Source: Alistipes sp.
GTDB taxonomy: Bacteria > Bacteroidota > Bacteroidia > Bacteroidales > Rikenellaceae
DNA: 64,000 nt
Reading direction: 5' to 3'
NCBI GenBank assembly: GCA_017536555.1
Contig: JAFXHE010000002.1
Span: 38,684 to 102,683 of the forward strand
Below the pieces are notes generated by a model that was given only the letters and a program-made list of their open reading frames with translations, did not search any database and had not been told where the DNA came from. Positions 1-64,000 of this stretch are shown here, piece after piece. The position numbers and the translations under genes were made by a program. Every line of letters begins with the position of its first letter. Positions within the stretch are counted from its first letter, which is position 1.

Positions 1-93
1 CACCTCTTAACACCCACAATACCAGCAGACAAGTGGGGTTACTCGGGTAGCAGCTTTATAGAGCTTGGAGACGTGGAGCTAACACGAAAATAG
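1..93 (+). CDS. C-terminal end of an unidentified protein (cut by window edge)
   Basis: Frame 1 is open from the first base to a TAG at 91-93 and gives 30 residues ending in GDVELTRK. The next gene starts 81 bases later on the same strand, so this may be the preceding member of the lipoprotein/radical SAM cassette. The fragment is too short to assign a family, and reading it as a gene end rests only on the open frame and the orientation of its neighbours. Confidence 0.45.
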   Translation, partial: HLLTPTIPADKWGYSGSSFIELGDVELTRK

Positions 94-174
94 CCGAAAA
101 AGGGGGTCGTACGGCACAGCAGAACACACAAAAAGAGTTTTTACAGAGTAATAAGCAACAAAATTTAGAGAGTT

Positions 175-588
175 ATGTGGGGAAGGATATTGACAAAGTT
201 TTTCGCACTTTTTGGCATTACACTGACTGCCGTAGCGTGCTATGGCGTGCCATACGATGAATTTGAGCCAAAGCCCATTATACCTGAAGACACATACTAC
301 GGTCACGGTATCGTTGTGGACAGCTCAAATAAGCCTATTCAGGGCATACGTGTAACCATCGGTAAGGATGAGTGCATCACCGACTCACAAGGCTGGTTTC
401 AGGTGGGTGACGAGGGCGACAATGTGATAGTGTTTAGCGACATCGACGGCGAGAAAAATGGCGGAGAGTTCAAGGAACACTCGATACGTCTGCTTGACAC
501 TGGTGACACATACTTTAAAAATGTGGTACTGTATCGCGTAGACGAGGAGCAGAACGAGGAGCAAAACGAGCCTAAAGAGGAGGCATAA
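175..588 (+). CDS. radical SAM-associated putative lipoprotein (TIGR04134-like)
   Basis: 137 aa. The N-terminus has a hydrophobic signal segment and a lipobox ending TAVAC, with the lipid-modified cysteine at about residue 22. It is followed at once by the motif CYGVPYDEF, which resembles the small lipoproteins encoded with TIGR04133 radical SAM enzymes in Bacteroidetes. Residues 40-110 look like one small beta-sandwich of the carboxypeptidase-regulatory type (GIVVDSSNKPIQGIRV, then TDSQGWF). The tail is acidic with Glu/Gln/Asn repeats. It heads a close-packed operon that ends in two radical SAM genes. From the family and context I infer a secreted, membrane-anchored protein processed or modified by that system. 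Its molecular role is unknown. Confidence 0.75.
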   Translation: MWGRILTKFFALFGITLTAVACYGVPYDEFEPKPIIPEDTYYGHGIVVDSSNKPIQGIRVTIGKDECITDSQGWFQVGDEGDNVIVFSDIDGEKNGGEFKEHSIRLLDTGDTYFKNVVLYRVDEEQNEEQNEPKEEA

Positions 589-603
589 ACAGAGAGGGGT
601 GCT

Positions 604-1155
604 ATGAGGCGCATAACGAGATACTTATCTATGCTGCTGGCGGTAGCTGTATGTGCTACGGCGTGCGAAGACTACGTGCCGAGCGATATGATTGAGGCAC
701 CTATGTCGTTGAAGCTAAAGGGCAGCTATGAGCGTTACGACAACACACTGTTTAGTGGCGAGTATGAGGTGTTCAAAAACCACCGCCACTCGCGCTTCGT
801 ACACTTCATAGATGGTGGCTTCGCGCTGCAAATATGCCGCGAGCTAAAAAACGAGAGCCTCAACCAGGTGATGGACATAGATATAGCCATCGAGCACGAG
901 CGCACACCGCTACAACTTGGCAGAGTCTACTCGCTGAAGATGCTCTCGGAGAGCCGTGCCACGATAACAACAAACAACGGCATAATCTACACAGCAACAG
1001 ATGGGTACATCATCATCGAGCAGCTGGTGGTAGACAATAGCGACTACCTGCTATCGGGCAAGTTCCGTTTTCAAGCAAAGTCCTCGGATGGCGACACAAT
1101 AGAGGTTAATGAGGGCGTGTTTGCCAACAGCCGCGCAATTGTACAACAGCGATAA
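604..1155 (+). CDS. hypothetical lipoprotein, paralogue of the next gene
   Basis: 183 aa. The signal peptide ends in a lipobox ATAC with Cys at residue 21. The mature part is predicted beta-rich. Its C-terminal half contains a block (GYIIIEQ, then YLLSGKFRFQAKSSDGDTIEV, then NEGVF) that aligns with the product of the next gene (GWILITH, then YLTSANFEFKAVNVDTDEEI, then NDGSF), so the two are tandem paralogues. The block resembles the beta-sandwich lipoproteins grouped as DUF6252-like in Bacteroidetes, an assignment I make from memory of the pattern only. The start follows the previous stop by 15 bases, consistent with one operon. Function unknown. Confidence 0.7.
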   Translation: MRRITRYLSMLLAVAVCATACEDYVPSDMIEAPMSLKLKGSYERYDNTLFSGEYEVFKNHRHSRFVHFIDGGFALQICRELKNESLNQVMDIDIAIEHERTPLQLGRVYSLKMLSESRATITTNNGIIYTATDGYIIIEQLVVDNSDYLLSGKFRFQAKSSDGDTIEVNEGVFANSRAIVQQR

Positions 1156-1166
1156 ACGAAAAACGT

Positions 1167-1712
1167 ATGTTACACCGCATAACATATATCCTGACACTGG
1201 CGATGATGCTCACACTCGGCGGCTGCTACTACCTCGACGACGTGCAGCCCACAAAGAGCTTCCCTATGAGTGTCACCATTGGCGACGAGTACTACTCAAG
1301 CGTCGGCTACCGCACCGAGGCTATGGAGTGGAACTGCGACAATGTGCTAATTACCACCGACACATCATTTATGTTGCAGGTGCGTCGCGTGATGCATAGC
1401 GACGACGGCTATTATGCCGATATGCGCATAGCCATATTCAAGCAGGAGCAGCTACAAGAGAATACCGCATACCCTCTAACAACAAGCGAGCTACAGAGCG
1501 ACGAGACAGCTTTTAAGAGCCAGATAGGCATCAACCGCAACGGCGTGTACTCGCTATACGACATCACCGAGGGGTGGATACTTATAACACACGATAATGG
1601 ATACCTCACATCGGCAAACTTCGAGTTTAAGGCGGTAAATGTCGACACTGACGAAGAGATAGAGATTAACGACGGCTCATTCAGCCGTATAGAGATGGAC
1701 AACCATATATAA
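1167..1712 (+). CDS. hypothetical lipoprotein, paralogue of the previous gene
   Basis: 181 aa. Short signal peptide with lipobox TLGGC, Cys at residue 20. The C-terminal half carries the same block as the preceding lipoprotein (GWILIT, NFEFKAVN, EIEINDGSF). The N-terminal halves are much less similar, so the duplication is old. The gene lies 11 bases after the previous stop and 19 bases before the next start, inside the radical SAM cassette. No enzyme motif is visible. It is probably an outer-membrane or periplasmic lipoprotein of unknown function. Confidence 0.7.
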   Translation: MLHRITYILTLAMMLTLGGCYYLDDVQPTKSFPMSVTIGDEYYSSVGYRTEAMEWNCDNVLITTDTSFMLQVRRVMHSDDGYYADMRIAIFKQEQLQENTAYPLTTSELQSDETAFKSQIGINRNGVYSLYDITEGWILITHDNGYLTSANFEFKAVNVDTDEEIEINDGSFSRIEMDNHI

Positions 1713-1731
1713 CAAATATAACGAGCGTAAT

Positions 1732-2280
1732 ATGAAGAAGGGGGTAATCATCATAGGTCTTGCCATAGCCTTTGTAGCAGCATCGGCTTGGGTAGTGTTG
1801 AGCGGTGGCAAGAGTGCCAAGGCTATACGCACAAAGTTTCGCCTCGGTGGAGCTATACTCACGCTGACAGGTATCGCTGCACTCTCGAGCTGTGAGACGG
1901 GCGTCACGGGCGTCACCACTTGCTACGACCCTGCACCTCCCATCGACCATATACCACCTGCTGTAAATGATGTATACGCGCTATTTCCAACGGTGATAAA
2001 CGAGGCATACGACGTGCATAATGGCGCAGTGCTGCCCTTCAGCATAACCCTCGAGAGCGAGGAGGATGTGATATTTGTTATCTCGACACCCGAGGGCGAG
2101 GAGCTACAAAGGGTGCGCTACTTGAGCGACAACAACCAGCGCAACGAGTTTAATCTGATTGTCGATGTGGGCGCGTGGCGCGGCGTGGCAGAGCTACACA
2201 TATACTTTGATTATGCCCCCGAGTTAGGTATCTTCGTGGAACATAGCCACGGCGCATATCTGCTGAATATCATCGACTAA
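1732..2280 (+). CDS. membrane/lipoprotein of radical SAM cassette with CYDPxP motif
   Basis: 182 aa. There are two hydrophobic stretches, residues 4-23 and about 38-53, separated by a basic linker rich in Lys/Arg. The second ends LSSC (Cys 54), which looks like a lipobox. Ten residues later comes TTCYDPAPP, echoing the CYGVP motif of the 175-588 product. The remaining 110 residues look like a beta domain. The gene sits 2 bases before the first radical SAM gene, the closest linkage in the cassette, which makes it a reasonable candidate substrate or partner. I do not recognise the family. The long N-terminus before the lipobox is unusual, and a downstream start is possible. Confidence 0.65.
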   Translation: MKKGVIIIGLAIAFVAASAWVVLSGGKSAKAIRTKFRLGGAILTLTGIAALSSCETGVTGVTTCYDPAPPIDHIPPAVNDVYALFPTVINEAYDVHNGAVLPFSITLESEEDVIFVISTPEGEELQRVRYLSDNNQRNEFNLIVDVGAWRGVAELHIYFDYAPELGIFVEHSHGAYLLNIID

Positions 2281-2282
2281 CT

Positions 2283-3329
2283 ATGTTTGGCTGGCGCAGA
2301 GATAAGCTGAAGCTCGGCTTCGTGGTCTTTGAGCTTACCGATGCCTGTAATCAGGCGTGTAAGTTCTGCTACAACCACTTCAAGGGCAATGGTGACGACT
2401 ACCCCATTGAGACTCCAAACTACCGTATGGCTCGCCGCACGCTCAAACGACTGCTGCGCGAGGCGGAGGTTGGGTCACTATCAATGTCGGGAGGCGAGCC
2501 AATGCTTATGCCAAAGATACACGAGCTTATCTTGCGCGCACGCTTCGCTGGATGCAGCGTCAATATGCTCACAAATGGCACGCTGCTCACGGTACACGAC
2601 ATAGCCATATTCCGCGATATTGGCGTTAATACCTTGCAGATACCTATCCTTGCCGACGACAGCGCAATACACGACTCTATGACACAGCTCTGCGGCTCGT
2701 GGCGACGTGCTACAAACAACGCCCGCCGTGTTGCCGCAATAGAGCCACGCTGGCTTACGCCTGTGCTCATATTGAGTCGTATGAATATTGAGCGCATAGA
2801 GCCAACACTCGATATGTATGCCGAGATGGGGTGCCGCCATATTATGGTCAACCGCTTCAACATTGGTGGTCAGGGCAGGCGCAATGCCGAGCAACTTATG
2901 CTCACACACGACGAGCTGCGCAATGCCTTCCGTCGTGTCGACACGAAGGCTGGCGAGCACGGTATGAGCGTGCATAGCGGCGTGTGTACACCCCACTGCG
3001 TGCTCAACCCCAAAGAGTACCGCAACATACTCTTCACACACTGCACAACAGACATTATGTCGCGCCCGCTGACCGTAAACTACCGTGGCGACGTACGCTT
3101 CTGCAACCACTCACCGCGCGTATTGGGCAACATCCACAAAGAGCCGCTCGCAAAGATTTTGGCGCGCTGTGACGAGACAGGCTACTTCGCAACAGTGCCC
3201 GAAAAGTGCAACGCGTGCCAACTATGGGAGAGCTGCAAAGGTGGCTGCCGTGCTGCCGCAGAGCAGGTGTATGGCACATTCACAAGACGCGACCCCATTA
3301 TAGATATGGAGATTAAAAGACATAAGTAA
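2283..3329 (+). CDS. radical SAM/SPASM domain protein
   Basis: 348 aa. The radical SAM [4Fe-4S] motif CX3CX2C is intact at C22, C26 and C29 (CNQACKFC). MSGGEP follows at about residue 69, the SAM-binding glycine-rich strand. The C-terminal region (about 260-330) has a SPASM-type cysteine set including CNACQLWESCKGGC, which should hold auxiliary Fe-S clusters. Such enzymes generate a 5'-deoxyadenosyl radical and typically modify peptides or proteins. The gene starts 2 bases after the preceding stop and is followed 24 bases later by a second radical SAM gene. The substrate is not evident; the neighbouring lipoproteins are the natural candidates. Confidence 0.85.
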   Translation: MFGWRRDKLKLGFVVFELTDACNQACKFCYNHFKGNGDDYPIETPNYRMARRTLKRLLREAEVGSLSMSGGEPMLMPKIHELILRARFAGCSVNMLTNGTLLTVHDIAIFRDIGVNTLQIPILADDSAIHDSMTQLCGSWRRATNNARRVAAIEPRWLTPVLILSRMNIERIEPTLDMYAEMGCRHIMVNRFNIGGQGRRNAEQLMLTHDELRNAFRRVDTKAGEHGMSVHSGVCTPHCVLNPKEYRNILFTHCTTDIMSRPLTVNYRGDVRFCNHSPRVLGNIHKEPLAKILARCDETGYFATVPEKCNACQLWESCKGGCRAAAEQVYGTFTRRDPIIDMEIKRHK

Positions 3330-3353
3330 AACATTAATACACAGATATATACT

Positions 3354-4430
3354 ATGGGAAAAAGACTCGGACTACGCCAATGGTTAATACTAAAGCTCTT
3401 CAAGAAGCTACACCACATACACCAGCAGGAGCACACGCTGAACACACTCTTCTGGGAGTGTACACTACGCTGCAACCTACAGTGTCGCCACTGCGGTAGC
3501 GACTGTAAGGTAGACACCACGTTGCAAGATATGAGCTCCAAGGACTTTTTCCGTGTTCTCGATAATGAGATAACACCCAACGTCAACCCCAACAAGGTGC
3601 TTGTAATCTTGTCGGGTGGCGAGGTGCTTGTGCGCAAAGACCTCGAGGAGATAGGCTTGAAGCTCTATCGTCGCGGCTACCCGTGGGGTATGGTCACCAA
3701 CGGTATGGCTCTCACGCGCCAACGCTTCGACTCGCTGCTGCGTGCTGGCTTGCACTCTATCACAGTGTCGCTCGATGGCTTCGAGGAGCACCACTACCAT
3801 ATACGCCAAAACAAGGAGTCGTTCAAGCGCGCTGTAGAGGCTGTTAAGATGATATCTGCCGAGAAGAGCATCGCCTCGGATGTCGTCACGTGCATAACAC
3901 CTGCGCTGCTGCAACGCATTGACGAGTTCAAGGAGTTCCTCTACTCGCTCGGCGTGCGCCAGTGGCGCATCTTCACCATCTTCCCTGTGGGACGTGCTGC
4001 CCAAGATGCCACATTGCAGCTCAACGACGAGGAGTTCACCTACCTTATGCAGTGGATGGAGGCTACGCGCAAGGAGGGACGTGTAATGGTGTCATACGGC
4101 TGCGAGGGCTTCCTCGGTGGCTACGAGCTTAAGGTGCGCACCAACCCCTTTGAGTGCTATGCGGGCATCAACATCGCGTCGATACGTGTCAATGGTGACA
4201 TCTCGGGCTGCACAAGTGTCCGCGCCAACTTCACGCAGGGCAACATCTACCGCGACAACTTCTGGGATGTGTGGCAAAACCGCTTCGAGAAGTTCCGCAA
4301 CCGCGAGTGGGCAAAGCGAGGCAAGTGTGCCGACTGCAAGATGTGGCAATACTGCGAGGGCAACGGTATGCACCTCTACGACGATGACGACAACCTGCTC
4401 GTCTGCCACTATAACCGCCTCGTGCGATAG
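3354..4430 (+). CDS. radical SAM/SPASM enzyme, rSAM/lipoprotein system (TIGR04133-like)
   Basis: 358 aa. The basic N-terminus with an HHIHQQEH stretch, followed by FWECTLRCNLQCRHCGSDC (CX3CX2C at C40, C44, C47), matches the TIGR04133 enzymes found in Bacteroidetes next to a small lipoprotein. LSGGE follows at about residue 83. The C-terminal SPASM region includes CADCKMWQYC and a final Cys near CHYNRL. Cytoplasmic, SAM- and Fe-S-dependent. It is the last gene of the cassette, and a strong hairpin terminator begins 42 bases after its stop. Family assignment is from remembered sequence pattern; the true reaction of this system is not known to me. Confidence 0.85.
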   Translation: MGKRLGLRQWLILKLFKKLHHIHQQEHTLNTLFWECTLRCNLQCRHCGSDCKVDTTLQDMSSKDFFRVLDNEITPNVNPNKVLVILSGGEVLVRKDLEEIGLKLYRRGYPWGMVTNGMALTRQRFDSLLRAGLHSITVSLDGFEEHHYHIRQNKESFKRAVEAVKMISAEKSIASDVVTCITPALLQRIDEFKEFLYSLGVRQWRIFTIFPVGRAAQDATLQLNDEEFTYLMQWMEATRKEGRVMVSYGCEGFLGGYELKVRTNPFECYAGINIASIRVNGDISGCTSVRANFTQGNIYRDNFWDVWQNRFEKFRNREWAKRGKCADCKMWQYCEGNGMHLYDDDDNLLVCHYNRLVR

Positions 4431-4471
4431 GTCGCTCGGCACCAAAGAGGGTGTCGTTTAAGCAAATTATG

Positions 4472-4513
4472 GAGTCTGTCTGACAAAATGGTGTCAGGCA
4501 GGCTCTTTTGTTG
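4472..4513 (+). terminator. rho-independent terminator of the radical SAM operon
   Basis: A 14-bp stem (4472-4485 with 4492-4505, two G-U pairs) encloses a 6-base loop and is followed by TTTTGTTG. It separates the radical SAM cassette from the next transcription unit. Confidence 0.8.
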
Positions 4514-4544
4514 AAGTTGTTACACAACTTATCGTAAAATTGTG

Positions 4545-4552
4545 TAACTTTG
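4545..4552 (+). promoter_or_regulatory. Bacteroidetes -7 promoter element TAACTTTG
   Basis: Perfect TAnnTTTG match lying 40 bases before the ATG of the 47-aa peptide gene and just after the terminator. It probably drives the peptide gene, the fimbrillin/FN3 gene and their followers. No convincing -33 TTTG at ideal spacing was found. Confidence 0.6.
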
Positions 4553-4592
4553 TGCCATCGTATGTGTAAACACATAAAAACTCAATATAACT

Positions 4593-4736
4593 ATGCTACA
4601 GAGAACAAAACAGGAGGAGCTTTACATCGCTCCCGAGCTTGAGGTGCTCACCGCCTTGGTTGAGCAGGGCTTCACAACCAGCTTCGATGGCTCGTCTATT
4701 GACGGTGCCGAGGAGGACAATTACGGATCATTCTAA
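4593..4736 (+). CDS. 47-aa peptide, first gene upstream of fimbrillin-like lipoprotein
   Basis: ATG at 4593, TAA at 4734-4736. The product starts MLQRTKQEE, continues with YIAPELEVL and VEQGF, and ends in a Gly/Asp/Ser-rich tail finishing NYGSF. It has no signal peptide. A second gene of the same design lies at 44444-44599 (YISPCLDVV, VECGF, Gly/Asp-rich tail ending GEF), also directly before a fimbrillin-type lipoprotein. Shared architecture and position argue that this is a real gene. Short proteins with a Y-x-x-P-x-x-E/D-V motif are familiar as unannotated Bacteroidetes peptides, but I know of no function. It is the first gene after the promoter and 13 bases before the lipoprotein start. 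Confidence 0.65.
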   Translation: MLQRTKQEELYIAPELEVLTALVEQGFTTSFDGSSIDGAEEDNYGSF

Positions 4737-4749
4737 AACTATTGCAACG

Positions 4750-7548
4750 ATGAAGAGATTTTTTAGCTTAATGCTTGTTGCAGTAGCTGCAATGGCATTT
4801 GTAGGTTGTCAGAACGACACCGACGACCTCAACACAACCGCTCGCAAGAGCATTATCGAGTTCACCGCCAGCTTCGACGAGACACGCTCGGCGTTTGGCG
4901 ACAGCTACAAGGATGGCGACAACACCATCTATCCCTCAACTTGGAGCGGCACGGAGACTGTTTATCTAAAACTCAATGAGGCTGAACTTGTGTCAGCTCA
5001 CATTGAAACTGCTGGCGCAACTGCCACCTTTAAGGCAGAGATTATTGATGACAAGACCGAAACAGGCAACATCTACGCCTTCTCTCCTGTGGGTAAGTAT
5101 GATAAACAGAAGGGTATCATTGTTGGTGGCTTCACCAGTTTAAATGCCAAATATAACGATATGTATGTCGTGATTCCCGCGGAGCAGTACCCCTCAACAA
5201 CATCTGTTGACGAGACAGTGCATCTTCTTGCTGCTACACACAGCTACAGCAATGGTGTTCCCACAGCTGTAAACCTCACATTCAAGCCTGTGGCTGCATT
5301 TGGTAAGATGACTATCACAGACTTTGCAGAGGCTATCGAGAAGGTTGAGGTTATCGCTTCTGAGGCTCTTGCTGGCGATAGCTGCTGGTACTACTACGAA
5401 ACGGGGGAGTTTGACAACGCTAATGAGAAGACAATTGCTGTAATCAACCCCGCCGATGATAACAAAACCTTTTGGTTTGGTTGCGCTCCTGCTGACCTGT
5501 CGGAGGGCACACTCGCTGTTAAGGTATATGCCGAATCTGGCACATACACCAAGGAGCTGAATATCGCAGGCAAGAACTTCAAGTTCACCAGCGGTCGCGT
5601 ATCAAAGTTCAGCGTATCTATGGAGGGCGTTGAGAAGGACGGCACACTGCCCACAGTAATCGAGGATGGTCACTATGTTATCGCTGGTTATGTTGACGGC
5701 AAGTACTATGCTCTGCCCAACGCAAATAAGTCTACAGCAGGTACTATTGCCCATTCAGAGATTACCGTAACTGATGGCAAGGTAGCTACGGATGATGCCG
5801 TGGGCTATGTATGGACAATTGCTGCTGCAGAGGGTGGCTACACCTTCTATAATGGTGCAGAGTATTTGACAGCGACACAGGTAAGTGGTGCAAACTTGAA
5901 GACACAGGCAGAAGCCGCTGTATGGGCTCTTGACACAGAGAATACCTCAAAGGGCTATATGTTTATCTCTCCCGTAGCAGATAACCGTTTCTTGTCTTGT
6001 CGTATGGGAACAACAAAGAAGTTTGGTGCTTATGCTAAAACTAACTATACAGGTGATGAGTACTACGGTGTTCAGCTTATTCCTATTGATGGTGTTGTAA
6101 AGACTACGCTCGATAAGCCTGTGTTGACAACTACTGTTGAGGGTAACTCAATTACTGTTAACTGGACAGCTATTGAGGGTGCAGAGAGCTACACCGTAAC
6201 TCTTGATGAGGGCACTCCCGAGACTATCACGGAAACAACCAAGACCTTCAATGGCTTGGAGTACTCTACACAGTACACTATTACCGTTGTTGCCAACCCC
6301 GAGGACGAGGCTGTGAACACAGCATCTACCGCATCAACCTCTGCAACAACAGCAGCTGATCCCGATGCAGTAGCTACAATCAAGGATGGCAAATATGCAA
6401 TTATTGCCGTAAACGCTGCCGGAGATGAATACTCTGCTATGACAACCGCAGAGACCTCGGGCTCAACAGCGCGTATTGCATCACAGGTTGTGACATACGA
6501 TGGTGAAGCTACAACATTTACTGCTCCCAATAATACCTACGTATGGAATATCAAGAGCGTCGATGGTGGTTATGTAATCTATACCAATGATAACGAGTAT
6601 GTTAATTGGCAGGGAGGAGATACCAATGGTGCTAATTTGAAAGGCACAGCAGATAGCAAGGTTACTATATCACAGGTAGAGGGTACGAATCAGTATAATA
6701 TCCAGTGGGCTGGCAATTCTTCACGATACCTTGCAAAAAACAGCTCTAATGCTTACTTTGCATTCTATAAGAGCGGTCAGCGACAAGATCTCTTTATCGT
6801 TCCTGTGGAGGTAGGTGTGATTGAGCCTCAACAGCTTGCTGCGCCTACAATTCACAAACCCGAGGTCACTTCAAACAGCATTACTGTAAGCTGGGATGAT
6901 GTTGCAAATGCTACTGGTTACGCTGTATCTATTGATGGTGGCGAGGCAACTGTTGTAAATACAACAAATCACACCTTTAACGGTCTTACACCCAAGACAA
7001 CATACACTATCTCGGTTGTAGCAAAGGGCGATGACACCTATTATACCGACTCTAATGCAGCAACTGTAGAAGCGACAACTGCAGAAGCTCCTGCTGCAAG
7101 TGGTGCTGTATATACAAAGGTAACATCTGCTCCTGCAGATTGGAGTGGCACATATTTGATTGTTTGGGATTCAGGGGCACACGCAACCATATCTTCAAAA
7201 GACCTTGCTAAAACTGCTGACGTGACTATTTCTAACGACCAAATTCAATCTAATGTAGATGTAGATAACGCTGCTGTAACTATCGCTAAAAACGGCGATT
7301 ACTACTCTTTAATGTTGCCTGATGGAAAATACCTGTCAATGAACGCTAACGGCAATCAAGTGAACAGTGTAAGTAGCGCATATAACCTCACATTAGTATA
7401 CACGGATGCTGGCGTAAAGATTATGGGAAAAGATACAGCGGGCAATGATCGAATTCTGGTAAAGAATGGCAATTACTATCGCGGATACAAAGTGTCTAAT
7501 GCATCATCTTATATATTGCCAACTCTTTACAAGAAGAGCGGAAATTGA
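4750..7548 (+). CDS. fimbrillin-like/FN3 multidomain surface lipoprotein
   Basis: 932 aa from the ATG at 4750, chosen because it gives a proper lipoprotein signal (MKRFFSLML, lipobox FVGC, Cys 20); the open frame extends upstream but overlaps the peptide gene. Residues about 30-290 resemble the Mfa-like/fimbrillin fold (TARKSIIEFTASF, ETRSAF). They are followed by three copies of a beta-domain starting like IEDGHYVIAGY or IKDGKYAIIAV (the third divergent, from YTKVTSAPADW). These are separated by two fibronectin type III domains (about 460-545 and 700-785; ITVNW and ITVSW, then TYTISVVAK). It probably acts as an outer-surface adhesin or binding protein. The stop is a TGA, after which the same frame stays open for 276 codons encoding a linker and a NUC nuclease domain (next entry). 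Confidence 0.85.
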   Translation: MKRFFSLMLVAVAAMAFVGCQNDTDDLNTTARKSIIEFTASFDETRSAFGDSYKDGDNTIYPSTWSGTETVYLKLNEAELVSAHIETAGATATFKAEIIDDKTETGNIYAFSPVGKYDKQKGIIVGGFTSLNAKYNDMYVVIPAEQYPSTTSVDETVHLLAATHSYSNGVPTAVNLTFKPVAAFGKMTITDFAEAIEKVEVIASEALAGDSCWYYYETGEFDNANEKTIAVINPADDNKTFWFGCAPADLSEGTLAVKVYAESGTYTKELNIAGKNFKFTSGRVSKFSVSMEGVEKDGTLPTVIEDGHYVIAGYVDGKYYALPNANKSTAGTIAHSEITVTDGKVATDDAVGYVWTIAAAEGGYTFYNGAEYLTATQVSGANLKTQAEAAVWALDTENTSKGYMFISPVADNRFLSCRMGTTKKFGAYAKTNYTGDEYYGVQLIPIDGVVKTTLDKPVLTTTVEGNSITVNWTAIEGAESYTVTLDEGTPETITETTKTFNGLEYSTQYTITVVANPEDEAVNTASTASTSATTAADPDAVATIKDGKYAIIAVNAAGDEYSAMTTAETSGSTARIASQVVTYDGEATTFTAPNNTYVWNIKSVDGGYVIYTNDNEYVNWQGGDTNGANLKGTADSKVTISQVEGTNQYNIQWAGNSSRYLAKNSSNAYFAFYKSGQRQDLFIVPVEVGVIEPQQLAAPTIHKPEVTSNSITVSWDDVANATGYAVSIDGGEATVVNTTNHTFNGLTPKTTYTISVVAKGDDTYYTDSNAATVEATTAEAPAASGAVYTKVTSAPADWSGTYLIVWDSGAHATISSKDLAKTADVTISNDQIQSNVDVDNAAVTIAKNGDYYSLMLPDGKYLSMNANGNQVNSVSSAYNLTLVYTDAGVKIMGKDTAGNDRILVKNGNYYRGYKVSNASSYILPTLYKKSGN

Positions 7549-8379
7549 GAGTCGGGTGACGATACGGGGGGCGAAGAGCCTCCCGTCGTAGACCCTACCC
7601 CGGGAACAGAAGGATCTGCCTCGAAGTCGTGGTTAGAGCTGCCTGCAACACGCAGTGACAATACTAATGCCATAGAGTGTACCGTTGAGTATGGTGGCGA
7701 GCGCAACTACACCATATACTACGACAAGTCAACATACACATCGCTCTGGACAGCATACCCGCTTGAAGCAAAACATATGGGCAGTCTCGATCGTCCTAAA
7801 AACTGGAGTGCCAACCCCAATATCTCCACGAGCGATCAGGTAAACTTAAGTAGCTCGTACTCGGGTAGCACATACAGCCGAGGACACCTCATACCCAATG
7901 CCTCGCGCAATGGCATAAAGGAAATGCAGTTGCAGACATTCTACTACACCAACTCTGTACCACAGGTGCAGACACGTTTCAACGATGGCGTATGGAACAA
8001 CCTTGAGCAGGCTGTACAGTCGATAGCAAAGGGCGAAACAGTGTATGTCACAACAGGTGTTGCATTCAGCAAGGTGGGCGAGAGCAAGAGTGTATCATAC
8101 ATCCAGTCGAGTAGCGACACCAAGAGTGTGCCTATACCAAACTACTTCTACAAGGTGGTTTTAAGGGTTAAGACAAATAGCTCGGGCGAGGTAACATCGG
8201 CATCAACAATTGCCTTTTGGTTTGAAAACAAGGAGTACACAGACAAGTACTACAACCACACGACAACAGTCGACCAAGTAGAGGCGTGGACAGGCTTCGA
8301 CTTCTTTGTAAATCTGCCCGACAGCGTAGAGACGGCTGCCGAGAAGAACAGCAACTGGACAACGTTTCAAAACTTTTAA
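7549..8379 (+). pseudogene. DNA/RNA non-specific endonuclease (NUC) domain, in frame after a TGA
   Basis: The frame of the preceding lipoprotein continues without another stop from 7549 to 8379. It encodes a linker (ESGDDTGGEEPPVVDPTPG) and then the conserved N-terminal strand of Bacteroidetes NUC proteins (WLELPA near 7630, NYTIYYD, TAYPLE). Next come the nuclease core SRGHLIPNAS (DRGH motif with Ser for Asp; the His is the general base) and TNSVPQVQTRFNDGVWNNLE, where the Asn is the usual metal ligand. The only later ATG (7777) would remove the first strands of the domain and give no signal peptide. I therefore read it as the severed C-terminus of one secreted protein, produced only by readthrough, reinitiation, or in relatives lacking the TGA. 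A sequencing error at 7546 is also possible. Confidence 0.7.
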
Positions 8380-8388
8380 CGAGCTACT

Positions 8389-8664
8389 ATGAAAAAGATT
8401 TTTGCCGTTTTATCTATCGCGCTATGGCTCACTGCGTGTGGCAGCACAAAGCAGGAGCTTAACGACCTCGAAAGACGCGTATACAGCTATCAGGAGCAGA
8501 TACTTGAGGCTATGGAGGCAGAGGAGCGTGAGAGGGTGGATGCTCTGTACGACGATATGCACGAGTGGCTCGAGGGTCTTGAGCCAGAGGTGCGCCAAGA
8601 GGCAGAGTTTATCATAGATGAGTGGCGACGCGAGAACGCCGAGCGCATAGATGGCGCAATGTAG
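8389..8664 (+). CDS. small acidic/helical lipoprotein
   Basis: 91 aa. Signal peptide with lipobox LTAC, Cys at residue 17. The mature 74 residues are strongly charged and predicted helical or coiled coil (KQELNDLERRVYSYQEQI, then many Glu/Arg). It begins 9 bases after the nuclease frame ends and is followed by a terminator, so it is the last gene of this transcription unit. No family recognised. Confidence 0.65.
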   Translation: MKKIFAVLSIALWLTACGSTKQELNDLERRVYSYQEQILEAMEAEERERVDALYDDMHEWLEGLEPEVRQEAEFIIDEWRRENAERIDGAM

Positions 8665-8690
8665 CAACGCTACAGCAAGAACAAATAGGA

Positions 8691-8729
8691 AGAGAGTATC
8701 TAACGACATGTTGGATGCTCTCTTTTTTT
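8691..8729 (+). terminator. rho-independent terminator
   Basis: A 14-bp stem (8691-8704 with 8710-8723, allowing G-U pairs) with a GACAT loop and a run of seven T. Ends the fimbrillin/nuclease/lipoprotein unit. Confidence 0.8.
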
Positions 8730-8822
8730 GCGGAGACAGAGGTGCAGGAGAGATAACACACTGTATGGCGGGTTATATGCCACTTTTACGCCGTTGGCTT
8801 GCGCTTTTTATCCATTTATTTG

Positions 8823-8830
8823 TATCTTTG
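8823..8830 (+). promoter_or_regulatory. -7 promoter element TATCTTTG of sppA-mrp
   Basis: Perfect match to TAnnTTTG, 39 bases before the sppA ATG. A TTTATCCATTTATTTG stretch lies just upstream, but no clear -33 element can be fixed. Confidence 0.65.
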
Positions 8831-8868
8831 CGTATAATATTTGAAAAATAACTAAAAAATCTAATATT

Positions 8869-10701
8869 ATGAATTTCTGGAAAACATTTCTTGCTGCCCT
8901 CGTAGCATTTATCGTGGGCGTGGTGGTTATCTTCTTCTACCTTATAGGCTCGGGCGTGAGCGCCATTATGTCGATGAGCGACGCGAAGAGTGCAACACCC
9001 GAGCAGAGCGTGTTGTACATCGACCTCGCAGAGAGTATCATCGACGCGCCTATGCTCTCGCCTCTGGGCAGCTTCGACCCCGTGAGTATGACTATGTCGC
9101 AGCCCCTGACACTTATGCAGGTGCTGACAGCCATAGAGAAGGCTACGGAGGACCCCGCAATTGCAGGTATCTGCATACAGCAGGAGGGCGTGGGCGTGGT
9201 CTCAATAGCCAACATCGAGGAGCTGCGTCGCGCTATCGAGAAGTTCAAGACTTCGGGAAAGTTTGTCGTGGCTTATGACGACACATACACACAGAGCGAG
9301 TACTACCTCGCATCGGTTGCCGACAAGGTGTTGTTGCAGCCCGAGGGCTCGTTAGACTGGCGCGGTATGGGCTTCAACCTCGTATTCTTCAAGGGTCTTA
9401 TCGACAAGGTGGGTGCCGAGGTGGAGATCTTCCGTCCGTCGGTATGTAAGTATAAGAGTGCTGTTGAGCCATACTTCCTTACAGAGATGTCTGATGCCAA
9501 CCGCCTGCAGATGCAATCTCTTGCCGACGATATGTGGGCAACGGTGGTAGAGGATGTTGCCAAGAGCCGTAATATGGAGCCAGAGGCACTTAAGAGCATC
9601 GCTGCAAACCTCTCTGTGGCTGTTGCCGAGGATGCAGTGACATACGGATTGGTGGATGCCTTGGCGTATGAGGATGAGCTCTTCGAGCAGCTTGTGGAGC
9701 TTGGCGCAGGTAGCGATGAGCGTAGCAACATAAATAAGGTGACGCTCGGCGAGTATGTTGCCAACGAGATTACAGGCACACTCACAATACCTCTTGGTGG
9801 TGAGAACCCCTATCTGCTTGCTGGCGACTCGCCGCTTGTAGCACTTATCTATGCCGAGGGTGACATCATCGACGGCAACGAGAAGGTTGATGGACAGATT
9901 GTGGGAGCAGCCCTTGCCGAGGAGCTGCGTCAGGCTCGCTTAAGCGACGAGACAAAGGCTGTTGTAGTACGCGTTAACTCTCCTGGTGGCTCGGCACTTG
10001 CATCGGATATTGCTTGGCGCGAGATGGAGCTGTTGCAGCAGGCAAAGCCCGTTGTTATCTCTATGGGTGAGATGGCAGCAAGTGGTGGCTACTACATCTC
10101 TTGTCCTGCCGACTACATCGTCAGCAACCGACTCACGCTTACTGGCTCGATAGGTGTATTTGGTATGATTCCCAACCTGCACAACACCCTTAAGGATAAG
10201 CTCGGCATAACCTTCGATGAGGCAGCAACATCGCCGTCAGCCTCGGGTATGACAGTTGCAAAGCCCCTCAACGAGCAGCAGAAGGCCGCCGTCAGCCGCG
10301 GCGTAGATAAGGTATATACCACCTTCACAAGCCACGTTGCAGAGGGTCGTAATCTCTCTATCGAGGAGGTATATAACGTTGCCGAGGGTCGCGTATGGAG
10401 CGGCAAGCAGGCTGTAGCCAACGGCTTGGCAGATGTGAACGGTGGTCTTACCGACGCGGTAGCTATGGCAGCCGACCTTGCCGACCTTGGTAGCGACTAC
10501 ACCTTGTATGAGTTCTCTGTGGCACGCACACCCTTCGAGGAGTGGCTCAACTCACTCGGTGGCGTAGTCTCTATAAACTACGGTGTTGATATGTCGCTCT
10601 ATGGCGAGGAGTTCCTGCTCTTTGTAAACAAGTACCACGAGCTCTTCACAAATAGCGGTATTCAGGCAAAGGTTCCTTACGACATTAACATACTATTCTA
10701 A
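8869..10701 (+). CDS. sppA: signal peptide peptidase SppA, 67K type
   Basis: 610 aa, the usual length of the long, two-domain SppA. One N-terminal membrane segment (residues about 4-30). The catalytic lysine lies in CKYKSAVEPYF (K196) of the first domain, and the nucleophilic serine in MAASGGYYIS (S405) of the second, after the oxyanion strand VNSPGGSA. This is a serine/lysine protease that degrades leftover signal peptides in the membrane. Promoter TATCTTTG lies upstream. The mrp gene follows after 18 bases and probably shares the transcript. Confidence 0.95.
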   Translation: MNFWKTFLAALVAFIVGVVVIFFYLIGSGVSAIMSMSDAKSATPEQSVLYIDLAESIIDAPMLSPLGSFDPVSMTMSQPLTLMQVLTAIEKATEDPAIAGICIQQEGVGVVSIANIEELRRAIEKFKTSGKFVVAYDDTYTQSEYYLASVADKVLLQPEGSLDWRGMGFNLVFFKGLIDKVGAEVEIFRPSVCKYKSAVEPYFLTEMSDANRLQMQSLADDMWATVVEDVAKSRNMEPEALKSIAANLSVAVAEDAVTYGLVDALAYEDELFEQLVELGAGSDERSNINKVTLGEYVANEITGTLTIPLGGENPYLLAGDSPLVALIYAEGDIIDGNEKVDGQIVGAALAEELRQARLSDETKAVVVRVNSPGGSALASDIAWREMELLQQAKPVVISMGEMAASGGYYISCPADYIVSNRLTLTGSIGVFGMIPNLHNTLKDKLGITFDEAATSPSASGMTVAKPLNEQQKAAVSRGVDKVYTTFTSHVAEGRNLSIEEVYNVAEGRVWSGKQAVANGLADVNGGLTDAVAMAADLADLGSDYTLYEFSVARTPFEEWLNSLGGVVSINYGVDMSLYGEEFLLFVNKYHELFTNSGIQAKVPYDINILF

Positions 10702-10719
10702 ATATATATAGGTACTCCT

Positions 10720-11775
10720 ATGAACGAACAGTTAGAGGCACTATTACGCCGTATCATACATCCCGAAACAGGACAGAATATTGTAGACAGTGGTTTTGTT
10801 GATCGCGCCGATATGGGTGCAGATGGTGGCATAGCCATCACTCTCCGCTTTCAGAAGGCGCACGACCCCTTTGCCCGCAAGATCAAGCGCGAGGTAGAGG
10901 AGATTATCTCCGCTACATACCCCGAAATGCCTTGTATGGTTATAATACGTGAGGCAGCTCCCAAGCCACGCCGTCGTGAGCAGGTTACTACCACAGGCGA
11001 TATATGCCAGATTGTGGCTATTGCCTCGGGCAAGGGAGGTGTAGGTAAGTCTACTGTTACTGCCAACCTTGCAGTTGCACTGCGCCAGCGTGGATATAAT
11101 GTGGGTATCCTCGATGCCGATATATATGGCCCTTCACAGACCAAGATGTTTGGTTGTGAGGGCTTCATTCCCGAGGCGGAGCGCGACGAGGAGGGTAACG
11201 AGTATATTATCCCTGCGCAGTCACTTGGCATAAAGATTATGTCTATCGGCTTCTTTATAAGTCCTACGGATGCTCTTATGTGGCGAGGCGGTATGGCTAC
11301 CAATGCTCTGCACCAGCTCATACACCAGACACGTTGGGGTAAGCTCGACTACCTGCTTATAGACCTTCCTCCAGGCACAGGCGATATACACCTCTCTATC
11401 ATCAACGAACTAAAGATTTCGGGTAGTGTCATCGTCTCTACACCACAGCAGGTTGCCGTAGCAGATGTTGTGCGCGGTGTTGAGATGTTCCGCCATCCGC
11501 AGGTTGCTATACCCGTGTTGGGCGTAGTTGAGAATATGGCGTGGTTTACACCCGAGGAGTTGCCCAATAACAAGTACTTCCTCTTTGGTCGTGGTGGAGC
11601 AAAGCTCTATGCCGAGCAGGCTGGTATAGACCTTCTTGGTCAAGTACCTATCATTCAGTCTATTATGGATGGAGGTGAAGAGGGACGTCCTGCTGGAGGC
11701 TTCGATTCTCGCGTTGAAGAGTACTATAGTGACATTGCCGCAAAGATTGTTGAAAAGTTACCCGCGGAGTGTTAA
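10720..11775 (+). CDS. mrp: Mrp/NBP35-type P-loop ATPase, Fe-S cluster carrier
   Basis: 351 aa. Residues 1-90 form a MIP18/DUF59-like domain. Then comes a deviant Walker A, SGKGGVGKST (from about G104), then DADIYGPSQ and DLPPGTGD, the signature of ApbC/Mrp proteins. Unlike many Mrp proteins it lacks an obvious CXXC cluster motif near the C-terminus in this reading, so cluster binding is assumed from the family only. Role: assembly or delivery of [4Fe-4S] clusters in the cytoplasm. Second gene after sppA; a hairpin terminator follows at 11831. Confidence 0.92.
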   Translation: MNEQLEALLRRIIHPETGQNIVDSGFVDRADMGADGGIAITLRFQKAHDPFARKIKREVEEIISATYPEMPCMVIIREAAPKPRRREQVTTTGDICQIVAIASGKGGVGKSTVTANLAVALRQRGYNVGILDADIYGPSQTKMFGCEGFIPEAERDEEGNEYIIPAQSLGIKIMSIGFFISPTDALMWRGGMATNALHQLIHQTRWGKLDYLLIDLPPGTGDIHLSIINELKISGSVIVSTPQQVAVADVVRGVEMFRHPQVAIPVLGVVENMAWFTPEELPNNKYFLFGRGGAKLYAEQAGIDLLGQVPIIQSIMDGGEEGRPAGGFDSRVEEYYSDIAAKIVEKLPAEC

Positions 11776-11830
11776 AAATAGTGTTGAGAAATGTGTATTA
11801 AATTTTGAAAAATAAATTTGCATTTTTGAG

Positions 11831-11860
11831 AGTGGTCGTTGTATATACGACCACTTTTTC
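11831..11860 (+). terminator. rho-independent terminator after mrp
   Basis: Perfect 9-bp stem AGTGGTCGT (11831-11839) with ACGACCACT (11847-11855), 7-base loop, then TTTTTC. Confidence 0.85.
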
Positions 11861-12171
11861 TTTCCAAATATTTAGACCATATTTTATCATCTCTTTTTTC
11901 AACCGCTTTTCAGATAGTTATAGTAAGGGTGTGTTAATAATTTTAGGATGTTTATATGTCAATAACTTATGTGTTAATAGTGTTTAAAACACATTATTTT
12001 ATTGATTTTAAATAATTTAAATCAAAATAATAATAAACAAAATAAAAATTGAGTGTTAATAAAAAATATATTTAACAGTTACTGACACTTTCAACAGCTA
12101 TTATTATTTCTATATTTTTATTTAATATTAATATAAGTATAAAAAAATAAATAATAACTGTTTAAAACTTC
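11860..12171. other. AT-rich non-coding stretch with short repeats and dyads
   Basis: No credible gene. The stretch is very AT-rich compared with its surroundings. It holds three copies of GTGTTAATA (near 11931, 11971 and 12052), a 13-bp palindrome GTGTTTAAAACAC (11980-11992) and a near-perfect dyad around TTGATTTTAAAT (12002-12025). No DnaA-box series is seen, so I do not call it an origin. Confidence 0.5.
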
Positions 12172-12271
12172 GGCTTACTTCTCGTTGAGTGTGATTCTTC
12201 AACCTCTATTTTATAAATAGAGGTGGCACACTTTCTAAACTCTTTGAAAAAAAAGTGATTAGGTGTAAGCC
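12172..12271. ncRNA. possible structured RNA of about 100 nt (orientation uncertain)
   Basis: Three nested inverted repeats: GGCTTAC (12172-12178) with GTAAGCC (12265-12271), AGTGTG (12189-12194) with CACACT (12227-12232), and an apical 9-bp hairpin CCTCTATTT/AAATAGAGG (12203-12223) with a 3-base loop. A long helix broken by asymmetric internal loops is reminiscent of 6S-type RNA or a leader structure. No clear promoter or terminator brackets it. It lies 78 bases before the nrnA promoter. Confidence 0.35.
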
Positions 12272-12348
12272 TAAAGAGCCATTTTGGTTCATTTATCGCC
12301 TCGTTGGCTAAAAAGGTGCTATTATTAGGAAATTATACCTATTTTTAT

Positions 12349-12356
12349 TATATTTG
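12349..12356 (+). promoter_or_regulatory. -7 promoter element TATATTTG of nrnA
   Basis: Perfect TAnnTTTG, ending 27 bases before the ATG at 12384. It overlaps the TTG that could open the same frame at 12354, which argues that translation starts at 12384. Confidence 0.65.
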
Positions 12357-12383
12357 CCAAAATTAACGCATAACGCAACTATT

Positions 12384-13409
12384 ATGCATATAGCACAGAC
12401 AAAGATAGAGGAGCTTAAGTCATTGCTCTCTGCTCCGCGCTCGATAGTCATTCTTTCTCACACTAACCCCGATGGTGATGCTATCGGCTCTTCGCTCGCT
12501 TGGGCAGAACTTCTTAAAAAGCAGGGACACAATGTAACTTGCATCTTACCTAATCGTTATCCCTACTACCTTGAGTTTATGCCTAACATAAAGAGCATCG
12601 TTATATTCAAGGATGATAAAGAGGGACGTGCGGAGGCAGCTGTAAAGGGCGCAGATATTATCTTCTGTCTCGACTTTCATACTCTCACACGTCTTGACCA
12701 TTTAGGAGATCTTATCGACGAGAATCAGCACGCAAAGCGTGTGCTTATCGACCATCACCTCGACCCCTCGGAGGATTTCGACCTTATGATATCTTATCCC
12801 GAGGCATCGAGCACCTGTTACCTTGTGGCATTGCTCGTTGAGCAGCTTGTAGGTGAGGAGCATATATCACGCGATATGGCTGAAAATATGTTTGTGGGTA
12901 TGATGACAGATACTGGCAACTTCGCCTTTTCGAGTGTTACTCCCGATGTCTTCCGTATGGTATCGGTGCTTGCTGCAAAGGGTATAGATATACCTGCTAT
13001 ACACAACCACGTTTATAACTCCTTTACAGAGGGACGTGCGCGCCTATTTGGATATGTTATAAATCGTAAGATGAAGATCTTCCATAATGGCACTGTAGCC
13101 CATATGTCGTTAACTGAAGATGAGTTGCGCCGCTTCTGGTTCCAGCAGGGCGACTCGGAGGGTTTTGTAAACTATCCGTTGACGATAAAGAAGATGAAGA
13201 TGTCTGCGATGTTTACACAACATACCGACTTTATACGTGTGTCGTTGCGCTCGCGTGGTGATATAGATGTAAATATCTTTGCACAACGCTACTTCAATGG
13301 TGGTGGACATAAGAATGCTGCGGGAGGAAAGTCGTTTGTGTCGATGGAGGAGACGCTTAAGCACTTCGAGAAGTGTGTTAAGGAGTACGCAAAAGATGGT
13401 ATGTTATAA
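12384..13409 (+). CDS. nrnA: DHH/DHHA1 phosphoesterase, NrnA-like oligoribonuclease
   Basis: 341 aa from ATG 12384; a TTG at 12354 in the same frame lies inside the promoter and is rejected. DHH-family motifs appear in order: SHTNPDGDAIGSS, DFHT, LIDHHLDP, MMTDTGNFAFSS, and in the C-terminal DHHA1 domain GGGHKNAAGG. Bifunctional NrnA enzymes degrade 2-5-nt RNAs and dephosphorylate 3'-phosphoadenosine 5'-phosphate in the cytoplasm, and length and motifs fit. The ABC transporter gene starts 86 bases downstream on the same strand. Confidence 0.92.
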   Translation: MHIAQTKIEELKSLLSAPRSIVILSHTNPDGDAIGSSLAWAELLKKQGHNVTCILPNRYPYYLEFMPNIKSIVIFKDDKEGRAEAAVKGADIIFCLDFHTLTRLDHLGDLIDENQHAKRVLIDHHLDPSEDFDLMISYPEASSTCYLVALLVEQLVGEEHISRDMAENMFVGMMTDTGNFAFSSVTPDVFRMVSVLAAKGIDIPAIHNHVYNSFTEGRARLFGYVINRKMKIFHNGTVAHMSLTEDELRRFWFQQGDSEGFVNYPLTIKKMKMSAMFTQHTDFIRVSLRSRGDIDVNIFAQRYFNGGGHKNAAGGKSFVSMEETLKHFEKCVKEYAKDGML

Positions 13410-13495
13410 TAAAAATGGTCGTCAGAGAGTTTATTTGGCGACCAAAAATGTATGTATAGGTTTGCCCAAGTTGGCATAACCATAAATTAAAGTAG

Positions 13496-15328
13496 ATGTT
13501 TAAGACCTATTTAAGACTGTTGGGTTTTGCTCGACCCCTCGGAAGATATATAGTTCCCTATTTTATCTTCGCTGCGTTGCACGCGGTGTTTAACACCTTT
13601 AACTATGCGATGATAATACCCATTCTCAATGCGATGTTCGAGTCCGACTTCGTATTTACACCCATTTACACCTTCCCTGAAATTTCGCTTAATGCCGAGG
13701 GTTTCAACCTTGTGCTGTGCTATATCTATACGTGGGTGTTTGGCGAGGAGTTCGACCACGTGCGCTTTTTAATGATGTTGGGAGGTGTTACTGTAGCTAT
13801 GAACTTCTTGAGTAACACCTTTCGCTATGCTGCAGCAATGACTGTTGAGAAGCTGCGCATAAACTCTTTGCAGCGTATGCGCGACGAGATGTTTAAGCGC
13901 GTTGTAGATATGAATGTGGGATACTTCAGCGAGCAGCGTAAGGGCGATATTATGTCGAAGATTACGCAGGATGTAATGGTTGTGCAGTACTGTATAACAA
14001 ATACGCTGCAAGTGGCTTTTCGCGATCCCTTCCTTATCATAGGCTATCTTACGCTTATGATAGGCATATCGTGGCAGTTGTCGCTCTTTGCTGTTATCTT
14101 CCTGCCTATCGTAGGTGTTGTCATTGGCAGCATCGTCAAGCGTCTGCGCCACCCTGCGAAGCGTGGTCAGGAGCGTATGGGCGATATGGTGTCAGTGCTT
14201 GACGAGACCTTGTCGGGAATGAAGATTGTAAAGGGTTATAATGCTTCGGGCTTTATTACCGAAAAGTTCAAGAGTCTTAATTCACACTTCTCGCGCCTAA
14301 TGTTGAGTATGGCACGTCGCCAGCAGTTAGCATCGCCTATGAGCGAGTTTTTGGGTATCACGGCGGTTGCTGTAATCTTGGTATTTGGAGGAAGTCTTGT
14401 TGTTGATGGGGCATTGCAGGGCGCAGGCTTTATAGCCTTTATTGCCGCCTTCTCACAGATTACACGCCCCTTGCGCTCTTTTATCGACCAGTTTGCAAAT
14501 ATCAACCAGGGTGTTGCCGCAGGTGAACGTATATTTACTATTATCGACGCACGTAGTGAGGTTAAAGATAAGGCAGATGCCCGTGAATTTGAGGGTATCA
14601 AGCATAACATTGAGCTTAAGAATGTACACTTCTCGTATGACGGTAGCCGCGAGGTTATAAACGACATATCTATCGAGATTCGCAAGGGCGAGACCGTGGC
14701 TTTGGTTGGTGCGTCGGGCGGTGGTAAATCTACGTTGAGCGAGCTTATACCACGCTTCTATGATGTCACGGCGGGTGAGGTGCTCTTTGATGGCGTTGAT
14801 GTTAAAGAGTATAAGCAGGAGTCGTTGCGCCGTAAGATGAGCATCGTAGCACAAGAGACTGTGCTATTTAACGATACTATCGAGGGTAATATACTTATGG
14901 GTCGTCCAGATGCTACGCACGAGGAGGTTGTTGCTGCCTCAAAGATTGCCAATGCACATAGCTTTATTATGGAGAGTCCCGAGGGCTACGACACCAATAT
15001 TGGTGATCGCGGCACAAAGCTATCTGGAGGTCAGCGTCAGCGCATCAGCATAGCGCGTGCAGTGCTTAAAAACCCCGAGATACTCATCCTCGACGAGGCT
15101 ACATCGGCTCTCGATACCGAGTCGGAGAAGTTGGTGCAGGATGCCCTTACAAAGCTGCTTAAGGGACGTACATCTATTGTTATTGCCCACCGCTTAAGCA
15201 CGATATATAATGCTGACCGTATATATGTCATAGATCAGGGACGTATCGCCGAGCAGGGTACGCACCACGAGCTGTTGGCAAAGGGCGGCATATATGCCCA
15301 CCTTATCGAGATGCAGTCATTCAGCTGA
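13496..15328 (+). CDS. MsbA-like lipid exporter, ABC transporter (TM + ATPase fusion)
   Basis: 610 aa. N-terminal exporter domain with about six membrane helices (residues 15-330). The C-terminal ATPase has Walker A GASGGGKST (from G405), signature LSGGQRQR, Walker B LILDEATSALD and H-loop IAHRLST. This is a half-transporter that works as a homodimer. Bacteroidetes MsbA-type proteins have this length and are thought to flip lipid A or other lipids across the inner membrane, but substrate cannot be read from sequence. It follows nrnA and ends at a bidirectional terminator shared with the convergent TraR/DksA-like gene. Confidence 0.9.
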   Translation: MFKTYLRLLGFARPLGRYIVPYFIFAALHAVFNTFNYAMIIPILNAMFESDFVFTPIYTFPEISLNAEGFNLVLCYIYTWVFGEEFDHVRFLMMLGGVTVAMNFLSNTFRYAAAMTVEKLRINSLQRMRDEMFKRVVDMNVGYFSEQRKGDIMSKITQDVMVVQYCITNTLQVAFRDPFLIIGYLTLMIGISWQLSLFAVIFLPIVGVVIGSIVKRLRHPAKRGQERMGDMVSVLDETLSGMKIVKGYNASGFITEKFKSLNSHFSRLMLSMARRQQLASPMSEFLGITAVAVILVFGGSLVVDGALQGAGFIAFIAAFSQITRPLRSFIDQFANINQGVAAGERIFTIIDARSEVKDKADAREFEGIKHNIELKNVHFSYDGSREVINDISIEIRKGETVALVGASGGGKSTLSELIPRFYDVTAGEVLFDGVDVKEYKQESLRRKMSIVAQETVLFNDTIEGNILMGRPDATHEEVVAASKIANAHSFIMESPEGYDTNIGDRGTKLSGGQRQRISIARAVLKNPEILILDEATSALDTESEKLVQDALTKLLKGRTSIVIAHRLSTIYNADRIYVIDQGRIAEQGTHHELLAKGGIYAHLIEMQSFS

Positions 15329-15372
15329 TTTAGTTAGCTGCGCCTACTATATAGAAAGGATAAGTAGTTCGT

Positions 15373-15413
15373 AAAAAAAAGTATCTAACCCACACGGTTA
15401 GATACTTTTTTTG
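15373..15413. terminator. bidirectional terminator between convergent genes
   Basis: Perfect stem GTATCTAACC (15381-15390) with GGTTAGATAC (15396-15405), loop CACAC, flanked by eight A on the left and eight T on the right, so it can terminate both the ABC transporter and the minus-strand gene at 15469. Confidence 0.85.
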
Positions 15414-15468
15414 GTAATGGAGCGCAAAGCGATGTTTCTTATACCACTGCGCCATCAAACACACTACA

Positions 15469-15843
15469 CTACTTACGTGCCTCCTTTGCCTCTATACACT
15501 CTGTGGCGTGGGGCACGCACATAAGACGCTCCTTGGGTATTAGCTTACCTGTGGTCTTGCAAATACCGTAGGTCTTGTTGTTGATGCGCACAAGAGCCAT
15601 CTCAAGGTTACGAATAAACTTCGCCTGACGTTGTGCCAAACGTCCATACTCCTCCTTTGAGAGAGTCGTTGCACCCTCCTCCATAACCTTGAAGGTTGGC
15701 GAAGAGTCCTCGGTGTCATTCTCGTTGCTTGTTGCTGAGCGCAACATATCAAAATCGGCACGTGCCGAGGCGAGTTTCTGCTCTATAAGCTGACGGAACT
15801 CCTCCAACTCGGCGTCATTATATCTGGTCTTCTCCTCTGCCAT
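15469..15843 (-). CDS. TraR/DksA family protein with degenerate zinc finger
   Basis: 124 aa. N-terminal coiled-coil region (YNDAELEEFRQLIEQKL) and a C-terminal DksA-type finger YGICKTTGKLIPKERL, then VPHATECIEAK. Only some of the four zinc cysteines are kept: the first CXXC reads CKTT and the last reads CIEA. Such degenerate fingers are common in Bacteroidetes members of the family. DksA proteins bind RNA polymerase through the secondary channel and tune rRNA and stress promoters; whether this one does so is inferred. It has its own promoter and terminator. Confidence 0.85.
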   Translation of the reverse strand: MAEEKTRYNDAELEEFRQLIEQKLASARADFDMLRSATSNENDTEDSSPTFKVMEEGATTLSKEEYGRLAQRQAKFIRNLEMALVRINNKTYGICKTTGKLIPKERLMCVPHATECIEAKEARK

Positions 15844-15910
15844 AATCGTTGCGTTTTAGTATGTTTTCATATTTAATAAGTGTAAAATTATGCAAAAAAT
15901 ATGACACAAG

Positions 15911-15918
15911 CAAATATA
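15911..15918 (-). promoter_or_regulatory. -7 element TATATTTG (minus strand) of the TraR/DksA-like gene
   Basis: On the minus strand the sequence reads TATATTTG, about 68 bases before the ATG at 15843. The rest of 15919-16081 is AT-rich with no gene or other feature that I can support. Confidence 0.55.
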
Positions 15919-16081
15919 TTTATAAAAAAGTGATAGATATTCTGTTAATATGGCGTTGAGAGCAGCTGTGGGGCTGTTTATTTTTAAAAATAATATAATA
16001 TACAAAACCACAGGACGATGACTATACCTATATATATAAATAAGTAGGATATAGCTAAAAATGGAGTAGCTTCAAAGAGTA

Positions 16082-16112
16082 GAGGCTGTCGCAACGAATG
16101 TTGGACAGCCTC
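16082..16112 (-). terminator. hairpin terminator downstream of ileS
   Basis: Inverted repeat GAGGCTGTC (16082-16090) with GACAGCCTC (16104-16112), 26 bases beyond the ileS stop. The inner part CAAC/GTTG can also pair. It lacks a strong T-run on the minus strand. Its core is nearly identical to the hairpin after fba at 43046-43077. Confidence 0.6.
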
Positions 16113-16137
16113 TTATCAAGAGTATTAAGGCTTATGT

Positions 16138-19100
16138 TTATGCCTTTGTCACGGCAATCTTAAGCGGAGCCTCGTCTATGTCAGAGTCTACCACAAAGTC
16201 GCCTGCGGGAGCTGCAACAGCCTTAACCTCGAGTGCGAGGGTCTGCTGTGCGATATAGTCGGCAAAGCTCTCTACTGCGGGCGTAGTAAGCTCTGTAGAC
16301 TCAATCTCCACGCGAATCTTGTCGGTAACCTCGAAGCCAGAGTCCTTACGGATATTCTGTATGCGGTTTACCAACTCGCGGGCAACACCCTCACGACGCA
16401 ACTCGTCGCTGATGGTGATGTCGAGAGCCACGGTGAGTTTACCCTCTGATGCTACCAACCATCCAGGCATATCCTCCGATGTAATCTCAAAGTCGGCAGC
16501 CGTTACAACAACCTGCTGACCATTTACTTCGAGTGTAGTCTCGCTATTGGACTCGATAGCAGCAATCTGCTCCTGTGAGAAGGTTGCAACAAGTGCCGAC
16601 ATAGGCTTCGCAAGCTGCGCATAACGCTGGCAGAATGCCTTGAAGTTGAGCTTGATACGCTTTGTGATGATACCTGTAGTATCGGCAATAAGCTCGATAT
16701 CCTTCACGTTGACCTCGTTCATAATAAGTGTGCGCACAGCCTCGATGTGCTTTGCCATATCCTTATCGAGTACGGGGATGATAATCTTCTGAAGAGGTTG
16801 ACGCACCTTGATATTCACCTTACGGCGCAGAGCAAGCACCATTGAAGAGGCGCGCTGTGCCAATGACATCATCTTCTCAAGGTCGGTGTCGATGAGCGAC
16901 TCATCACACTTGGGATATGTTGCGAGGTGTACACTCTCGTCGCTATGACGACCACTTACAGCATTGAGGTCGCAGAAGATGCGGTCTGTGATAAATGGAG
17001 CGATAGGTGCTGCCAACATCGCAACCGTCTCCAGACAGGTGTACAACGTCTGGTATGCTGCTAACTTATCCTGTGTAAGCTCGCCACCCCAGAAACGCTT
17101 ACGGTTGAGGCGCACGTACCAGTTAGAGAGGTTCTCGCCAACGAACTGGTCAATGCGGCGTGCTGCGGGTGTGGGGTCATAGTCCTCAAGAGATGCTGTG
17201 ACATCGCGTATGAGTGAGTTGAGCTCCGACAATATCCAGCGGTCAATCTCGGGACGCTCCTTAACGGGTACCTCTGCCTCCTTGCCTGTGAAGCCGTCGA
17301 TATTGGCATAGAGGGCAAAGAATGAGTAGGTGTTGTAGAGTGTTCCGAAGAACTTACGGCGGCACTCGTCAACGCCATCAACATCGAACTTAAGGTTATC
17401 CCAGGGCTGCGAGTTAGATATCATATACCAACGTGTAGCGTCGGCACCATACTTCTTAAGTACCTCGAAGGGGTCTACGGCATTGCCAAGACGCTTCGAC
17501 ATCTTATTGCCGTTCTTGTCGAGTACCAAGCCATTAGAGATAATGTTCTTGAATGCTACAGAGTCGAACAACATAACTGCGATAGCGTGCAATGTATAGA
17601 ACCAACCACGTGTCTGGTCTACACCCTCGGCAATAAAGTCAGAGGGATATACATCCTTGAAGTTCTCGCTATTCTCGAATGGGTAGTGTACCTGTGCATA
17701 GGGCATAGCACCCGAGTCAAACCATACGTCGATAAGGTCGGGCTCACGATGCATAGGCTCGCCCTTTGATGAGAGCAAGACGATGTTGTCTACGTAGGGA
17801 CGGTGCAGGTCGATATTGTCTGTTGAGTAGTTCTCCTTTGACATATCGCCAACCTTAAAGTTCTTGTAGGGGTTCTCTGCCATCACACCAGCTGCCACAG
17901 CCTTCTCTATCTCGGCTATAAGCTCCTCGATAGAGCCGATACACTTCAACTCGCTGCGATCCTCTGTTGCCCAAATTGGGAGTGGAGTACCCCAGAAGCG
18001 AGAACGTGACAAGTTCCAGTCATTGATGTTCTCCAGCCACTTGCCGAAGCGACCTGTACCTGTTGACTCGGGCTTCCAGTAGATGGTCTTGTTAAGCTCC
18101 ATCATACGCTCACGGAGAGCTGTTGTGCGGATAAACCAAGAGTCGAGCGGGTAGTACAATACGGGTTTGTCGGTACGCCAGCAGTGGGGATAGTTGTGTG
18201 TATGCTTCTCAATCTTGAAGACCTTGTTTGCCTCCTTGAGCTTTATCGAGATGTAGATGTCGAGGTTCTCGGCAGCGGCAGCAGCCTTCTCGTCGTAGCG
18301 ACCATCCACGGTGAACTGCGGATCGTAGGCGTTCTTCACGAAACGACCCTCATACTCCTTATAGCTCTCGGCAACGCACTCCTGAGCGAACTTCTCGTCG
18401 AGCTCCTCACACAAGTAGAACTTACCAGTGAAGTCAACCATAGGGCGTGTCTCGCCGCGCTTGTTAATCATAAACAGCGAGGGGATGCCTGCCTGACGTG
18501 CTACAAATGCATCATCAGCACCAAACGTAGGTGCGATGTGTACGATACCCGTACCATCCTCGGTTGTTACATAGTCACCCAGGATTACGCGGAAAGCCTT
18601 GCTCGATGCCTCCTTCCAGTTGCCATCCTCGTCAGCCTCAACAGGCTTAACCCAAGGCAACAGCTGCTCATAGTGCATACCCTCGAGCTCTGTACCGCGC
18701 CACTTGCCCACAACCTCGAAGGGTATGAGCTTATCACCAGCCTTGTAGTCCTCCAGCTTAAGCTCCTCTGCCTTCTTGTTGAAGATAGAGTACAACAGAG
18801 GCTCTGCAACGACTGCTGTAATCTTCTCTGCGGTGTAGGGGTTGTAGCTGCGTACAGCAACATAATCAATCTTCGGGCCTACGCAGAGCGCAGTGTTTGA
18901 GGGTAGTGTCCACGGTGTTGTTGTCCAAGCAAGGAAGACGGGAGTACCCCAGCCCTCCATCTCTGACTTGGGATCAAGGATGCGGAACTGTGCTGTACAA
19001 GTGGTGTCCTTAACATCGCGGTAGCAACCAGGCTGGTTGAGCTCGTGTGTCGAGAGACCTGTACCTGCTGCGGGCGAGTAGGGCTGAATGGTATAGCCCT

Positions 19101-19623
19101 TATAGAGCAACCCCTTCTCGAAGAGCTGCTTGAGCAACCACCACAAAGTCTCTATAAACTTGTTGTCGTAGGTGATATACGGATCGTCCATATTCACCCA
19201 GTAACCCATCTTGCGTGTAAGATCCTCCCAAATGTCGGTGAACTCCATAACAGCCTCGCGGCACTCCTTGTTATACTGCTCGATGGTTATCTTCTTGCCG
19301 ATATCCTCCTTTGTGATGCCGAGCTTCTTCTCTACGCCGAGCTCTACGGGCAGACCGTGTGTATCCCAACCCGCCTTACGGTGTACGAGGTAGCCCTGCT
19401 GCGTCTTGTAACGGCAGAATACATCCTTGATAGTACGTGCCATCACGTGGTGGATGCCTGGCATACCATTAGCCGAGGGGGGACCCTCATAGAATACAAA
19501 TGTGGGATGACCCTCACGAGTAGTTATACTCTTGTGGAAGGTATCCTCCTTTGTCCAACGGGCAAGAACCTCCTCGGCAACGCCTGCGAGATCCAAGCCT
19601 TTATACTCATTAAATTTGCTCAT
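16138..19623 (-). CDS. ileS: isoleucyl-tRNA synthetase
   Basis: 1161 aa from the ATG at 19623 (MSKFNEYKGLDL). The frame can be extended five codons to a TTG, but the ATG fits the family better. Class I signatures: PPSANGMPGIHH (HIGH-type) near the N-terminus and NKMSKRLGN (KMSKS loop) in the catalytic core, with a large CP1 editing domain between them and the anticodon-binding domain after. It charges tRNA-Ile in the cytoplasm. The length exceeds that of E. coli IleS, as usual in this phylum. It lies 40 bases downstream of yebC on the same strand, so probably the second gene of that operon. Confidence 0.97.
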   Translation of the reverse strand: MSKFNEYKGLDLAGVAEEVLARWTKEDTFHKSITTREGHPTFVFYEGPPSANGMPGIHHVMARTIKDVFCRYKTQQGYLVHRKAGWDTHGLPVELGVEKKLGITKEDIGKKITIEQYNKECREAVMEFTDIWEDLTRKMGYWVNMDDPYITYDNKFIETLWWLLKQLFEKGLLYKGYTIQPYSPAAGTGLSTHELNQPGCYRDVKDTTCTAQFRILDPKSEMEGWGTPVFLAWTTTPWTLPSNTALCVGPKIDYVAVRSYNPYTAEKITAVVAEPLLYSIFNKKAEELKLEDYKAGDKLIPFEVVGKWRGTELEGMHYEQLLPWVKPVEADEDGNWKEASSKAFRVILGDYVTTEDGTGIVHIAPTFGADDAFVARQAGIPSLFMINKRGETRPMVDFTGKFYLCEELDEKFAQECVAESYKEYEGRFVKNAYDPQFTVDGRYDEKAAAAAENLDIYISIKLKEANKVFKIEKHTHNYPHCWRTDKPVLYYPLDSWFIRTTALRERMMELNKTIYWKPESTGTGRFGKWLENINDWNLSRSRFWGTPLPIWATEDRSELKCIGSIEELIAEIEKAVAAGVMAENPYKNFKVGDMSKENYSTDNIDLHRPYVDNIVLLSSKGEPMHREPDLIDVWFDSGAMPYAQVHYPFENSENFKDVYPSDFIAEGVDQTRGWFYTLHAIAVMLFDSVAFKNIISNGLVLDKNGNKMSKRLGNAVDPFEVLKKYGADATRWYMISNSQPWDNLKFDVDGVDECRRKFFGTLYNTYSFFALYANIDGFTGKEAEVPVKERPEIDRWILSELNSLIRDVTASLEDYDPTPAARRIDQFVGENLSNWYVRLNRKRFWGGELTQDKLAAYQTLYTCLETVAMLAAPIAPFITDRIFCDLNAVSGRHSDESVHLATYPKCDESLIDTDLEKMMSLAQRASSMVLALRRKVNIKVRQPLQKIIIPVLDKDMAKHIEAVRTLIMNEVNVKDIELIADTTGIITKRIKLNFKAFCQRYAQLAKPMSALVATFSQEQIAAIESNSETTLEVNGQQVVVTAADFEITSEDMPGWLVASEGKLTVALDITISDELRREGVARELVNRIQNIRKDSGFEVTDKIRVEIESTELTTPAVESFADYIAQQTLALEVKAVAAPAGDFVVDSDIDEAPLKIAVTKA

Positions 19624-19663
19624 AAACCTATTAGCCAAATTGAATTATATCATAAAACAACCA

Positions 19664-20392
19664 CTACTCTTCGTCGTCAGACTCTGCCATAGTTGTATAA
19701 ACATTTGTCACGTCGTCATCCTCCTCGAGGTGCTCGATGAGCTTATTTACAGACTCTCGCTGCTCGGGAGTAAGCTCCTTCTGGTCGGTGGGGATGCGCA
19801 CAGCCTCTCCCGATACCAACTCGTAGCCCTTACCCTCTATCCAGGTCTGAATCTGTCCGAATGACTCGTAGGGAGCGTAAACTGTAACCTCGCCCTCCTC
19901 GGCATAGAACTCATCTACACCAAAGTCGATCATCTCAAGCTCCATCTCCTCAAGGTCAGCACCTGCTGTGGGCTTGAACTTGAATACGCACTTATGCTCA
20001 AACATAAAGCCTACCGAGCCAGATGTACCGAGCGCACCACCATACTTGTTGAAGTACATACGCACTGAAGCTACGGTACGGTTGGTGTTGTCGGTTGCTG
20101 TCTCCACCAAAACGGCGATACCGTGAGGGCCATAACCCTCATAGATCATCTCCTTATAGTCAGCAGAATCCTTGTCGGTAGCACGCTTGATGGCACGCTC
20201 AACATTCTCCTTGGGCATATTCTCTGCCTTGGCATTCTGCATAAGCAGACGGAGACGAAGATTGCTTGAAGGGTCTGGACCCGATGCCTTTACTGCCATC
20301 TCTATCTCCTTACCAATCTTTGTAAATGTTCGCGCCATATGACCCCAGCGCTTCATCTTTCTCGCCTTGCGATACTCAAAAGCTCTTCCCAT
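19664..20392 (-). CDS. yebC: YebC/PmpR-family DNA-binding/translation factor
   Basis: 242 aa. Typical start MGRAFEYRKARKMKRWGHMA, then the family body with GYGPHGIAVLVE and an acidic C-terminus. YebC-family proteins were described as transcriptional regulators, and more recently some members were linked to relief of ribosome stalling. The sequence does not tell which applies here. First gene of the yebC-ileS unit, with a TATCTTTG promoter upstream on the minus strand. Confidence 0.93.
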   Translation of the reverse strand: MGRAFEYRKARKMKRWGHMARTFTKIGKEIEMAVKASGPDPSSNLRLRLLMQNAKAENMPKENVERAIKRATDKDSADYKEMIYEGYGPHGIAVLVETATDNTNRTVASVRMYFNKYGGALGTSGSVGFMFEHKCVFKFKPTAGADLEEMELEMIDFGVDEFYAEEGEVTVYAPYESFGQIQTWIEGKGYELVSGEAVRIPTDQKELTPEQRESVNKLIEHLEEDDDVTNVYTTMAESDDEE

Positions 20393-20460
20393 AGTATTAC
20401 TTTTTATCTTGTTTTATTATTGATTTTCAATATGTTATGCACCTATTCGCGCACGAGCAT

Positions 20461-20482
20461 ACCCTATATATATATACAGGGT
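20461..20482 (-). promoter_or_regulatory. inverted repeat at the start of the yebC leader
   Basis: Near-perfect 22-bp dyad, ACCCT-n-TATATATATA-n-AGGGT, lying immediately after the expected transcription start of yebC-ileS. It could form a 5' mRNA hairpin or be an operator. Confidence 0.4.
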
Positions 20483-20486
20483 GGCA

Positions 20487-20494
20487 CAAAGATA
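20487..20494 (-). promoter_or_regulatory. -7 element TATCTTTG (minus strand) of yebC-ileS
   Basis: On the minus strand TATCTTTG, about 95 bases before the yebC ATG. The 20393-20690 gap otherwise holds only the two divergent promoters and the dyad at 20461-20482. Confidence 0.65.
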
Positions 20495-20661
20495 GTAAAA
20501 TTTTTGTAAAACTAAAAGTCTACGTATATTTTCAGCCTCGCTATTTTGATAGCTATTTTGGTTGCAGCCGTGCAAAATTCTCCTAAATGCGCGGGTGTAA
20601 AAATTTTTAGTTACTCTTGCCGATGTCTGTGTTGGCGTGTTGTCCATTGCCTAATTTTCGT

Positions 20662-20669
20662 TATCTTTG
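20662..20669 (+). promoter_or_regulatory. -7 element TATCTTTG of pcrA
   Basis: Perfect TAnnTTTG, 21 bases before the pcrA ATG, divergent from the yebC promoter. Confidence 0.65.
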
Positions 20670-20690
20670 CACGTAAAAGAGACTTAACTA

Positions 20691-23144
20691 ATGAAAGAAG
20701 ATATACTCCAAGGTCTTAACCCCGCTCAACGTGAGGCCGTTGTGAACTATAATGGGCCTTCACTCATCATTGCTGGTGCTGGCTCGGGAAAGACGCGTGT
20801 GCTCACCACCCGTATTGCCTATATGTTGGCGGAGGGGGTCGACCCACGCTCGATCCTTGCTCTGACCTTTACCAACAAGGCGGCACGCGAGATGCGTGAA
20901 CGTATCGAGCTATTAGTGGGTGCAAAGGCGAGATTTATACGTATGGGCACATTCCACTCGGTGTTTGCGCGACTGTTGCGCGAAAATGCCGAGCGTATAG
21001 GCTTTCCACAGAGCTACACCATATACGAGCCCAACGATGTGAAAAACCTTATTAAGAGCATCATCAAGGAGCGCAATCTTCCCGAGGAGCGATATAAGCC
21101 ACAGGCGGTTGCCGCGCGTATCTCGATGGCTAAAAACTGCCTTATTACACCAGGTGCATACATAGCAAATGGCTCGCTTGGTGCCGAAGATCGTGAGGCG
21201 AAGATGCCCGAGCTTGGCGAGATATATGCCGACTACTGTGAGCGTTGTAAGCGCAATGGTGCGATGGATTTCGACGACCTGTTGCTCCAGACAAACATCC
21301 TGTTGCGCGATGCTCCCGAGGTGCTTGAGAAGTATCAGACACAGTTCCAGTATGTGCTTGTTGACGAGTATCAGGATACCAATATGGCGCAGTATATCAT
21401 AGTGCGCCGTCTTGCTCTGCAACACTCCAATGTATGCGTCGTTGGAGATGATGCACAGAGTATCTATGCCTTCCGTGGAGCGAAGATTGAGAACATATTG
21501 TCGTTCCAGCGCGACTACCCCACCGCACAGGTATATAAGCTTGAGCAGAACTATCGCTCGACGCAGACCATTGTCGATGCCGCTAACTCGCTCATCAGCC
21601 ACAACTCACGCCGCTTGGATAAGCGTTGTTTTTCGGCTGCCGACAAGGGCGAGAAGATACGCCTTGTGCGAGTTATGGAGGATCACGCCGAGGCATTAGA
21701 GGTGGCTATGGACATCAAAGATAGGGCGCGTAATGGTGCCGAGTGGCGCGACTTTGCCATACTCTACCGCACCAATAAGCAGCACGGTCTGTTTGAGGCT
21801 GCGCTGACACGTCGTGCGATACCCTACCGCGTCTATAAGGGTATGTCGCTCTTGGAGCATAAGGATATACGCAATATGCTCGCCTACATAAGCCTTATAA
21901 TCAACCCCAACGATGACGAGTCGTTCAAGCGCATTGTGAACTACCCTGCGCGAGGTATCGGTGATACGACAATAATGCGTATTGAGCAGCTTGCGCGCGA
22001 GCGCGGTAGCTCTATGTGGCACGCTGTAGACGCGCTTGTTGCTGCTACGGAGGTAAACTCTGTGGAGAGGGTTGTGGTGCGTAAGGTTACAGACTTTGTT
22101 CGCCTTATAAACGAGCTATCGGCGATGCGTATGCAGATGAGTGTTACCGACTTTGCCAAGGAGGTTATGGCGCGCTCGGGCATCCTTCACCAGTTGGAGA
22201 TTGAGCGCAAGCCCGAGAACGATACCGCCAAGGACTACCTCGACCAGCTACTCTCTATGATGAGTGTCTTTGAGGATGAGTGTCACCAAGCTATGGAGGA
22301 TGGTCTGCGTGAGATAGATGCCGAGCCTACCATCGACGAGTGGATGCAGAACATAATGTTACAGACCGACCAAGATACCGAGGATGATGGCAATAAGGTT
22401 ACACTTATGACTGTTCACTCGGCAAAGGGTCTTGAGTATGACTACGTCTATATAGTAGGTATGGAGGAGGGGTTGTTTCCGTCGGGTCGTGCCACCGAGT
22501 CGCTTGCCGACTTAGAGGAGGAGCGACGACTGATGTATGTGGCGGTGACACGTGCAAAACGTGCCGCTATGCTCTCGTTCAGTGAGACGCGCCACGTGTG
22601 GGGCAAGCTCGAAAGTACACAGCCGAGCCGCTTCCTGCGCGACATTGACCGCGAATATCTCGATGCCGATTTCAACATAGAGGAGCTGTATGGTCGTAGC
22701 CGCTGGGAGCGAGCTGTGGGTGGCGATGATGATACACCTGACTATCGTCCGCGTGGAGGATACGCAACGAGCCGTGGTGGCTATGCATCACGCGCAAACA
22801 CTACACGTCAAACGACACAGCATCCAACCACACAACGTCCCAATAGTGCTTCGCGCCAGCCACGCCCCGAGGTTGTCACAACGCCACCACCTGTTGACCC
22901 CGTGAGTGCGGGTATGCGCCGTTTGGGTGTGCGCTTTGTTGATGAGCCTGTTGCGGAGAGCCCTCGCCCGAAGATAGGCGAGTGCGCCTATTGTGTGGGT
23001 GAGCGTGTTGAGCATCCGAAGTTTGGTGCTGGCGTTATTGAGCGCGTCGAGCCCCTTGCCACCGACCATAAGATTGTCGTTGTGTTTGATAGGTTTGGTT
23101 CAAAGACGCTGCTTGCTAACTTTGCACGCCTCAATAAATTATAG
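20691..23144 (+). CDS. pcrA: UvrD/PcrA-type superfamily 1 DNA helicase
   Basis: 817 aa. Helicase motifs in order: AGAGSGKTRVL (I), TFTNKAAREM (Ia), VDEYQDTN (II), GDDAQSIYAFRGA (III), TVHSAKGLEYDYVY (V) and VAVTRAKR (VI). After a low-complexity linker (about 690-750, rich in Arg, Thr, Gly and Pro) comes the C-terminal Tudor-like module VEHPKFGAGVI, known from PcrA, where it contacts RNA polymerase. It unwinds DNA 3' to 5' in repair and replication restart. First of four same-strand genes. Confidence 0.95.
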   Translation: MKEDILQGLNPAQREAVVNYNGPSLIIAGAGSGKTRVLTTRIAYMLAEGVDPRSILALTFTNKAAREMRERIELLVGAKARFIRMGTFHSVFARLLRENAERIGFPQSYTIYEPNDVKNLIKSIIKERNLPEERYKPQAVAARISMAKNCLITPGAYIANGSLGAEDREAKMPELGEIYADYCERCKRNGAMDFDDLLLQTNILLRDAPEVLEKYQTQFQYVLVDEYQDTNMAQYIIVRRLALQHSNVCVVGDDAQSIYAFRGAKIENILSFQRDYPTAQVYKLEQNYRSTQTIVDAANSLISHNSRRLDKRCFSAADKGEKIRLVRVMEDHAEALEVAMDIKDRARNGAEWRDFAILYRTNKQHGLFEAALTRRAIPYRVYKGMSLLEHKDIRNMLAYISLIINPNDDESFKRIVNYPARGIGDTTIMRIEQLARERGSSMWHAVDALVAATEVNSVERVVVRKVTDFVRLINELSAMRMQMSVTDFAKEVMARSGILHQLEIERKPENDTAKDYLDQLLSMMSVFEDECHQAMEDGLREIDAEPTIDEWMQNIMLQTDQDTEDDGNKVTLMTVHSAKGLEYDYVYIVGMEEGLFPSGRATESLADLEEERRLMYVAVTRAKRAAMLSFSETRHVWGKLESTQPSRFLRDIDREYLDADFNIEELYGRSRWERAVGGDDDTPDYRPRGGYATSRGGYASRANTTRQTTQHPTTQRPNSASRQPRPEVVTTPPPVDPVSAGMRRLGVRFVDEPVAESPRPKIGECAYCVGERVEHPKFGAGVIERVEPLATDHKIVVVFDRFGSKTLLANFARLNKL

Positions 23145-23152
23145 TATCTTTG
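23145..23152 (+). promoter_or_regulatory. -7 element TATCTTTG only 4 bases before the next ATG
   Basis: Starts at the base after the pcrA stop. TATCTTTG is followed by TGCT and then the ATG of the glycosyltransferase, so transcription would begin at or next to the start codon. The same spacing recurs at 29789-29801. Confidence 0.5.
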
Positions 23153-23156
23153 TGCT

Positions 23157-24101
23157 ATGAGTGAAGATGTTGTGTTGTCGGTTGTGATGACCACCTATAA
23201 CCACGAGCGGTGGCTCGCAGCCGCTATTGAGAGTGTGCTTGTGCAACACACCTCATTTGGTGTGGAGCTTGTCATTGGCGAGGATTGCAGCACTGACCGC
23301 ACACGCGCCATTGCCGAGGATTATGCAACGAAGTATCCCGACATTGTGCGTGTCGTAACCTCCGACAGCAATGTGGGCTGGCGACGTAACTATCGTCGTA
23401 GCATCGCTGCGGCGCGCGGACGCTATATCGCCCTACTTGATGGCGATGACTACTTCACCGATAGCCGTAAGCTACAACGCCAGGTAGAGCTCTTGGAGTC
23501 CGACCCGACGTTGGGTATGTGCTATACGCGCTCGGAGCGTATTGATGAGGATGGAAATGTGACGATATACCCCGAGGGCGAGTGCACCACCACGTTTGAA
23601 GATATGTTGTGGTGTAACCCTGCCGAGAATTCTACGGTGGTGGCGCGCCGCGAACTTGTCGAGCGTTACTATGCCGAGATTAAGCCCGAGAATCACCCCG
23701 AGTGGCTCACAGATGACCTGCCTATGTGGCTATGGTTTGCCGCAAATAGCAGCTATGCGAGTATAGACGCAAAGATGGCAGTACACCGTGTTTTGCGCCG
23801 TAGTGTGAGCCATAGCGAGGAGTATCGTCGTAAGATTGCTTTCTGCGATTCGCTGTCAGATATAAGTGTCTGGTACGATGAGCGTTATAATAACCGCGCT
23901 ATGCGCTATAAGTTGCTCCGCAAGCGACAGAATACCGCACTATGGGTGTTGTCGTATTGTGGTGGCGTGGGCGAATATTTAGGACGCTGGTTGAGCGATG
24001 TTAAAGCTGAGCCTCGTCTATTGTTAAACATTGCTGCGTACGGACTCTTCGTGAAGAAGGTGTGTTGGCGTATGTGGCGTAAACAGAGCTGTGTGAGATG
24101 A
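23157..24101 (+). CDS. family 2 glycosyltransferase
   Basis: 314 aa. GT-A fold signatures: SVVMTTYNHERWL at the N-terminus, EDCSTDRT, and the metal-binding LLDGDDYF (DXD-type) at about residue 95. It transfers a sugar from a nucleotide donor, probably for a surface glycan, but donor and acceptor are not evident and no glycan cluster surrounds it. Its last codons overlap the nth start by 4 bases, which suggests coupled translation. A -7 promoter element abuts the ATG. Confidence 0.88.
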   Translation: MSEDVVLSVVMTTYNHERWLAAAIESVLVQHTSFGVELVIGEDCSTDRTRAIAEDYATKYPDIVRVVTSDSNVGWRRNYRRSIAAARGRYIALLDGDDYFTDSRKLQRQVELLESDPTLGMCYTRSERIDEDGNVTIYPEGECTTTFEDMLWCNPAENSTVVARRELVERYYAEIKPENHPEWLTDDLPMWLWFAANSSYASIDAKMAVHRVLRRSVSHSEEYRRKIAFCDSLSDISVWYDERYNNRAMRYKLLRKRQNTALWVLSYCGGVGEYLGRWLSDVKAEPRLLLNIAAYGLFVKKVCWRMWRKQSCVR

Positions 24102-24751
24102 CCACAAAGGAGCGTTTTCAGGCCGTTGTCGACTACTTTCAGGAGGCTATGCCTATTGCCGAGAGTGAGCTGAACTATAACAACCCATTCGAGCTGTTGG
24201 TGGCTGTGGTGCTCTCGGCACAGTGTACCGACAAGCGTGTTAATATGACTACGCCCGCGCTCTTTAAGGCGTATCCCACGCCAGAGGCTATGGCGCGTGC
24301 AACGGTGGACGAAGTGTATGGCTACATACGTAGCATATCCTATCCCAACAACAAAGCGAAGCACCTTGTGGCTCTTGCAGAGCGTCTTGTGGAGAGCTAC
24401 GGTGGAGAGGTGCCGAGTGACCTCGATGAGTTGCAGACACTGCCTGGCGTAGGTCGTAAGACCGCCAATGTGCTTGGTGCTGTGCTCTGGCAGCGCGAGG
24501 TTATGCCTGTCGACACCCACGTATTTAGGGTTGCGGCACGCATAGGCTTGAGCCGTAATGCCCGCACACCACTTGCCACAGAGCGACAACTCGAGGCGGG
24601 CTTTCCTGGTGAGTTGCTACCCATAGCGCACCATTGGCTGATACTACACGGACGTTATACCTGCGTGGCGCGTAAGCCCAAGTGTGATAAGTGTGGTATT
24701 ACGCACGCCTGCAAATATTGGCGTGAAAATCAACGAAAGACGAGTAAATAA
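24098..24751 (+). CDS. nth: endonuclease III (DNA glycosylase/AP lyase)
   Basis: 217 aa. Helix-hairpin-helix LPGVGRKTANV, which includes the catalytic lysine, and VDTHVFRVAAR with the catalytic aspartate. The C-terminal [4Fe-4S] ligands are spaced C-X6-C-X2-C-X5-C (CVARKPKCDKCGITHAC). It removes oxidised pyrimidines and cleaves the backbone in base-excision repair. The ATG overlaps the end of the glycosyltransferase gene by 4 bases. Confidence 0.96.
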   Translation: MTTKERFQAVVDYFQEAMPIAESELNYNNPFELLVAVVLSAQCTDKRVNMTTPALFKAYPTPEAMARATVDEVYGYIRSISYPNNKAKHLVALAERLVESYGGEVPSDLDELQTLPGVGRKTANVLGAVLWQREVMPVDTHVFRVAARIGLSRNARTPLATERQLEAGFPGELLPIAHHWLILHGRYTCVARKPKCDKCGITHACKYWRENQRKTSK

Positions 24752-24760
24752 TTATTTGAT

Positions 24761-26209
24761 ATGAAGAGAGTTATAGGTATAGTTATGCTGTTGCTTGCAG
24801 CCTGCACAACGCCATATTATCCTGCGATTGACAACCCCGAGATAAACGTCACCGTGACTGACCGTGATATCATATCGTGGATAGATCAGCGACTTGTTGA
24901 GGAGTATTATTGGCTTGACGAGGTTGCCGAGGTCAAGGGCTCATTTAATCGTAATGTAGAGTGGGAGGGATACCTTGCAAGTGCCTTGCAGCAGCTTACC
25001 ACCAATAGCGACGACAGCCACTATGACCAGCAGGGTCGTCGCCTCTTCTACTCATATATACGTGAGGTGTCATCTACTACATCGCGTGCGGCAGCCAAAG
25101 AGGGCTACGGCATACGCCTCTATAATGCTGTTGTCAGCTTCAACTCGGGTGACTACGGCTTCTTGGTGGACTACACCTTCCCCGACTCGCCAGCAATGAA
25201 GGCGGGTGTGCGCCGTGGCGATATTGTGTGTACAATAAATGGCTCGCCAATAAATCAGGATAACTACGCTACACTCTTTAACTCGATACAGACAAATACC
25301 ATAGCCTCGTTGCGCTTGGGGCTTATGCGTCAGGTTGTTGGCGAGGGTGAGAGTGCCGAGTATAGCGTTGCTTTGGATAAGGGGCTGTATGCCGAGACAC
25401 CGCTGCTATACTGCGATGTTATCGACGTGGAGGAGATAGATATGCGCCTCGGCTATGTCGTCTACACGAGCTTTGACCGCGACTATGACGATGTGCTTCA
25501 CGCTGCACTGCGCAGCCTTGCAGAGAGGGGTTTTGACCACCTTGTACTCGACCTGCGCAACAACATTGGTGGCAGCGTGGACTCTGTGGTGGAACTTGTG
25601 TCGGGATTGTTGGGTCAGCAGTATGAGATGGAGGTTGTATGCGAGCTACGTCGCAACCCGCGTAACCAGCGTAGCGCAGCACCTACGGTGTGCCGCCTTA
25701 AGAATGTGGGCTACTCGCTTGATATCGACTCTATTAGCATCATCTGCTCGGAGAACACCGCCTCTGCCGCGGAGCTGACCATTGTTGGTCTACGTGGCTT
25801 GGGTATCCCTGTGCGCCTTATTGGCACCCAGACCGAGGGCAAGAACTGTGGTATGGATGTGGCGCGCCGACAAATAGGTAGCACAATGTTGGAGTATGCG
25901 CCGATAACATTTATGTGTGTCAACGGCAAGGGCTTCGGAGATTATGGCGACGGACTTCTTCCCGATGAGGGTATGACCGTTACGGAGGATAATATCTTGG
26001 GCAAGAGGGATAAATACTACCCTATGCCGCATAGCTATTGGGGTGATACCGACAATGACATCGCGCTGCGCGTGCTTGTCGCCGCGCTGGGTGGTGGCAG
26101 CGAGCAGAGTACCACGCGCACAACGGTTGATTGCCGCGAGTTGTTGCAACTTGCTCCCGATGTTACGCTTGAGCGTGAAGCCTCGGCATTGTACCACTAT
26201 GTGGAGTAG
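24761..26209 (+). CDS. S41-family (C-terminal processing type) peptidase lipoprotein
   Basis: 482 aa. Signal peptide with lipobox LLAAC, Cys 15. A PDZ-like domain lies around residues 125-205 (YGFLVDYTFPDSPAMKAGVRRGDIV). The TSPc protease core follows, with LDLRNNIGG, the nucleophile strand ICSENTASAAEL and the general-base lysine in GTQTEGKNCG. It is anchored in the envelope and probably cleaves secreted or membrane proteins. It starts 9 bases after nth and is the last gene of this unit. No terminator hairpin is obvious after it. Confidence 0.9.
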   Translation: MKRVIGIVMLLLAACTTPYYPAIDNPEINVTVTDRDIISWIDQRLVEEYYWLDEVAEVKGSFNRNVEWEGYLASALQQLTTNSDDSHYDQQGRRLFYSYIREVSSTTSRAAAKEGYGIRLYNAVVSFNSGDYGFLVDYTFPDSPAMKAGVRRGDIVCTINGSPINQDNYATLFNSIQTNTIASLRLGLMRQVVGEGESAEYSVALDKGLYAETPLLYCDVIDVEEIDMRLGYVVYTSFDRDYDDVLHAALRSLAERGFDHLVLDLRNNIGGSVDSVVELVSGLLGQQYEMEVVCELRRNPRNQRSAAPTVCRLKNVGYSLDIDSISIICSENTASAAELTIVGLRGLGIPVRLIGTQTEGKNCGMDVARRQIGSTMLEYAPITFMCVNGKGFGDYGDGLLPDEGMTVTEDNILGKRDKYYPMPHSYWGDTDNDIALRVLVAALGGGSEQSTTRTTVDCRELLQLAPDVTLEREASALYHYVE

Positions 26210-26310
26210 TCGCAGGGGTAAACGGTCTATTCACCCCCTATTTTGTGCAGTTCACACCGTTTTTAGTCTATTTAGCTGAATTATTGGGTTGAAAAACGCA
26301 AAAAAACTCT

Positions 26311-26318
26311 ATCTTTGT
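26311..26318 (+). promoter_or_regulatory. -7 element TATCTTTG of the 26442 lipoprotein
   Basis: Perfect TAnnTTTG, giving a leader of about 120 bases. The leader contains a GGGG/CCCC inverted repeat around 26395-26417. Confidence 0.6.
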
Positions 26319-26441
26319 AATACGAGAGATGGTGCTTTGATAAAAATGGATGTCGCAGCACAACTCTTTGGGATGATTTTCGTTATATTATTGAGGGGAG
26401 GCAATGACGTTATCCCCGCACTAATTTAGAATTTTGATATT

Positions 26442-27839
26442 ATGAGAGGATCACTTCGTATTTTAGTAATCTGTGCGGCAGCTGCACTGCTGCATAGCTG
26501 TACGGCAATGATGTCTATGTCGTATGGTTCGAGCGATCTGTATAAAACAGACAACCGCGTAGCCGTTGCCAACCAGCTCAAGGCAAAGGCAGAGGCAGAG
26601 CGTGCCGAAGCGGAGGCACGTAAGGCACAGTGGGAGGCTCGCCACGCCGAGGCTTTAGCGGCGCAAGCGGAGGCGGAATACTACGCTTCGCTCAACGGTG
26701 AGCCCGACTTCAACAATGTGCTTGCCACAGACTATGAGACAGCCTATGCGCGTCGTCTTTATGGCTTCTCTTCACCCACTTACCGCCTCCCTGCAAGCTA
26801 CTATGAGCTTGCTACGAGTGATGCTATGTTCTATGCCTCGGCATACGACCCTGCGTTCTACAACGTGATGGTGTCGGGCAATCAGGTGTGGGTTGAGCCG
26901 AAGTATATTACCTCGATGTTTGGCACGTGGGGTGCTACAAACATAACATTTGGTATCTACACATCGCCGTGGAACTTCGGCTGGTCGGTACACGTAGATC
27001 CCTTCTACTACTCTTGGTGGGGCTATCCTCGCTACTCGTGGTATGATTGGAACTGGACGATATGCTATAACCCCTACTACTATGACTATTGGTGGGGTGG
27101 CTATCCCTACTATCCGTATTATCCATATCCTGGATACCCTGGCTATCACCCGCCACACCATCCGCCGCACCATCCGCCGCACCACCGCCCCGACAACCAT
27201 CCTGACCACAGACCAGGTCACGGGCCAACAACGGGCTCTGGCGCATCGGCAGGTCGTCCGCACTACAACTACAACGGCAATCGTGCTAACACGGCATCAC
27301 GTTATACGTCGCCCACGACGAGCCGCAACTATGGTGCTGCGCAGTCGACTGGTCGTGTCCCAGTATCGGGCTCAACATCTTCGGGCATCTATAACGGTGG
27401 CAGCAACCGTGGTGGCTCAACACTCAATGGTGGTGGTAGCAGCGCGACACGTGTGACAAATCAGGGTACTACGATAGTTCGTCCCAATGGTTCAAGTAGC
27501 TCTTCGAGCAACTTCCGCCAGACAATGGGTAGTAACTCGTCGACACGCTCGGCAAATAGCTCTTCGAGTCGCGTAGGCTCATCGAGCAGCAGTAAGTCGT
27601 CGGGCACGTCGTCAAACTTCCGTAGCGGCTCGTCGTCATCGTCATCGAGGACACGTTCATCGAGCTCGTCAAGCTCATCGAGCTATCGCAGCAATACGTC
27701 AAGTTCGTCGTCTAACCGCAACGGAACAACTTCGAACTTCCGCAGTGGCTCAGGGTCGTCAGGCTCGGGCGGCTTCAGCAGTGGCTCTACTATGCGCTCG
27801 TCATCTGGCTCGCGCTCTGCTGGAGGAACACGCAGATAG
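26442..27839 (+). CDS. low-complexity Tyr/Trp-, His- and Ser-rich lipoprotein
   Basis: 465 aa. Lipobox LLHSC, Cys 20. Residues about 45-85 form an Ala/Glu/Lys helix (KAEAERAEAEARKAQWEA). Residues 110-225 are dense in Tyr, Trp and Pro (WNFGWSVHVDPFYYSWWGYP). A repeat of HPPH units near residues 233-245 could bind metal. The last 190 residues are mostly Ser, Gly, Asn, Thr and Arg with recurring NFRSGS blocks. The composition suggests an extended, disordered surface protein. I do not recognise a family with known function. It has its own promoter, and a hairpin terminator separates it from the next gene. Confidence 0.75.
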   Translation: MRGSLRILVICAAAALLHSCTAMMSMSYGSSDLYKTDNRVAVANQLKAKAEAERAEAEARKAQWEARHAEALAAQAEAEYYASLNGEPDFNNVLATDYETAYARRLYGFSSPTYRLPASYYELATSDAMFYASAYDPAFYNVMVSGNQVWVEPKYITSMFGTWGATNITFGIYTSPWNFGWSVHVDPFYYSWWGYPRYSWYDWNWTICYNPYYYDYWWGGYPYYPYYPYPGYPGYHPPHHPPHHPPHHRPDNHPDHRPGHGPTTGSGASAGRPHYNYNGNRANTASRYTSPTTSRNYGAAQSTGRVPVSGSTSSGIYNGGSNRGGSTLNGGGSSATRVTNQGTTIVRPNGSSSSSSNFRQTMGSNSSTRSANSSSSRVGSSSSSKSSGTSSNFRSGSSSSSSRTRSSSSSSSSSYRSNTSSSSSNRNGTTSNFRSGSGSSGSGGFSSGSTMRSSSGSRSAGGTRR

Positions 27840-27855
27840 TAGCTATCTTTTATCG

Positions 27856-27885
27856 GGAGTATGCCCTTGTGTGGCATACTCCTTG
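27856..27885 (+). terminator. hairpin terminator
   Basis: Perfect 10-bp stem GGAGTATGCC (27856-27865) with GGCATACTCC (27873-27882), 7-base loop, only a short T tract after it. Confidence 0.65.
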
Positions 27886-27939
27886 AGTCTTAAAACAACC
27901 ACATCTTCGTTGAGTGTTAAACATATAAAAGCGTAAACA

Positions 27940-29634
27940 ATGAGAAAGATTTATACTCTCCTGGCAAGTGTTGTTATCTTGGTGTCGGGTGTCGGCAGCC
28001 TCTCGGCGCAGTCCGTTGACTTTGGTGGTACTGCCTTCAACAATGAGATTATAGGCTGGACAGACCTCTATAACTTGAGTTTCACGTCGCATAACTATGG
28101 TACTGCGCGCTCTATGGCTATGGGTAACGCCTTTACAGCCCTCGGTGCTGATATGGTGTCTGCGTCGCTGAACCCTGCGGGTATAGGTATGTATGTCGAG
28201 AACGACGTGAGCTTCTCTATGATGATGCAGTTTACAAAGAGCCCCACACGCAATAGCGATGCCTACTATAACGATGTTCCCAAGAGCGAGCAGATGTTTT
28301 CGGATCATACCGAGCGTTTCGCTATGTCGAGTGCTGGTGGTGTCGCCACAGCATATCGTGGTACAGGTATATTGACCAATTTTAATATCGGTTTCGTCTA
28401 TAACCGTATTGCCGACTTTAACTCGAATACGCTGAATGCCTCTATTGGTAACCGTGCCGAGGACTCTATGGCAAACTTCTTATGTACGCTGTCTAATGTC
28501 GACAGGTTGGAGACACTTCCCGATGGCTCTATGCCACTTGGTCAGGATCCCTACTATTGGGGCGCAGTACTCGCATATAAGACATATATCACCAACAAGG
28601 ATGACCAAGGCTGGTATATCGACCGTATAGACCCTCTGGCAGAGATTGACCAATACTCGTCGGTGGAGACACGTGGCTCGTTGGGTGAGTATGCTATAAC
28701 CTTTGGTTTCAATTTCATTGATAAGGTCTATTTTGGTGCGACAATGGGCATACAGAGTCTCAACTACCGCCGTAACACCTACTATGGTGAGAACTACATC
28801 TATCCTGACGGCATCTATCCCTCGGGTGAAGATATGCCTTATCAACTTGAGTATATGAACTATATGCAGCGCACAAAGTTAACTGGTACTGGCGTTAACT
28901 TCAAAGTGGGTGTCACAGCGCGACCTGTTGACTTTTTGCGTATAGGCGTTGCCTACCACTCGCCCACGTGGTTTAACACAGCACTCTTTTATAGTGGCGA
29001 GATGAGCACCTGTTCGTATAGCGCAGGCGATAATCCCGATGGCTTTGATGTGGGGCCGAATGGTTACATCTACCACGACGTGTACACAGGGGTATGGAGT
29101 GACGATGGCCCTCACTCGTGGAACTTCCGTACACCCTCGCGCCTGCTTACAGGTGTAGCTGTAACCATCGCCAAGCGTGTAATAGTATCGGCTGACTATG
29201 AGCGTAGCTGGTATCAGTCGACACGCTTGCAGCATTCGCCCATTATGGGTTTGAGCTATACGCAGATGATGAAGGATGTATTTAAGGGTAGTAACACACT
29301 GCGCGTAGGTGCCGAAGGCTACATTCTCCCCTTCTTGTCGCTACGTGCTGGTTACATCTGGAATGGCTCGACACTACGTGACGAGTATAAGCAGATGATT
29401 GCCACGCACCCTGTGCCCGAGGAGCAGCACTACATTACAGCAGGTGTAGGTCTTAAGTTCTCGCGCAGCGTATATCTCGATTTGGCTTACCAGTACGGCA
29501 CTACGGAGTACACCCCCTTTAAGACATTCTATGCCGTGGATAACTATGATCCTAATATGAGCATTGAGAGCCGCACGTTTAGCTACCGCACAATGAATCA
29601 TATAGCTGTTGTCACTCTCGGCTTCCGCTTTTAG
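27940..29634 (+). CDS. OmpP1/FadL-type outer-membrane protein
   Basis: 564 aa. Cleavable signal peptide ending LSAQS. The mature N-terminus carries the pattern of Bacteroidetes OmpP1/FadL-like proteins: TARSMAMGNAFTALGADMVS followed by LNPAGIGMY. Amphipathic strands follow, and the end LGFRF closes with the aromatic residue typical of beta-barrels. FadL proteins carry hydrophobic compounds across the outer membrane; the ligand here is unknown. The gene lies between two hairpin terminators, so it may be monocistronic, though I find no clear -7 element before it. Confidence 0.85.
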   Translation: MRKIYTLLASVVILVSGVGSLSAQSVDFGGTAFNNEIIGWTDLYNLSFTSHNYGTARSMAMGNAFTALGADMVSASLNPAGIGMYVENDVSFSMMMQFTKSPTRNSDAYYNDVPKSEQMFSDHTERFAMSSAGGVATAYRGTGILTNFNIGFVYNRIADFNSNTLNASIGNRAEDSMANFLCTLSNVDRLETLPDGSMPLGQDPYYWGAVLAYKTYITNKDDQGWYIDRIDPLAEIDQYSSVETRGSLGEYAITFGFNFIDKVYFGATMGIQSLNYRRNTYYGENYIYPDGIYPSGEDMPYQLEYMNYMQRTKLTGTGVNFKVGVTARPVDFLRIGVAYHSPTWFNTALFYSGEMSTCSYSAGDNPDGFDVGPNGYIYHDVYTGVWSDDGPHSWNFRTPSRLLTGVAVTIAKRVIVSADYERSWYQSTRLQHSPIMGLSYTQMMKDVFKGSNTLRVGAEGYILPFLSLRAGYIWNGSTLRDEYKQMIATHPVPEEQHYITAGVGLKFSRSVYLDLAYQYGTTEYTPFKTFYAVDNYDPNMSIESRTFSYRTMNHIAVVTLGFRF

Positions 29635-29675
29635 TTGCAAAGTGGCGGCTTGCAGGGTCGCATAACATAACATTT

Positions 29676-29710
29676 GACCGAGCTGGATAACTCCCAGCTC
29701 GGTCTTTTTT
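29676..29710 (+). terminator. rho-independent terminator after the FadL-like gene
   Basis: Perfect 11-bp stem GACCGAGCTGG (29676-29686) with CCAGCTCGGTC (29694-29704), followed by six T. Confidence 0.9.
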
Positions 29711-29788
29711 GTTGTCGTGTACAGGTTGTGTGAGGGTGTTTGTTGGCTGTATGTGGTCGTTTTTTATTGCACAACGAAAAAAAATGGC

Positions 29789-29796
29789 TATATTTG
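29789..29796 (+). promoter_or_regulatory. -7 element TATATTTG only 4 bases before an ATG
   Basis: TATATTTG, then TAGT, then the ATG at 29801. It implies a leaderless or nearly leaderless mRNA for the TPR regulator, as at 23145-23157. Confidence 0.5.
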
Positions 29797-29800
29797 TAGT

Positions 29801-31486
29801 ATGAAGAGAGCAAACATACATCCCACTTATCGCAAGACATCACTTGGTTATAGTCTATGTGGTGCGCTTGTTGGTTGTGTTGTTGCATTTGTCTTGTTCT
29901 TTGTAGGTTGTACCTCCGATAAAGAGAGCGTGTCAAAGATTTATCAGGCAGAGCAGCTCTGCTTGAGTGCGCCACACGACGCTGTGGAGATTATGCAGAG
30001 CATTGATCCTATGCTGTTGCGCGGTAAGCACGATAAGGCGCGTTATGCCCTCGTATATAATGAGGCACTCTTCTACGATAACGTAGAAGTTATGAGCGAC
30101 AGCCTTACGCGCCCGATGATTGACTACTACTATGCATCAAAACATCACAACGAGCGCGCCCGTGCCTTCTATCAGCACGCCGTGATACTTAACCGTATAG
30201 GTGAGCGTGCCGAGGCGATGCTCTCTATTATGACCGCCGAGGAGTCTATACAGCACTACGACAACCCACGCCTTGAGGGCTTGATATGTCGTCTAAAGGG
30301 AGATATCTACGCCAGCGACTGCTTTTTTAAAGATAGTTTTGCTGCCTATGAGCAGTCTATGAAGTGTTTTGAGCGTGCAGGTCTTGATGAGCATCGTGCC
30401 TTTGCGCTCTATGATATGGCTGATGCACAGGATAATCAACGCAACTATGAGTATGCCGAGCAACTATACTACGAGGCATTAGAGTATGCCAAGGTTGCCG
30501 ATAACAAGATGTTGTTGTGTGGTGTGCTTCACGGTCTATGTCACGTCTATAGTTGTACTGATCGCTATGACCGCTGTGAAGAGGTCTTGGAGATGTTTGT
30601 CGAGTATGGCTGTCTGCTCTACTACGAGTCGTTCTATTACTGCCTGCGCGCCATCGTCGACTCGTATGCTGGTAATGAGGCAGAGGCTCTAAAAAATATG
30701 GAGCTTGCCGAGGCTGCTGACGATGCCCATATCCTCAATTTGGAGTATACGCGTTACGTCATAAACCATAACATCGGCAACCACGAGGAGGCACTCTATT
30801 GGCTTGAGCAGAACAAGAGCCGTCAGGATAGCCTTATTCTCAATGTGCTGCGTCAGCCCGTATTGAGCGTTCAGGTTGACCTGTTGCAGCAGGGTGTCGA
30901 GAAGGAGAAGCGCGAGAGGATGCTTGTTAAGCAGCGTAATATGATACTCTTCTTCGCCTTTTTGACCGTCGTAGCCGCTATATTCATCTACTTGCGTCTG
31001 CGCTGGGTTGCCCGCGAGCGCGATGTGGCGGTGTATATGGATACCATCAAGGAGATAGGCTCCTCTACCGAGTTGTTGCGTAACGAGGTGCGTGACCTCT
31101 ATGGCGAGCGTTTCAAGGATCTCAACCGAATGTGCGAGACCTACTACGAGCACGGAAATACACCGCGTGAGGCAACAAAGGTTTTTGATGAGGTTAAACT
31201 CACTATCGAGTCTATCAAGAGCGATGATAACCGCATTGTAAAGCTTGAGCGCATTGTAAACTTGCACCACAATAACCTTATGTCGCGCCTGCGTAGCGAG
31301 TGTCCAAAACTCAATGAGCGTGAGCTGCGAGTAGTGTTATATAGCTATGCTGGTTTTTCTACACGCGCTATTTGTATATTTATGGATACAGATTTGGCTG
31401 CACTTTCGCGCCTGAAATACAAAATTAAGATTAAGCTCAACGAGTGCGGTGTTTCTGACGCACAAGCTATCATTTCTAAAATATAA
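29801..31486 (+). CDS. TPR membrane protein with C-terminal LuxR-like HTH (regulator)
   Basis: 561 aa from the ATG at 29801. A further in-frame ATG at 29717 lies before the promoter element and is rejected. The N-terminal hydrophobic segment ends FFVGC (Cys 37), lipobox-like. TPR-type helices follow to about residue 370, then one membrane helix (381-400, ILFFAFLTVVAAIFIYL), a charged coiled-coil linker, and a helix-turn-helix-like C-terminus (about 503-550: LNERELRVVLYSYAGFSTRAI). This is a known Bacteroidetes layout: periplasmic TPR sensor, one TM, cytoplasmic DNA-binding end. The signal and targets are unknown. Three TGATAATCA sites follow directly downstream. Confidence 0.8.
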   Translation: MKRANIHPTYRKTSLGYSLCGALVGCVVAFVLFFVGCTSDKESVSKIYQAEQLCLSAPHDAVEIMQSIDPMLLRGKHDKARYALVYNEALFYDNVEVMSDSLTRPMIDYYYASKHHNERARAFYQHAVILNRIGERAEAMLSIMTAEESIQHYDNPRLEGLICRLKGDIYASDCFFKDSFAAYEQSMKCFERAGLDEHRAFALYDMADAQDNQRNYEYAEQLYYEALEYAKVADNKMLLCGVLHGLCHVYSCTDRYDRCEEVLEMFVEYGCLLYYESFYYCLRAIVDSYAGNEAEALKNMELAEAADDAHILNLEYTRYVINHNIGNHEEALYWLEQNKSRQDSLILNVLRQPVLSVQVDLLQQGVEKEKRERMLVKQRNMILFFAFLTVVAAIFIYLRLRWVARERDVAVYMDTIKEIGSSTELLRNEVRDLYGERFKDLNRMCETYYEHGNTPREATKVFDEVKLTIESIKSDDNRIVKLERIVNLHHNNLMSRLRSECPKLNERELRVVLYSYAGFSTRAICIFMDTDLAALSRLKYKIKIKLNECGVSDAQAIISKI

Positions 31487-31499
31487 GAGTTTTAATTAT

Positions 31500-31620
31500 C
31501 TGATAATCAACATATTATAATGTTGCGTGGGTGTGTTATTTTTGATGCGCCCGTAACTTGCTGATAATCAGCGCGGAGAGAATTTTAAAAATCTCCCCAT
31601 TTGTAACACATTGATAATCA
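31500..31620. repeat. three copies of YTGATAATCA
   Basis: CTGATAATCA at 31500-31509 and 31561-31570, and TTGATAATCA at 31611-31620. The core is nearly its own reverse complement. Spacing is 61 and 50 bases. The copies lie between the TPR-HTH regulator and the promoter at 31688, so they could be operator sites. Confidence 0.5.
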
Positions 31621-31687
31621 GTATCCAAAAAATGGCATAGGGAGATTATTCAGACCCAAAATATTTGGTATTAGAGTACACTTGTGA

Positions 31688-31695
31688 TACCTTTG
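31688..31695 (+). promoter_or_regulatory. -7 element TACCTTTG with upstream TTTG
   Basis: TACCTTTG with TTTG at 31664-31667, a spacing of 20 bases, which fits the Bacteroidetes -33/-7 promoter. No protein gene of useful length follows on this strand. Confidence 0.6.
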
Positions 31696-31700
31696 CATTA

Positions 31701-31965
31701 CCAACAATGGTTTATTTTAGCGGGTTTTACAAGCGATGCTAACAACCTGCTTTGATATAGTAGATTTATTCTTTTTTCGGATGTCGTTCTCGAGCAATAT
31801 TTTGTAGAGCACACAACGAGAAGGAGGGTAAGAAGAGAAAAGTGATTCGTAAGAATTAGGAATTTGTGGTTAATGAGACCGCCATTTAGTCTTGTTTTTT
31901 TAGGGTAACAGACATAATAGGTTGGCGGTAATGGTCGGAAGCAGGGGTACTTCCGACCTTTTTTT
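31701..31965 (+). ncRNA. candidate small RNA of about 265 nt
   Basis: Bounded by the promoter at 31688-31695 and a strong terminator at 31933-31965. No open frame exceeds about 23 codons. Internal pairing is visible: TTCTCG with CGAGAA around 31790-31835, and ACCGCCA (near 31880) with TGGCGGT (near 31923). I recognise no known RNA family. The alternative is an mRNA leader, but the next gene downstream lies on the other strand. Confidence 0.4.
31933..31965 (+). terminator. rho-independent terminator of the candidate small RNA
   Basis: Perfect 9-bp stem GGTCGGAAG (31933-31941) with CTTCCGACC (31950-31958), followed by seven T. Confidence 0.85.
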
Positions 31966-32047
31966 GTGGTAGTGCGAGTAAGGATGTCAATGCTGTTATG
32001 TATAGCTGGTAATTAGGTAGTGATATGCTGTGGTATAGGTTGCCCAC

Positions 32048-32096
32048 AAAAACAATAGACCCCAGAAGCTACATAATAAGCCTCCAGGGTCTATTG
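32048..32096 (-). terminator. terminator of the minus-strand lipoprotein gene
   Basis: Long stem starting CAATAGACCC/GGGTCTATTG and continuing inward with G-U pairs to about 18 bp. On the minus strand it is followed by five T. Confidence 0.8.
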
Positions 32097-32123
32097 CTTG
32101 TCTTAACGAAGCTCTACTGCACC

Positions 32124-33362
32124 CTATTTGTACATCTTTAGGAACTCATCCGTTGTGTACTTCCTGCCCAATGGCCCGTAGTCGCCTATAGCCTTATGTG
32201 CCATCTGCTTGTCGGCATCTGTGATGCTGTTATACGGGTCGCCATAGGGGGTGGGGGTCATTGTACTCATAGAGTATTGCCAAGTTTTATCGGGGAGGAT
32301 GTTGCGATACAAGACGGTGATAATATCGCTAATCTTTCTTCCCTGGTTGTCAACAATCTCCTCATCCCACTCCATAAGGTAGCTATATGGGATAGTCTGC
32401 ACCGCCTGCTTAACATCTGCAAGCTTTGCGTTATTGGCAGAGACCACAACAACGGTAATCTTTTCGCCATCCTTATACTCTAACATACGGTCATAGAACG
32501 AGCAGTAAGAGAATGTATTCATCACTGAGCCGATGCATATCGACCAATAACGCGCCTTGGCACCTTGGTACTCCTCAACACACGAGGGTATGGGTGTGGG
32601 AATAAAGCTAAATGTGAAGACCTGGTCTGTGGTCAGCTGCGTGCGACAATACAGGTAGTCGGTAGAGTTATTCGGGAAGTACTCCCCGCGTGGCGACAGC
32701 AGGAAGGGCACCTCTGTTGCCTGGTCAGACTCAAGTGGCACAAAGTTGCCATCTCTCATAATGGTAGCCTTCGATGTAACTGCCGTGGGTGCTGCAATAA
32801 TCTCGCCTGTGGTGAGGTCAACACCCTCAATTTTGGGAAGCTCCACGCCGCCAAACTCGCCCTCGCCAAGATATTGGCGCAGGCAGATGCTCACGCACTC
32901 AACCGACGAGTTAAAGTAGCACACATTCTCCTCCTTTGCATCCGCAAATAGCGCAAGGTCTGTGCCCTCCTTAAGAAGATATATTGTAAAGCGGTTGTTG
33001 CTACTGTCGGTGGTGGTGAGGTATGGGTTGATGTATCCCTCATCGGGCGTCAAATTAACATCGTCAATACCATCAATAACTTCGCCCTTAAGGTCGTTGT
33101 AGATAGAGAAGCTAAAGAAGCGTGCTTTGGGATAGATACCCGTGATGCGTAGTCCGACATTGGGGTTTTTGGTTATATCGTAGGCATATACCCAATATTT
33201 GGAGTATATATCGGGATATGCTCCCAAGTTTGCGTGATAGTAGGTTGTACCCCAAAGGTTGCTGCTGTCACTCGGAGGTGTCGGGTTGTCGTTCTTGCTA
33301 TCGCACGAGAACAGGGTTATTGCCAATGCTGACAATACTAAATACTTAAATATTTTGCGCAT
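32124..33362 (-). CDS. hypothetical lipoprotein, DUF1214-like sequence pattern
   Basis: 412 aa. Signal peptide with lipobox TLFSC (Cys 20), then a Pro/Ser/Asp linker. Two stretches, YPKARFFSFSIYND and GAKARYWSICIG, resemble the repeated A-R-Y/F-W/F-S motif of DUF1254/DUF1214 beta-jelly proteins; INPY after DEGY also fits. This is a pattern impression, not a secure family call. It is anchored in the envelope, with no catalytic residues identified. It lies 71 bases downstream of comM with a strong terminator of its own, and may be read from the dnaB-comM promoter or from an unseen one. Confidence 0.6.
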   Translation of the reverse strand: MRKIFKYLVLSALAITLFSCDSKNDNPTPPSDSSNLWGTTYYHANLGAYPDIYSKYWVYAYDITKNPNVGLRITGIYPKARFFSFSIYNDLKGEVIDGIDDVNLTPDEGYINPYLTTTDSSNNRFTIYLLKEGTDLALFADAKEENVCYFNSSVECVSICLRQYLGEGEFGGVELPKIEGVDLTTGEIIAAPTAVTSKATIMRDGNFVPLESDQATEVPFLLSPRGEYFPNNSTDYLYCRTQLTTDQVFTFSFIPTPIPSCVEEYQGAKARYWSICIGSVMNTFSYCSFYDRMLEYKDGEKITVVVVSANNAKLADVKQAVQTIPYSYLMEWDEEIVDNQGRKISDIITVLYRNILPDKTWQYSMSTMTPTPYGDPYNSITDADKQMAHKAIGDYGPLGRKYTTDEFLKMYK

Positions 33363-33433
33363 AATATATAGATGTTAATTGTTTAATGGTTTATTTGATG
33401 ACCTCCATACTCTGTTCGGTCTACACCACACTG

Positions 33434-34975
33434 TTATCGTCCCCAGTTATCGCGGTCGAGTGTGCGGTAGTTGATAGCCTCGAAGATGTGGTGTGGCTCA
33501 ATGTCGCTCTTTGCCTCAAGGTCGGCGATGGTGCGTGCGACCTTTATTATGCGGTCATAGGCGCGTGCCGATAGGTTCAGACGAGTCATAGCTGCCTCTA
33601 ATTGCTCGGCACACGTGCGGCTCAATGGTGCGAAACTGCGCAACATCGCGCTATTCATCATTGCGTTGCAGTGTATGTCGAGTCCCTCGAACCTGCGACG
33701 CTGTATGTCGCGCGCTGCAACCACCCTCTTGCGTATCTCGGCACTCGTCTCGGCACGCTTCGACGACGACATCTCGCCAATCGAGACGGGTACAACCTCA
33801 ATGTGCATATCTATACGATCCATCAGAGGTCCCGATATATGTGCCATATAGCGATGCACGGCTGCTGCCGAGCAGCTGCACTCCTTTGTTGGGTGGTTGT
33901 AGTAGCCACACGGACAAGGGTTCATTGAGGCTATGAGGGTGAAGTTGGCGGGGTAATCTACCGAGTATTTTGCACGCGATATGGTGATATGTCTATCCTC
34001 GAGCGGCTGTCGTAGCACCTCAAGCACGCTGCGTCCAAACTCTGGCATCTCATCGAGGAATAACACGCCGTTATTTGCTAACGACACCTCGCCAGGCTGT
34101 GGCGACTGTCCACCACCTATTAGTGCCACCTGCGATGTGAGGTGGTGGGGTGCGCGGAAGGGACGCTCGGTGAGGAGTCCGCGTGTAGTACCCATCTTAC
34201 CCGCTACGGAGTGTATCTTTGTGGTCTCGAGAGCCTCTTCGAGGGTCATCGGTGGCATTATCGTAGGCATACGGCGTGCCAGCATCGTCTTTCCCGAGCC
34301 TGGGGCACCCACCATTATCACATTGTGACCACCTGCTGCCGCTATCTCCAAAGCGCGCTTTACGTAGTCCTGTCCCTTGACATCGGCAAAGTCCTCGACA
34401 AAGCTACTCTCGTCGGTTGCGCCAGCACCATCTGCGGGGTTAAATGTCGTAGCCTCGTAGTCGCGGCGATGTGCAAGAATCTCGACAAGCTCGATGAGTG
34501 AGCCTACGCCGATGCTCTCGATGCCCTCTACCACAGCACCCTCCGAGCTATTGTCGCGGGGCATAAATACACGCTTAAGTCCCATCTCGCGCGCCATAGC
34601 AACGAGTGGGAGCACACCCCTTACAGAGCGTAATGTGCCATCTAACGACAGCTCGCCAATAAACATCGAGTCGTCGAGCATATCTGTTGTGAGCTGCTCT
34701 GTGGCAGCGAGTATTCCAATGGCTATGGGCAGGTCGTAGAGCGAGCCCTCTTTGCGGAGGTCTGCAGGGGCAAGGTTGACAACAATCTTACGTGCCGAGA
34801 GCTTATATCCCGAGTTCTCAAAGGCGGCGTGTATGCGCTGCTCGCTCTCCTTGATGGTGTTGTCGGGGAGTCCTACGAGAAAGAGACCTATGCCACCTCC
34901 CGCCACATTTACCTCAACGGAGACAGCCATAGCCTCAATACCTGCAATAGCTCCTGTATTTACCTTTACAAACAT
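33434..34975 (-). CDS. comM: YifB/ComM-type Mg-chelatase-like AAA+ ATPase
   Basis: 513 aa. N-terminal ChlI-type domain (VNTGAIAGIEAM, then GLPDNTIKESEQR), Walker A GAPGSGKTMLARR, then Walker B LFLDEMPEF, and the C-terminal Mg-chelatase segment with SARAYDRIIKVARTIADL. ComM homologues are hexameric helicases that promote branch migration during natural transformation. Other bacteria keep the gene without known competence, so the role here is inferred. Located 77 bases downstream of dnaB on the same strand. Confidence 0.93.
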   Translation of the reverse strand: MFVKVNTGAIAGIEAMAVSVEVNVAGGGIGLFLVGLPDNTIKESEQRIHAAFENSGYKLSARKIVVNLAPADLRKEGSLYDLPIAIGILAATEQLTTDMLDDSMFIGELSLDGTLRSVRGVLPLVAMAREMGLKRVFMPRDNSSEGAVVEGIESIGVGSLIELVEILAHRRDYEATTFNPADGAGATDESSFVEDFADVKGQDYVKRALEIAAAGGHNVIMVGAPGSGKTMLARRMPTIMPPMTLEEALETTKIHSVAGKMGTTRGLLTERPFRAPHHLTSQVALIGGGQSPQPGEVSLANNGVLFLDEMPEFGRSVLEVLRQPLEDRHITISRAKYSVDYPANFTLIASMNPCPCGYYNHPTKECSCSAAAVHRYMAHISGPLMDRIDMHIEVVPVSIGEMSSSKRAETSAEIRKRVVAARDIQRRRFEGLDIHCNAMMNSAMLRSFAPLSRTCAEQLEAAMTRLNLSARAYDRIIKVARTIADLEAKSDIEPHHIFEAINYRTLDRDNWGR

Positions 34976-35052
34976 CCCTCTTCTCGCTTATTTATTTCAC
35001 AATCAATGTACTACTACCCTGCTATGTACTGCGCTATTATACGCGCTATTGC

Positions 35053-36672
35053 CTAAAATGGGGCTTCGTCATCTCTTTTACGGGTGGGTGTGGCGTTGTT
35101 GCCAAGTGCGATATCAAACTCGCCTGCCGACATACTGTCCATTGCGCCACTAACCATACCGCCATCTGCTGCGATACCCATAGGCTGGTAGCCGCCACTC
35201 GACGCGAAGTCGTCGTAGCTCTCGTTGGCATAGGGTGTGCCACCACCATTTATCACAGATGCTGCAACCGAGGAGTCGGCATCGGCAAACTTCGCCTGAT
35301 CCTTGATGAAGCGTAGGGGCACATCTGTAACCTCGCCGTTACGATGCTTGGCGATGATAATCTCTGCCATACCAGCTGTCGACATACCATTTTCGTCGGT
35401 TGTAAGACCATAGTACTCGGGGCGGTGGATGAATGCCACAACGTCGGCGTCCTGCTCAATAGCACCCGACTCACGCAGGTCGGAGAGCTGTGGACGCTTC
35501 GTGCCGCCACGATTCTCGACATTACGGCTGAGCTGCGACAGTGCTATGATAGGCACATTCAGCTCCTTGGCGATAGCCTTCAGTGTACGTGATATGAGTG
35601 ACACCTCTTGCTCGCGGTTGCCGCGTGTCTCGGGCGACGAGGCTGTCATAAGCTGCAGGTAGTCGATGATGATAAGTTGTATGTCGTGCTGTGTCTTTAG
35701 TCGGCGAGCCTTTGAGCGAAACTCATAAACCGAGAGTGCTGGTGTGTCGTCGATAAATAGCGGTGAGCGACCCAGCTCCACAGTCGATGTCTCGAGGTGT
35801 GTCCACTGTGCAGGCGAGAGATTACCCGTGCGCAAGTCCTTCGAGTTGAGCTGTGTCTCGGCGACGATAAGACGGTTCATAAGCTGTACCGATGACATCT
35901 CGAGTGAGAAGAATGCCACAGGTGTCTTGAACTCCACCGCCATATTGCGCGCCATAGTTAGCACAAAGGCGGTCTTACCCATTGAGGGACGTGCTGCGAT
36001 GATAATAAGGTCGGATGGCTGCCAGCCGAGCGTCACACTGTCGATGTCGCTGAAGCCCGAGCGCACGCCATTGTACTCGCCCGCAGTCTTTGAAGCAGAC
36101 TCAATCTGGTCGAGTGCCTTGCGCAGAATCTCTGCCGCCGAGAGCACCGAGCGTTTCACATTACCCTCCGAGATGTTAAATATCTCCTGCTCGGCAAAGC
36201 CAATAAGTTCGGTTACATCTATCTCCTCGTCATACGAGCGACGCTGTATCTCTGTTGCAGCGCGTATAAGCTCGCGCTGCACAAACTTCTGGGCGATAAT
36301 CTTTGAGTGGAACTCTATATGTGCCGCCGATGCCACGCGCTGTGTGAGCTGCGCGAGATATGCTGCGCCACCCACCTTTGTAAGCTGCTTGTGTGCCTTG
36401 AGACGCTCCGACACGGTGTAGAGGTCGATAGCCTTCATCTCCTGTGATAGCTCCTGTATCACGCGGAAGATGGTGCGGTGCTCCTCGGTGTAGAAGGTCT
36501 CGGGGCGGATATACTCCTGTACCTCGATGATGGCATCCTTCTCCAACATCAAAGCACCCAACACCGCCTGCTCCAACTCAATGGACTGGGGTGGTACTGT
36601 GCCGTCAATGTCGGTGAGTTTCTGGTATGCCTCGCTGTTATTTTGTGACGCTTTGTTGTATTGCTTTGCCAT
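35053..36672 (-). CDS. dnaB: replicative DNA helicase DnaB
   Basis: 539 aa from the ATG at 36672 (MAKQYNK). Upstream in-frame ATGs at 36690 and 36723 lie at or before the predicted transcription start and are not used. N-terminal primase-binding domain (SIELEQAVLGALMLEKDA). The RecA-type motor has Walker A ARPSMGKTAFVL, ALSQLSRNVENR, and LRESGAIEQDADVVAFIHR (arginine-finger region). The Gly/Ala/Ser/Asp-rich tail ends in basic/acidic residues. This hexameric 5'-3' helicase opens the replication fork. No intein is present. Confidence 0.96.
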   Translation of the reverse strand: MAKQYNKASQNNSEAYQKLTDIDGTVPPQSIELEQAVLGALMLEKDAIIEVQEYIRPETFYTEEHRTIFRVIQELSQEMKAIDLYTVSERLKAHKQLTKVGGAAYLAQLTQRVASAAHIEFHSKIIAQKFVQRELIRAATEIQRRSYDEEIDVTELIGFAEQEIFNISEGNVKRSVLSAAEILRKALDQIESASKTAGEYNGVRSGFSDIDSVTLGWQPSDLIIIAARPSMGKTAFVLTMARNMAVEFKTPVAFFSLEMSSVQLMNRLIVAETQLNSKDLRTGNLSPAQWTHLETSTVELGRSPLFIDDTPALSVYEFRSKARRLKTQHDIQLIIIDYLQLMTASSPETRGNREQEVSLISRTLKAIAKELNVPIIALSQLSRNVENRGGTKRPQLSDLRESGAIEQDADVVAFIHRPEYYGLTTDENGMSTAGMAEIIIAKHRNGEVTDVPLRFIKDQAKFADADSSVAASVINGGGTPYANESYDDFASSGGYQPMGIAADGGMVSGAMDSMSAGEFDIALGNNATPTRKRDDEAPF

Positions 36673-36693
36673 AGGTTTCGATTTTTGCATCGA

Positions 36694-36701
36694 CAAATTT
36701 A
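36694..36701 (-). promoter_or_regulatory. -7 element TAAATTTG (minus strand) of dnaB
   Basis: TAnnTTTG on the minus strand, 21 bases before the dnaB ATG at 36672. It fixes that start over two upstream in-frame ATGs. Confidence 0.6.
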
Positions 36702-36841
36702 CGCATTTTACTTCGTATGACAATGCTGTGTGGGTGTTAAGTTATTATGAGTTGTTACAAGTTATTAACACTCTACTGTTCACAACCACTGATATTCTGC
36801 ACTTTTAGCCCTCTGTTATGCGCAATTTTCGCGGTTTTTTG

Positions 36842-36849
36842 TATCTTTG
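36842..36849 (+). promoter_or_regulatory. -7 element TATCTTTG of the GH2 operon
   Basis: Perfect TAnnTTTG, 24 bases before the ATG at 36874. It overlaps a TTG at 36847 that could open the same frame, so the later ATG is preferred. Confidence 0.65.
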
Positions 36850-36873
36850 CGATGTTCTATTAAACAAAAGTTG

Positions 36874-39237
36874 ATGGCTCGTAGGATTTATACAATTTTG
36901 GGCTTGTTGCTCATCTCGTGTGGTGTCGTCTTTGCCGATGCTCCTCGTAGTGAAAGACTCATTGACAGTGGGTGGCGTTTCTGTTTGGGTAATGCCGCAG
37001 ATTTTGCAGATGACTTTTACGCAGGTACGGAGTACTTCAACTACCTCACAAAGGCGGCGTCAATACATAACGAGGGGCCCTATGCCGTAGATTTCGATGC
37101 GTCAGAGTGGGCTGTCGTCGACCTCCCGCACGACTGGGTTGTCGACCTCGGATACTCTGCCGAGGCGAGCCATAGCCACGGCTATAAGTGCGTTGGCTGG
37201 CGTTATCCCGAGAGCAGCGTGGGTTGGTATCGCCGCGAGTTGGTGATTCCTGCCACGTCGCAGGCTACACATTACGAGCTACGCTTCGACGGCATCTTCC
37301 GTGCGGCCGATGTGTGGTTTAATGGCTTCTGGTTGGGTTGTGAGCCGAGTGGCTATGCTACGCAGATATACGATATCACCGACTATGTGCGCCACGCCGA
37401 GAAGAATGTTATCACTGTGCGTGTCGATGCTACGCTTGAGGAGGGGTGGTTCTATGAGGGTGCTGGCATATATCGCCACGTGTGGCTCACGACAACGTCA
37501 CCACTACATATCGCAACACACGGCACAGCCGTAGCCACTACGCAGCGTGGAGAGGTGCAGATAACAACAGAGGTTGTCAACGATGGTGGCACCGAGCAAG
37601 AGTACTCGCTGCGCCACCGCATATTGGATGTCAGTGGAAGAGTTGTTGCCGAGGGTGCTGTTAGACGCTGCGATAGGCTTTTGCCGCGCGAGTGTGGCGT
37701 TGAGGCAGCGACCCTAAAGATTAACAAGCCGCAGCTATGGTCGCCCGACGAGCCGTATCTCTACCGTTTGGTGAGCGAAGTTGTGGTGGATGGTGTGGTT
37801 GTAGATAGCTATGTTACACGTTTTGGAGTGCGTGAGGTGACTTTTAGCCCCGAGTGCGGTATGATGCTTAATGGCAGTGTTGTCAAGTTACGCGGTGTCA
37901 ACCTCCACCAAGACCACGCTGGCGTAGGTGCTGCCATCCCTGATGCCCTCAACGAGTACCGTCTGCAACGCCTCAAAGAGTTGGGCTGCAACGCTATACG
38001 CACATCACATAATCCCGCAACACCAGCACTGCTCGACTTGTGTGACAGTATGGGCTTTATGGTTGTCGAGGAGAATCGTCTTATGGGCATCAACACCGAA
38101 CATATCGCCCTGTTGGAGCGTATGATACGCCGCGACAGAAACCACCCCTCGATTATTGCGTGGTCGGTGGGAAACGAAGAGTGGGGCATCGAGGGTAAGG
38201 AGTGCGGCGAGCAGATTGCGCGCACGATGACCGACTATTGCCACATAATCGACCCTACGCGTGTAACTACCGTGGGCGTGTCGGGAGGTCGTAACATTGC
38301 ACGAGGTGTCGACGTTGTGGGCTATAACTACTTTGTGCAGAACGATGTAGATGCCGAGATGGCGCGTTATGCGAACCGTGTGGCTATGGGCTCGGAGGAG
38401 ACCTCTGGCTGCGGTACGCGAGGTGTCTATTTCGACAGCGAGCGCGACAAGGGGCGTATGCCCTCGTTCAACCGCACGGGCTTTAATGGCGATACTACGG
38501 TGATGAATGTCATTGGTCGTGGCTGGCGTTTCTATGAGGAGCGACCCCACCTCGCGGGATTCTTCTACTGGACGGGCTTCGACTACCGTGGTGAGCCTAA
38601 TCCGCTGAAATATCCTGCCACAGGGTCGCAGTTCGGCATTATGGACTACTGCGGCTTTGCTAAAGATGAGTTCTACTACCTCAAGGCGTTATGGCGCGAC
38701 GAGCCCTCTCTGCACCTGCTACCCCACTGGAACCTTGCTGGTCACGAGGGCGAGGAGGTTGAGGTGTGGGCATACACCAACTGTGAAGAGGTGGAGCTAT
38801 TCGTCAATGGCGAGTCAATGGGACAACAGCGCATTGAGCGTGGCGACTATGGTCGCTGGCGTGTGATATACACTCCTGGCGAATTGTCGGCTGTGGGCTA
38901 CCGTAATGGCGAGGCTACATACCTTGCGCTACACAACACTGTGGCAACGGCAAATAGTGTGGAGACGAGCGAGGCGAGGCTGCAACGTGACGATTGTCGT
39001 GTTGTCGACATACGACTTATGTGTGATGGCGCGTTTGTACCTACGGCGTGCGATAGGTTGCGAGTGGCGGTTGCCGATGGTGTCGAGATAGTCGGCTGGG
39101 GCAATGGCGACTCTGCCTTTAACCATCGTGAACGCCCTTCGCGCGGTGACAAGGAGTTTATTATAGAGGCATTTAACGGCTGCGCACAGCTCATACTACG
39201 TGGCGCAGGCGATATCTCTGTGGAGATAGTGCAATAA
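36874..39237 (+). CDS. glycoside hydrolase family 2 (beta-galactosidase-like)
   Basis: 787 aa from ATG 36874, which opens a signal peptide (IYTILGLLLISC, ending VFADA). Domains: N-terminal jelly-roll sugar-binding domain (about 35-215; DLPHDWVVD is typical), Ig-like domain (about 215-310), and the TIM barrel with LRGVNLHQDHAGVGAAIP and IRTSHNPATPALLD. The acid/base is in SVGNEEWG (E435) and the nucleophile most likely in MGSEETSG (E508). A C-terminal Ig-like domain follows. Exo-acting beta-glycosidase, exported; the substrate (galactoside, mannoside or glucuronide) is not decided by the sequence. No SusC/D partner is nearby. First of five close-packed genes. Confidence 0.92.
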   Translation: MARRIYTILGLLLISCGVVFADAPRSERLIDSGWRFCLGNAADFADDFYAGTEYFNYLTKAASIHNEGPYAVDFDASEWAVVDLPHDWVVDLGYSAEASHSHGYKCVGWRYPESSVGWYRRELVIPATSQATHYELRFDGIFRAADVWFNGFWLGCEPSGYATQIYDITDYVRHAEKNVITVRVDATLEEGWFYEGAGIYRHVWLTTTSPLHIATHGTAVATTQRGEVQITTEVVNDGGTEQEYSLRHRILDVSGRVVAEGAVRRCDRLLPRECGVEAATLKINKPQLWSPDEPYLYRLVSEVVVDGVVVDSYVTRFGVREVTFSPECGMMLNGSVVKLRGVNLHQDHAGVGAAIPDALNEYRLQRLKELGCNAIRTSHNPATPALLDLCDSMGFMVVEENRLMGINTEHIALLERMIRRDRNHPSIIAWSVGNEEWGIEGKECGEQIARTMTDYCHIIDPTRVTTVGVSGGRNIARGVDVVGYNYFVQNDVDAEMARYANRVAMGSEETSGCGTRGVYFDSERDKGRMPSFNRTGFNGDTTVMNVIGRGWRFYEERPHLAGFFYWTGFDYRGEPNPLKYPATGSQFGIMDYCGFAKDEFYYLKALWRDEPSLHLLPHWNLAGHEGEEVEVWAYTNCEEVELFVNGESMGQQRIERGDYGRWRVIYTPGELSAVGYRNGEATYLALHNTVATANSVETSEARLQRDDCRVVDIRLMCDGAFVPTACDRLRVAVADGVEIVGWGNGDSAFNHRERPSRGDKEFIIEAFNGCAQLILRGAGDISVEIVQ

Positions 39238-39258
39238 ATGTGATAAAGCAACAGAGGA

Positions 39259-40500
39259 GTGAATACCGAGTTTTACATAGCAAGACGACTCTCCGAGCGA
39301 CGCGCAGACAACCGCCCAGGTGTTATGGAGCGTGTGGCAACCATAGCTACGGCGATAAGCCTTATGGTGATAATCGTGACGCTCTCTGTTGTCGTGGGAT
39401 TTAAAGAGAACCTCAATAAGCTGTTGGCGGGTGCTGCGGCAGATGTCGTCGTCACAGCCCCACAGAGTGGCGGTGTGGTGTCGAGTGTTGGTCTGGAGCG
39501 TAGCGCAGAGCTTGAGAGTCTTGTGCATAGTGTCGATGCGGAGCGCGTGACAACATTCACATCGAAGGAGGGTGTGCTTAAGAGCGATGATAACATCGTT
39601 GGAGTGCTGCTCAAGGGTATCGACACCCTCTACGATATGTCGTTCTATGCCGACCACCTTGTGTCGGGCGCACTACCTCGCCTCGGGCAGGAGCCTCGCA
39701 CCAAGGATATACTCCTCTCGGAGCGTGTTGCCCGCCGTATGGATGTGGGTGTTGGCGACCGTGTTGAGATGCTCTTTGTGGATGATAGTGAGGGGGTGCT
39801 GCGTGACCGCTTTGCTGTGTCGGGGGTATACTCAACGGGTGTCGATATGATTGACAACAGTTATGTAATAACCGATATACGCAACGTCGCGCGCCTATAC
39901 TATGGCGACAACAGTGTCGTTACGGGCTACGAGCTATGGCTTAAGGATGGTGCGTCGTGCAGCCTCGTTGCCGATAGGCTCAATAGCGAGCTTATGACAC
40001 TCTACTACGTCGATGGTATAGATGCCGAGGCATACACCCTTGAAAGCATCTTCCCGAGGGTTTATGGCTGGTTGGCTACACACGATGTGAATGCTGTGGT
40101 GGTGGTTGTGATAATGATAATTGTGGCACTCTTTAATATGGTTACGTCGCTACTTATCATCGTGCTGGAGCGTCAGCGTATGATTGGAGAGTTGCGTGCT
40201 TTGGGTGCTACGCGCCAGATGGTGATACGCGTATTTGTCTATCGTGCAATGTTCATCGTGGCGCGAGGTGTGGTGAGTGGTGCTGTGCTTGGCATTGCGC
40301 TGTGCGCCCTACAACACCACTTCGCACTGATACCGCTCCCTGCCGAGGGTTACCTGCTGTCGTCAGTGCCTGCGGCTATGTGCTGGGGTTGGTGGATGGT
40401 TGCTATTGTCGGCGTGGTGTTGACCACGGCTGTCGTTATGTTGCTGCCCGCAGCCTACTCGGCGCGCATATCGCCTGCCGAGACTATGAGATATGAGTAA
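39259..40500 (+). CDS. FtsX-like permease, LolC/LolE type
   Basis: 413 aa with a GTG start directly after GAGGA. One membrane helix near the N-terminus (ATAISLMVIIVTLSVVVGF), a periplasmic domain (about 50-270), then three helices. The FtsX motif region is LERQRMIGELRALGATRQMV, and the end ARISPAETMRYE is typical. LolCDE complexes extract lipoproteins from the inner membrane. No LolD ATPase gene is adjacent, as is common in Bacteroidetes, where the permease is encoded alone. 21 bases after the GH2 gene. Confidence 0.88.
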   Translation: MNTEFYIARRLSERRADNRPGVMERVATIATAISLMVIIVTLSVVVGFKENLNKLLAGAAADVVVTAPQSGGVVSSVGLERSAELESLVHSVDAERVTTFTSKEGVLKSDDNIVGVLLKGIDTLYDMSFYADHLVSGALPRLGQEPRTKDILLSERVARRMDVGVGDRVEMLFVDDSEGVLRDRFAVSGVYSTGVDMIDNSYVITDIRNVARLYYGDNSVVTGYELWLKDGASCSLVADRLNSELMTLYYVDGIDAEAYTLESIFPRVYGWLATHDVNAVVVVVIMIIVALFNMVTSLLIIVLERQRMIGELRALGATRQMVIRVFVYRAMFIVARGVVSGAVLGIALCALQHHFALIPLPAEGYLLSSVPAAMCWGWWMVAIVGVVLTTAVVMLLPAAYSARISPAETMRYE

Positions 40501-40509
40501 TTGAGAGAT

Positions 40510-41229
40510 ATGAAACCATACAACGAACAACAGACAAAGAAGGAGCAGGTGGAGCAGATGTTCGACCATATAGCTCCAGCATACGATAGGCTCAACCACA
40601 TATTGTCGTTCAACATTGACCGCTTATGGCGTCGACGTGTTGTACGCATTGTGCGCCGTTTGAAGCCCACAAATATCTTGGATATGGCAACGGGCACAGG
40701 CGACTTGGCTATAGCTATGGCTAAACGCTCTCCTAATAGCCAAATCTTGGGCGTAGACCTCTCGGAGGAGATGCTCGCTGTGGCACGCCAGAAGGTAGAC
40801 AAGCAGGGTCTGACGGAGCGGGTGAAGCTCGAAAAGGGCGATGCCGAGCAGCTTACAATGGTTGCTGATGGCGTGATGGATGTCGCTACCGTGGCATTTG
40901 GCGTGCGAAACTTCGAGAATATACCGCGAGGTCTTTGCGAGTTATGGCGTACCCTGAAGGTGGGTGGTACGCTTGTGGTATTGGAGTTCTCGATGCCGCG
41001 TAACAGCCTTGTGCGCTGGGTCTACTCGCAGTATTCGCACCGTTTTATACCAAGCGTGGGTGCTATGTTGTCGAAGGATAGAGCCGCCTATGAGTATCTG
41101 CCCGACTCTGTCGAGGAGTTTCCTTCGCCCGAGAAGTTTGCTGCGATGCTCCGCGATGCTGGCTTCAGCGATGTCAAGTACTACTCGCAGAGCTTCGGAA
41201 TAGCTCACGTACACGTGGCTAAAAAGTAG
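40510..41229 (+). CDS. menG: demethylmenaquinone methyltransferase (UbiE/MenG family)
   Basis: 239 aa from ATG 40510; a TTG at 40501 is possible but less likely. UbiE signatures: FDHIAPAYDRLNHILSFNID, SAM-binding DMATGTGDLA, DLSEEMLAVA, and VAFGVRNFENI. It adds the methyl group to demethylmenaquinone in the last step of menaquinone synthesis, in keeping with an anaerobic Bacteroidales respiratory chain. 9 bases after the permease gene. Confidence 0.95.
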   Translation: MKPYNEQQTKKEQVEQMFDHIAPAYDRLNHILSFNIDRLWRRRVVRIVRRLKPTNILDMATGTGDLAIAMAKRSPNSQILGVDLSEEMLAVARQKVDKQGLTERVKLEKGDAEQLTMVADGVMDVATVAFGVRNFENIPRGLCELWRTLKVGGTLVVLEFSMPRNSLVRWVYSQYSHRFIPSVGAMLSKDRAAYEYLPDSVEEFPSPEKFAAMLRDAGFSDVKYYSQSFGIAHVHVAKK

Positions 41230-41255
41230 TGTTAAACGCAAGGTGGAGTGTGGGT

Positions 41256-41762
41256 ATGTTGCGTAGATGGTTGGTGGTAATACTCGCTGTTGTGTCACTA
41301 TTTGTTGTGCATACTACGGCAGAGGCGGCTGGCGTTGAGAGGCTACGTGTCAACGGCGTTGTTAAGTTTACGCACCTATCATCGTCGGGTGTCAACGTCT
41401 GGTTGAGTGTCAGCAATAATACCAAGCACCGCTTGGTGCTCAAGCGTGGCAGTGTCGATTTTATGGTGGGAGGGCGACACGTTGTAACGGTGTCGTTGCG
41501 CGATAAGGTCGTTGCGCGTCGTGGCACACACGATGTGCTCGTGCCGCTGCGCTTTGAGTCGCACACGTCGTTTGCTCTTGTCTGGCTACTGCGCGAGATA
41601 GTCTCTGATGCCAATAATATATACGTTGAGTATGACCTGCGTGCGGGTACAGCGTTGTTGCGCAAGAGCATAAAATCGGAGAATGGTATTGCGTTATCAA
41701 AAATTTTAGATAACTTCGCAATATCTAAAGATGATATTAACGCACTGTTGAGGCAGTTATAA
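41256..41762 (+). CDS. secreted LEA type 2-like beta-sandwich protein
   Basis: 168 aa from ATG 41256; the open frame begins at a GTG overlapping the menG stop, but only the ATG start begins cleanly with a signal peptide (MLRRWLVVILAVVSLF, cut near AEAAG). The body has the strand pattern of LEA_2-like domains (NVWLSVSNNTKHRLVLKRG, then VVARRGTHDVLVPLRF). These are seen in exported Bacteroidetes proteins of unknown role. It sits between menG and the SPOR-like gene in one operon. Confidence 0.65.
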   Translation: MLRRWLVVILAVVSLFVVHTTAEAAGVERLRVNGVVKFTHLSSSGVNVWLSVSNNTKHRLVLKRGSVDFMVGGRHVVTVSLRDKVVARRGTHDVLVPLRFESHTSFALVWLLREIVSDANNIYVEYDLRAGTALLRKSIKSENGIALSKILDNFAISKDDINALLRQL

Positions 41763-41779
41763 TAGTAAAAAGAGGAGTT

Positions 41780-42367
41780 ATGAAGAGAGTTTTGGGTGTT
41801 GTGGCAATACTCTTTATGTTGTCAGCGGTGATGCCGACGATGCTCTCGGCGCAGAGTGTCGAGAAGCTGCGCACGCAGCTTGCTGTGAGCACAACAGAGG
41901 GTGATTGTGTCACAGTGACAGAAGATAGTATGGCAGCAGAGGCTATTAAGGCTGTGGATGCTATGGGTAAGCCGTCGAAGGTCAGTGGCTATCGCGTGGT
42001 GATATACTTCAGCAATGGTCAGGGTGCTAACGATAAGGCGCGTAGTGTGGTAAATACCTTTAAGAATAAATATCCGCATATCAGCGCGTATTTGGTGTAT
42101 GAGAGCCCCTATTTCAAGGTGTCGGTGGGCGACTGCCTGTCGATGGAGGAGGCGTTGATACTTATGAATAGCTTTATCAGCGACTATCCCAAGGCGTTTC
42201 CCAAGCGTGAGGATATTAGACTCACCGAGTTGCAGAATGCAAAGGCTATGCCGCGACGCAGTGACGACACGGTGTCGAGTGAGGCTGTTGCATCAACCGA
42301 GCAGCCAACCACCGAGCAGATGGCTACAACCGAGCAGCCTGCTGCCGAGTTAGTGGCGACCGAGTAG
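41780..42367 (+). CDS. SPOR-like secreted protein, tail truncated by an in-frame TAG
   Basis: 195 aa. Signal peptide ending LSAQS. Residues about 68-135 (GYRVVIYFSNGQGAN, then YLVYESPYFKVSVGDC) match the SPOR-like domain of Bacteroidetes, which binds peptidoglycan stripped of its side peptides. The tail is built on TEQP repeats. The stop TAG at 42365 falls exactly where the repeat predicts CAG (ACCGAGCAGCC occurs twice, then ACCGAGTAGCC). Behind it the frame stays open for 22 more codons, to a TAA at 42434-42436. I infer a recent C-to-T nonsense mutation that removes only the tail, so the domain should still be made. Confidence 0.8.
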   Translation: MKRVLGVVAILFMLSAVMPTMLSAQSVEKLRTQLAVSTTEGDCVTVTEDSMAAEAIKAVDAMGKPSKVSGYRVVIYFSNGQGANDKARSVVNTFKNKYPHISAYLVYESPYFKVSVGDCLSMEEALILMNSFISDYPKAFPKREDIRLTELQNAKAMPRRSDDTVSSEAVASTEQPTTEQMATTEQPAAELVATE

Positions 42368-42656
42368 CCTTCGGCGCAGACTAACGTGGAGCTATCTATT
42401 AGCGAGCCGCCAACAAAGCCCGTTTTAGAGAGGTAATATGTCATAAAAGGGGGTTCTTAAAGGCGTTGTTGTGCCCATTTGGTCTATATGTCGGACGCCG
42501 TTATATCGCGTAAATTGGTCTTTTTACCATAAATTGAGCATATCTCGAGCGAATATTTATTCCGAAAAATACCCGTATATCCACTGTTTTTTGCAAAAAT
42601 ATGTACATTTTATAAAATTTATCGGGTAATATGTTGCTTGAATAAAAAGTGTTTTA

Positions 42657-42664
42657 TAACTTTG
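42657..42664 (+). promoter_or_regulatory. -7 element TAACTTTG of the mini-lipoprotein gene
   Basis: TAACTTTG with TTG at 42634-42636 (20-base spacing), 40 bases before the ATG at 42705. The region 42437-42656 is otherwise AT-rich with no gene that I can support. Confidence 0.65.
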
Positions 42665-42704
42665 CGACGACAAAAAATTTTTTGAAAACTTAAACTTTAT
42701 AGCT

Positions 42705-42914
42705 ATGAAGAAGATTTACATGTTGGCAGTTTTGTTTGCTGCTGCTGGTATGGTTGCTTGCTGCGGTCAGCAGAAGAAGGCTGATGAGGCTGCATGCGAG
42801 GGCGAGTGCACCGAGGAGTGCTGCGGCGAGTGCGAGGCAGAGGCTGCTCCTGCAGAGGAGGCTGCTCCTGCAGAGGAGGCTGCTGCTCCCGCTGAGGAGG
42901 TTGTTGCTGAGTAA
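42705..42914 (+). CDS. 69-aa Cys/Glu/Ala-rich lipoprotein
   Basis: Signal peptide with lipobox MVAC (Cys 19, second Cys 20). The mature peptide has six further cysteines in EAACEGECTEECCGECEAE and then a repeat of AAPAEE units. The clustered cysteines and acids could bind metal or form disulfides, which is inference. Own promoter and terminator, so it is monocistronic. No family with known function recognised. Confidence 0.75.
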   Translation: MKKIYMLAVLFAAAGMVACCGQQKKADEAACEGECTEECCGECEAEAAPAEEAAPAEEAAAPAEEVVAE

Positions 42915-42937
42915 TTTCAACACATACCACTCAAGTA

Positions 42938-42964
42938 AGCTACCCACATCGGGTAGCTTTTTTT
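42938..42964 (+). terminator. rho-independent terminator
   Basis: Perfect 8-bp stem AGCTACCC (42938-42945) with GGGTAGCT (42951-42958), followed by a run of T. Confidence 0.85.
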
Positions 42965-43041
42965 GTGTTTTTAGGCGACCACGTCCTACACAGCCACTTT
43001 TATATTACCTGCTCCCAATCACTCATTATACGACTTCAACG

Positions 43042-43077
43042 AAAAGGGGCTGTCGCAACATAATGTTGGACAGCCCC
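43042..43077 (-). terminator. terminator of fba
   Basis: Stem GGGGCTGTC/GACAGCCCC (43046-43054 with 43069-43077), extended inward by CAACA/TGTTG with one bulge; on the minus strand TTTT follows. Its core matches the hairpin after ileS at 16082-16112. Confidence 0.8.
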
Positions 43078-43119
43078 ATAATCGTTGTGCTGCGAGTCGT
43101 TCACAGCCGTATAGCTCTG

Positions 43120-44118
43120 TTAAGCCTTGTTATCCGAGCCGAGAACCTCCTTAATCTTGTGGATGTAGAGCTTCTTCATATTGTCGCGTGCGGGGCCCAA
43201 GTACTTACGAGGATCGAACTCTGCGGGCTTGTTAGCGAATACCTCGCGTACAGCCGCTGTCATAGCAAGACGTGAGTCAGAGTCGATGTTGATCTTACAT
43301 ACTGCGCTCTTTGCAGCCTTGCGCAACTGCTCCTCGGGAATACCTACAGCAGCCTTGAGTGCGCCACCATACTTGTTGATGGTGTCAACCTCGTCCTGTG
43401 GAACTGATGATGAGCCGTGGAGAACGATGGGGAAGCCAGGCAACTGCTTCTCGATAGCTGCCAACACGTCGAATGCCAAGGGAGGAGGTACAAGACGACC
43501 TGTCTGTGGGTCGAGTGTACACTGCTCGGGTGTGAACTTAAACGCACCGTGTGATGTGCCGATAGAGATAGCCAATGAGTCGCAACCAGTCTTGGTAACA
43601 AAGTCAACAACCTCCTCGGGCTTTGTGTAGTGGCTCTCTGCTGCTGATACCTCATCCTCAACACCTGCCAATACGCCGAGCTCACCCTCAACTGTTACAT
43701 CAAACTGGTGAGCATACTCAACAACCCTCTTTGTGAGAGCTACGTTCTCCTCATAGGGGAGGTGTGAGCCGTCAATCATCACTGATGAGAAGCCCATGTC
43801 GATACAGCTCTTGCAAGTCTCGAAGCTGTCGCCGTGGTCGAGGTGAAGAACAACCTGTGGGTTCTCCCAGCCGAGCTCCTTTGCATACTCCACAGCACCC
43901 TCTGCCATATAGCGGAGAAGGGTCTGGTTAGCATACTGACGTGCGCCCTTTGACACCTGAAGAATCACGGGTGACTTGGTCTCTGCAGCTGCCATAATGA
44001 TTGCCTGAAGCTGCTCCATATTGTTGAAGTTGAAAGCGGGAATAGCGTAGCCGCCGTCTACTGCCTTGCGGAACATCTCGCGTGTGTTCACAAGACCCAA
44101 ATCCTTGTAATTAATCAT
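43120..44118 (-). CDS. fba: class II fructose-bisphosphate aldolase
   Basis: 332 aa. Zinc-site motif VVLHLDHGDS, then MIDGSHLPYEENV, GELGVLAGVEDE, ISIGTSHGAFKF and VLHGSSSVP, all characteristic of class II aldolases. It cleaves fructose 1,6-bisphosphate to DHAP and glyceraldehyde 3-phosphate, and the reverse. Monocistronic, with its own minus-strand promoter at 44181-44188 and a terminator downstream. Confidence 0.97.
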   Translation of the reverse strand: MINYKDLGLVNTREMFRKAVDGGYAIPAFNFNNMEQLQAIIMAAAETKSPVILQVSKGARQYANQTLLRYMAEGAVEYAKELGWENPQVVLHLDHGDSFETCKSCIDMGFSSVMIDGSHLPYEENVALTKRVVEYAHQFDVTVEGELGVLAGVEDEVSAAESHYTKPEEVVDFVTKTGCDSLAISIGTSHGAFKFTPEQCTLDPQTGRLVPPPLAFDVLAAIEKQLPGFPIVLHGSSSVPQDEVDTINKYGGALKAAVGIPEEQLRKAAKSAVCKINIDSDSRLAMTAAVREVFANKPAEFDPRKYLGPARDNMKKLYIHKIKEVLGSDNKA

Positions 44119-44180
44119 ATTACAAAAGTTTTATTATTAGTTAGAAATTATTTCACTAATGTTAGAATGCAAATTCTGCA

Positions 44181-44188
44181 CAAAGGTA
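44181..44188 (-). promoter_or_regulatory. -7 element TACCTTTG (minus strand) of fba
   Basis: TAnnTTTG on the minus strand, 62 bases before the fba ATG. The adjacent gap 44119-44443 is AT-rich and holds this promoter and the plus-strand element at 44324; I see nothing else in it. Confidence 0.65.
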
Positions 44189-44323
44189 AGAAAAAATATG
44201 GGGTAAATAATAAAAAAAATTAAAAATATTTTCGCAACCACATAAAAAAGCTCTATCGCTGTACTGTGTCGGCTGTTACACAAGAAAAATTTGTGGATAG
44301 TACGATTTTTTGAAAAGAATTAT

Positions 44324-44331
44324 TATATTTG
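44324..44331 (+). promoter_or_regulatory. -7 element TATATTTG before the second peptide/fimbrillin pair
   Basis: Perfect TAnnTTTG, giving a leader of about 110 bases before the 51-aa peptide gene. No well-spaced -33 element found. Confidence 0.55.
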
Positions 44332-44443
44332 TGTCGTGTAGTCTCTTGTAATAGGTGTGTTGGTGTATGCAAAAAAGATCACATTCACATCAAATCGGGT
44401 AGATACATCACACGGTTAATGTAGTATAAATGAGTGTCAATTT

Positions 44444-44599
44444 ATGTTAAGAAAGTATTTAGAGACCACCGTAACGGAGTATATCTCTCCGTGTTTAGAT
44501 GTGGTGTACACGCAAGTAGAGTGCGGTTTTTCGGGTAGCTATGGCGAAGATGGTGATGCTGGAGATGGACTTGGAAATAATGATAATGGAGAATTTTAA
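44444..44599 (+). CDS. 51-aa peptide, second member of the small-peptide family
   Basis: ATG 44444, TAA 44597-44599. The product has EYISPCLDVV, then QVECGFSGSYG, then a Gly/Asp/Asn-rich tail ending NGEF. It matches the layout of the 47-aa product at 4593 (YIAPELEVL, EQGF, TSF, Asp/Gly-rich tail ending GSF). Neither has a signal peptide. The fimbrillin/FISUMP lipoprotein starts 12 bases later. Repeated pairing with the same class of lipoprotein supports a real gene family. Function unknown; leader peptide, chaperone or secreted peptide are all open. Confidence 0.65.
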   Translation: MLRKYLETTVTEYISPCLDVVYTQVECGFSGSYGEDGDAGDGLGNNDNGEF

Positions 44600-44611
44600 C
44601 ACTTGTTTATT

Positions 44612-46099
44612 ATGAAAAATTCTTTTATCGAGAAGATAATATTCGTAGGCGTGATGCTTGTGAGCATTGTTGCTTGCCAGAAGCACGATGAGGATGCTTT
44701 TGATGGTTTGATTTCGGAGCAGGTGAAAATGGTTATCACGGCTGATAATGCGGTCGAGGATAGTCGCACTGTGCTTAATGAGGCGCGTAGCAAAGTCGAT
44801 TGGAGCGCGGGAGATAAGCTGTGTGTGATTGAGTATACATCAATTGAGCATCCCGCTACCTGGTTTGATGACCCGTGGACAGAGGAGAATTTTGATGCTG
44901 TGGAGTCGTCTTCGGCAAATATAGATGCCTTTAACAAGGCAACATTCACTGCGACATTTACCAAGGAGATAAACACCGAGTTTAATTATTATGCTATATA
45001 TCCGTATAGCGCAGTTTATTTCAATGATAACATCAATAGTGTTAGAATCACCCTCCCACGTGAGCAGAATTCTACTGAAAAATCGTTTGATGGCAGTGCA
45101 GATTTGCTCGTTTCAAAGCCCGTTACGAGTCAAACACAAGCACCTTCGCTCAAGATGCAGTTTAAGCGTCTTGTGTCGGTCTGCAAGCTAAATATTAAGG
45201 GTCTGCAAGCAGGAATGACCATTAGCAAAGTGGCATTCAAAGCAGAAAATAAGGCTTTAAGTGGATATGTATATGTTGACTGTGAGACAGGTGATGTTTC
45301 GTCTGCTGGTTTTTGCAATAATACAAATAACAATGTAGTCATCAACTATGCCACACCAATTGATGCTGCAAAGCCTGTCTTCTTTACTTGTCATCCAGTA
45401 GAGTTTGCCGAGGGGGACTCGTTCACTCTCACTTTGACTACAAGCGGGGGTGAGTACACTAAAAAGGTAACACTTCCTGCTGGTCGTAAGTTGACATTAA
45501 GCCAAGGCGACCTTTCAACATTTACTGTAGATTTCTCTGGTATCGCACCTAATCAGAATGAGGAGTTGTATAAGGTGGGCGATTTATATAGAGAGAATGG
45601 TGTGGTCAAAGGCTTTGTTTTTGCCATCAAGGAGGATAACAACGGCAACAAGTGGTGCTATGTAGTATCTAAAGATGAGGAGTTTTTGCAGTGGTCAACA
45701 GAGAATTATAACTGCAACTGCCACTCGAAAGTTGGCGCATACAATACAAACGACCCATTTAACTATTGGGGACGAGATATTAACAACTACCCTGCGTTTA
45801 AATGGTGTAAGGAGTATGGTGATGGTTGGTTCCTGCCATCATCAACAGAGCTTAACTGGCTATGGAGTGCTATAACTGATGGTGAAAATGACTTTGATGC
45901 AGAGTCTGTTGGGTTGTTCAATGCCCTGCTTTTAGCCAATGGCGGTGTCCCATTTGAGGAGACTTTCTATATGTCATCAAATGAGACAAGTGAATCGCTC
46001 ATTGAGGTTGTGACATTCTCTGCTGATAAGGGTGTATGTCTCGATCCTCAAAAGAGCAGTAAATTTGATGTACGAGCTGCTTATCGTTTCAAAATATAG
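44612..46099 (+). CDS. fimbrillin-like lipoprotein with FISUMP/C-lectin-type C-terminus
   Basis: 495 aa from ATG 44612 (the frame could also open at a TTG three codons earlier). Lipobox SIVAC, Cys 22. Residues about 40-310 look Mfa/fimbrillin-like (RTVLNEARSKVDWSAGDKL is the usual R...W..GD pattern). From about 325 to the end there is a Fib_succ_major/DUF1566-type domain: VGDLYRENGVVKGFVF, YGDGWFLPSSTELNWLW, ending AYRFKI. It is probably exposed on the outer surface. It follows the 51-aa peptide gene by 12 bases and is closed by a terminator. Confidence 0.85.
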   Translation: MKNSFIEKIIFVGVMLVSIVACQKHDEDAFDGLISEQVKMVITADNAVEDSRTVLNEARSKVDWSAGDKLCVIEYTSIEHPATWFDDPWTEENFDAVESSSANIDAFNKATFTATFTKEINTEFNYYAIYPYSAVYFNDNINSVRITLPREQNSTEKSFDGSADLLVSKPVTSQTQAPSLKMQFKRLVSVCKLNIKGLQAGMTISKVAFKAENKALSGYVYVDCETGDVSSAGFCNNTNNNVVINYATPIDAAKPVFFTCHPVEFAEGDSFTLTLTTSGGEYTKKVTLPAGRKLTLSQGDLSTFTVDFSGIAPNQNEELYKVGDLYRENGVVKGFVFAIKEDNNGNKWCYVVSKDEEFLQWSTENYNCNCHSKVGAYNTNDPFNYWGRDINNYPAFKWCKEYGDGWFLPSSTELNWLWSAITDGENDFDAESVGLFNALLLANGGVPFEETFYMSSNETSESLIEVVTFSADKGVCLDPQKSSKFDVRAAYRFKI

Positions 46100-46126
46100 T
46101 GTTCGTAAAGTGAAAATAGTGTAAAG

Positions 46127-46161
46127 GTAACGGAGGGCTATCGCAGCTCTCCGTTACTTTT
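46127..46161 (+). terminator. rho-independent terminator
   Basis: Stem GTAACGGAG (46127-46135) with CTCCGTTAC (46149-46157), then TTTT. Confidence 0.8.
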
Positions 46162-46441
46162 ATGTGGGCAAGGAGGTCGTTGTATCGTACTATTTCCCGC
46201 ATTTACGATATAGCTGATATTTACGAGTGTTGTCGTCAATTGTAATTTGAATAGTATTCATAAGTATATACGTGTAGCCCAGAAAAAGACTACACTTTTA
46301 TTTTGCGGTCATCAAACGCCACAAAGAGAGTTACCCGTAAATATAGTAAAACCCTAAACCATCTCGCAGAAAAGTGTGATGTGGCCTTTTCTCTTATGTA
46401 AAAAAGTTCGGCATAGATTTCTTTTTTCGAAAAAGAATTGT
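46162..46441. other. non-coding gap before metG
   Basis: No supported gene. The only structure seen is a 6-bp hairpin GTGTAG/CTACAC near 46274-46297 followed by TTTTATTTT, a weak terminator-like element. Confidence 0.4.
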
Positions 46442-46449
46442 TAACTTTG
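46442..46449 (+). promoter_or_regulatory. -7 element TAACTTTG of metG
   Basis: Perfect TAnnTTTG, 91 bases before the GTG start. The leader includes a short GCAC/GTGC hairpin near 46475-46490. Confidence 0.6.
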
Positions 46450-46540
46450 TTACGGTTTATGCGCAGAGGCGTAGCACGCAGTGTGCTTGTATGCCGAGCA
46501 TCAGCCATTTAGAGTAATAATACGCCAAAAATCAAACACA

Positions 46541-48583
46541 GTGAGTAAAGAGTATAAGCGTTATCTTATCACATCAGCCCTACCCTATGCCAACGGTCCG
46601 GTACATATTGGTCACCTCGCAGGTGTATATGTTCCGTCGGATATCTACACACGTTACCTTCGTCTGAAGGGCTATGACGTGATATCGGTATGCGGTAGTG
46701 ACGAGCACGGTGTGCCCATCACAATAAAGGCGCGTAAGGAGGGTATCACGCCACAGCAGGTGGTAGACCGCTATCACGAGATTATAAAGTCGTCGTTTGA
46801 GCGTCTCGGTATGTCGTTCAACATATATTCGCGCACATCGTCACCCACACATCGTGTGACAGCATCGGAGTTCTTCCGTAAGCTATATGACGATGGTAAG
46901 TTTATTGAGCAGACATCTATGCAGTATTACGACGAGGAGGTGCAGACATTCCTTGCCGACAGATATATTGTGGGTACGTGTCCCCATTGCCAGAATGAGA
47001 AGGCGTATGGTGACCAGTGCGAGAAGTGTGGTTCTACCCTCTCGCCAGACGAGTTGCTAAACCCTCGCAGTGCCGTGTCGGGTGCAGTGCCCGTGAAGCG
47101 CGAGACAAAGCACTGGTACTTGCCTTTGGACAAGTATGAGGGCTTCCTTCGTGAGTGGATATTGGAGGGTCACAAGGAGTGGAAATCAAACGTATATGGT
47201 CAGTGTAAGAGCTGGCTCGACCTCGGTCTGATGCCGCGTGCTGTTAGCCGTGACCTCGATTGGGGTATTCCCGTGCCTGTTGAGGGTGCTGACGGAAAGG
47301 TGTTGTACGTATGGTTTGATGCGCCTATTGGCTATATATCTGCTACTAAAGACCTTACGCCCGATTGGGAGAAATATTGGAAGAGCGAGGATACCAAGAT
47401 GGTACACTTCATCGGTAAGGACAACATCGTCTTCCACTGTATCGTCTTCCCATCTATGCTCAAGGCACACGGCGACTATATCTTGCCAGAGAATGTGCCT
47501 GCAAATGAGTTCTTGAACCTTGAGGGCGATAAGATATCGACTTCGCAGAATTGGGCTGTGTGGTTGCACGAGTATCTCGATGAGTTCCCGGGCAAGGAGG
47601 ATGTTTTGCGCTATGTGTTGTGTGCAAATGCCCCAGAGACCAAGGATAACGACTTCACCTGGAAGGACTATCAGGCGCGCAACAACTCGGAGCTTGTAGC
47701 GGTGCTTGGTAACTTTGTTAACCGTGCGCTGGTGCTTACCAAGAAGTACTATAACGGTGTTGTTCCCGCTTGTGGTGAGCTTACGGAGTATGACCGTGCT
47801 ACTATCGACGAGTTGCAGCAGATTAAGGCATCGTTGGAGCGCAATATCGAGCACTATCACTTCCGCGAGGCGTTGAAGGATGCTATGCAATATGCCCGCA
47901 TCGGTAATAAGTATCTTGCCGACACAGAGCCGTGGAAGGTTATCAAGACCGATGAGGAGCGCGTTAAGACCATCCTCAATATCGCTTTGCAGATTACAGC
48001 CAACGTGGCTATCGCCATTGAGCCGTTTATGCCCTTCTCGGCAGAGAAACTGCTGAAGATGTTGGCTTATGAGAAGTTTGATTGGGAGCGTCTCGGTAGT
48101 ATGGAGCTTGTGGAGGCTGGTCACACTATTGGTGAGGCTCTCCTTCTCTTCGAGAAGATTGAGGATGATGTGATACAGCGTCAGCTTGATAAACTCGCGG
48201 CATCACGCCGTGCGAAGCTTGAGGCAGAGGCGGCACAGAATGTTGCAGAGCAGAAGGCGGAGGTGTCGTTTGATGACTTCCAGAAGATGGATATTCGTGT
48301 GTCGACAATCCTCGCAGCCGAGAAGGTTGCCAAGACAAAGAAGCTGCTTAAGCTAACTATTGATACGGGTATCGACAAGCGAACTATCGTATCTGGTATT
48401 GCCGAGTACTATACGCCCGAGCAGCTTGTAGGTCGCCAGGTGCTTGTATTGGCTAACCTCGCGCCCCGAGAGATTAAGGGCATCGAGTCGCGCGGTATGA
48501 TTCTTATGGCAGAGGATGCGCTTGGTCGCTTGGTGCTCTTGCAGCCCGAGGATAAGACTATGGCAGGTGCTATGGTAGGATAG
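46541..48583 (+). CDS. metG: methionyl-tRNA synthetase
   Basis: 680 aa, with the start taken as GTG 46541 ([19 protein letters not shown]); the frame opens 20 codons earlier at an ATG, but that stretch is not family-like. HIGH motif in [12 protein letters not shown], zinc knuckle CPHCQ and CEKCGS, and KMSKS variant GDKISTS. The C-terminal OB-fold tRNA-binding domain (about 575-680; [17 protein letters not shown], then GIESRGMIL) is fused. Charges tRNA-Met. Probably transcribed together with ilvE downstream. Confidence 0.95.
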
Positions 48584-48645
48584 TTAAATCACTGAAACAC
48601 AACAGGTTATACCTAATAACTATTATAAAAACTTAAAGCTAAACT

Positions 48646-49659
48646 ATGGAAAACATTAAATGGGGAGAGCTTGGTTTTGCGTACTACAAGACCGCTTTCA
48701 ATGTTCGTTATCACTACGCTAACGGTCAGTGGAGCCAGATGGAGGTAACTGATGACGAGTACATCAAGATGCACATGTCTGCAGCTTGTCTACACTACGG
48801 TTTGGAGATCTTCGAGGGTCTTAAGGCTTTCCGTGGTGTTGATGGTAAGGTACGTCTTTTCCGTCCCGATGAGAACGCAAAGCGTATGATCAACTCTGCT
48901 AACCGTCTCTGCTTGCCCGCACCTACTGTTGAGCAGTTTGTTGAGGGTTGTGTTGAGTGTGTTCGCCGCAACGCAGACTTCATTCCTCCTTATGAGACTG
49001 GCGCATCACTCTACCTGCGTCCTACCCTTTTGGGTACAAAGACCTGCTTGGGTGTACGTGCTGTAGATGAGGCTGATTTGATTATCTTCTGCGCACCCGT
49101 AGGTCCTTACTTCAAGGGTGGTATGAATGCTATTAAGGCTCTTATTATGCGTGATCAGGATCGTGCTGCTCCACGTGGAACAGGTGATGTTAAGGTGGGT
49201 GGTAACTACGCTTCATCTATCTGGTCATTGGAGGAGGCTCACCAGAAGGGCTTCTCTAACGTGCTCTACCTCGATGCAGCTACTCACTCAAAGGTTGAGG
49301 AGTTCGGTGCTGCAAACTTCTTCGGTATTAAGGATGGCAAGTATGTTACTCCAAAGTCAACATCTATCCTTCCCTCAATCACAAACAAGAGTCTCCGTCA
49401 GATTGCTACAGACCTTGGCTTGACTGTTGAGGAGCGTGATATTCCTGTTGAGGAGCTTGCTACATTTGAGGAGGCTGGTGCTTGCGGTACAGCTGCAGTT
49501 ATCTCACCCATCGGTGCTTTGTACGACCTCGATAACAACGTAACTTATGATTACGGTATGAAGGTGGGTGAGACTTGTAAGAAGATGTACGATCACCTTC
49601 AGGGTATTCAGTATGGTCGCGTAGAGGATATTCACAACTGGAATGTTGAGGTAATGTAA
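48646..49659 (+). CDS. ilvE: branched-chain amino acid aminotransferase
   Basis: 337 aa. Fold-type IV PLP aminotransferase: CLHYGLEIFEGLKAFRG at the N-terminus, RPTLLGT, the PLP lysine in GDVKVGGNYASS (K183), and FGAANFFGIKDG. It makes leucine, isoleucine and valine from their keto acids with glutamate. 62 bases after metG with no terminator between; a strong terminator follows. Confidence 0.95.
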   Translation: MENIKWGELGFAYYKTAFNVRYHYANGQWSQMEVTDDEYIKMHMSAACLHYGLEIFEGLKAFRGVDGKVRLFRPDENAKRMINSANRLCLPAPTVEQFVEGCVECVRRNADFIPPYETGASLYLRPTLLGTKTCLGVRAVDEADLIIFCAPVGPYFKGGMNAIKALIMRDQDRAAPRGTGDVKVGGNYASSIWSLEEAHQKGFSNVLYLDAATHSKVEEFGAANFFGIKDGKYVTPKSTSILPSITNKSLRQIATDLGLTVEERDIPVEELATFEEAGACGTAAVISPIGALYDLDNNVTYDYGMKVGETCKKMYDHLQGIQYGRVEDIHNWNVEVM

Positions 49660-49681
49660 TCTACTGCAACCAATAAAAAAA

Positions 49682-49711
49682 GACTCGACTTAATTGTCGG
49701 GTCTTTTTTTT
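49682..49711 (+). terminator. rho-independent terminator after ilvE
   Basis: Stem GACTCGAC (49682-49689) with GTCGGGTC (49696-49703), flanked by seven A before and eight T after, so it may work on both strands (mnmG converges from the right). Confidence 0.85.
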
Positions 49712-49770
49712 GTGCTGTTATTTGGTATATGAGGTGCGATTTTGTTTGTTTTTTCGCAATAGTTTGGCTC

Positions 49771-51654
49771 TTATCTTCCAAATTTAATCAATAAAACATT
49801 GATATCTGCGGGCGATACACCTGGGATGCGAGATGCCTGTCCTATTGTTGTAGGTCGCACGCGACTCAGCTTCTGGCGAGCCTCGATAGTAAGTGACTGC
49901 ATTGCGTTGAAGTCGAAACCATCTGGGATTGCGATATTCTCCAGTCGGTGTAACTTATTTGCAAAGAAACGCTCGCGCTCGATATATCCGCGATACTTTA
50001 TCAGTATCTCCGCCTGCTCTATAACCTCGTTGTCTACCCCATTATCGTCGATATACTTTTTGAGTTTTGGAGCTACCTCTGCGAGTGATTTTATCGTTAC
50101 ACCGCTTCGCAAAACGATGTCATAGAGCTTTTTTCCCTGCGTCAGAGGCTCCTCTCCAACAGAAATTAAATAGCTGTCAATTTCGCCTATTTTGACCGAG
50201 AGTCTTCGTAGTGTTGAAATAAGCGATTCTACAGCGTGATTTTTTTCGACACATTTTTGGTATTTAGACTCCTTTACAAGACCAATTTCGTAGCCAAGTG
50301 GCGTAAGTCGTGAGTCGGCATTATCTTGTCGTAGGAGTATACGGTACTCCGCGCGCGAGGTAAACATACGATATGGCTCATCCACACCCTTTGTTACAAG
50401 GTCATCTATAAGTACGCCTATATATGCCTCGTCGCGCTTTAACACTATTGGCTCAAGCCCCTTTATCGAGCGGTGCGCATTTATTCCAGCCATTAGTCCC
50501 TGTGCTGCCGCCTCCTCATAACCCGTAGTGCCGTTTACCTGTCCCGCGAAGTAGAGACCATCAACGAGCTTTGTCTCGAGCGAGTGACGTAGCTGTGTGG
50601 GAGGGAAGTAGTCATACTCAATGGCATATCCTGGGCGATATACGTGTACATTTTCAAGACCTCTAATCTTGTGAAGTGCCTCAAGCTGAACTTCATACGG
50701 CAGTGATGATGAGAATCCGTTTAGATAATACTCATTTGTCGAGCGTCCCTCTGGCTCTAAGAATAGCTGATGCTGCTCCTTCTCGGCAAAGGTGCGCAAC
50801 TTATCCTCAATGCTTGGGCAGTACCTCGGGCCAATGCCTGATATCGTGCCGTTGAAGAGTGGCGAGCGGTCAAAACCTGTGCGTAGTATGTCGTGTACCT
50901 CCTTTGAAGTATATACCATAAAACACGGTAGCTGATGCCTAACTGCCTCTGTATCAGTGTCAAACGAGAATTTTGAGGGGTTTTCGTCACCCTCCTGTAT
51001 GTCGAGTGCTTCAAAGTTTATTGTGCGAGCATCAAGGCGTGCGGGAGTTCCAGTCTTCATACGACCCGTCTCGAAGCCAAGCTCCACGAGTCGCTCTGTT
51101 ATGCCGTATGCCGCCTGATCGCCTGCGCGACCGCCCTCGGCACTTGCCGCGCCACAGTGCATCATACCACCAAGAAACGTTCCTGCTGTCAGAACTACCC
51201 TACTACACTCTATCTCCACGCCCATACGCGTTTTTACGCCCGTTACACGCGGTTTCTCTACTGACCTATCTACCAATATGTCGACGACAGAATCTTGCCA
51301 CAGATAGAGCTTATGCGTGTTTTCAAGGGTGCGTCGCCATAGTCTTGAAAATTCCTGCTTATCGCATTGTGCACGCGGGCTCCACATAGCAGCACCCTTT
51401 GAGCGGTTGAGCATACGAAACTGTATGGCTGTCTTGTCTGTGATGCGCGCCATCATACCGCCAAGAGCATCTATCTCCCTGACTATCTGTCCTTTGGCAA
51501 CACCGCCTACCGCTGGATTACACGACATAGAGGCAATCTTCTCCAAGTCGATAGTTATGAGCAGCGTGCGCGAGCCGAGGCGTGCGGCGGCAGATGCAGC
51601 CTCACAGCCAGCGTGACCCGCACCAATTACCACTATGTCGTATGCGAGTTTCAT
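49771..51654 (-). CDS. mnmG: tRNA uridine-5-carboxymethylaminomethyl modification enzyme MnmG
   Basis: 627 aa. N-terminal FAD-binding GAGHAGCEAASAAARLG, then SCNPAVGGVAKG, GRMKTGTPARLD, and the C-terminal segment LSRVRPTTIGQASRIPGVSPADI. With MnmE it modifies the wobble uridine of several tRNAs. Its start overlaps the ybeY stop by 4 bases (ATGA), indicating translational coupling. Last gene of a four-gene minus-strand unit. Confidence 0.96.
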   Translation of the reverse strand: MKLAYDIVVIGAGHAGCEAASAAARLGSRTLLITIDLEKIASMSCNPAVGGVAKGQIVREIDALGGMMARITDKTAIQFRMLNRSKGAAMWSPRAQCDKQEFSRLWRRTLENTHKLYLWQDSVVDILVDRSVEKPRVTGVKTRMGVEIECSRVVLTAGTFLGGMMHCGAASAEGGRAGDQAAYGITERLVELGFETGRMKTGTPARLDARTINFEALDIQEGDENPSKFSFDTDTEAVRHQLPCFMVYTSKEVHDILRTGFDRSPLFNGTISGIGPRYCPSIEDKLRTFAEKEQHQLFLEPEGRSTNEYYLNGFSSSLPYEVQLEALHKIRGLENVHVYRPGYAIEYDYFPPTQLRHSLETKLVDGLYFAGQVNGTTGYEEAAAQGLMAGINAHRSIKGLEPIVLKRDEAYIGVLIDDLVTKGVDEPYRMFTSRAEYRILLRQDNADSRLTPLGYEIGLVKESKYQKCVEKNHAVESLISTLRRLSVKIGEIDSYLISVGEEPLTQGKKLYDIVLRSGVTIKSLAEVAPKLKKYIDDNGVDNEVIEQAEILIKYRGYIERERFFANKLHRLENIAIPDGFDFNAMQSLTIEARQKLSRVRPTTIGQASRIPGVSPADINVLLIKFGR

Positions 51655-52088
51655 AATAACCTTTCGCGTAGCTGTTTAAGGTATTTATTCTCAAGACGGC
51701 GCATCTGCTTTTCGGCTGTAGGCGACTTATCCTTACGTCCGCATAGGTGCAGTGCTCCGTGCACCAACACGCGGCGCATCTCGTTGATAGGCAGAGCGTT
51801 ATACATTGGAGCATTATCGTGAACGGTGTCTACGTCAATATATACTTCACCTGAAACAATACCCTCCTCTACCCTACTTTCGCGGTTCTCAAATGTGATG
51901 ACATCCGTAAAGTAGTCGTGACCGAGGAAGTCGCGGTTGAGCTGTCGGTGGTACTCCGACGAGCAGAATATATAGTTTATCTCGCCTGCCTCGTAGCCCT
52001 CTTGGCGTATCACGTCCTCTATCCAGCGACGTATGACAAGGCGTTTAGCAAGGTCATATTTACTCTCCTGATTATAGAAATGTATCAT
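51651..52088 (-). CDS. ybeY: rRNA maturation endoribonuclease YbeY
   Basis: 145 aa. The zinc-site motif reads HGALHLCGRKDK: two histidines kept and the third ligand position changed relative to the classical H-x-x-x-H-x-x-x-x-x-H. This is a variant I have seen in other Bacteroidetes YbeY proteins. It acts in 16S rRNA 3'-end maturation and ribosome quality control. 11 bases after the EnvC-like gene, overlapping mnmG by 4 bases. Confidence 0.92.
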   Translation of the reverse strand: MIHFYNQESKYDLAKRLVIRRWIEDVIRQEGYEAGEINYIFCSSEYHRQLNRDFLGHDYFTDVITFENRESRVEEGIVSGEVYIDVDTVHDNAPMYNALPINEMRRVLVHGALHLCGRKDKSPTAEKQMRRLENKYLKQLRERLL

Positions 52089-52099
52089 AACTTCGAGCG

Positions 52100-53236
52100 T
52101 TATCTCTTTTTAAAGCAATCCACGACGTTCATCTTCTTTGTTGGCTCGGCGTGGTTTATCATAAACTGCATATAGGCACTCTCGCTACCGTTATGGTCTA
52201 TGCCAATGCCTATTGTGCCAATCTTCTGGTCACGTTTCACTGTCTGGTTCTCCTTGACGCTCACCGAGCCGAGATGTGTATATACCGAGATATACTGTCC
52301 GTGGGCTATGAATACCATATGGTGGTTTGTGTTATCCTTTGCCAGACGTATAACCTTACCCTCGTAGATGCTGCGTACCGTAGCACCCCTCTTTCCCGAT
52401 ATCATAGCCATATTTCCCTGCGACTTGACAAGGGTGCCATCTACCACAGGAAGGCTCAAGTTCTTGGTCTTATCCGAGAACGACGCACCTGTGGTGTTTC
52501 CTTCTGTGAGCTTGCGAAGCTCGGCAAGAGCGTTATCAAGACGTTGTTGCTGCTTTCGCTGGTTGTTTAACGCCCTCTTCTCCTGGTCTGACAGGCGGTT
52601 ATAGCTGCGCTGTGCCTCCTCTTTATCTGCGGCAAGGGCTTTGCGCTCATCCTCCAACGTCCTTGTTATAGAGTCCAGCTCATTGCGGCGTGCTGTGAGC
52701 TTGTCGCGCTCCAGCTGAAGTCTCACCTCTTGGCTCTTTATCGAGTCAGCGAGGGCGCGATACTTCTCGCCTACGTGCTCTATCTGTCCTATGCGACGCG
52801 CCATATCCGAGGCGTTCTCTGCCGAGAAGATATACGACGTAAAGTTGTTCTGCGTGTAGTTTCTGTGGGCTATGCGCACAACCTCGGCATATAGCTTTAG
52901 GTTGCGCTCGAGTTCTTGTCTCAGTGAGTCACAGCGGTTGCTCACATTGTTCATATCTGCCTCGACAAGGCTGCGCTCCTCCTCGGTCTCGGCTATGTAG
53001 TTGTTACGCAGGTTCATTTGCTTCTTCAGAGCCTCCACCTTGCGCGAAGCCGAGCCCTTCTCCTTCTTAAGTGTCGACACCTCACTCTTGGCACTCTCAA
53101 GATCCTTGCGATACTGCTCCACACGCTTACGCTGCTCATCAATCTTCTGCTGCGACTGCGCCGAGAGTAGCAGTGGGGTAGTGGTGAGCACTACTATAAG
53201 CACAAAACGTGCTAACGTATATAGGGTTGCTCTCAT
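52100..53236 (-). CDS. EnvC-like murein hydrolase activator with degenerate LytM domain
   Basis: 378 aa. Signal peptide ending LLSAQS, a long coiled coil (about 25-240; KIDEQRKRVEQYRKDLESAK), then an M23/LytM-like domain (about 265-378; GKVIRLAKDNTNHHMVFIAHGQYISVYTHLGSVSV). The usual zinc ligands are missing: no H-x-G-x-D near the domain start, and the H-x-H strand reads YMQFMINH. I infer a non-catalytic activator of cell-wall amidases, as in EnvC. It sits 3 bases after the TPR gene. Confidence 0.88.
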   Translation of the reverse strand: MRATLYTLARFVLIVVLTTTPLLLSAQSQQKIDEQRKRVEQYRKDLESAKSEVSTLKKEKGSASRKVEALKKQMNLRNNYIAETEEERSLVEADMNNVSNRCDSLRQELERNLKLYAEVVRIAHRNYTQNNFTSYIFSAENASDMARRIGQIEHVGEKYRALADSIKSQEVRLQLERDKLTARRNELDSITRTLEDERKALAADKEEAQRSYNRLSDQEKRALNNQRKQQQRLDNALAELRKLTEGNTTGASFSDKTKNLSLPVVDGTLVKSQGNMAMISGKRGATVRSIYEGKVIRLAKDNTNHHMVFIAHGQYISVYTHLGSVSVKENQTVKRDQKIGTIGIGIDHNGSESAYMQFMINHAEPTKKMNVVDCFKKR

Positions 53237-53239
53237 CGT

Positions 53240-54964
53240 CTATTGCTGTGTTATGGTTAGTATATGCTCCGCCATTTTATCGCTGTCGTAGCCCTTCTCC
53301 ACCGCCTTCTTCCAGTAGGTCTCTGCCATAAACTTCTCGCCCAGCGACCATAAGATGTCGCCATAGTGGGCTAAAATGTCGGGATCACGCTGTCCATCTA
53401 ACGACAATGCTTGGCGCATTAGTGTCTTTGCCTCGCTGTTACGACCCAGGCGGTGCAATACCCACGCATAGGTATCTATGTATGTGGCATTGCCACGCTC
53501 CAGCTCTGTGGCGCGTTTTGCCATAGCCTCGGCGCGTTCAAGATCCTTATCGAGCAGACTTAAGAAGTAGGCGTAATTATTCAGAACAGCCACATTGTCA
53601 GCATTATAACCTAAAGCCTTATCATAGGCCTTGAAGCTCTTGCTGTCACACTTATCCTCGTGGTATATATCGCCTATCATACCCCATATCTGGCTACGCT
53701 CAATGTCGTTCTCGGCAAACTTTACACCACGCTTAAGACCCTTTATGGCTGTGGCATAGTCGCCCTGCTGCATTGTGTTATATGCTGTGTATAGTATAAT
53801 ATTCACATCGTCAGCAAAGCGAGCCTGTGCTGCAGCAAGGTCTATGGCCATCTCCTCCGTGCGTCCCATAAGCTCCTCGAGCTGTATCACCGCAATATAG
53901 TCATCTGCGATAGTCGTGGGGTGGTTGAGGTTGCGACGCAACAGCTCCAACGCCTCGTCATCGCTGCCTGCGGCAAGCAGGTGTGTAGCATATCGCTCCA
54001 CCACAGGCTTGTCGTTAGGATAGTCCACAGCTAATTTCATTATGATACCGCCCAAACGGAAGAAGTTATTGCGATAGAAGTCAGTGTTTGTCGTGAGCCT
54101 GTCTATATACTCGATTTTGCGAGCTACATCATATCGCTCGTCGGCAAGGAGTCGCTCAATGTAGTCGAGCATCTGGCGGTGGTTGCCACGTCGTGCGTGG
54201 TACTCTGCAATCTCCTCCAACGTATTTAGGTTGGTGCTATCTATACGGAAGGCGCGCTCGTATGTCGCTGTTGCCAATGAGTCCTGACCCGATGCCTCGT
54301 ATGCCTGTGCGAGGTTTATGCATATATCAATGTCGTATGGTAGCTCACTAACAAGCTGCTCGCCCTCCTTTATCACGCGTGCATATTGGCGTGTGTCGAG
54401 CAGCAGGTTCTGTTTGAGCATACTCAACACCGAGTTACGCCCCATACGTAGCTCTGCAGAGTCGAGTATAGATATCGCCGAGTAGGGCATACCCTCGATA
54501 CCGTAGAGCAGTGCCAGGGCGTGATATGTGGCAAGGTCGCGGTTGTCAAGCGACATAAGGTGGCGATATATCGGCAGAGCTTTGTGGTATTGCCCGAGTG
54601 TCAGCAGTAGCGAGCCGTAGTTATTCACATACCACTTATTGCTGCTGTCTATTTTGTAAGCTCTCTCGGCGTGGTGCAGGGCGCGACGACGATCTGTCGA
54701 CGACGAGAGGCTCAAGTAGTAGTGTGCGGGTGCGTATGTCGAATCCTCGGCGATAAGCTCCTGCCAGATGTTACGCGCTGTGGTGGTGTCTCTATGTATG
54801 GCAAATCGCTGCACCGCCTCGCTATGGCGATAGGTGCGTCTGTGTGATGGCTCAACGCCCTCGCTTATGCTGTCACGCACGATGGGCATAGCGCCGTATG
54901 CTGACTCGTGTGCTGTAATCACGAGTGCTGCTACAACAGAGAGTATAATGCCTATAAACCTCAC
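53240..54964 (-). CDS. exported TPR protein
   Basis: 574 aa. Signal peptide (IILSVVAALVITAHESAYG). Tetratricopeptide repeats run through most of the length, for example APAHYYLSLSSSTDRRRAL, NKWYVNNYGSLLLTLGQYHKAL, NVAVLNNYAYFLSLLDKDLERA and YIDTYAWVLHRLGR. It is a periplasmic or outer-membrane scaffold often found before EnvC-like genes in Bacteroidetes. First gene of the TPR-envC-ybeY-mnmG unit. Confidence 0.85.
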   Translation of the reverse strand: MRFIGIILSVVAALVITAHESAYGAMPIVRDSISEGVEPSHRRTYRHSEAVQRFAIHRDTTTARNIWQELIAEDSTYAPAHYYLSLSSSTDRRRALHHAERAYKIDSSNKWYVNNYGSLLLTLGQYHKALPIYRHLMSLDNRDLATYHALALLYGIEGMPYSAISILDSAELRMGRNSVLSMLKQNLLLDTRQYARVIKEGEQLVSELPYDIDICINLAQAYEASGQDSLATATYERAFRIDSTNLNTLEEIAEYHARRGNHRQMLDYIERLLADERYDVARKIEYIDRLTTNTDFYRNNFFRLGGIIMKLAVDYPNDKPVVERYATHLLAAGSDDEALELLRRNLNHPTTIADDYIAVIQLEELMGRTEEMAIDLAAAQARFADDVNIILYTAYNTMQQGDYATAIKGLKRGVKFAENDIERSQIWGMIGDIYHEDKCDSKSFKAYDKALGYNADNVAVLNNYAYFLSLLDKDLERAEAMAKRATELERGNATYIDTYAWVLHRLGRNSEAKTLMRQALSLDGQRDPDILAHYGDILWSLGEKFMAETYWKKAVEKGYDSDKMAEHILTITQQ

Positions 54965-55007
54965 AGATGTCGCGTTAAAGTGTTAAATAATAGTGTTATA
55001 TCTACTA

Positions 55008-55066
55008 TTAAGGGCTATTAATGGTCTTTGGAGAATACTCCTCTTGGGACCCTTAATTGCCCTTAA
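55008..55066. repeat. 59-bp imperfect inverted repeat between pheS and the TPR gene
   Basis: Outer arms TTAAGGGC (55008-55015) and GCCCTTAA (55059-55066), inner arms GGTC/GACC, and an apical GGAG-AATA-CTCC hairpin. No T tract on either strand, so it is not a standard terminator. It could be a processing or attenuation structure in the pheS 3' end or the TPR operon leader. Confidence 0.45.
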
Positions 55067-55091
55067 ATCGTCTTGCGCGGTTATGCGCCGT

Positions 55092-56117
55092 TTAGAGTGC
55101 GCTCTCAAACTGGTTGAGGAAGCGTACATCGTTCTCGAAGTATAGACGCAGGTCGCCCACGCCATACTTGAGCATTGCGATACGCTCAATACCCATACCA
55201 AATGCGAAGCCAGAGAACTCCTTGGGGTCGATGTTATTAGCCTCCAACACGTTGGGGTCAACCATACCGCAACCCATAATCTCAAGCCAGCCAGTACCCT
55301 TACATACACCGCAACCCTTGCCACCGCAGATTGAGCAAGATACATCAACCTCTGCCGAGGGCTCTGTGAAGGGGAAATAGGATGGACGCATACGTATCTG
55401 TGCCTGCTCGCCGAAGAGCTCCTTGGCGAAGTAGAGCAGCGACTGCTTCATATCGGCAAACGATACGTTACGGTCTATGTAGAGACCCTCAATCTGGTGG
55501 AAGATGCAGTGTGCACGATAAGAGATAGCCTCGTTACGGAACACTCTACCTGGGCAGATAACACGGATAGGGGGCTTCTGACGCTCCATTGTGCGCACCT
55601 GAATAGATGAGGTGTGAGTACGCAACACCACGTCGGGAGTCTTCTCAATGAAGAATGTATCCTGCATATCGCGTGCGGGGTGCTCGGGCGGGAAGTTGAG
55701 TGCCGAGAATACGTGCCAGTCATCCTCTATTTCGGGGCCATCAGCTACGGTGTAGCCCAAGCGCGAGAAGATGTTGACAATCTCGTTGCGCACAATAGAG
55801 ATAGGGTGGCGCGAGCCAACCTGCTCTACCGAGCCTGGACGTGTCATATCGTCGATCTTCGAGGCGTTGCGCTCGGCAGCAGCACCGATACTCTCTTTGA
55901 GGGCATTGATACGCTCTGTGGCTCTATTTTTGAGGAGGTTGAGACGCTGTCCTAACTCACGCTTTTCGGTGGCAGGAACGCTCTTAAACTCCTCCATCAA
56001 GGCTCCTAAAGCACCCTTCTTACCCAAGATCTTGATGCGGAAAGCCTCGACGTCGGCAGCTGTCTGTGGCGCGAATGTGTCGATTTCGTTTAAAAGTTGT
56101 TCGATTTTATTGATCAT
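55092..56117 (-). CDS. pheS: phenylalanyl-tRNA synthetase alpha subunit
   Basis: 341 aa. N-terminal coiled-coil arm, then the class II core with RPGSVEQVGSRHPISIV, HPARDMQDTFFI, VFRNEAISYRAHCIFHQIEG and the motif 3 region GFAFGMGIERIAML. It contains the cysteine set CSICGGKGCGVCKGTGW seen in a subset of PheS proteins. It works with PheT, which is not adjacent here. Own promoter at 56196-56203, overlapped downstream by a dyad. Confidence 0.95.
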   Translation of the reverse strand: MINKIEQLLNEIDTFAPQTAADVEAFRIKILGKKGALGALMEEFKSVPATEKRELGQRLNLLKNRATERINALKESIGAAAERNASKIDDMTRPGSVEQVGSRHPISIVRNEIVNIFSRLGYTVADGPEIEDDWHVFSALNFPPEHPARDMQDTFFIEKTPDVVLRTHTSSIQVRTMERQKPPIRVICPGRVFRNEAISYRAHCIFHQIEGLYIDRNVSFADMKQSLLYFAKELFGEQAQIRMRPSYFPFTEPSAEVDVSCSICGGKGCGVCKGTGWLEIMGCGMVDPNVLEANNIDPKEFSGFAFGMGIERIAMLKYGVGDLRLYFENDVRFLNQFESAL

Positions 56118-56168
56118 ACGTTATCGAAGTATTATTTTTGTCGAATATGTATTAATTTTATCGTGGCA

Positions 56169-56194
56169 ACGTTCATTATATGTATATTGAACGT
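56169..56194. promoter_or_regulatory. 26-bp dyad in the pheS/patatin divergent region
   Basis: Arms ACGTTCA (56169-56175) and TGAACGT (56188-56194) separated by 12 AT-rich bases. It begins next to the pheS -7 element, at the expected pheS transcription start. Operator or leader hairpin; it might also act on the patatin gene on the other side. Confidence 0.45.
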
Positions 56195-56195
56195 A

Positions 56196-56203
56196 CAAAG
56201 TTA
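56196..56203 (-). promoter_or_regulatory. -7 element TAACTTTG (minus strand) of pheS
   Basis: TAnnTTTG on the minus strand, 78 bases before the pheS ATG. Confidence 0.6.
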
Positions 56204-56218
56204 CTAATAATTTCCGAA

Positions 56219-58525
56219 ATGAGAATTTTTTCTACCATAATAATCACTCTTTTACTCTCTTTGCCGCTATTTTTCGCGCCAAAAGCGGCAGCACAGAGCG
56301 TGGGTGTAGTAATGAGTGGCGGTGGCGCAAAAGGTCTTTATCATATTGGCGTACTACGTGCATTGGAGGAGAATGAGATACCTATAGACTACATTGCGGG
56401 AACATCTATGGGCTCGATAATAGGTGCTATGTATGCCTCGGGTTATAGTGTCGAGGAGATGGAGCAGGTGGCCCTCTCGGGCGATATGGCTAAATGGGTG
56501 AGTGGTAGCATAGACCCCAAATACAAGTACTACTATATGGAACGCGACAAGTTTAGTAGTATGTTGACGCTGCGATTTGACACAAGTTCGCGTGCCGATA
56601 AGTCCAAGAGCGATAGACGATTACACCTGCCTATATCGGTGATAAACACCGCCGAGATAGATGTGGCCCTCAATCGCTTCTTTGCCCAGCCATCAGCCGT
56701 TGCCGAGGGTGACTTTACGCGACTTATGATTCCCTATCTGTGCGTGGCTACAGATATGAATGCCCACACAGCCGTAGTTCTCACCAAGGGTGATTTGGCG
56801 CGTGCTGTGCGTGCCTCAATGGCTCTACCCGTAGCCTTTCCACCTGTGGAGATTGACTCGGTGATGATGTGTGATGGTGGATGTTACGACAACTTCCCGT
56901 GGCGATCTATGGACGAGGCGTTTCATCCCGATATACTCATTGGCGCGTGCTGCGTTGAGATAGAGAGCGAACTGGATAACGACACCTCGGTTGTGGATCA
57001 GGTTATGTCGCTGATAACTATGCCTTCGGACTTTAATATGCCCGAGGGACGCTCGGTGCTTATACAGCGAGCTGTGGACGCCTCAACGCTCGACTTTAAC
57101 CTCGCCGATGAGATTATGGCACAAGGCTATAACGATGCCCTCAAGGCTATACCACAGATACGCGAGCTTGTGGCACGTCGCATAACCGATGAGGAGTTGC
57201 GTGAGCGTCGTCATACCTTCCGCAGTAGCTGGTCGCAGCCACATGTGGCAACAATCTATGCAGAGGGTATAGAGGCTAACCAGCAGGAGATGGTAGACCA
57301 CGTTATGCATATGGGACAGCGCAGATCGGAGCAGTCGGAGCTCACCATTGAGCGTGCTGGTGAGAACTACCTCACGATGCTCTCTAACTTAAGTGTGAGC
57401 AGCGACTTCCCGAATATCCGCTATAACCCTGCGACAGCAAAATATAATATGCATCTGCAGCTCAAGACCAAGCCCAATCTTGACGTAGCGATAGGTGGAA
57501 ATATCTCATCTACGGCATTCAACCAGGCGTATGTGGGTGTGAAGTATGGCTGGTGGGGTAGAGTTGTGCAGTCGTTCTCGGCAGATGTACTTCTTGGCCC
57601 TGTCTACACGATGGTACGAGCGGGTGGTCGCACAGAGCTTGCTCATCGCTATCCGTTGTACTTTGATTATATGTATAATTTCAACATTACAAACACTTTA
57701 CGCGGACACTTCGGTAATATAACTCCCGTTGACAATAGCTTTCAAATGAAGGTTATGGAGAACTTCTTGTCGCTGTCAGTAGGCTCGGCCTTTGCCCCTA
57801 AAAGTGTGGCCGACTTCACGCTGCACTTGGGTCAAAACGGGTATAGCTATGAGATGGCAGACTACCCGCGTCGTCAATACACCCACTTCTCATACCTCGC
57901 GGGTGCTTTGTCGTTGGAGCGTTCAACACTCAATAAGCCGCTCTTCCCAACGGCTGGCTCGTTGCTCGATATCTCGGCGATATATGTCTATGGTCGTGAT
58001 GAGCGTGACTCGCGTGGCGATATGATATACCCCGATGGTGATGACTATATCAATATGCGCCGTCAGTGGTGGGGTGTAAAGCTGCTGTGGGAGCAATATT
58101 TCGACATTATAGACAGGGGTGCTTTCTCGTTAGGCTATGCTGTCGAGGGGGTCTTTACCAACCACGCTGCGCTCGACTCTGTTGAGGCCACCGAGCTCTC
58201 TGCGCCGCAGTATGCGCCCCTGTTGCACTCACGAATGATATATATGCCCGAGTTCCGCGCAAACTACTATTTGGGTGTCGGCATTATGCCTACAGTGCGC
58301 ATTATCGAGAACCTGTATGCACGCTTGAGTGTCTATGCTATGTGGCGTGACAGATATATGGGTGATGTTATGCACTATATGTCCGATTTCTCGCTGATTT
58401 ACCACACTCCGATAGGGCCTGTGAGCCTTGCGTTGACGAAGTATGACTTCAACACCACAAACAATATGTATCTCACATTCAACTTCGGCTATGCGATATT
58501 CGGGCAAAAGGGACTCTTCTATTAG
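56219..58525 (+). CDS. patatin-like phospholipase with C-terminal outer-membrane barrel
   Basis: 768 aa from ATG 56219, preferred over an ATG 13 codons earlier because it begins a signal peptide (IFSTIIITLLLSLPLFF). Patatin domain about 27-330: oxyanion GGGAKG, nucleophile GTSMGS (S63) and the dyad aspartate in MCDGGCYDNF (D219). A POTRA-like stretch follows, then a C-terminal barrel (about 430-768) ending with an aromatic residue (GQKGLFY). This layout matches the type V-like secreted lipases (PlpD type) of Bacteroidetes. The substrate is probably phospholipid. Confidence 0.92.
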   Translation: MRIFSTIIITLLLSLPLFFAPKAAAQSVGVVMSGGGAKGLYHIGVLRALEENEIPIDYIAGTSMGSIIGAMYASGYSVEEMEQVALSGDMAKWVSGSIDPKYKYYYMERDKFSSMLTLRFDTSSRADKSKSDRRLHLPISVINTAEIDVALNRFFAQPSAVAEGDFTRLMIPYLCVATDMNAHTAVVLTKGDLARAVRASMALPVAFPPVEIDSVMMCDGGCYDNFPWRSMDEAFHPDILIGACCVEIESELDNDTSVVDQVMSLITMPSDFNMPEGRSVLIQRAVDASTLDFNLADEIMAQGYNDALKAIPQIRELVARRITDEELRERRHTFRSSWSQPHVATIYAEGIEANQQEMVDHVMHMGQRRSEQSELTIERAGENYLTMLSNLSVSSDFPNIRYNPATAKYNMHLQLKTKPNLDVAIGGNISSTAFNQAYVGVKYGWWGRVVQSFSADVLLGPVYTMVRAGGRTELAHRYPLYFDYMYNFNITNTLRGHFGNITPVDNSFQMKVMENFLSLSVGSAFAPKSVADFTLHLGQNGYSYEMADYPRRQYTHFSYLAGALSLERSTLNKPLFPTAGSLLDISAIYVYGRDERDSRGDMIYPDGDDYINMRRQWWGVKLLWEQYFDIIDRGAFSLGYAVEGVFTNHAALDSVEATELSAPQYAPLLHSRMIYMPEFRANYYLGVGIMPTVRIIENLYARLSVYAMWRDRYMGDVMHYMSDFSLIYHTPIGPVSLALTKYDFNTTNNMYLTFNFGYAIFGQKGLFY

Positions 58526-58596
58526 TCGCTTTTTGGGTTGGCGGCGGTAGCTTGTAAGTTTTACCTTTTTCTGTTTCGCGTTTACGGTTTTTTTAC

Positions 58597-58604
58597 TATC
58601 TTTG
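58597..58604 (+). promoter_or_regulatory. -7 element TATCTTTG of the polyprenyl synthase gene
   Basis: Perfect TAnnTTTG, 19 bases before the ATG at 58624. Confidence 0.65.
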
Positions 58605-58623
58605 CGTTGTTAACCACGACAAT

Positions 58624-59640
58624 ATGGTATCTATTGACTCAATTCGCAAACCGATATTAGCCGATCTCGAGGCATTTGATGCTTTCGTTGGCGAGAACTT
58701 CAGCGCCGAGGGCGAGATGTTGCAGGAGATGCTAACCTATGCGCTATCATCGCGTGGCAAGGGCGTGCGCCCGATGCTAACTCTTCTATCTGCATCGCTG
58801 CATAGCCCCAATGCCGAGGCTGCTGACGACAGTTGTGGTAGTGTCAGACACTGCTCAAAGCGCACATATCTCGCTGCTATGCTCGTCGAGATGATACACA
58901 CAGCATCTCTGATACACGATGACGTGCTTGACTCGGCTGACGAGCGACGCGGTAAGCCGTCGGTAAATGCCAAGTGGCAGAGCGACACGGCGATAATCCT
59001 CGGCGACTATATCCTTGCTCGCACTATGTCGATAGGTATGTCAAGTGCGCAGTATGACCTTGTGTCGTATGTGGGTAGTGCTATGAGCACGCTGTGCGAG
59101 GGCGAGGTGCTTCAGAGTCAGCACGCTCAAAAGTTCGATACCACGCGCGAGGACTATCTGCGCATAATATATCAGAAGACAGCGAGCCTCTTGGGTGTTA
59201 GTGCCGCTACGGGTGCTCTGTCTGTTGGTGCTTCGCGTGAGGATGTGGAGCGTCTGTGCAAGTTCGGCGAGGCATTGGGTATGGCTTTCCAGATTCAGGA
59301 CGACATACTCGACTATAACCGCCAGAACAACACGGGTAAGCCCGCCAATAACGACCTGCGTGAGCATAAGATTACGTTGCCTCTGATTGAGGTTATGGAG
59401 CGTGCCTCGGACGAGGAGCGTGCCCATATCTTGGAGCTGTTGCGTCGCTGCCACGAGGACGAGGCGGCGGTAGACGAGCTACATGCCATCGTCGTCAAGG
59501 GAGATGGTGCTGCGCTTGCGGCACAGACAATGCAGGCGTACCTGTCGCGTGCTATGCACCTTGTGTCGAAGTATCCCGACTCGCCATACCGTCGAGCTTT
59601 GATCGACCTATGCGCCTTTATTGCGGAGCGTGACCGATAA
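58624..59640 (+). CDS. polyprenyl (long-chain) diphosphate synthase
   Basis: 338 aa. First aspartate-rich motif LIHDDVLDSADERRGKP, second FQIQDDILDY, plus GKGVRPMLTLL near the N-terminus. It condenses isopentenyl diphosphate onto an allylic primer, probably to make the side chain of menaquinone. Chain length is not certain from sequence. There is a low-complexity insertion around residues 62-75. Own promoter; the MFS gene follows after 47 bases. Confidence 0.93.
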   Translation: MVSIDSIRKPILADLEAFDAFVGENFSAEGEMLQEMLTYALSSRGKGVRPMLTLLSASLHSPNAEAADDSCGSVRHCSKRTYLAAMLVEMIHTASLIHDDVLDSADERRGKPSVNAKWQSDTAIILGDYILARTMSIGMSSAQYDLVSYVGSAMSTLCEGEVLQSQHAQKFDTTREDYLRIIYQKTASLLGVSAATGALSVGASREDVERLCKFGEALGMAFQIQDDILDYNRQNNTGKPANNDLREHKITLPLIEVMERASDEERAHILELLRRCHEDEAAVDELHAIVVKGDGAALAAQTMQAYLSRAMHLVSKYPDSPYRRALIDLCAFIAERDR

Positions 59641-59687
59641 CCATTGCGCCCGACGTAACCGAGAGAAATAACTTAATACATAACAAT

Positions 59688-60974
59688 ATGAGTACAGAAA
59701 AGAAAAGTAATGTGTTGGCGATTATCGTGATGATCTTGCTCTTCGGTATGATCTCATTCGTCACCAACCTTGCATCTCCTATGGGTGATGTGCTTAAGAA
59801 TCAGTTTGGCGTTGCTAACTGGATGGGTACACTTGGCGTATTTGCCAACTTTATTGCCTATGCAGTTATGGGTATTCCTGCGGGTAACCTCTTGCAGAAG
59901 CGCGGTTACAAGTTTACGGCGTTGGCTGCCGTAGCTGTCGGCTTCACAGGTGTCGGTGTGCAGACTATTGCTGGTCTGTTGGAGGGCGATATCGCCTTTG
60001 GTGTATATCTTCTTGGTGCCTTCATCGCAGGTTTCTCTATGTGTATGCTTAACATCGTGGTAAACCCTATGCTTAACAAGCTCGCAGGTGGTGGTAACCG
60101 TGGTAACCAGCTCTTGCAGGTTGGTGGCTCGTTTAACTCGTTGATGGGTACCGCTGTAATCTTCCTCACAGGTGTCTTCGTTCCGAGTATCACCAATGCC
60201 GAGATTAAGCAGGTCTTCCCCTTGATGTTTATCGCGTTGGCAATCTTTGCTGTTGCCTTCATCGTCATCCTCTTCACCAACATCCCCGAGAACACGCAGC
60301 AGAGTGTTGTTAAGGAGGAGTCGAAGATTGGACCTATGTCGTTCCGTCACTTTGTGCTGGGTGCTGTCGCTATCTTCATCTACGTAGGTGTTGAGGTGGG
60401 TATCCCCAACGTCTTGCAGAAGTGGTTGCAGAATGGTGGTTTGAGCGTCACCGAGGGTGCCGAGGGTATCGCGGCTACCGTTGCCGCTACCTACTGGTTG
60501 CTTATGCTCGTAGGTCGTCTTACGGGTGCTGCTCTTGGTGCCAAGGTGTCGGCAAAGTCTATGCTTACGGCAGTTTCGCTCGTAGGCTTGTGCTTGGTGC
60601 TTGGCGCAATGTTCCTCGACCCCACTATCAGCGTTAACCTCCCCGTGTTTAAGGGCACAGCGGGCTTCGGCATTGCAAATGTCCCTGTGAATGCTGCTCT
60701 GTTGGTGTTGTGTGGCTTGTGTACCTCTGTTATGTGGGGTGGCATCTTCAACCTCGCTGTTGAGGGTCTTGGCAAGTATACCGAGAAGGCTTCAGGTATC
60801 TTTATGGCGTTGGTATGTGGTGGTGGTATCTTGCCGCTCTTGCAGAACTACGTCGTTGACTTGTCGGGCAGCTACCTTGTCAGCTACTGGGTTATTGTTG
60901 CTGGCTTGTGCTACCTGCTCTTCTATGCGCTTGTAGGCTCAAAGAACGTAAACAAGGATATCGAGACAGAGTAA
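59688..60974 (+). CDS. MFS transporter, sugar:H+ symporter (FHS-like)
   Basis: 428 aa with about 12 membrane helices. MGIPAGNLLQKRGYK (loop 2-3 signature of the major facilitator superfamily) and NPMLNKLAGGGNRGNQLLQVGGSFNSLMG resemble the fucose/N-acetylglucosamine branch in Bacteroidetes. The substrate cannot be assigned. Follows the polyprenyl synthase gene by 47 bases; closed by a terminator. Confidence 0.85.
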   Translation: MSTEKKSNVLAIIVMILLFGMISFVTNLASPMGDVLKNQFGVANWMGTLGVFANFIAYAVMGIPAGNLLQKRGYKFTALAAVAVGFTGVGVQTIAGLLEGDIAFGVYLLGAFIAGFSMCMLNIVVNPMLNKLAGGGNRGNQLLQVGGSFNSLMGTAVIFLTGVFVPSITNAEIKQVFPLMFIALAIFAVAFIVILFTNIPENTQQSVVKEESKIGPMSFRHFVLGAVAIFIYVGVEVGIPNVLQKWLQNGGLSVTEGAEGIAATVAATYWLLMLVGRLTGAALGAKVSAKSMLTAVSLVGLCLVLGAMFLDPTISVNLPVFKGTAGFGIANVPVNAALLVLCGLCTSVMWGGIFNLAVEGLGKYTEKASGIFMALVCGGGILPLLQNYVVDLSGSYLVSYWVIVAGLCYLLFYALVGSKNVNKDIETE

Positions 60975-61004
60975 CCTGCGCGTTACCACTGTTTTAGCTA
61001 TTTC

Positions 61005-61036
61005 GCGCCTGCCGATTGCGGTAGGCGCATTTTTTT
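61005..61036 (+). terminator. rho-independent terminator after the MFS gene
   Basis: 9-bp stem GCGCCTGCC (61005-61013) with GGTAGGCGC (61020-61028, one G-U pair), followed by ATTTTTTT. The rest of the gap to 61250 shows a possible -7 element TAATTTTG at 61091-61098 and nothing else. Confidence 0.85.
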
Positions 61037-61250
61037 GTATTCTCTCCGAACAATGTCCCTCGGAGTGTTGGTCGTTTTGGAAATTTTATTTAATTTTGTG
61101 ATGCTATCACACGAGTAGCAGACATATTGAAGGTGTTTTTCGCAGTCCACGAGAATCAACTCCACACTTTCTGTTTTTATACTAATCCACCGCATAGGAG
61201 TTCTACGGTAAAATTATTTGAAGAATTACCCAATTAAAGTCTTTGTTACT

Positions 61251-64000
61251 ATGAAAAAGATTTTATCAGTAGCTATATTGACGTTTTTCAGCGTTGTTGT
61301 TTTTGCTCAAAATCAAGAATCTGCGATAGTATATACCACATCAAATGGTAAACAAGTTTATGTCAATCATAATCTTGTTCAATCACACACCTTTGAAGCT
61401 GGGAAAGGTGAGATTATATTAAAAGATGGTATATCGGAGATAACTGGTGATTTGTGGAGCTCTGGAAAAAGTAATGTAACGAGTATAATCATTGCTGATT
61501 GTATTACTACTATCTGTAAAGAAGCTTTTTTAGGCTTTGATAGCCTTATGAGAATAACTATCCCCGATAGTGTAACAAAAATTGAAAAGAGGGCATTCCA
61601 AGGTTGCACCAGTCTTAAGATAGTATATTGTAAGCCTATGATACCACCAAAAGGAGGTAGTGATATGTTCGAGTACATTGCCGCGGGTTGTAAGATTTAT
61701 GTTCCTATCTCGGATGATTATAGCATTATAAATGCATATAAAGCTAAAACTCATTGGAAGAACTATGCGTATCTTATCTTCGAAGAAAAACCCGCTAATA
61801 ATGAGATATGGTACACTGCAACCGAAAAAGTTGAGCCATACGATAAAACCGTATTTGGTGCAACGTATCTTTCGAACGAGTGGTATAGCGAAATAGGTAG
61901 GGGTGTTATCACCTTTGAAGGTGATGTAACGACGATTGGAGAGTGTGCATTTCAAGAATGCAGTAATCTTACAAGTGTGACTATCCCTGATCGCGTAACA
62001 ACGATTGGAGGTGGTGCATTCGCTGATTGCCTCAGCCTTAAAGAGTTTAAGGGTAAATTTGCTGCTGATGGTGGTCGTTGTTTGATTAAGGATAATACAA
62101 TTATCGCGTATGCAGAGGCATCAGGTTCAACATATACTATTCCCGATAGTGTAACAACTATCGGAGATTATGCATTCGCGTGGTGTGGCAAACTTTCGAG
62201 TGTGACTATTCCTGATAGCGTAACAACGATTGGAGATTTTGCATTCGGTTATTGCACCAGCCTTACAAGTGTGACTATTCCCGATAGCGTAACGACGGTT
62301 GGAGATGGTGCATTCTATTATTGCGACAGCCTTACAAGTGTAACTATTCCCGATAGCGTAACGTCGATTGGGGCGTGGGTATTTGCAGGGTGCAACCTTA
62401 CAAGTATAACTATCCCACATAGTGTAACTTCCATTGGAGAGGGAGCATTCTATGAATGCAAAAGCCTTACAAGTGTGACTATTCCCGATAGCGTAACGAC
62501 GATTGGAGGTGGTGCATTCTATGAATGCAAAAGCCTTACAAGTGTGACTATTCCTAATAGCGTAACAACGATTGGAGAGAGTGCATTCAAGCAATGCACC
62601 AGCCTTACAAGTGTGACTATTGGCGATAGCGTAACGACGATTGGAGGTGGTGCATTCCGAGATTGCGACAGCCTTACAAGTATAACTATCCCAAATAGCG
62701 TAACGACGATTGGAGATTGTGCATTCTTAGAATGCAAAAGCCTTACAAGTATAACTATCCCAAATAGCGTTACAACGATTGGAGAGAGTGCATTCAAGCA
62801 ATGCAGCAGCCTTACAAGTGTGACTATTGGCGATAGCGTAACAACGATTGGAGATTTGGCATTCTCTCATTGCGACAACCTTACAAGTGTGACTATTGGC
62901 AATAGCGTAACGACGATTGGAAAGTATGCATTCTCTCATTGCACCAGCCTTAAAGAGTTTAAAGGTAAATTTGCTGCAGATAATGGACGTTGTTTAATTA
63001 TTGATGGGGTGCTAAATACCTTTGCTGCGGGTTGTGGTACTGCTGAATATGCTATTCCCGAAGGCGTGACGACGATTGGAGAGTATGCATTCGCTTCTTG
63101 CGACAGCCTTACCAGTGTGACTATTCCCGATAGCGTAACAACGATTGGAGAGGAGGCATTCTCTTCTTGCACCAGCCTTAAAACGGTATATTGCAAGCCT
63201 ACAACTCCGCCAACAGGAGGTAGCTCTATGTTCAACTACAATGCTTCTGACCGCAAGATATATGTTCCTGCATCGGATGATAATAGCATTATAAATGCGT
63301 ATAAAGAAGCATATGGTTGGAGCACCTACAAGGATTATATCTTTGAAGATGAACCAAAGCCCGCAAACAACGAGATTTTGTATACCAATGGTAGCACAAC
63401 CAAGCCTACTGCGCCCAATGATCCAGCTGCTTTTGGCAGTGCTACTATCCAGTCGAATACTTATGATGCTGAAAGGGAGTGCTGGGTAATTACTTTTAAT
63501 AAGGATATAACAGAGATTGGAGAGGATGCATTCTACTATGACTGGAACAGCGACTGCAATAAACTTACAAGTGTGACTATTCCCGATAGCGTAACGACGA
63601 TTGGAGAGCATGCATTCTATTTTTGCGGCAGCCTTACAAGTGTGACTATCCCCGATAGCGTAACGACGATTGGAAAGTATGCATTCGGTTATTGCGACAG
63701 CCTTACAAGTGTGACTATTCCCGATAGCGTAACTACGATTGGAGAGCATGCATTCTTTCTTTGCAACAGCCTTACAAGTGTGACTATTGGCGATAGCGTA
63801 ACTACGATTGGAAAGGGGGCATTCGATGGTTGCGGTCTTACAAGTGTGACTATTCCCGATAGCGTAACGACGATTGGAGATGATGCATTCAGTGGTTGCA
63901 CCAGCCTTACAAGTGTGACTATCCCCGATAGCGTAACTTCGATTGGAGAGAGGGCATTCGCTGGTTGCAAAAGCCTTACAAGTGTGACTATTCCCGATAG
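61251..64000 (+). CDS. BspA-like leucine-rich repeat surface protein (cut by window end)
   Basis: ATG at 61251 with signal peptide (KKILSVAILTFFSVVVFAQ). The frame is open for 916 codons to the window edge, so the C-terminus is missing. After about 220 residues it settles into tandem 23-residue LRR_5/BspA units of the form SLTSVTIPDSVTTIG-x-x-AF-x-x-C. Two larger inserts recur: a YCKP-x-x-PP-x-GG-x-x-MF block followed by IYVP-x-SDD-x-SIINAYK (near 61628 and 63186), and LKEFKGKFAAD (near 62040 and 62950). BspA-type proteins are secreted or surface-bound and bind host or other bacterial partners. An adhesive role is inferred. Confidence 0.92.
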   Translation, partial: MKKILSVAILTFFSVVVFAQNQESAIVYTTSNGKQVYVNHNLVQSHTFEAGKGEIILKDGISEITGDLWSSGKSNVTSIIIADCITTICKEAFLGFDSLMRITIPDSVTKIEKRAFQGCTSLKIVYCKPMIPPKGGSDMFEYIAAGCKIYVPISDDYSIINAYKAKTHWKNYAYLIFEEKPANNEIWYTATEKVEPYDKTVFGATYLSNEWYSEIGRGVITFEGDVTTIGECAFQECSNLTSVTIPDRVTTIGGGAFADCLSLKEFKGKFAADGGRCLIKDNTIIAYAEASGSTYTIPDSVTTIGDYAFAWCGKLSSVTIPDSVTTIGDFAFGYCTSLTSVTIPDSVTTVGDGAFYYCDSLTSVTIPDSVTSIGAWVFAGCNLTSITIPHSVTSIGEGAFYECKSLTSVTIPDSVTTIGGGAFYECKSLTSVTIPNSVTTIGESAFKQCTSLTSVTIGDSVTTIGGGAFRDCDSLTSITIPNSVTTIGDCAFLECKSLTSITIPNSVTTIGESAFKQCSSLTSVTIGDSVTTIGDLAFSHCDNLTSVTIGNSVTTIGKYAFSHCTSLKEFKGKFAADNGRCLIIDGVLNTFAAGCGTAEYAIPEGVTTIGEYAFASCDSLTSVTIPDSVTTIGEEAFSSCTSLKTVYCKPTTPPTGGSSMFNYNASDRKIYVPASDDNSIINAYKEAYGWSTYKDYIFEDEPKPANNEILYTNGSTTKPTAPNDPAAFGSATIQSNTYDAERECWVITFNKDITEIGEDAFYYDWNSDCNKLTSVTIPDSVTTIGEHAFYFCGSLTSVTIPDSVTTIGKYAFGYCDSLTSVTIPDSVTTIGEHAFFLCNSLTSVTIGDSVTTIGKGAFDGCGLTSVTIPDSVTTIGDDAFSGCTSLTSVTIPDSVTSIGERAFAGCKSLTSVTIPD
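61922..64000 (+). repeat. 69-bp tandem repeats inside the BspA-like gene
   Basis: Copies follow one another at 69 bases (for example TGTGACTATT at 62201 and 62270) and encode one 23-aa LRR unit each. Long parts of the unit, such as CGATAGCGTAACGACGATTGG, are identical in many copies, while the bases for the variable residues before and after AF differ. The array is interrupted near 62040, 62940 and 63180-63500. Confidence 0.9.

Follow-up and report, generated by a model that had tools for sequence, protein, structure and literature searches.

What is a second radical SAM/SPASM enzyme doing in an operon that already holds a known radical SAM/lipoprotein system, and on which of its neighbours might it act? 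The window, a 64,000-nucleotide stretch of an Alistipes sp. contig, carries six open reading frames, here called A to F, at 175-588, 604-1155, 1167-1712, 1732-2280, 2283-3329 and 3354-4430, all on the + strand and separated by 15, 11, 19, 2 and 24 bases. They are followed by an intrinsic terminator on the + strand (4471..4506), a 15-pair stem-loop and then TTTGTTG, within a region (4466-4516) that folds at -24.6 kcal/mol (z -6.4). The description of six closely packed genes, with gaps of 2-24 bases, that end at one terminator is thus borne out. A start of the cassette at 175, as given in the same sequence-only reading, is not, since four further lipoprotein genes lie in line 5' of gene A, at window positions of about -2003 to 93 (coordinates of the fetched locus, L008, minus 10000). 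In the genome the run comprises ten genes, and A to F are its 3' part. Two of the four upstream genes encode TIGR04134 members (76.7 and 74.6 bits against a cut-off of 39.8). The fourth (L008:9677-10093) starts about 323 bases 5' of the window and has its 3' end at 1..93 on the + strand; its 138-aa product resembles the other upstream lipoproteins by BLAST and is related to TIGR04134 proteins.

Signals other than the terminator are less telling. Sigma-70 promoter matches are no more frequent than in shuffled sequence (8 against 8.2), and neither are predicted terminators (6 against 6.0), among which the stem-loop at 4471-4506 alone stands out. The Bacteroidetes-type promoter pattern matches L008 at 24 places where 16.2 would be expected, a count reached by 5 of 200 shuffles and not decisive. 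Seen by eye only, a TAATTTTG box lies 5' of the first gene of the operon, at about 7879-7886 of L008.

Overall, the best reading is that this one operon carries two merged radical SAM/lipoprotein systems, one formed by F with lipoproteins bearing a YGxP motif (system 1) and one formed by E with D (system 2). Two radical SAM/SPASM enzymes had been predicted, and both E and F do exceed the Pfam cut-offs for PF04055 and PF13186. Gene F (3354..4430, +, 358 aa) is a TIGR04133 enzyme at 567.2 bits against a cut-off of 425, which confirms that the known TIGR04133 system is present with extra parts. Lipobox-like cysteines were seen by eye near the N-terminus of each of A, B, C and D. Gene A (175..588, +) encodes a 137-aa TIGR04134-type lipoprotein that scores 28.2 bits, under the cut-off of 39.8, and matches the upstream TIGR04134 members with BLAST E-values of 1.4e-7 and 5.5e-7. 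Gene B (604..1155, +, 183 aa) is a DUF6252 lipoprotein (PF19765, 33.5 bits against 27.2), and gene C (1167..1712, +, 181 aa), related to B at a BLAST E-value of 8e-5, is a DUF6252-like lipoprotein whose PF19765 score of 20.1 bits falls below that cut-off.

A motif of the form CY-x-(x)-P, CYGVP in A and CYDPAP in D, had been taken as one possible recognition or modification site, shared by the two proteins and lying just after a lipobox-like cysteine. That placement is right for D, where CYDPAP starts ten residues past Cys54, and wrong for A, where the cysteine of CYGVP (238..252, +) is the lipobox cysteine itself, followed by YGxP. In 30 loci drawn from the 80 TIGR04133 places listed, YGxP is common beside the TIGR04133 gene: a motif of this type was found by pattern in 21 of the 30, and MYGV by eye in four more (L139, L144, L151, L167). 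L153 and L165, which gave no match, are apparently cut by the contig start, and in L162, L163 and L166, all D-E-F loci, the flank ends before the lipoproteins are reached. The tyrosine is preceded by Met in 19, Glu in 8 and Ala in 1 of the 28 proteins counted in these loci and by Cys in none; a CY-x-P lipoprotein is not the rule beside TIGR04133. Among 28 lipoproteins of D-E-F loci and the present operon, the residue before YG is Glu in 11, Cys in 7, Ala in 3, Met in 2 and Gly in 1, and the motif is absent in 4. The single shared motif was rejected on these counts and on the alignments of D: there are two motifs, one preceded by a variable residue, the other, CY-[DE]-P, belonging to the D family. 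Judged from sequence, the CYGVP of gene A is one version of the system 1 motif, YGxP, and the CYDPAP of D belongs to system 2.

Were every lipoprotein of the operon a joint substrate of E and F, as a shared CY-x-P would imply, the cysteine at the lipobox of gene A and the seven cases of Cys before YG would find a place, as would the 17 of 80 E loci in which E and a TIGR04133 gene occur together. We consider such joint action very improbable, given that 46 of 101 relatives carry TIGR04133 without E, that 63 of the 80 E loci show no TIGR04133 in the fetched flank (some of these loci being cut short), and that Cys never precedes the tyrosine in the 28 proteins of the TIGR04133 survey. The 63 loci also led us to reject the idea that E is an appendage of TIGR04133. 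The second SPASM enzyme had been noticed correctly, but it is not an addition to that system and has its own partner in D.

Gene E (2283..3329, +, 348 aa), the proposed maturase of D, scores 64.2 bits for PF04055 (cut-off 29.5) and 26.4 bits for PF13186 (cut-off 21.5). In an alignment of 57 rows, made up of 54 sequences kept after thinning by identity and length together with the window E, L031 and L032, C22, C26 and C29 (CxxxCxxC) and eight more cysteines are invariant, and the likewise invariant C309, C312, C318 and C322 fit CX2CX5CX3C, which we take to be the SPASM pattern. Of the two enzymes compared with NCBIfam, F is a TIGR04133 member and the window E passes no model's cut-off among the best 25 of 80 families; among the matches listed, its highest score against equivalog models (PqqE, GeoRSP, mycofactocin, SkfB, DynA, PapB and others) is 94.8 bits, for PqqE (TIGR02109), where 381.35 is needed. 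It reaches 88.9 of 400 bits for GeoRSP (TIGR04303), a model matched by all 57 E proteins at E<=1e-10, and 44.7 of 425 for TIGR04133; the lowest best E-value of the other 56 E proteins is 1.2e-32. Among proteins of solved structure, those that match the E profile best in sequence are PqqE (PDB 6c8v) and SkfB (PDB 6efn), at 69.5 and 71 bits, and they share with E a radical SAM core and a SPASM domain. PqqA and SkfA are small free peptides, whereas the partner of E is a predicted membrane lipoprotein.

The link between E and D holds across genomes. Of 101 relatives, 12 encode E, all 12 have D directly upstream, and profile searches find neither gene in the other 89. A second sample, 80 of 147 relatives of E, overlaps with the first, since several of the contigs of L038-L054 and L082 recur, to judge by equal lengths, among those of G011-G052; D is present in 78 of its loci, upstream of E in 77 and downstream in one, and in the other two E stands at the contig start. 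Within the order, E occurs in 20 of 393 genomes: a CY protein lies upstream in 17 of the 18 testable cases, the eighteenth (G756) has CH, and two more are cut by contig ends. A third match in the phylum (G136, 205.8 bits) was rejected, having no CY leader protein visible 5' of it and another radical SAM gene after it. The expectation that CY lipoproteins accompany the enzyme therefore stands for E, with no uncut locus lacking D in the sample of 80, and at the level of the order it stands apart from G756. E and D also form a two-gene module that occurs without TIGR04133 nearby.

Co-inheritance of adjacent genes is expected of any functional pair, not just an enzyme and its substrate, and D might instead assist E in the way that PqqD assists PqqE, as an accessory or chaperone-like protein, or anchor it to the membrane, the true substrate lying elsewhere. 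A small protein directly 5' of SPASM enzymes in graspetide loci (the LPL family) is read in that way in PMC8939145, and the leader of D would suit membrane anchoring. Nonetheless, we regard such a role as unlikely. Up to four D genes stand in tandem by one E (four in G618; three each in G646, G670 and G706), and D also occurs away from E, at G086:C102 and G599:C13, with E on another contig of those genomes. Some D-like proteins consist only of a leader, CY and a short tail, the passenger being absent from the six ORFs of 68-98 aa at L128, and CY is doubled in 25 of 82 D proteins.

Gene D (1732..2280, +, 182 aa), the proposed substrate, has no match among NCBIfam or Pfam families at E<=1, and hence none to TIGR04134; 71 D proteins searched against NCBIfam at E<=0.01 hit four other families, with one or two weak members each. 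The alignment of D contains the window D and 70 locus sequences left after thinning by identity and length. Its leader (residues 1-40; 1732..1851, +) joins a hydrophobic segment to a basic loop ending in RLGG, with F14, W20, A31, K35 and G39 invariant in all 71 rows and mean majority shares of 0.63 and 0.75, the latter for the loop. The share rises to 0.81 over TCYDP, against 0.33 for residues 68-182. A lipobox-like cysteine (Cys54 in D; 1891..1893, +) precedes CY in 77 of 81 D proteins, at a median of 9 residues; by pattern the other four have none, nor by eye do L031 and L032a. The CYDPAP itself (1921..1938, +), the proposed modification site, starts at Cys64; C64 and Y65 are invariant in the 71 rows, the usual form being [TSM]-C-Y-[DE]-P. 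The presence of CY is more than chance: 81 of the 82 D proteins retain it, whereas among 543 other ORFs of at least 120 aa from the same loci it is found in 20. The C-terminal part of D relatives is divergent, replaced by a TonB domain (PF03544; the single example scanned scored 58.9 bits against a cut-off of 24.6) or absent. At the margins of the family, L053_1683, a D-like protein without CY or leader, was left out of the alignment, and a profile match at G051:C22 covers the C-terminal part of D only. The pair thus has a precursor-like gene beside an enzyme, a conserved leader, a repeated motif and a variable remainder, as in RiPP systems.

CY had been put forward as a likely enzyme site, and as a likelihood this was right: it is probably where E makes its chemical change, to judge from its conservation. 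At the same time, E could need only the leader and alter D elsewhere, with CY serving lipidation, metal binding or a disulfide. CY does lie close to the lipid cysteine, and in G756 five tandem ORFs carry CH in place of CY, keeping Cys where Tyr has become His, as a metal or disulfide site might; because of G756, Tyr is not strictly required. The E of G756 is the only one with S at 193 and G at 324, which makes these two positions candidates for recognition of the Tyr. Yet CY is still present where no cysteine comes before it in D (L098_4935, L105_5468, L031 and L032a), and no part of D is better conserved than CY and the loop, so that we think it improbable that the change falls elsewhere.

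From these patterns we infer that the enzymes modify the lipoproteins, and that E acts on D, with the site, topology and order of steps as follows. We consider it likely that the two systems sharing the operon work in parallel, E modifying the CY site of pre-lipoprotein D close to the lipid anchor and F doing the equivalent on YGxP lipoproteins. E would bind the leader of pre-D on the cytoplasmic side of the membrane, through the hydrophobic segment, the basic loop with K-x-[RK]-[LI]-G-G and a second hydrophobic segment, and, before the motif leaves the cytoplasm, would make one or two radical-based changes per substrate at Cys-Tyr. After export, D would be lipidated on the cysteine that precedes the motif by a median of 9 residues; cleavage at that point would remove the leader and leave the changed CY site adjoining the lipid anchor, with the C-terminal domain as a variable passenger. 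By analogy with known SPASM chemistry, our guess for the product is a thioether or another Cys/Tyr-centred link.

Systems of similar plan are known. TIGR04133/TIGR04134, of which F is a member, likewise combines a single SPASM enzyme with a small lipoprotein, or with several, that have a common signal region and a Tyr motif near the lipid cysteine; D differs in that its leader is longer and contains a basic loop, and in its CY-[DE]-P motif in place of YGxP. Bacteroidales radical SAM RiPP clusters come from the same order and also combine radical SAM/SPASM enzymes with short precursors, but all but two of nine selected clusters include a PCAT peptidase transporter; the words 'lipoprotein', 'signal peptide' and 'Alistipes' appear nowhere in that text (PMC10352776). 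In openly licensed literature we found no paper naming TIGR04133 or TIGR04134, which does not prove absence, and none on the D-E pair, judged by titles and abstract openings. D-E is apparently a second, so far undescribed enzyme-lipoprotein pair beside the known TIGR04133 set. It may, though we hold this wider view only tentatively, represent an undescribed class of radical-SAM-modified lipoproteins, scattered in Bacteroidales and a little beyond, in which a leader that spans the membrane brings a SPASM enzyme to Cys-Tyr sites adjoining the lipid anchor. The outcome would be a new link, derived from Cys/Tyr, on envelope proteins with interchangeable passengers that include TonB C-terminal domains.

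SPASM enzymes are best known for acting on small peptides; in the present case the enzyme goes with membrane-anchored proteins in which a two-residue site is constant and the passenger varies. D-E also provides a second example of the plan seen in the TIGR04133 system, which is itself poorly described. Should the modification prove real, it would add to gut and rumen bacteria a protein modification beside the lipid anchor, in a simple two-gene system open to testing.

Gene E, one of the six genes (A to F) at 175..4430, encodes a radical SAM/SPASM protein, and in nearly all loci whose surroundings can be read it is found beside D, the 182-aa lipoprotein whose Cys-Tyr (CY) motif, CYDPAP, would be its substrate site. 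E was present in 12 of 101 relatives, each time with D directly upstream, and matches to the D profile (E<=1e-6) and to E (E<=1e-40) fell in the same 12 genomes, the other 89 having neither; in one of them, G086, the D found by profile (on C102) is distinct from the E-adjacent D, which was read by eye (L031). With the 12 E proteins as queries, a scan of 84,980 species, each represented by a single genome, gave 147 relatives of E, 80 of them retrieved as loci under the names Alistipes, Tidjanibacter, Rikenellaceae, Paludibacter, Cryptobacteroides, Bacteroidales, Bacteroidia and Bacteroidetes; the nearest to the window E are records named Alistipes from ruminant gut samples. The D profile located D in 78 of these 80 loci, upstream of E in 77 and downstream in L090, with two D genes each in L066, L098 and L105; in the loci lacking D (L059 and L086), E starts at the contig start. 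The two genes frequently overlap by a few bases.

Of 393 genomes from the order, 20 carry E at E<=1e-60 and 14 match the D profile at E<=1e-6, 13 being positive for both; G523 carries D close to a contig end, without E. Read individually, the 20 E genomes comprise 17 with a CY protein upstream of the gene, G756 with CH instead, and G581 and G750, which are cut; the D profile missed G517, G548, G581, G646, G670, G750 and G756, four of which carry divergent CY proteins. At phylum level (395 genomes), three passed at E<=1e-50: the window genome, G260 and G136, the last rejected as another enzyme. In G260 (L036, G260:C78, flipped 5970-7714) a CY protein (CYAPAEP) precedes the E gene, an open frame that is without the usual N-terminal CxxxCxxC part and looks interrupted. 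In G599, six CY proteins of 68-98 aa and one full-length D lie consecutively at L128:812-2817 (G599:C13); the fetched stretch contains no E, and the E of this genome is on a different contig.

D itself is built of unequally conserved parts. Of 82 D proteins, 81 contain CY and 25 have it twice; the sole protein without it also lacks the N-terminal leader. Among 106 CY motifs the next residue is D or E in 102, followed by P in 78, and T, S or M precedes CY in 96; by comparison, of the 543 other ORFs of at least 120 aa in the same loci, some of them surely spurious, 20 have CY at residues 35-130. Invariant in 71 aligned D proteins are F14, W20, A31, K35, G39, C64, Y65 and G151, and the mean majority share runs 0.63 (residues 1-23), 0.75 (24-40), 0.56 (41-54), 0.41 (55-62), 0.81 (63-67) and 0.33 (68-182). 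The basic loop within the leader carries a net charge between +3 and +6; in 77 of 81 proteins a lipobox-like Cys stands 3-19 residues ahead of CY. The C-terminal passenger, scanned against Pfam in 10 proteins, showed no more than weak Ig-like matches in some of them and a TonB C-terminal domain in the sole TonB-like member scanned (L121:1723-2427); it is missing from the six short ORFs of L128. By eye, TonB-C-terminal-like passengers are also seen in the D-like proteins of L121, L122, L118 and L119.

The second enzyme gene, F, falls within TIGR04133 (567 bits) and belongs with a different set of lipoproteins. The sequence-only reading was right that six ORFs are packed with gaps of 2-24 bases, and the one terminator it proposed corresponds to a strong stem-loop at 4471-4506, followed by a T-rich stretch; its start at 175 does not hold, since the upstream sequence (L008) puts the start of the gene run about 2 kb earlier. 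There, genes for 171-, 170-, 195- and 138-aa lipoproteins stand in line ahead of gene A, two of the four scoring over the cut-off of TIGR04134, with 76.7 and 74.6 bits, and ispG, named by eye, bounds the run on the opposite strand. Gene A (CYGVP) is similar to the upstream TIGR04134 proteins and itself scores below the cut-off (28.2 versus 39.8 bits). Two DUF6252-type lipoproteins (604-1712) have neither CY-D/E-P nor YGxP; such a gene occurs in nine of the 80 E loci, every one with TIGR04133. Beyond the terminator and before the next lipoprotein gene lies a 47-aa forward-strand ORF (4593-4736, MLQRTKQEELYIAPELEV...GSF), and a pattern search of the window found no further ORF fitting it. The source genome (1.63 Mb, 21 contigs, 79% complete), in which the window occupies G000:C11:38684-102683, holds a second TIGR04133 gene on G000:C16 (L009 8435-9865, minus strand), preceded by a 112-aa MYGVP lipoprotein.

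TIGR04133 occurs in 58 of the 101 relatives, including all 12 E genomes. Among the 30 of 80 TIGR04133 places in relatives that were obtained as loci, 21 have a Y[GA]x(1-2)P protein upstream, and MYGV was read by eye in four more. The residue before Tyr in these YGxP proteins is M in 19, E in 8 and A in 1; in 28 lipoproteins from D-E-F loci and our own operon it is E in 11, C in 7, A in 3, M in 2 and G in 1, four having no motif. Of the 80 E loci, 17, all Alistipes, have a TIGR04133-like gene, 16 of them with TIGR04134-like genes; flanks reach at most 6 kb and are often shorter, so absence from the rest is local only. A tree of E with 73 rows places the 12 that are TIGR04133-linked inside one 13-row clade (support 97/89), with L049 as the thirteenth row. 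Two changes of this label are required, which a single joining of the systems plus a single loss may explain.

A constant leader, a constant and sometimes doubled short motif and an exchangeable passenger are the pattern of a leader-directed modification. Known products of SPASM enzymes include thioethers and carbon-carbon bonds at Cys, Tyr and further residues. Radical SAM enzymes act in the cytoplasm, and the CY site would therefore be altered before D is exported; the lipobox, in the lipoprotein pathway of Lgt and LspA, would then position that site beside the lipid. Thioether links made by SPASM enzymes are described in PMC10352776. Counter to this scheme run the D-like protein without CY or leader, the D proteins without a lipobox-like Cys, a match in G051:C22 to the C-terminal part of D alone, and the CH of G756. 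In that genome, five tandem proteins of 75-81 aa (L124:1403-2562), with SCH or TCH replacing CY, stand directly before an E that carries N193S and A324G, at positions otherwise constant in 72 rows; this hints that Tyr-to-His in D goes with these two changes in E, a single event on a long branch.

Of 80 NCBIfam families matched by E, none of the 25 best reaches its cut-off, and D matched no family in NCBIfam or Pfam, 71 D proteins together giving four weak NCBIfam matches of one or two members each. In the openly licensed literature we found no paper naming TIGR04133 or TIGR04134 and, by titles and abstract openings, none on a SPASM enzyme paired with a lipoprotein in the manner of D-E. The D-E pair is named here as a further case of two plans already known, the SPASM enzyme with a dedicated partner and the rSAM/lipoprotein system.
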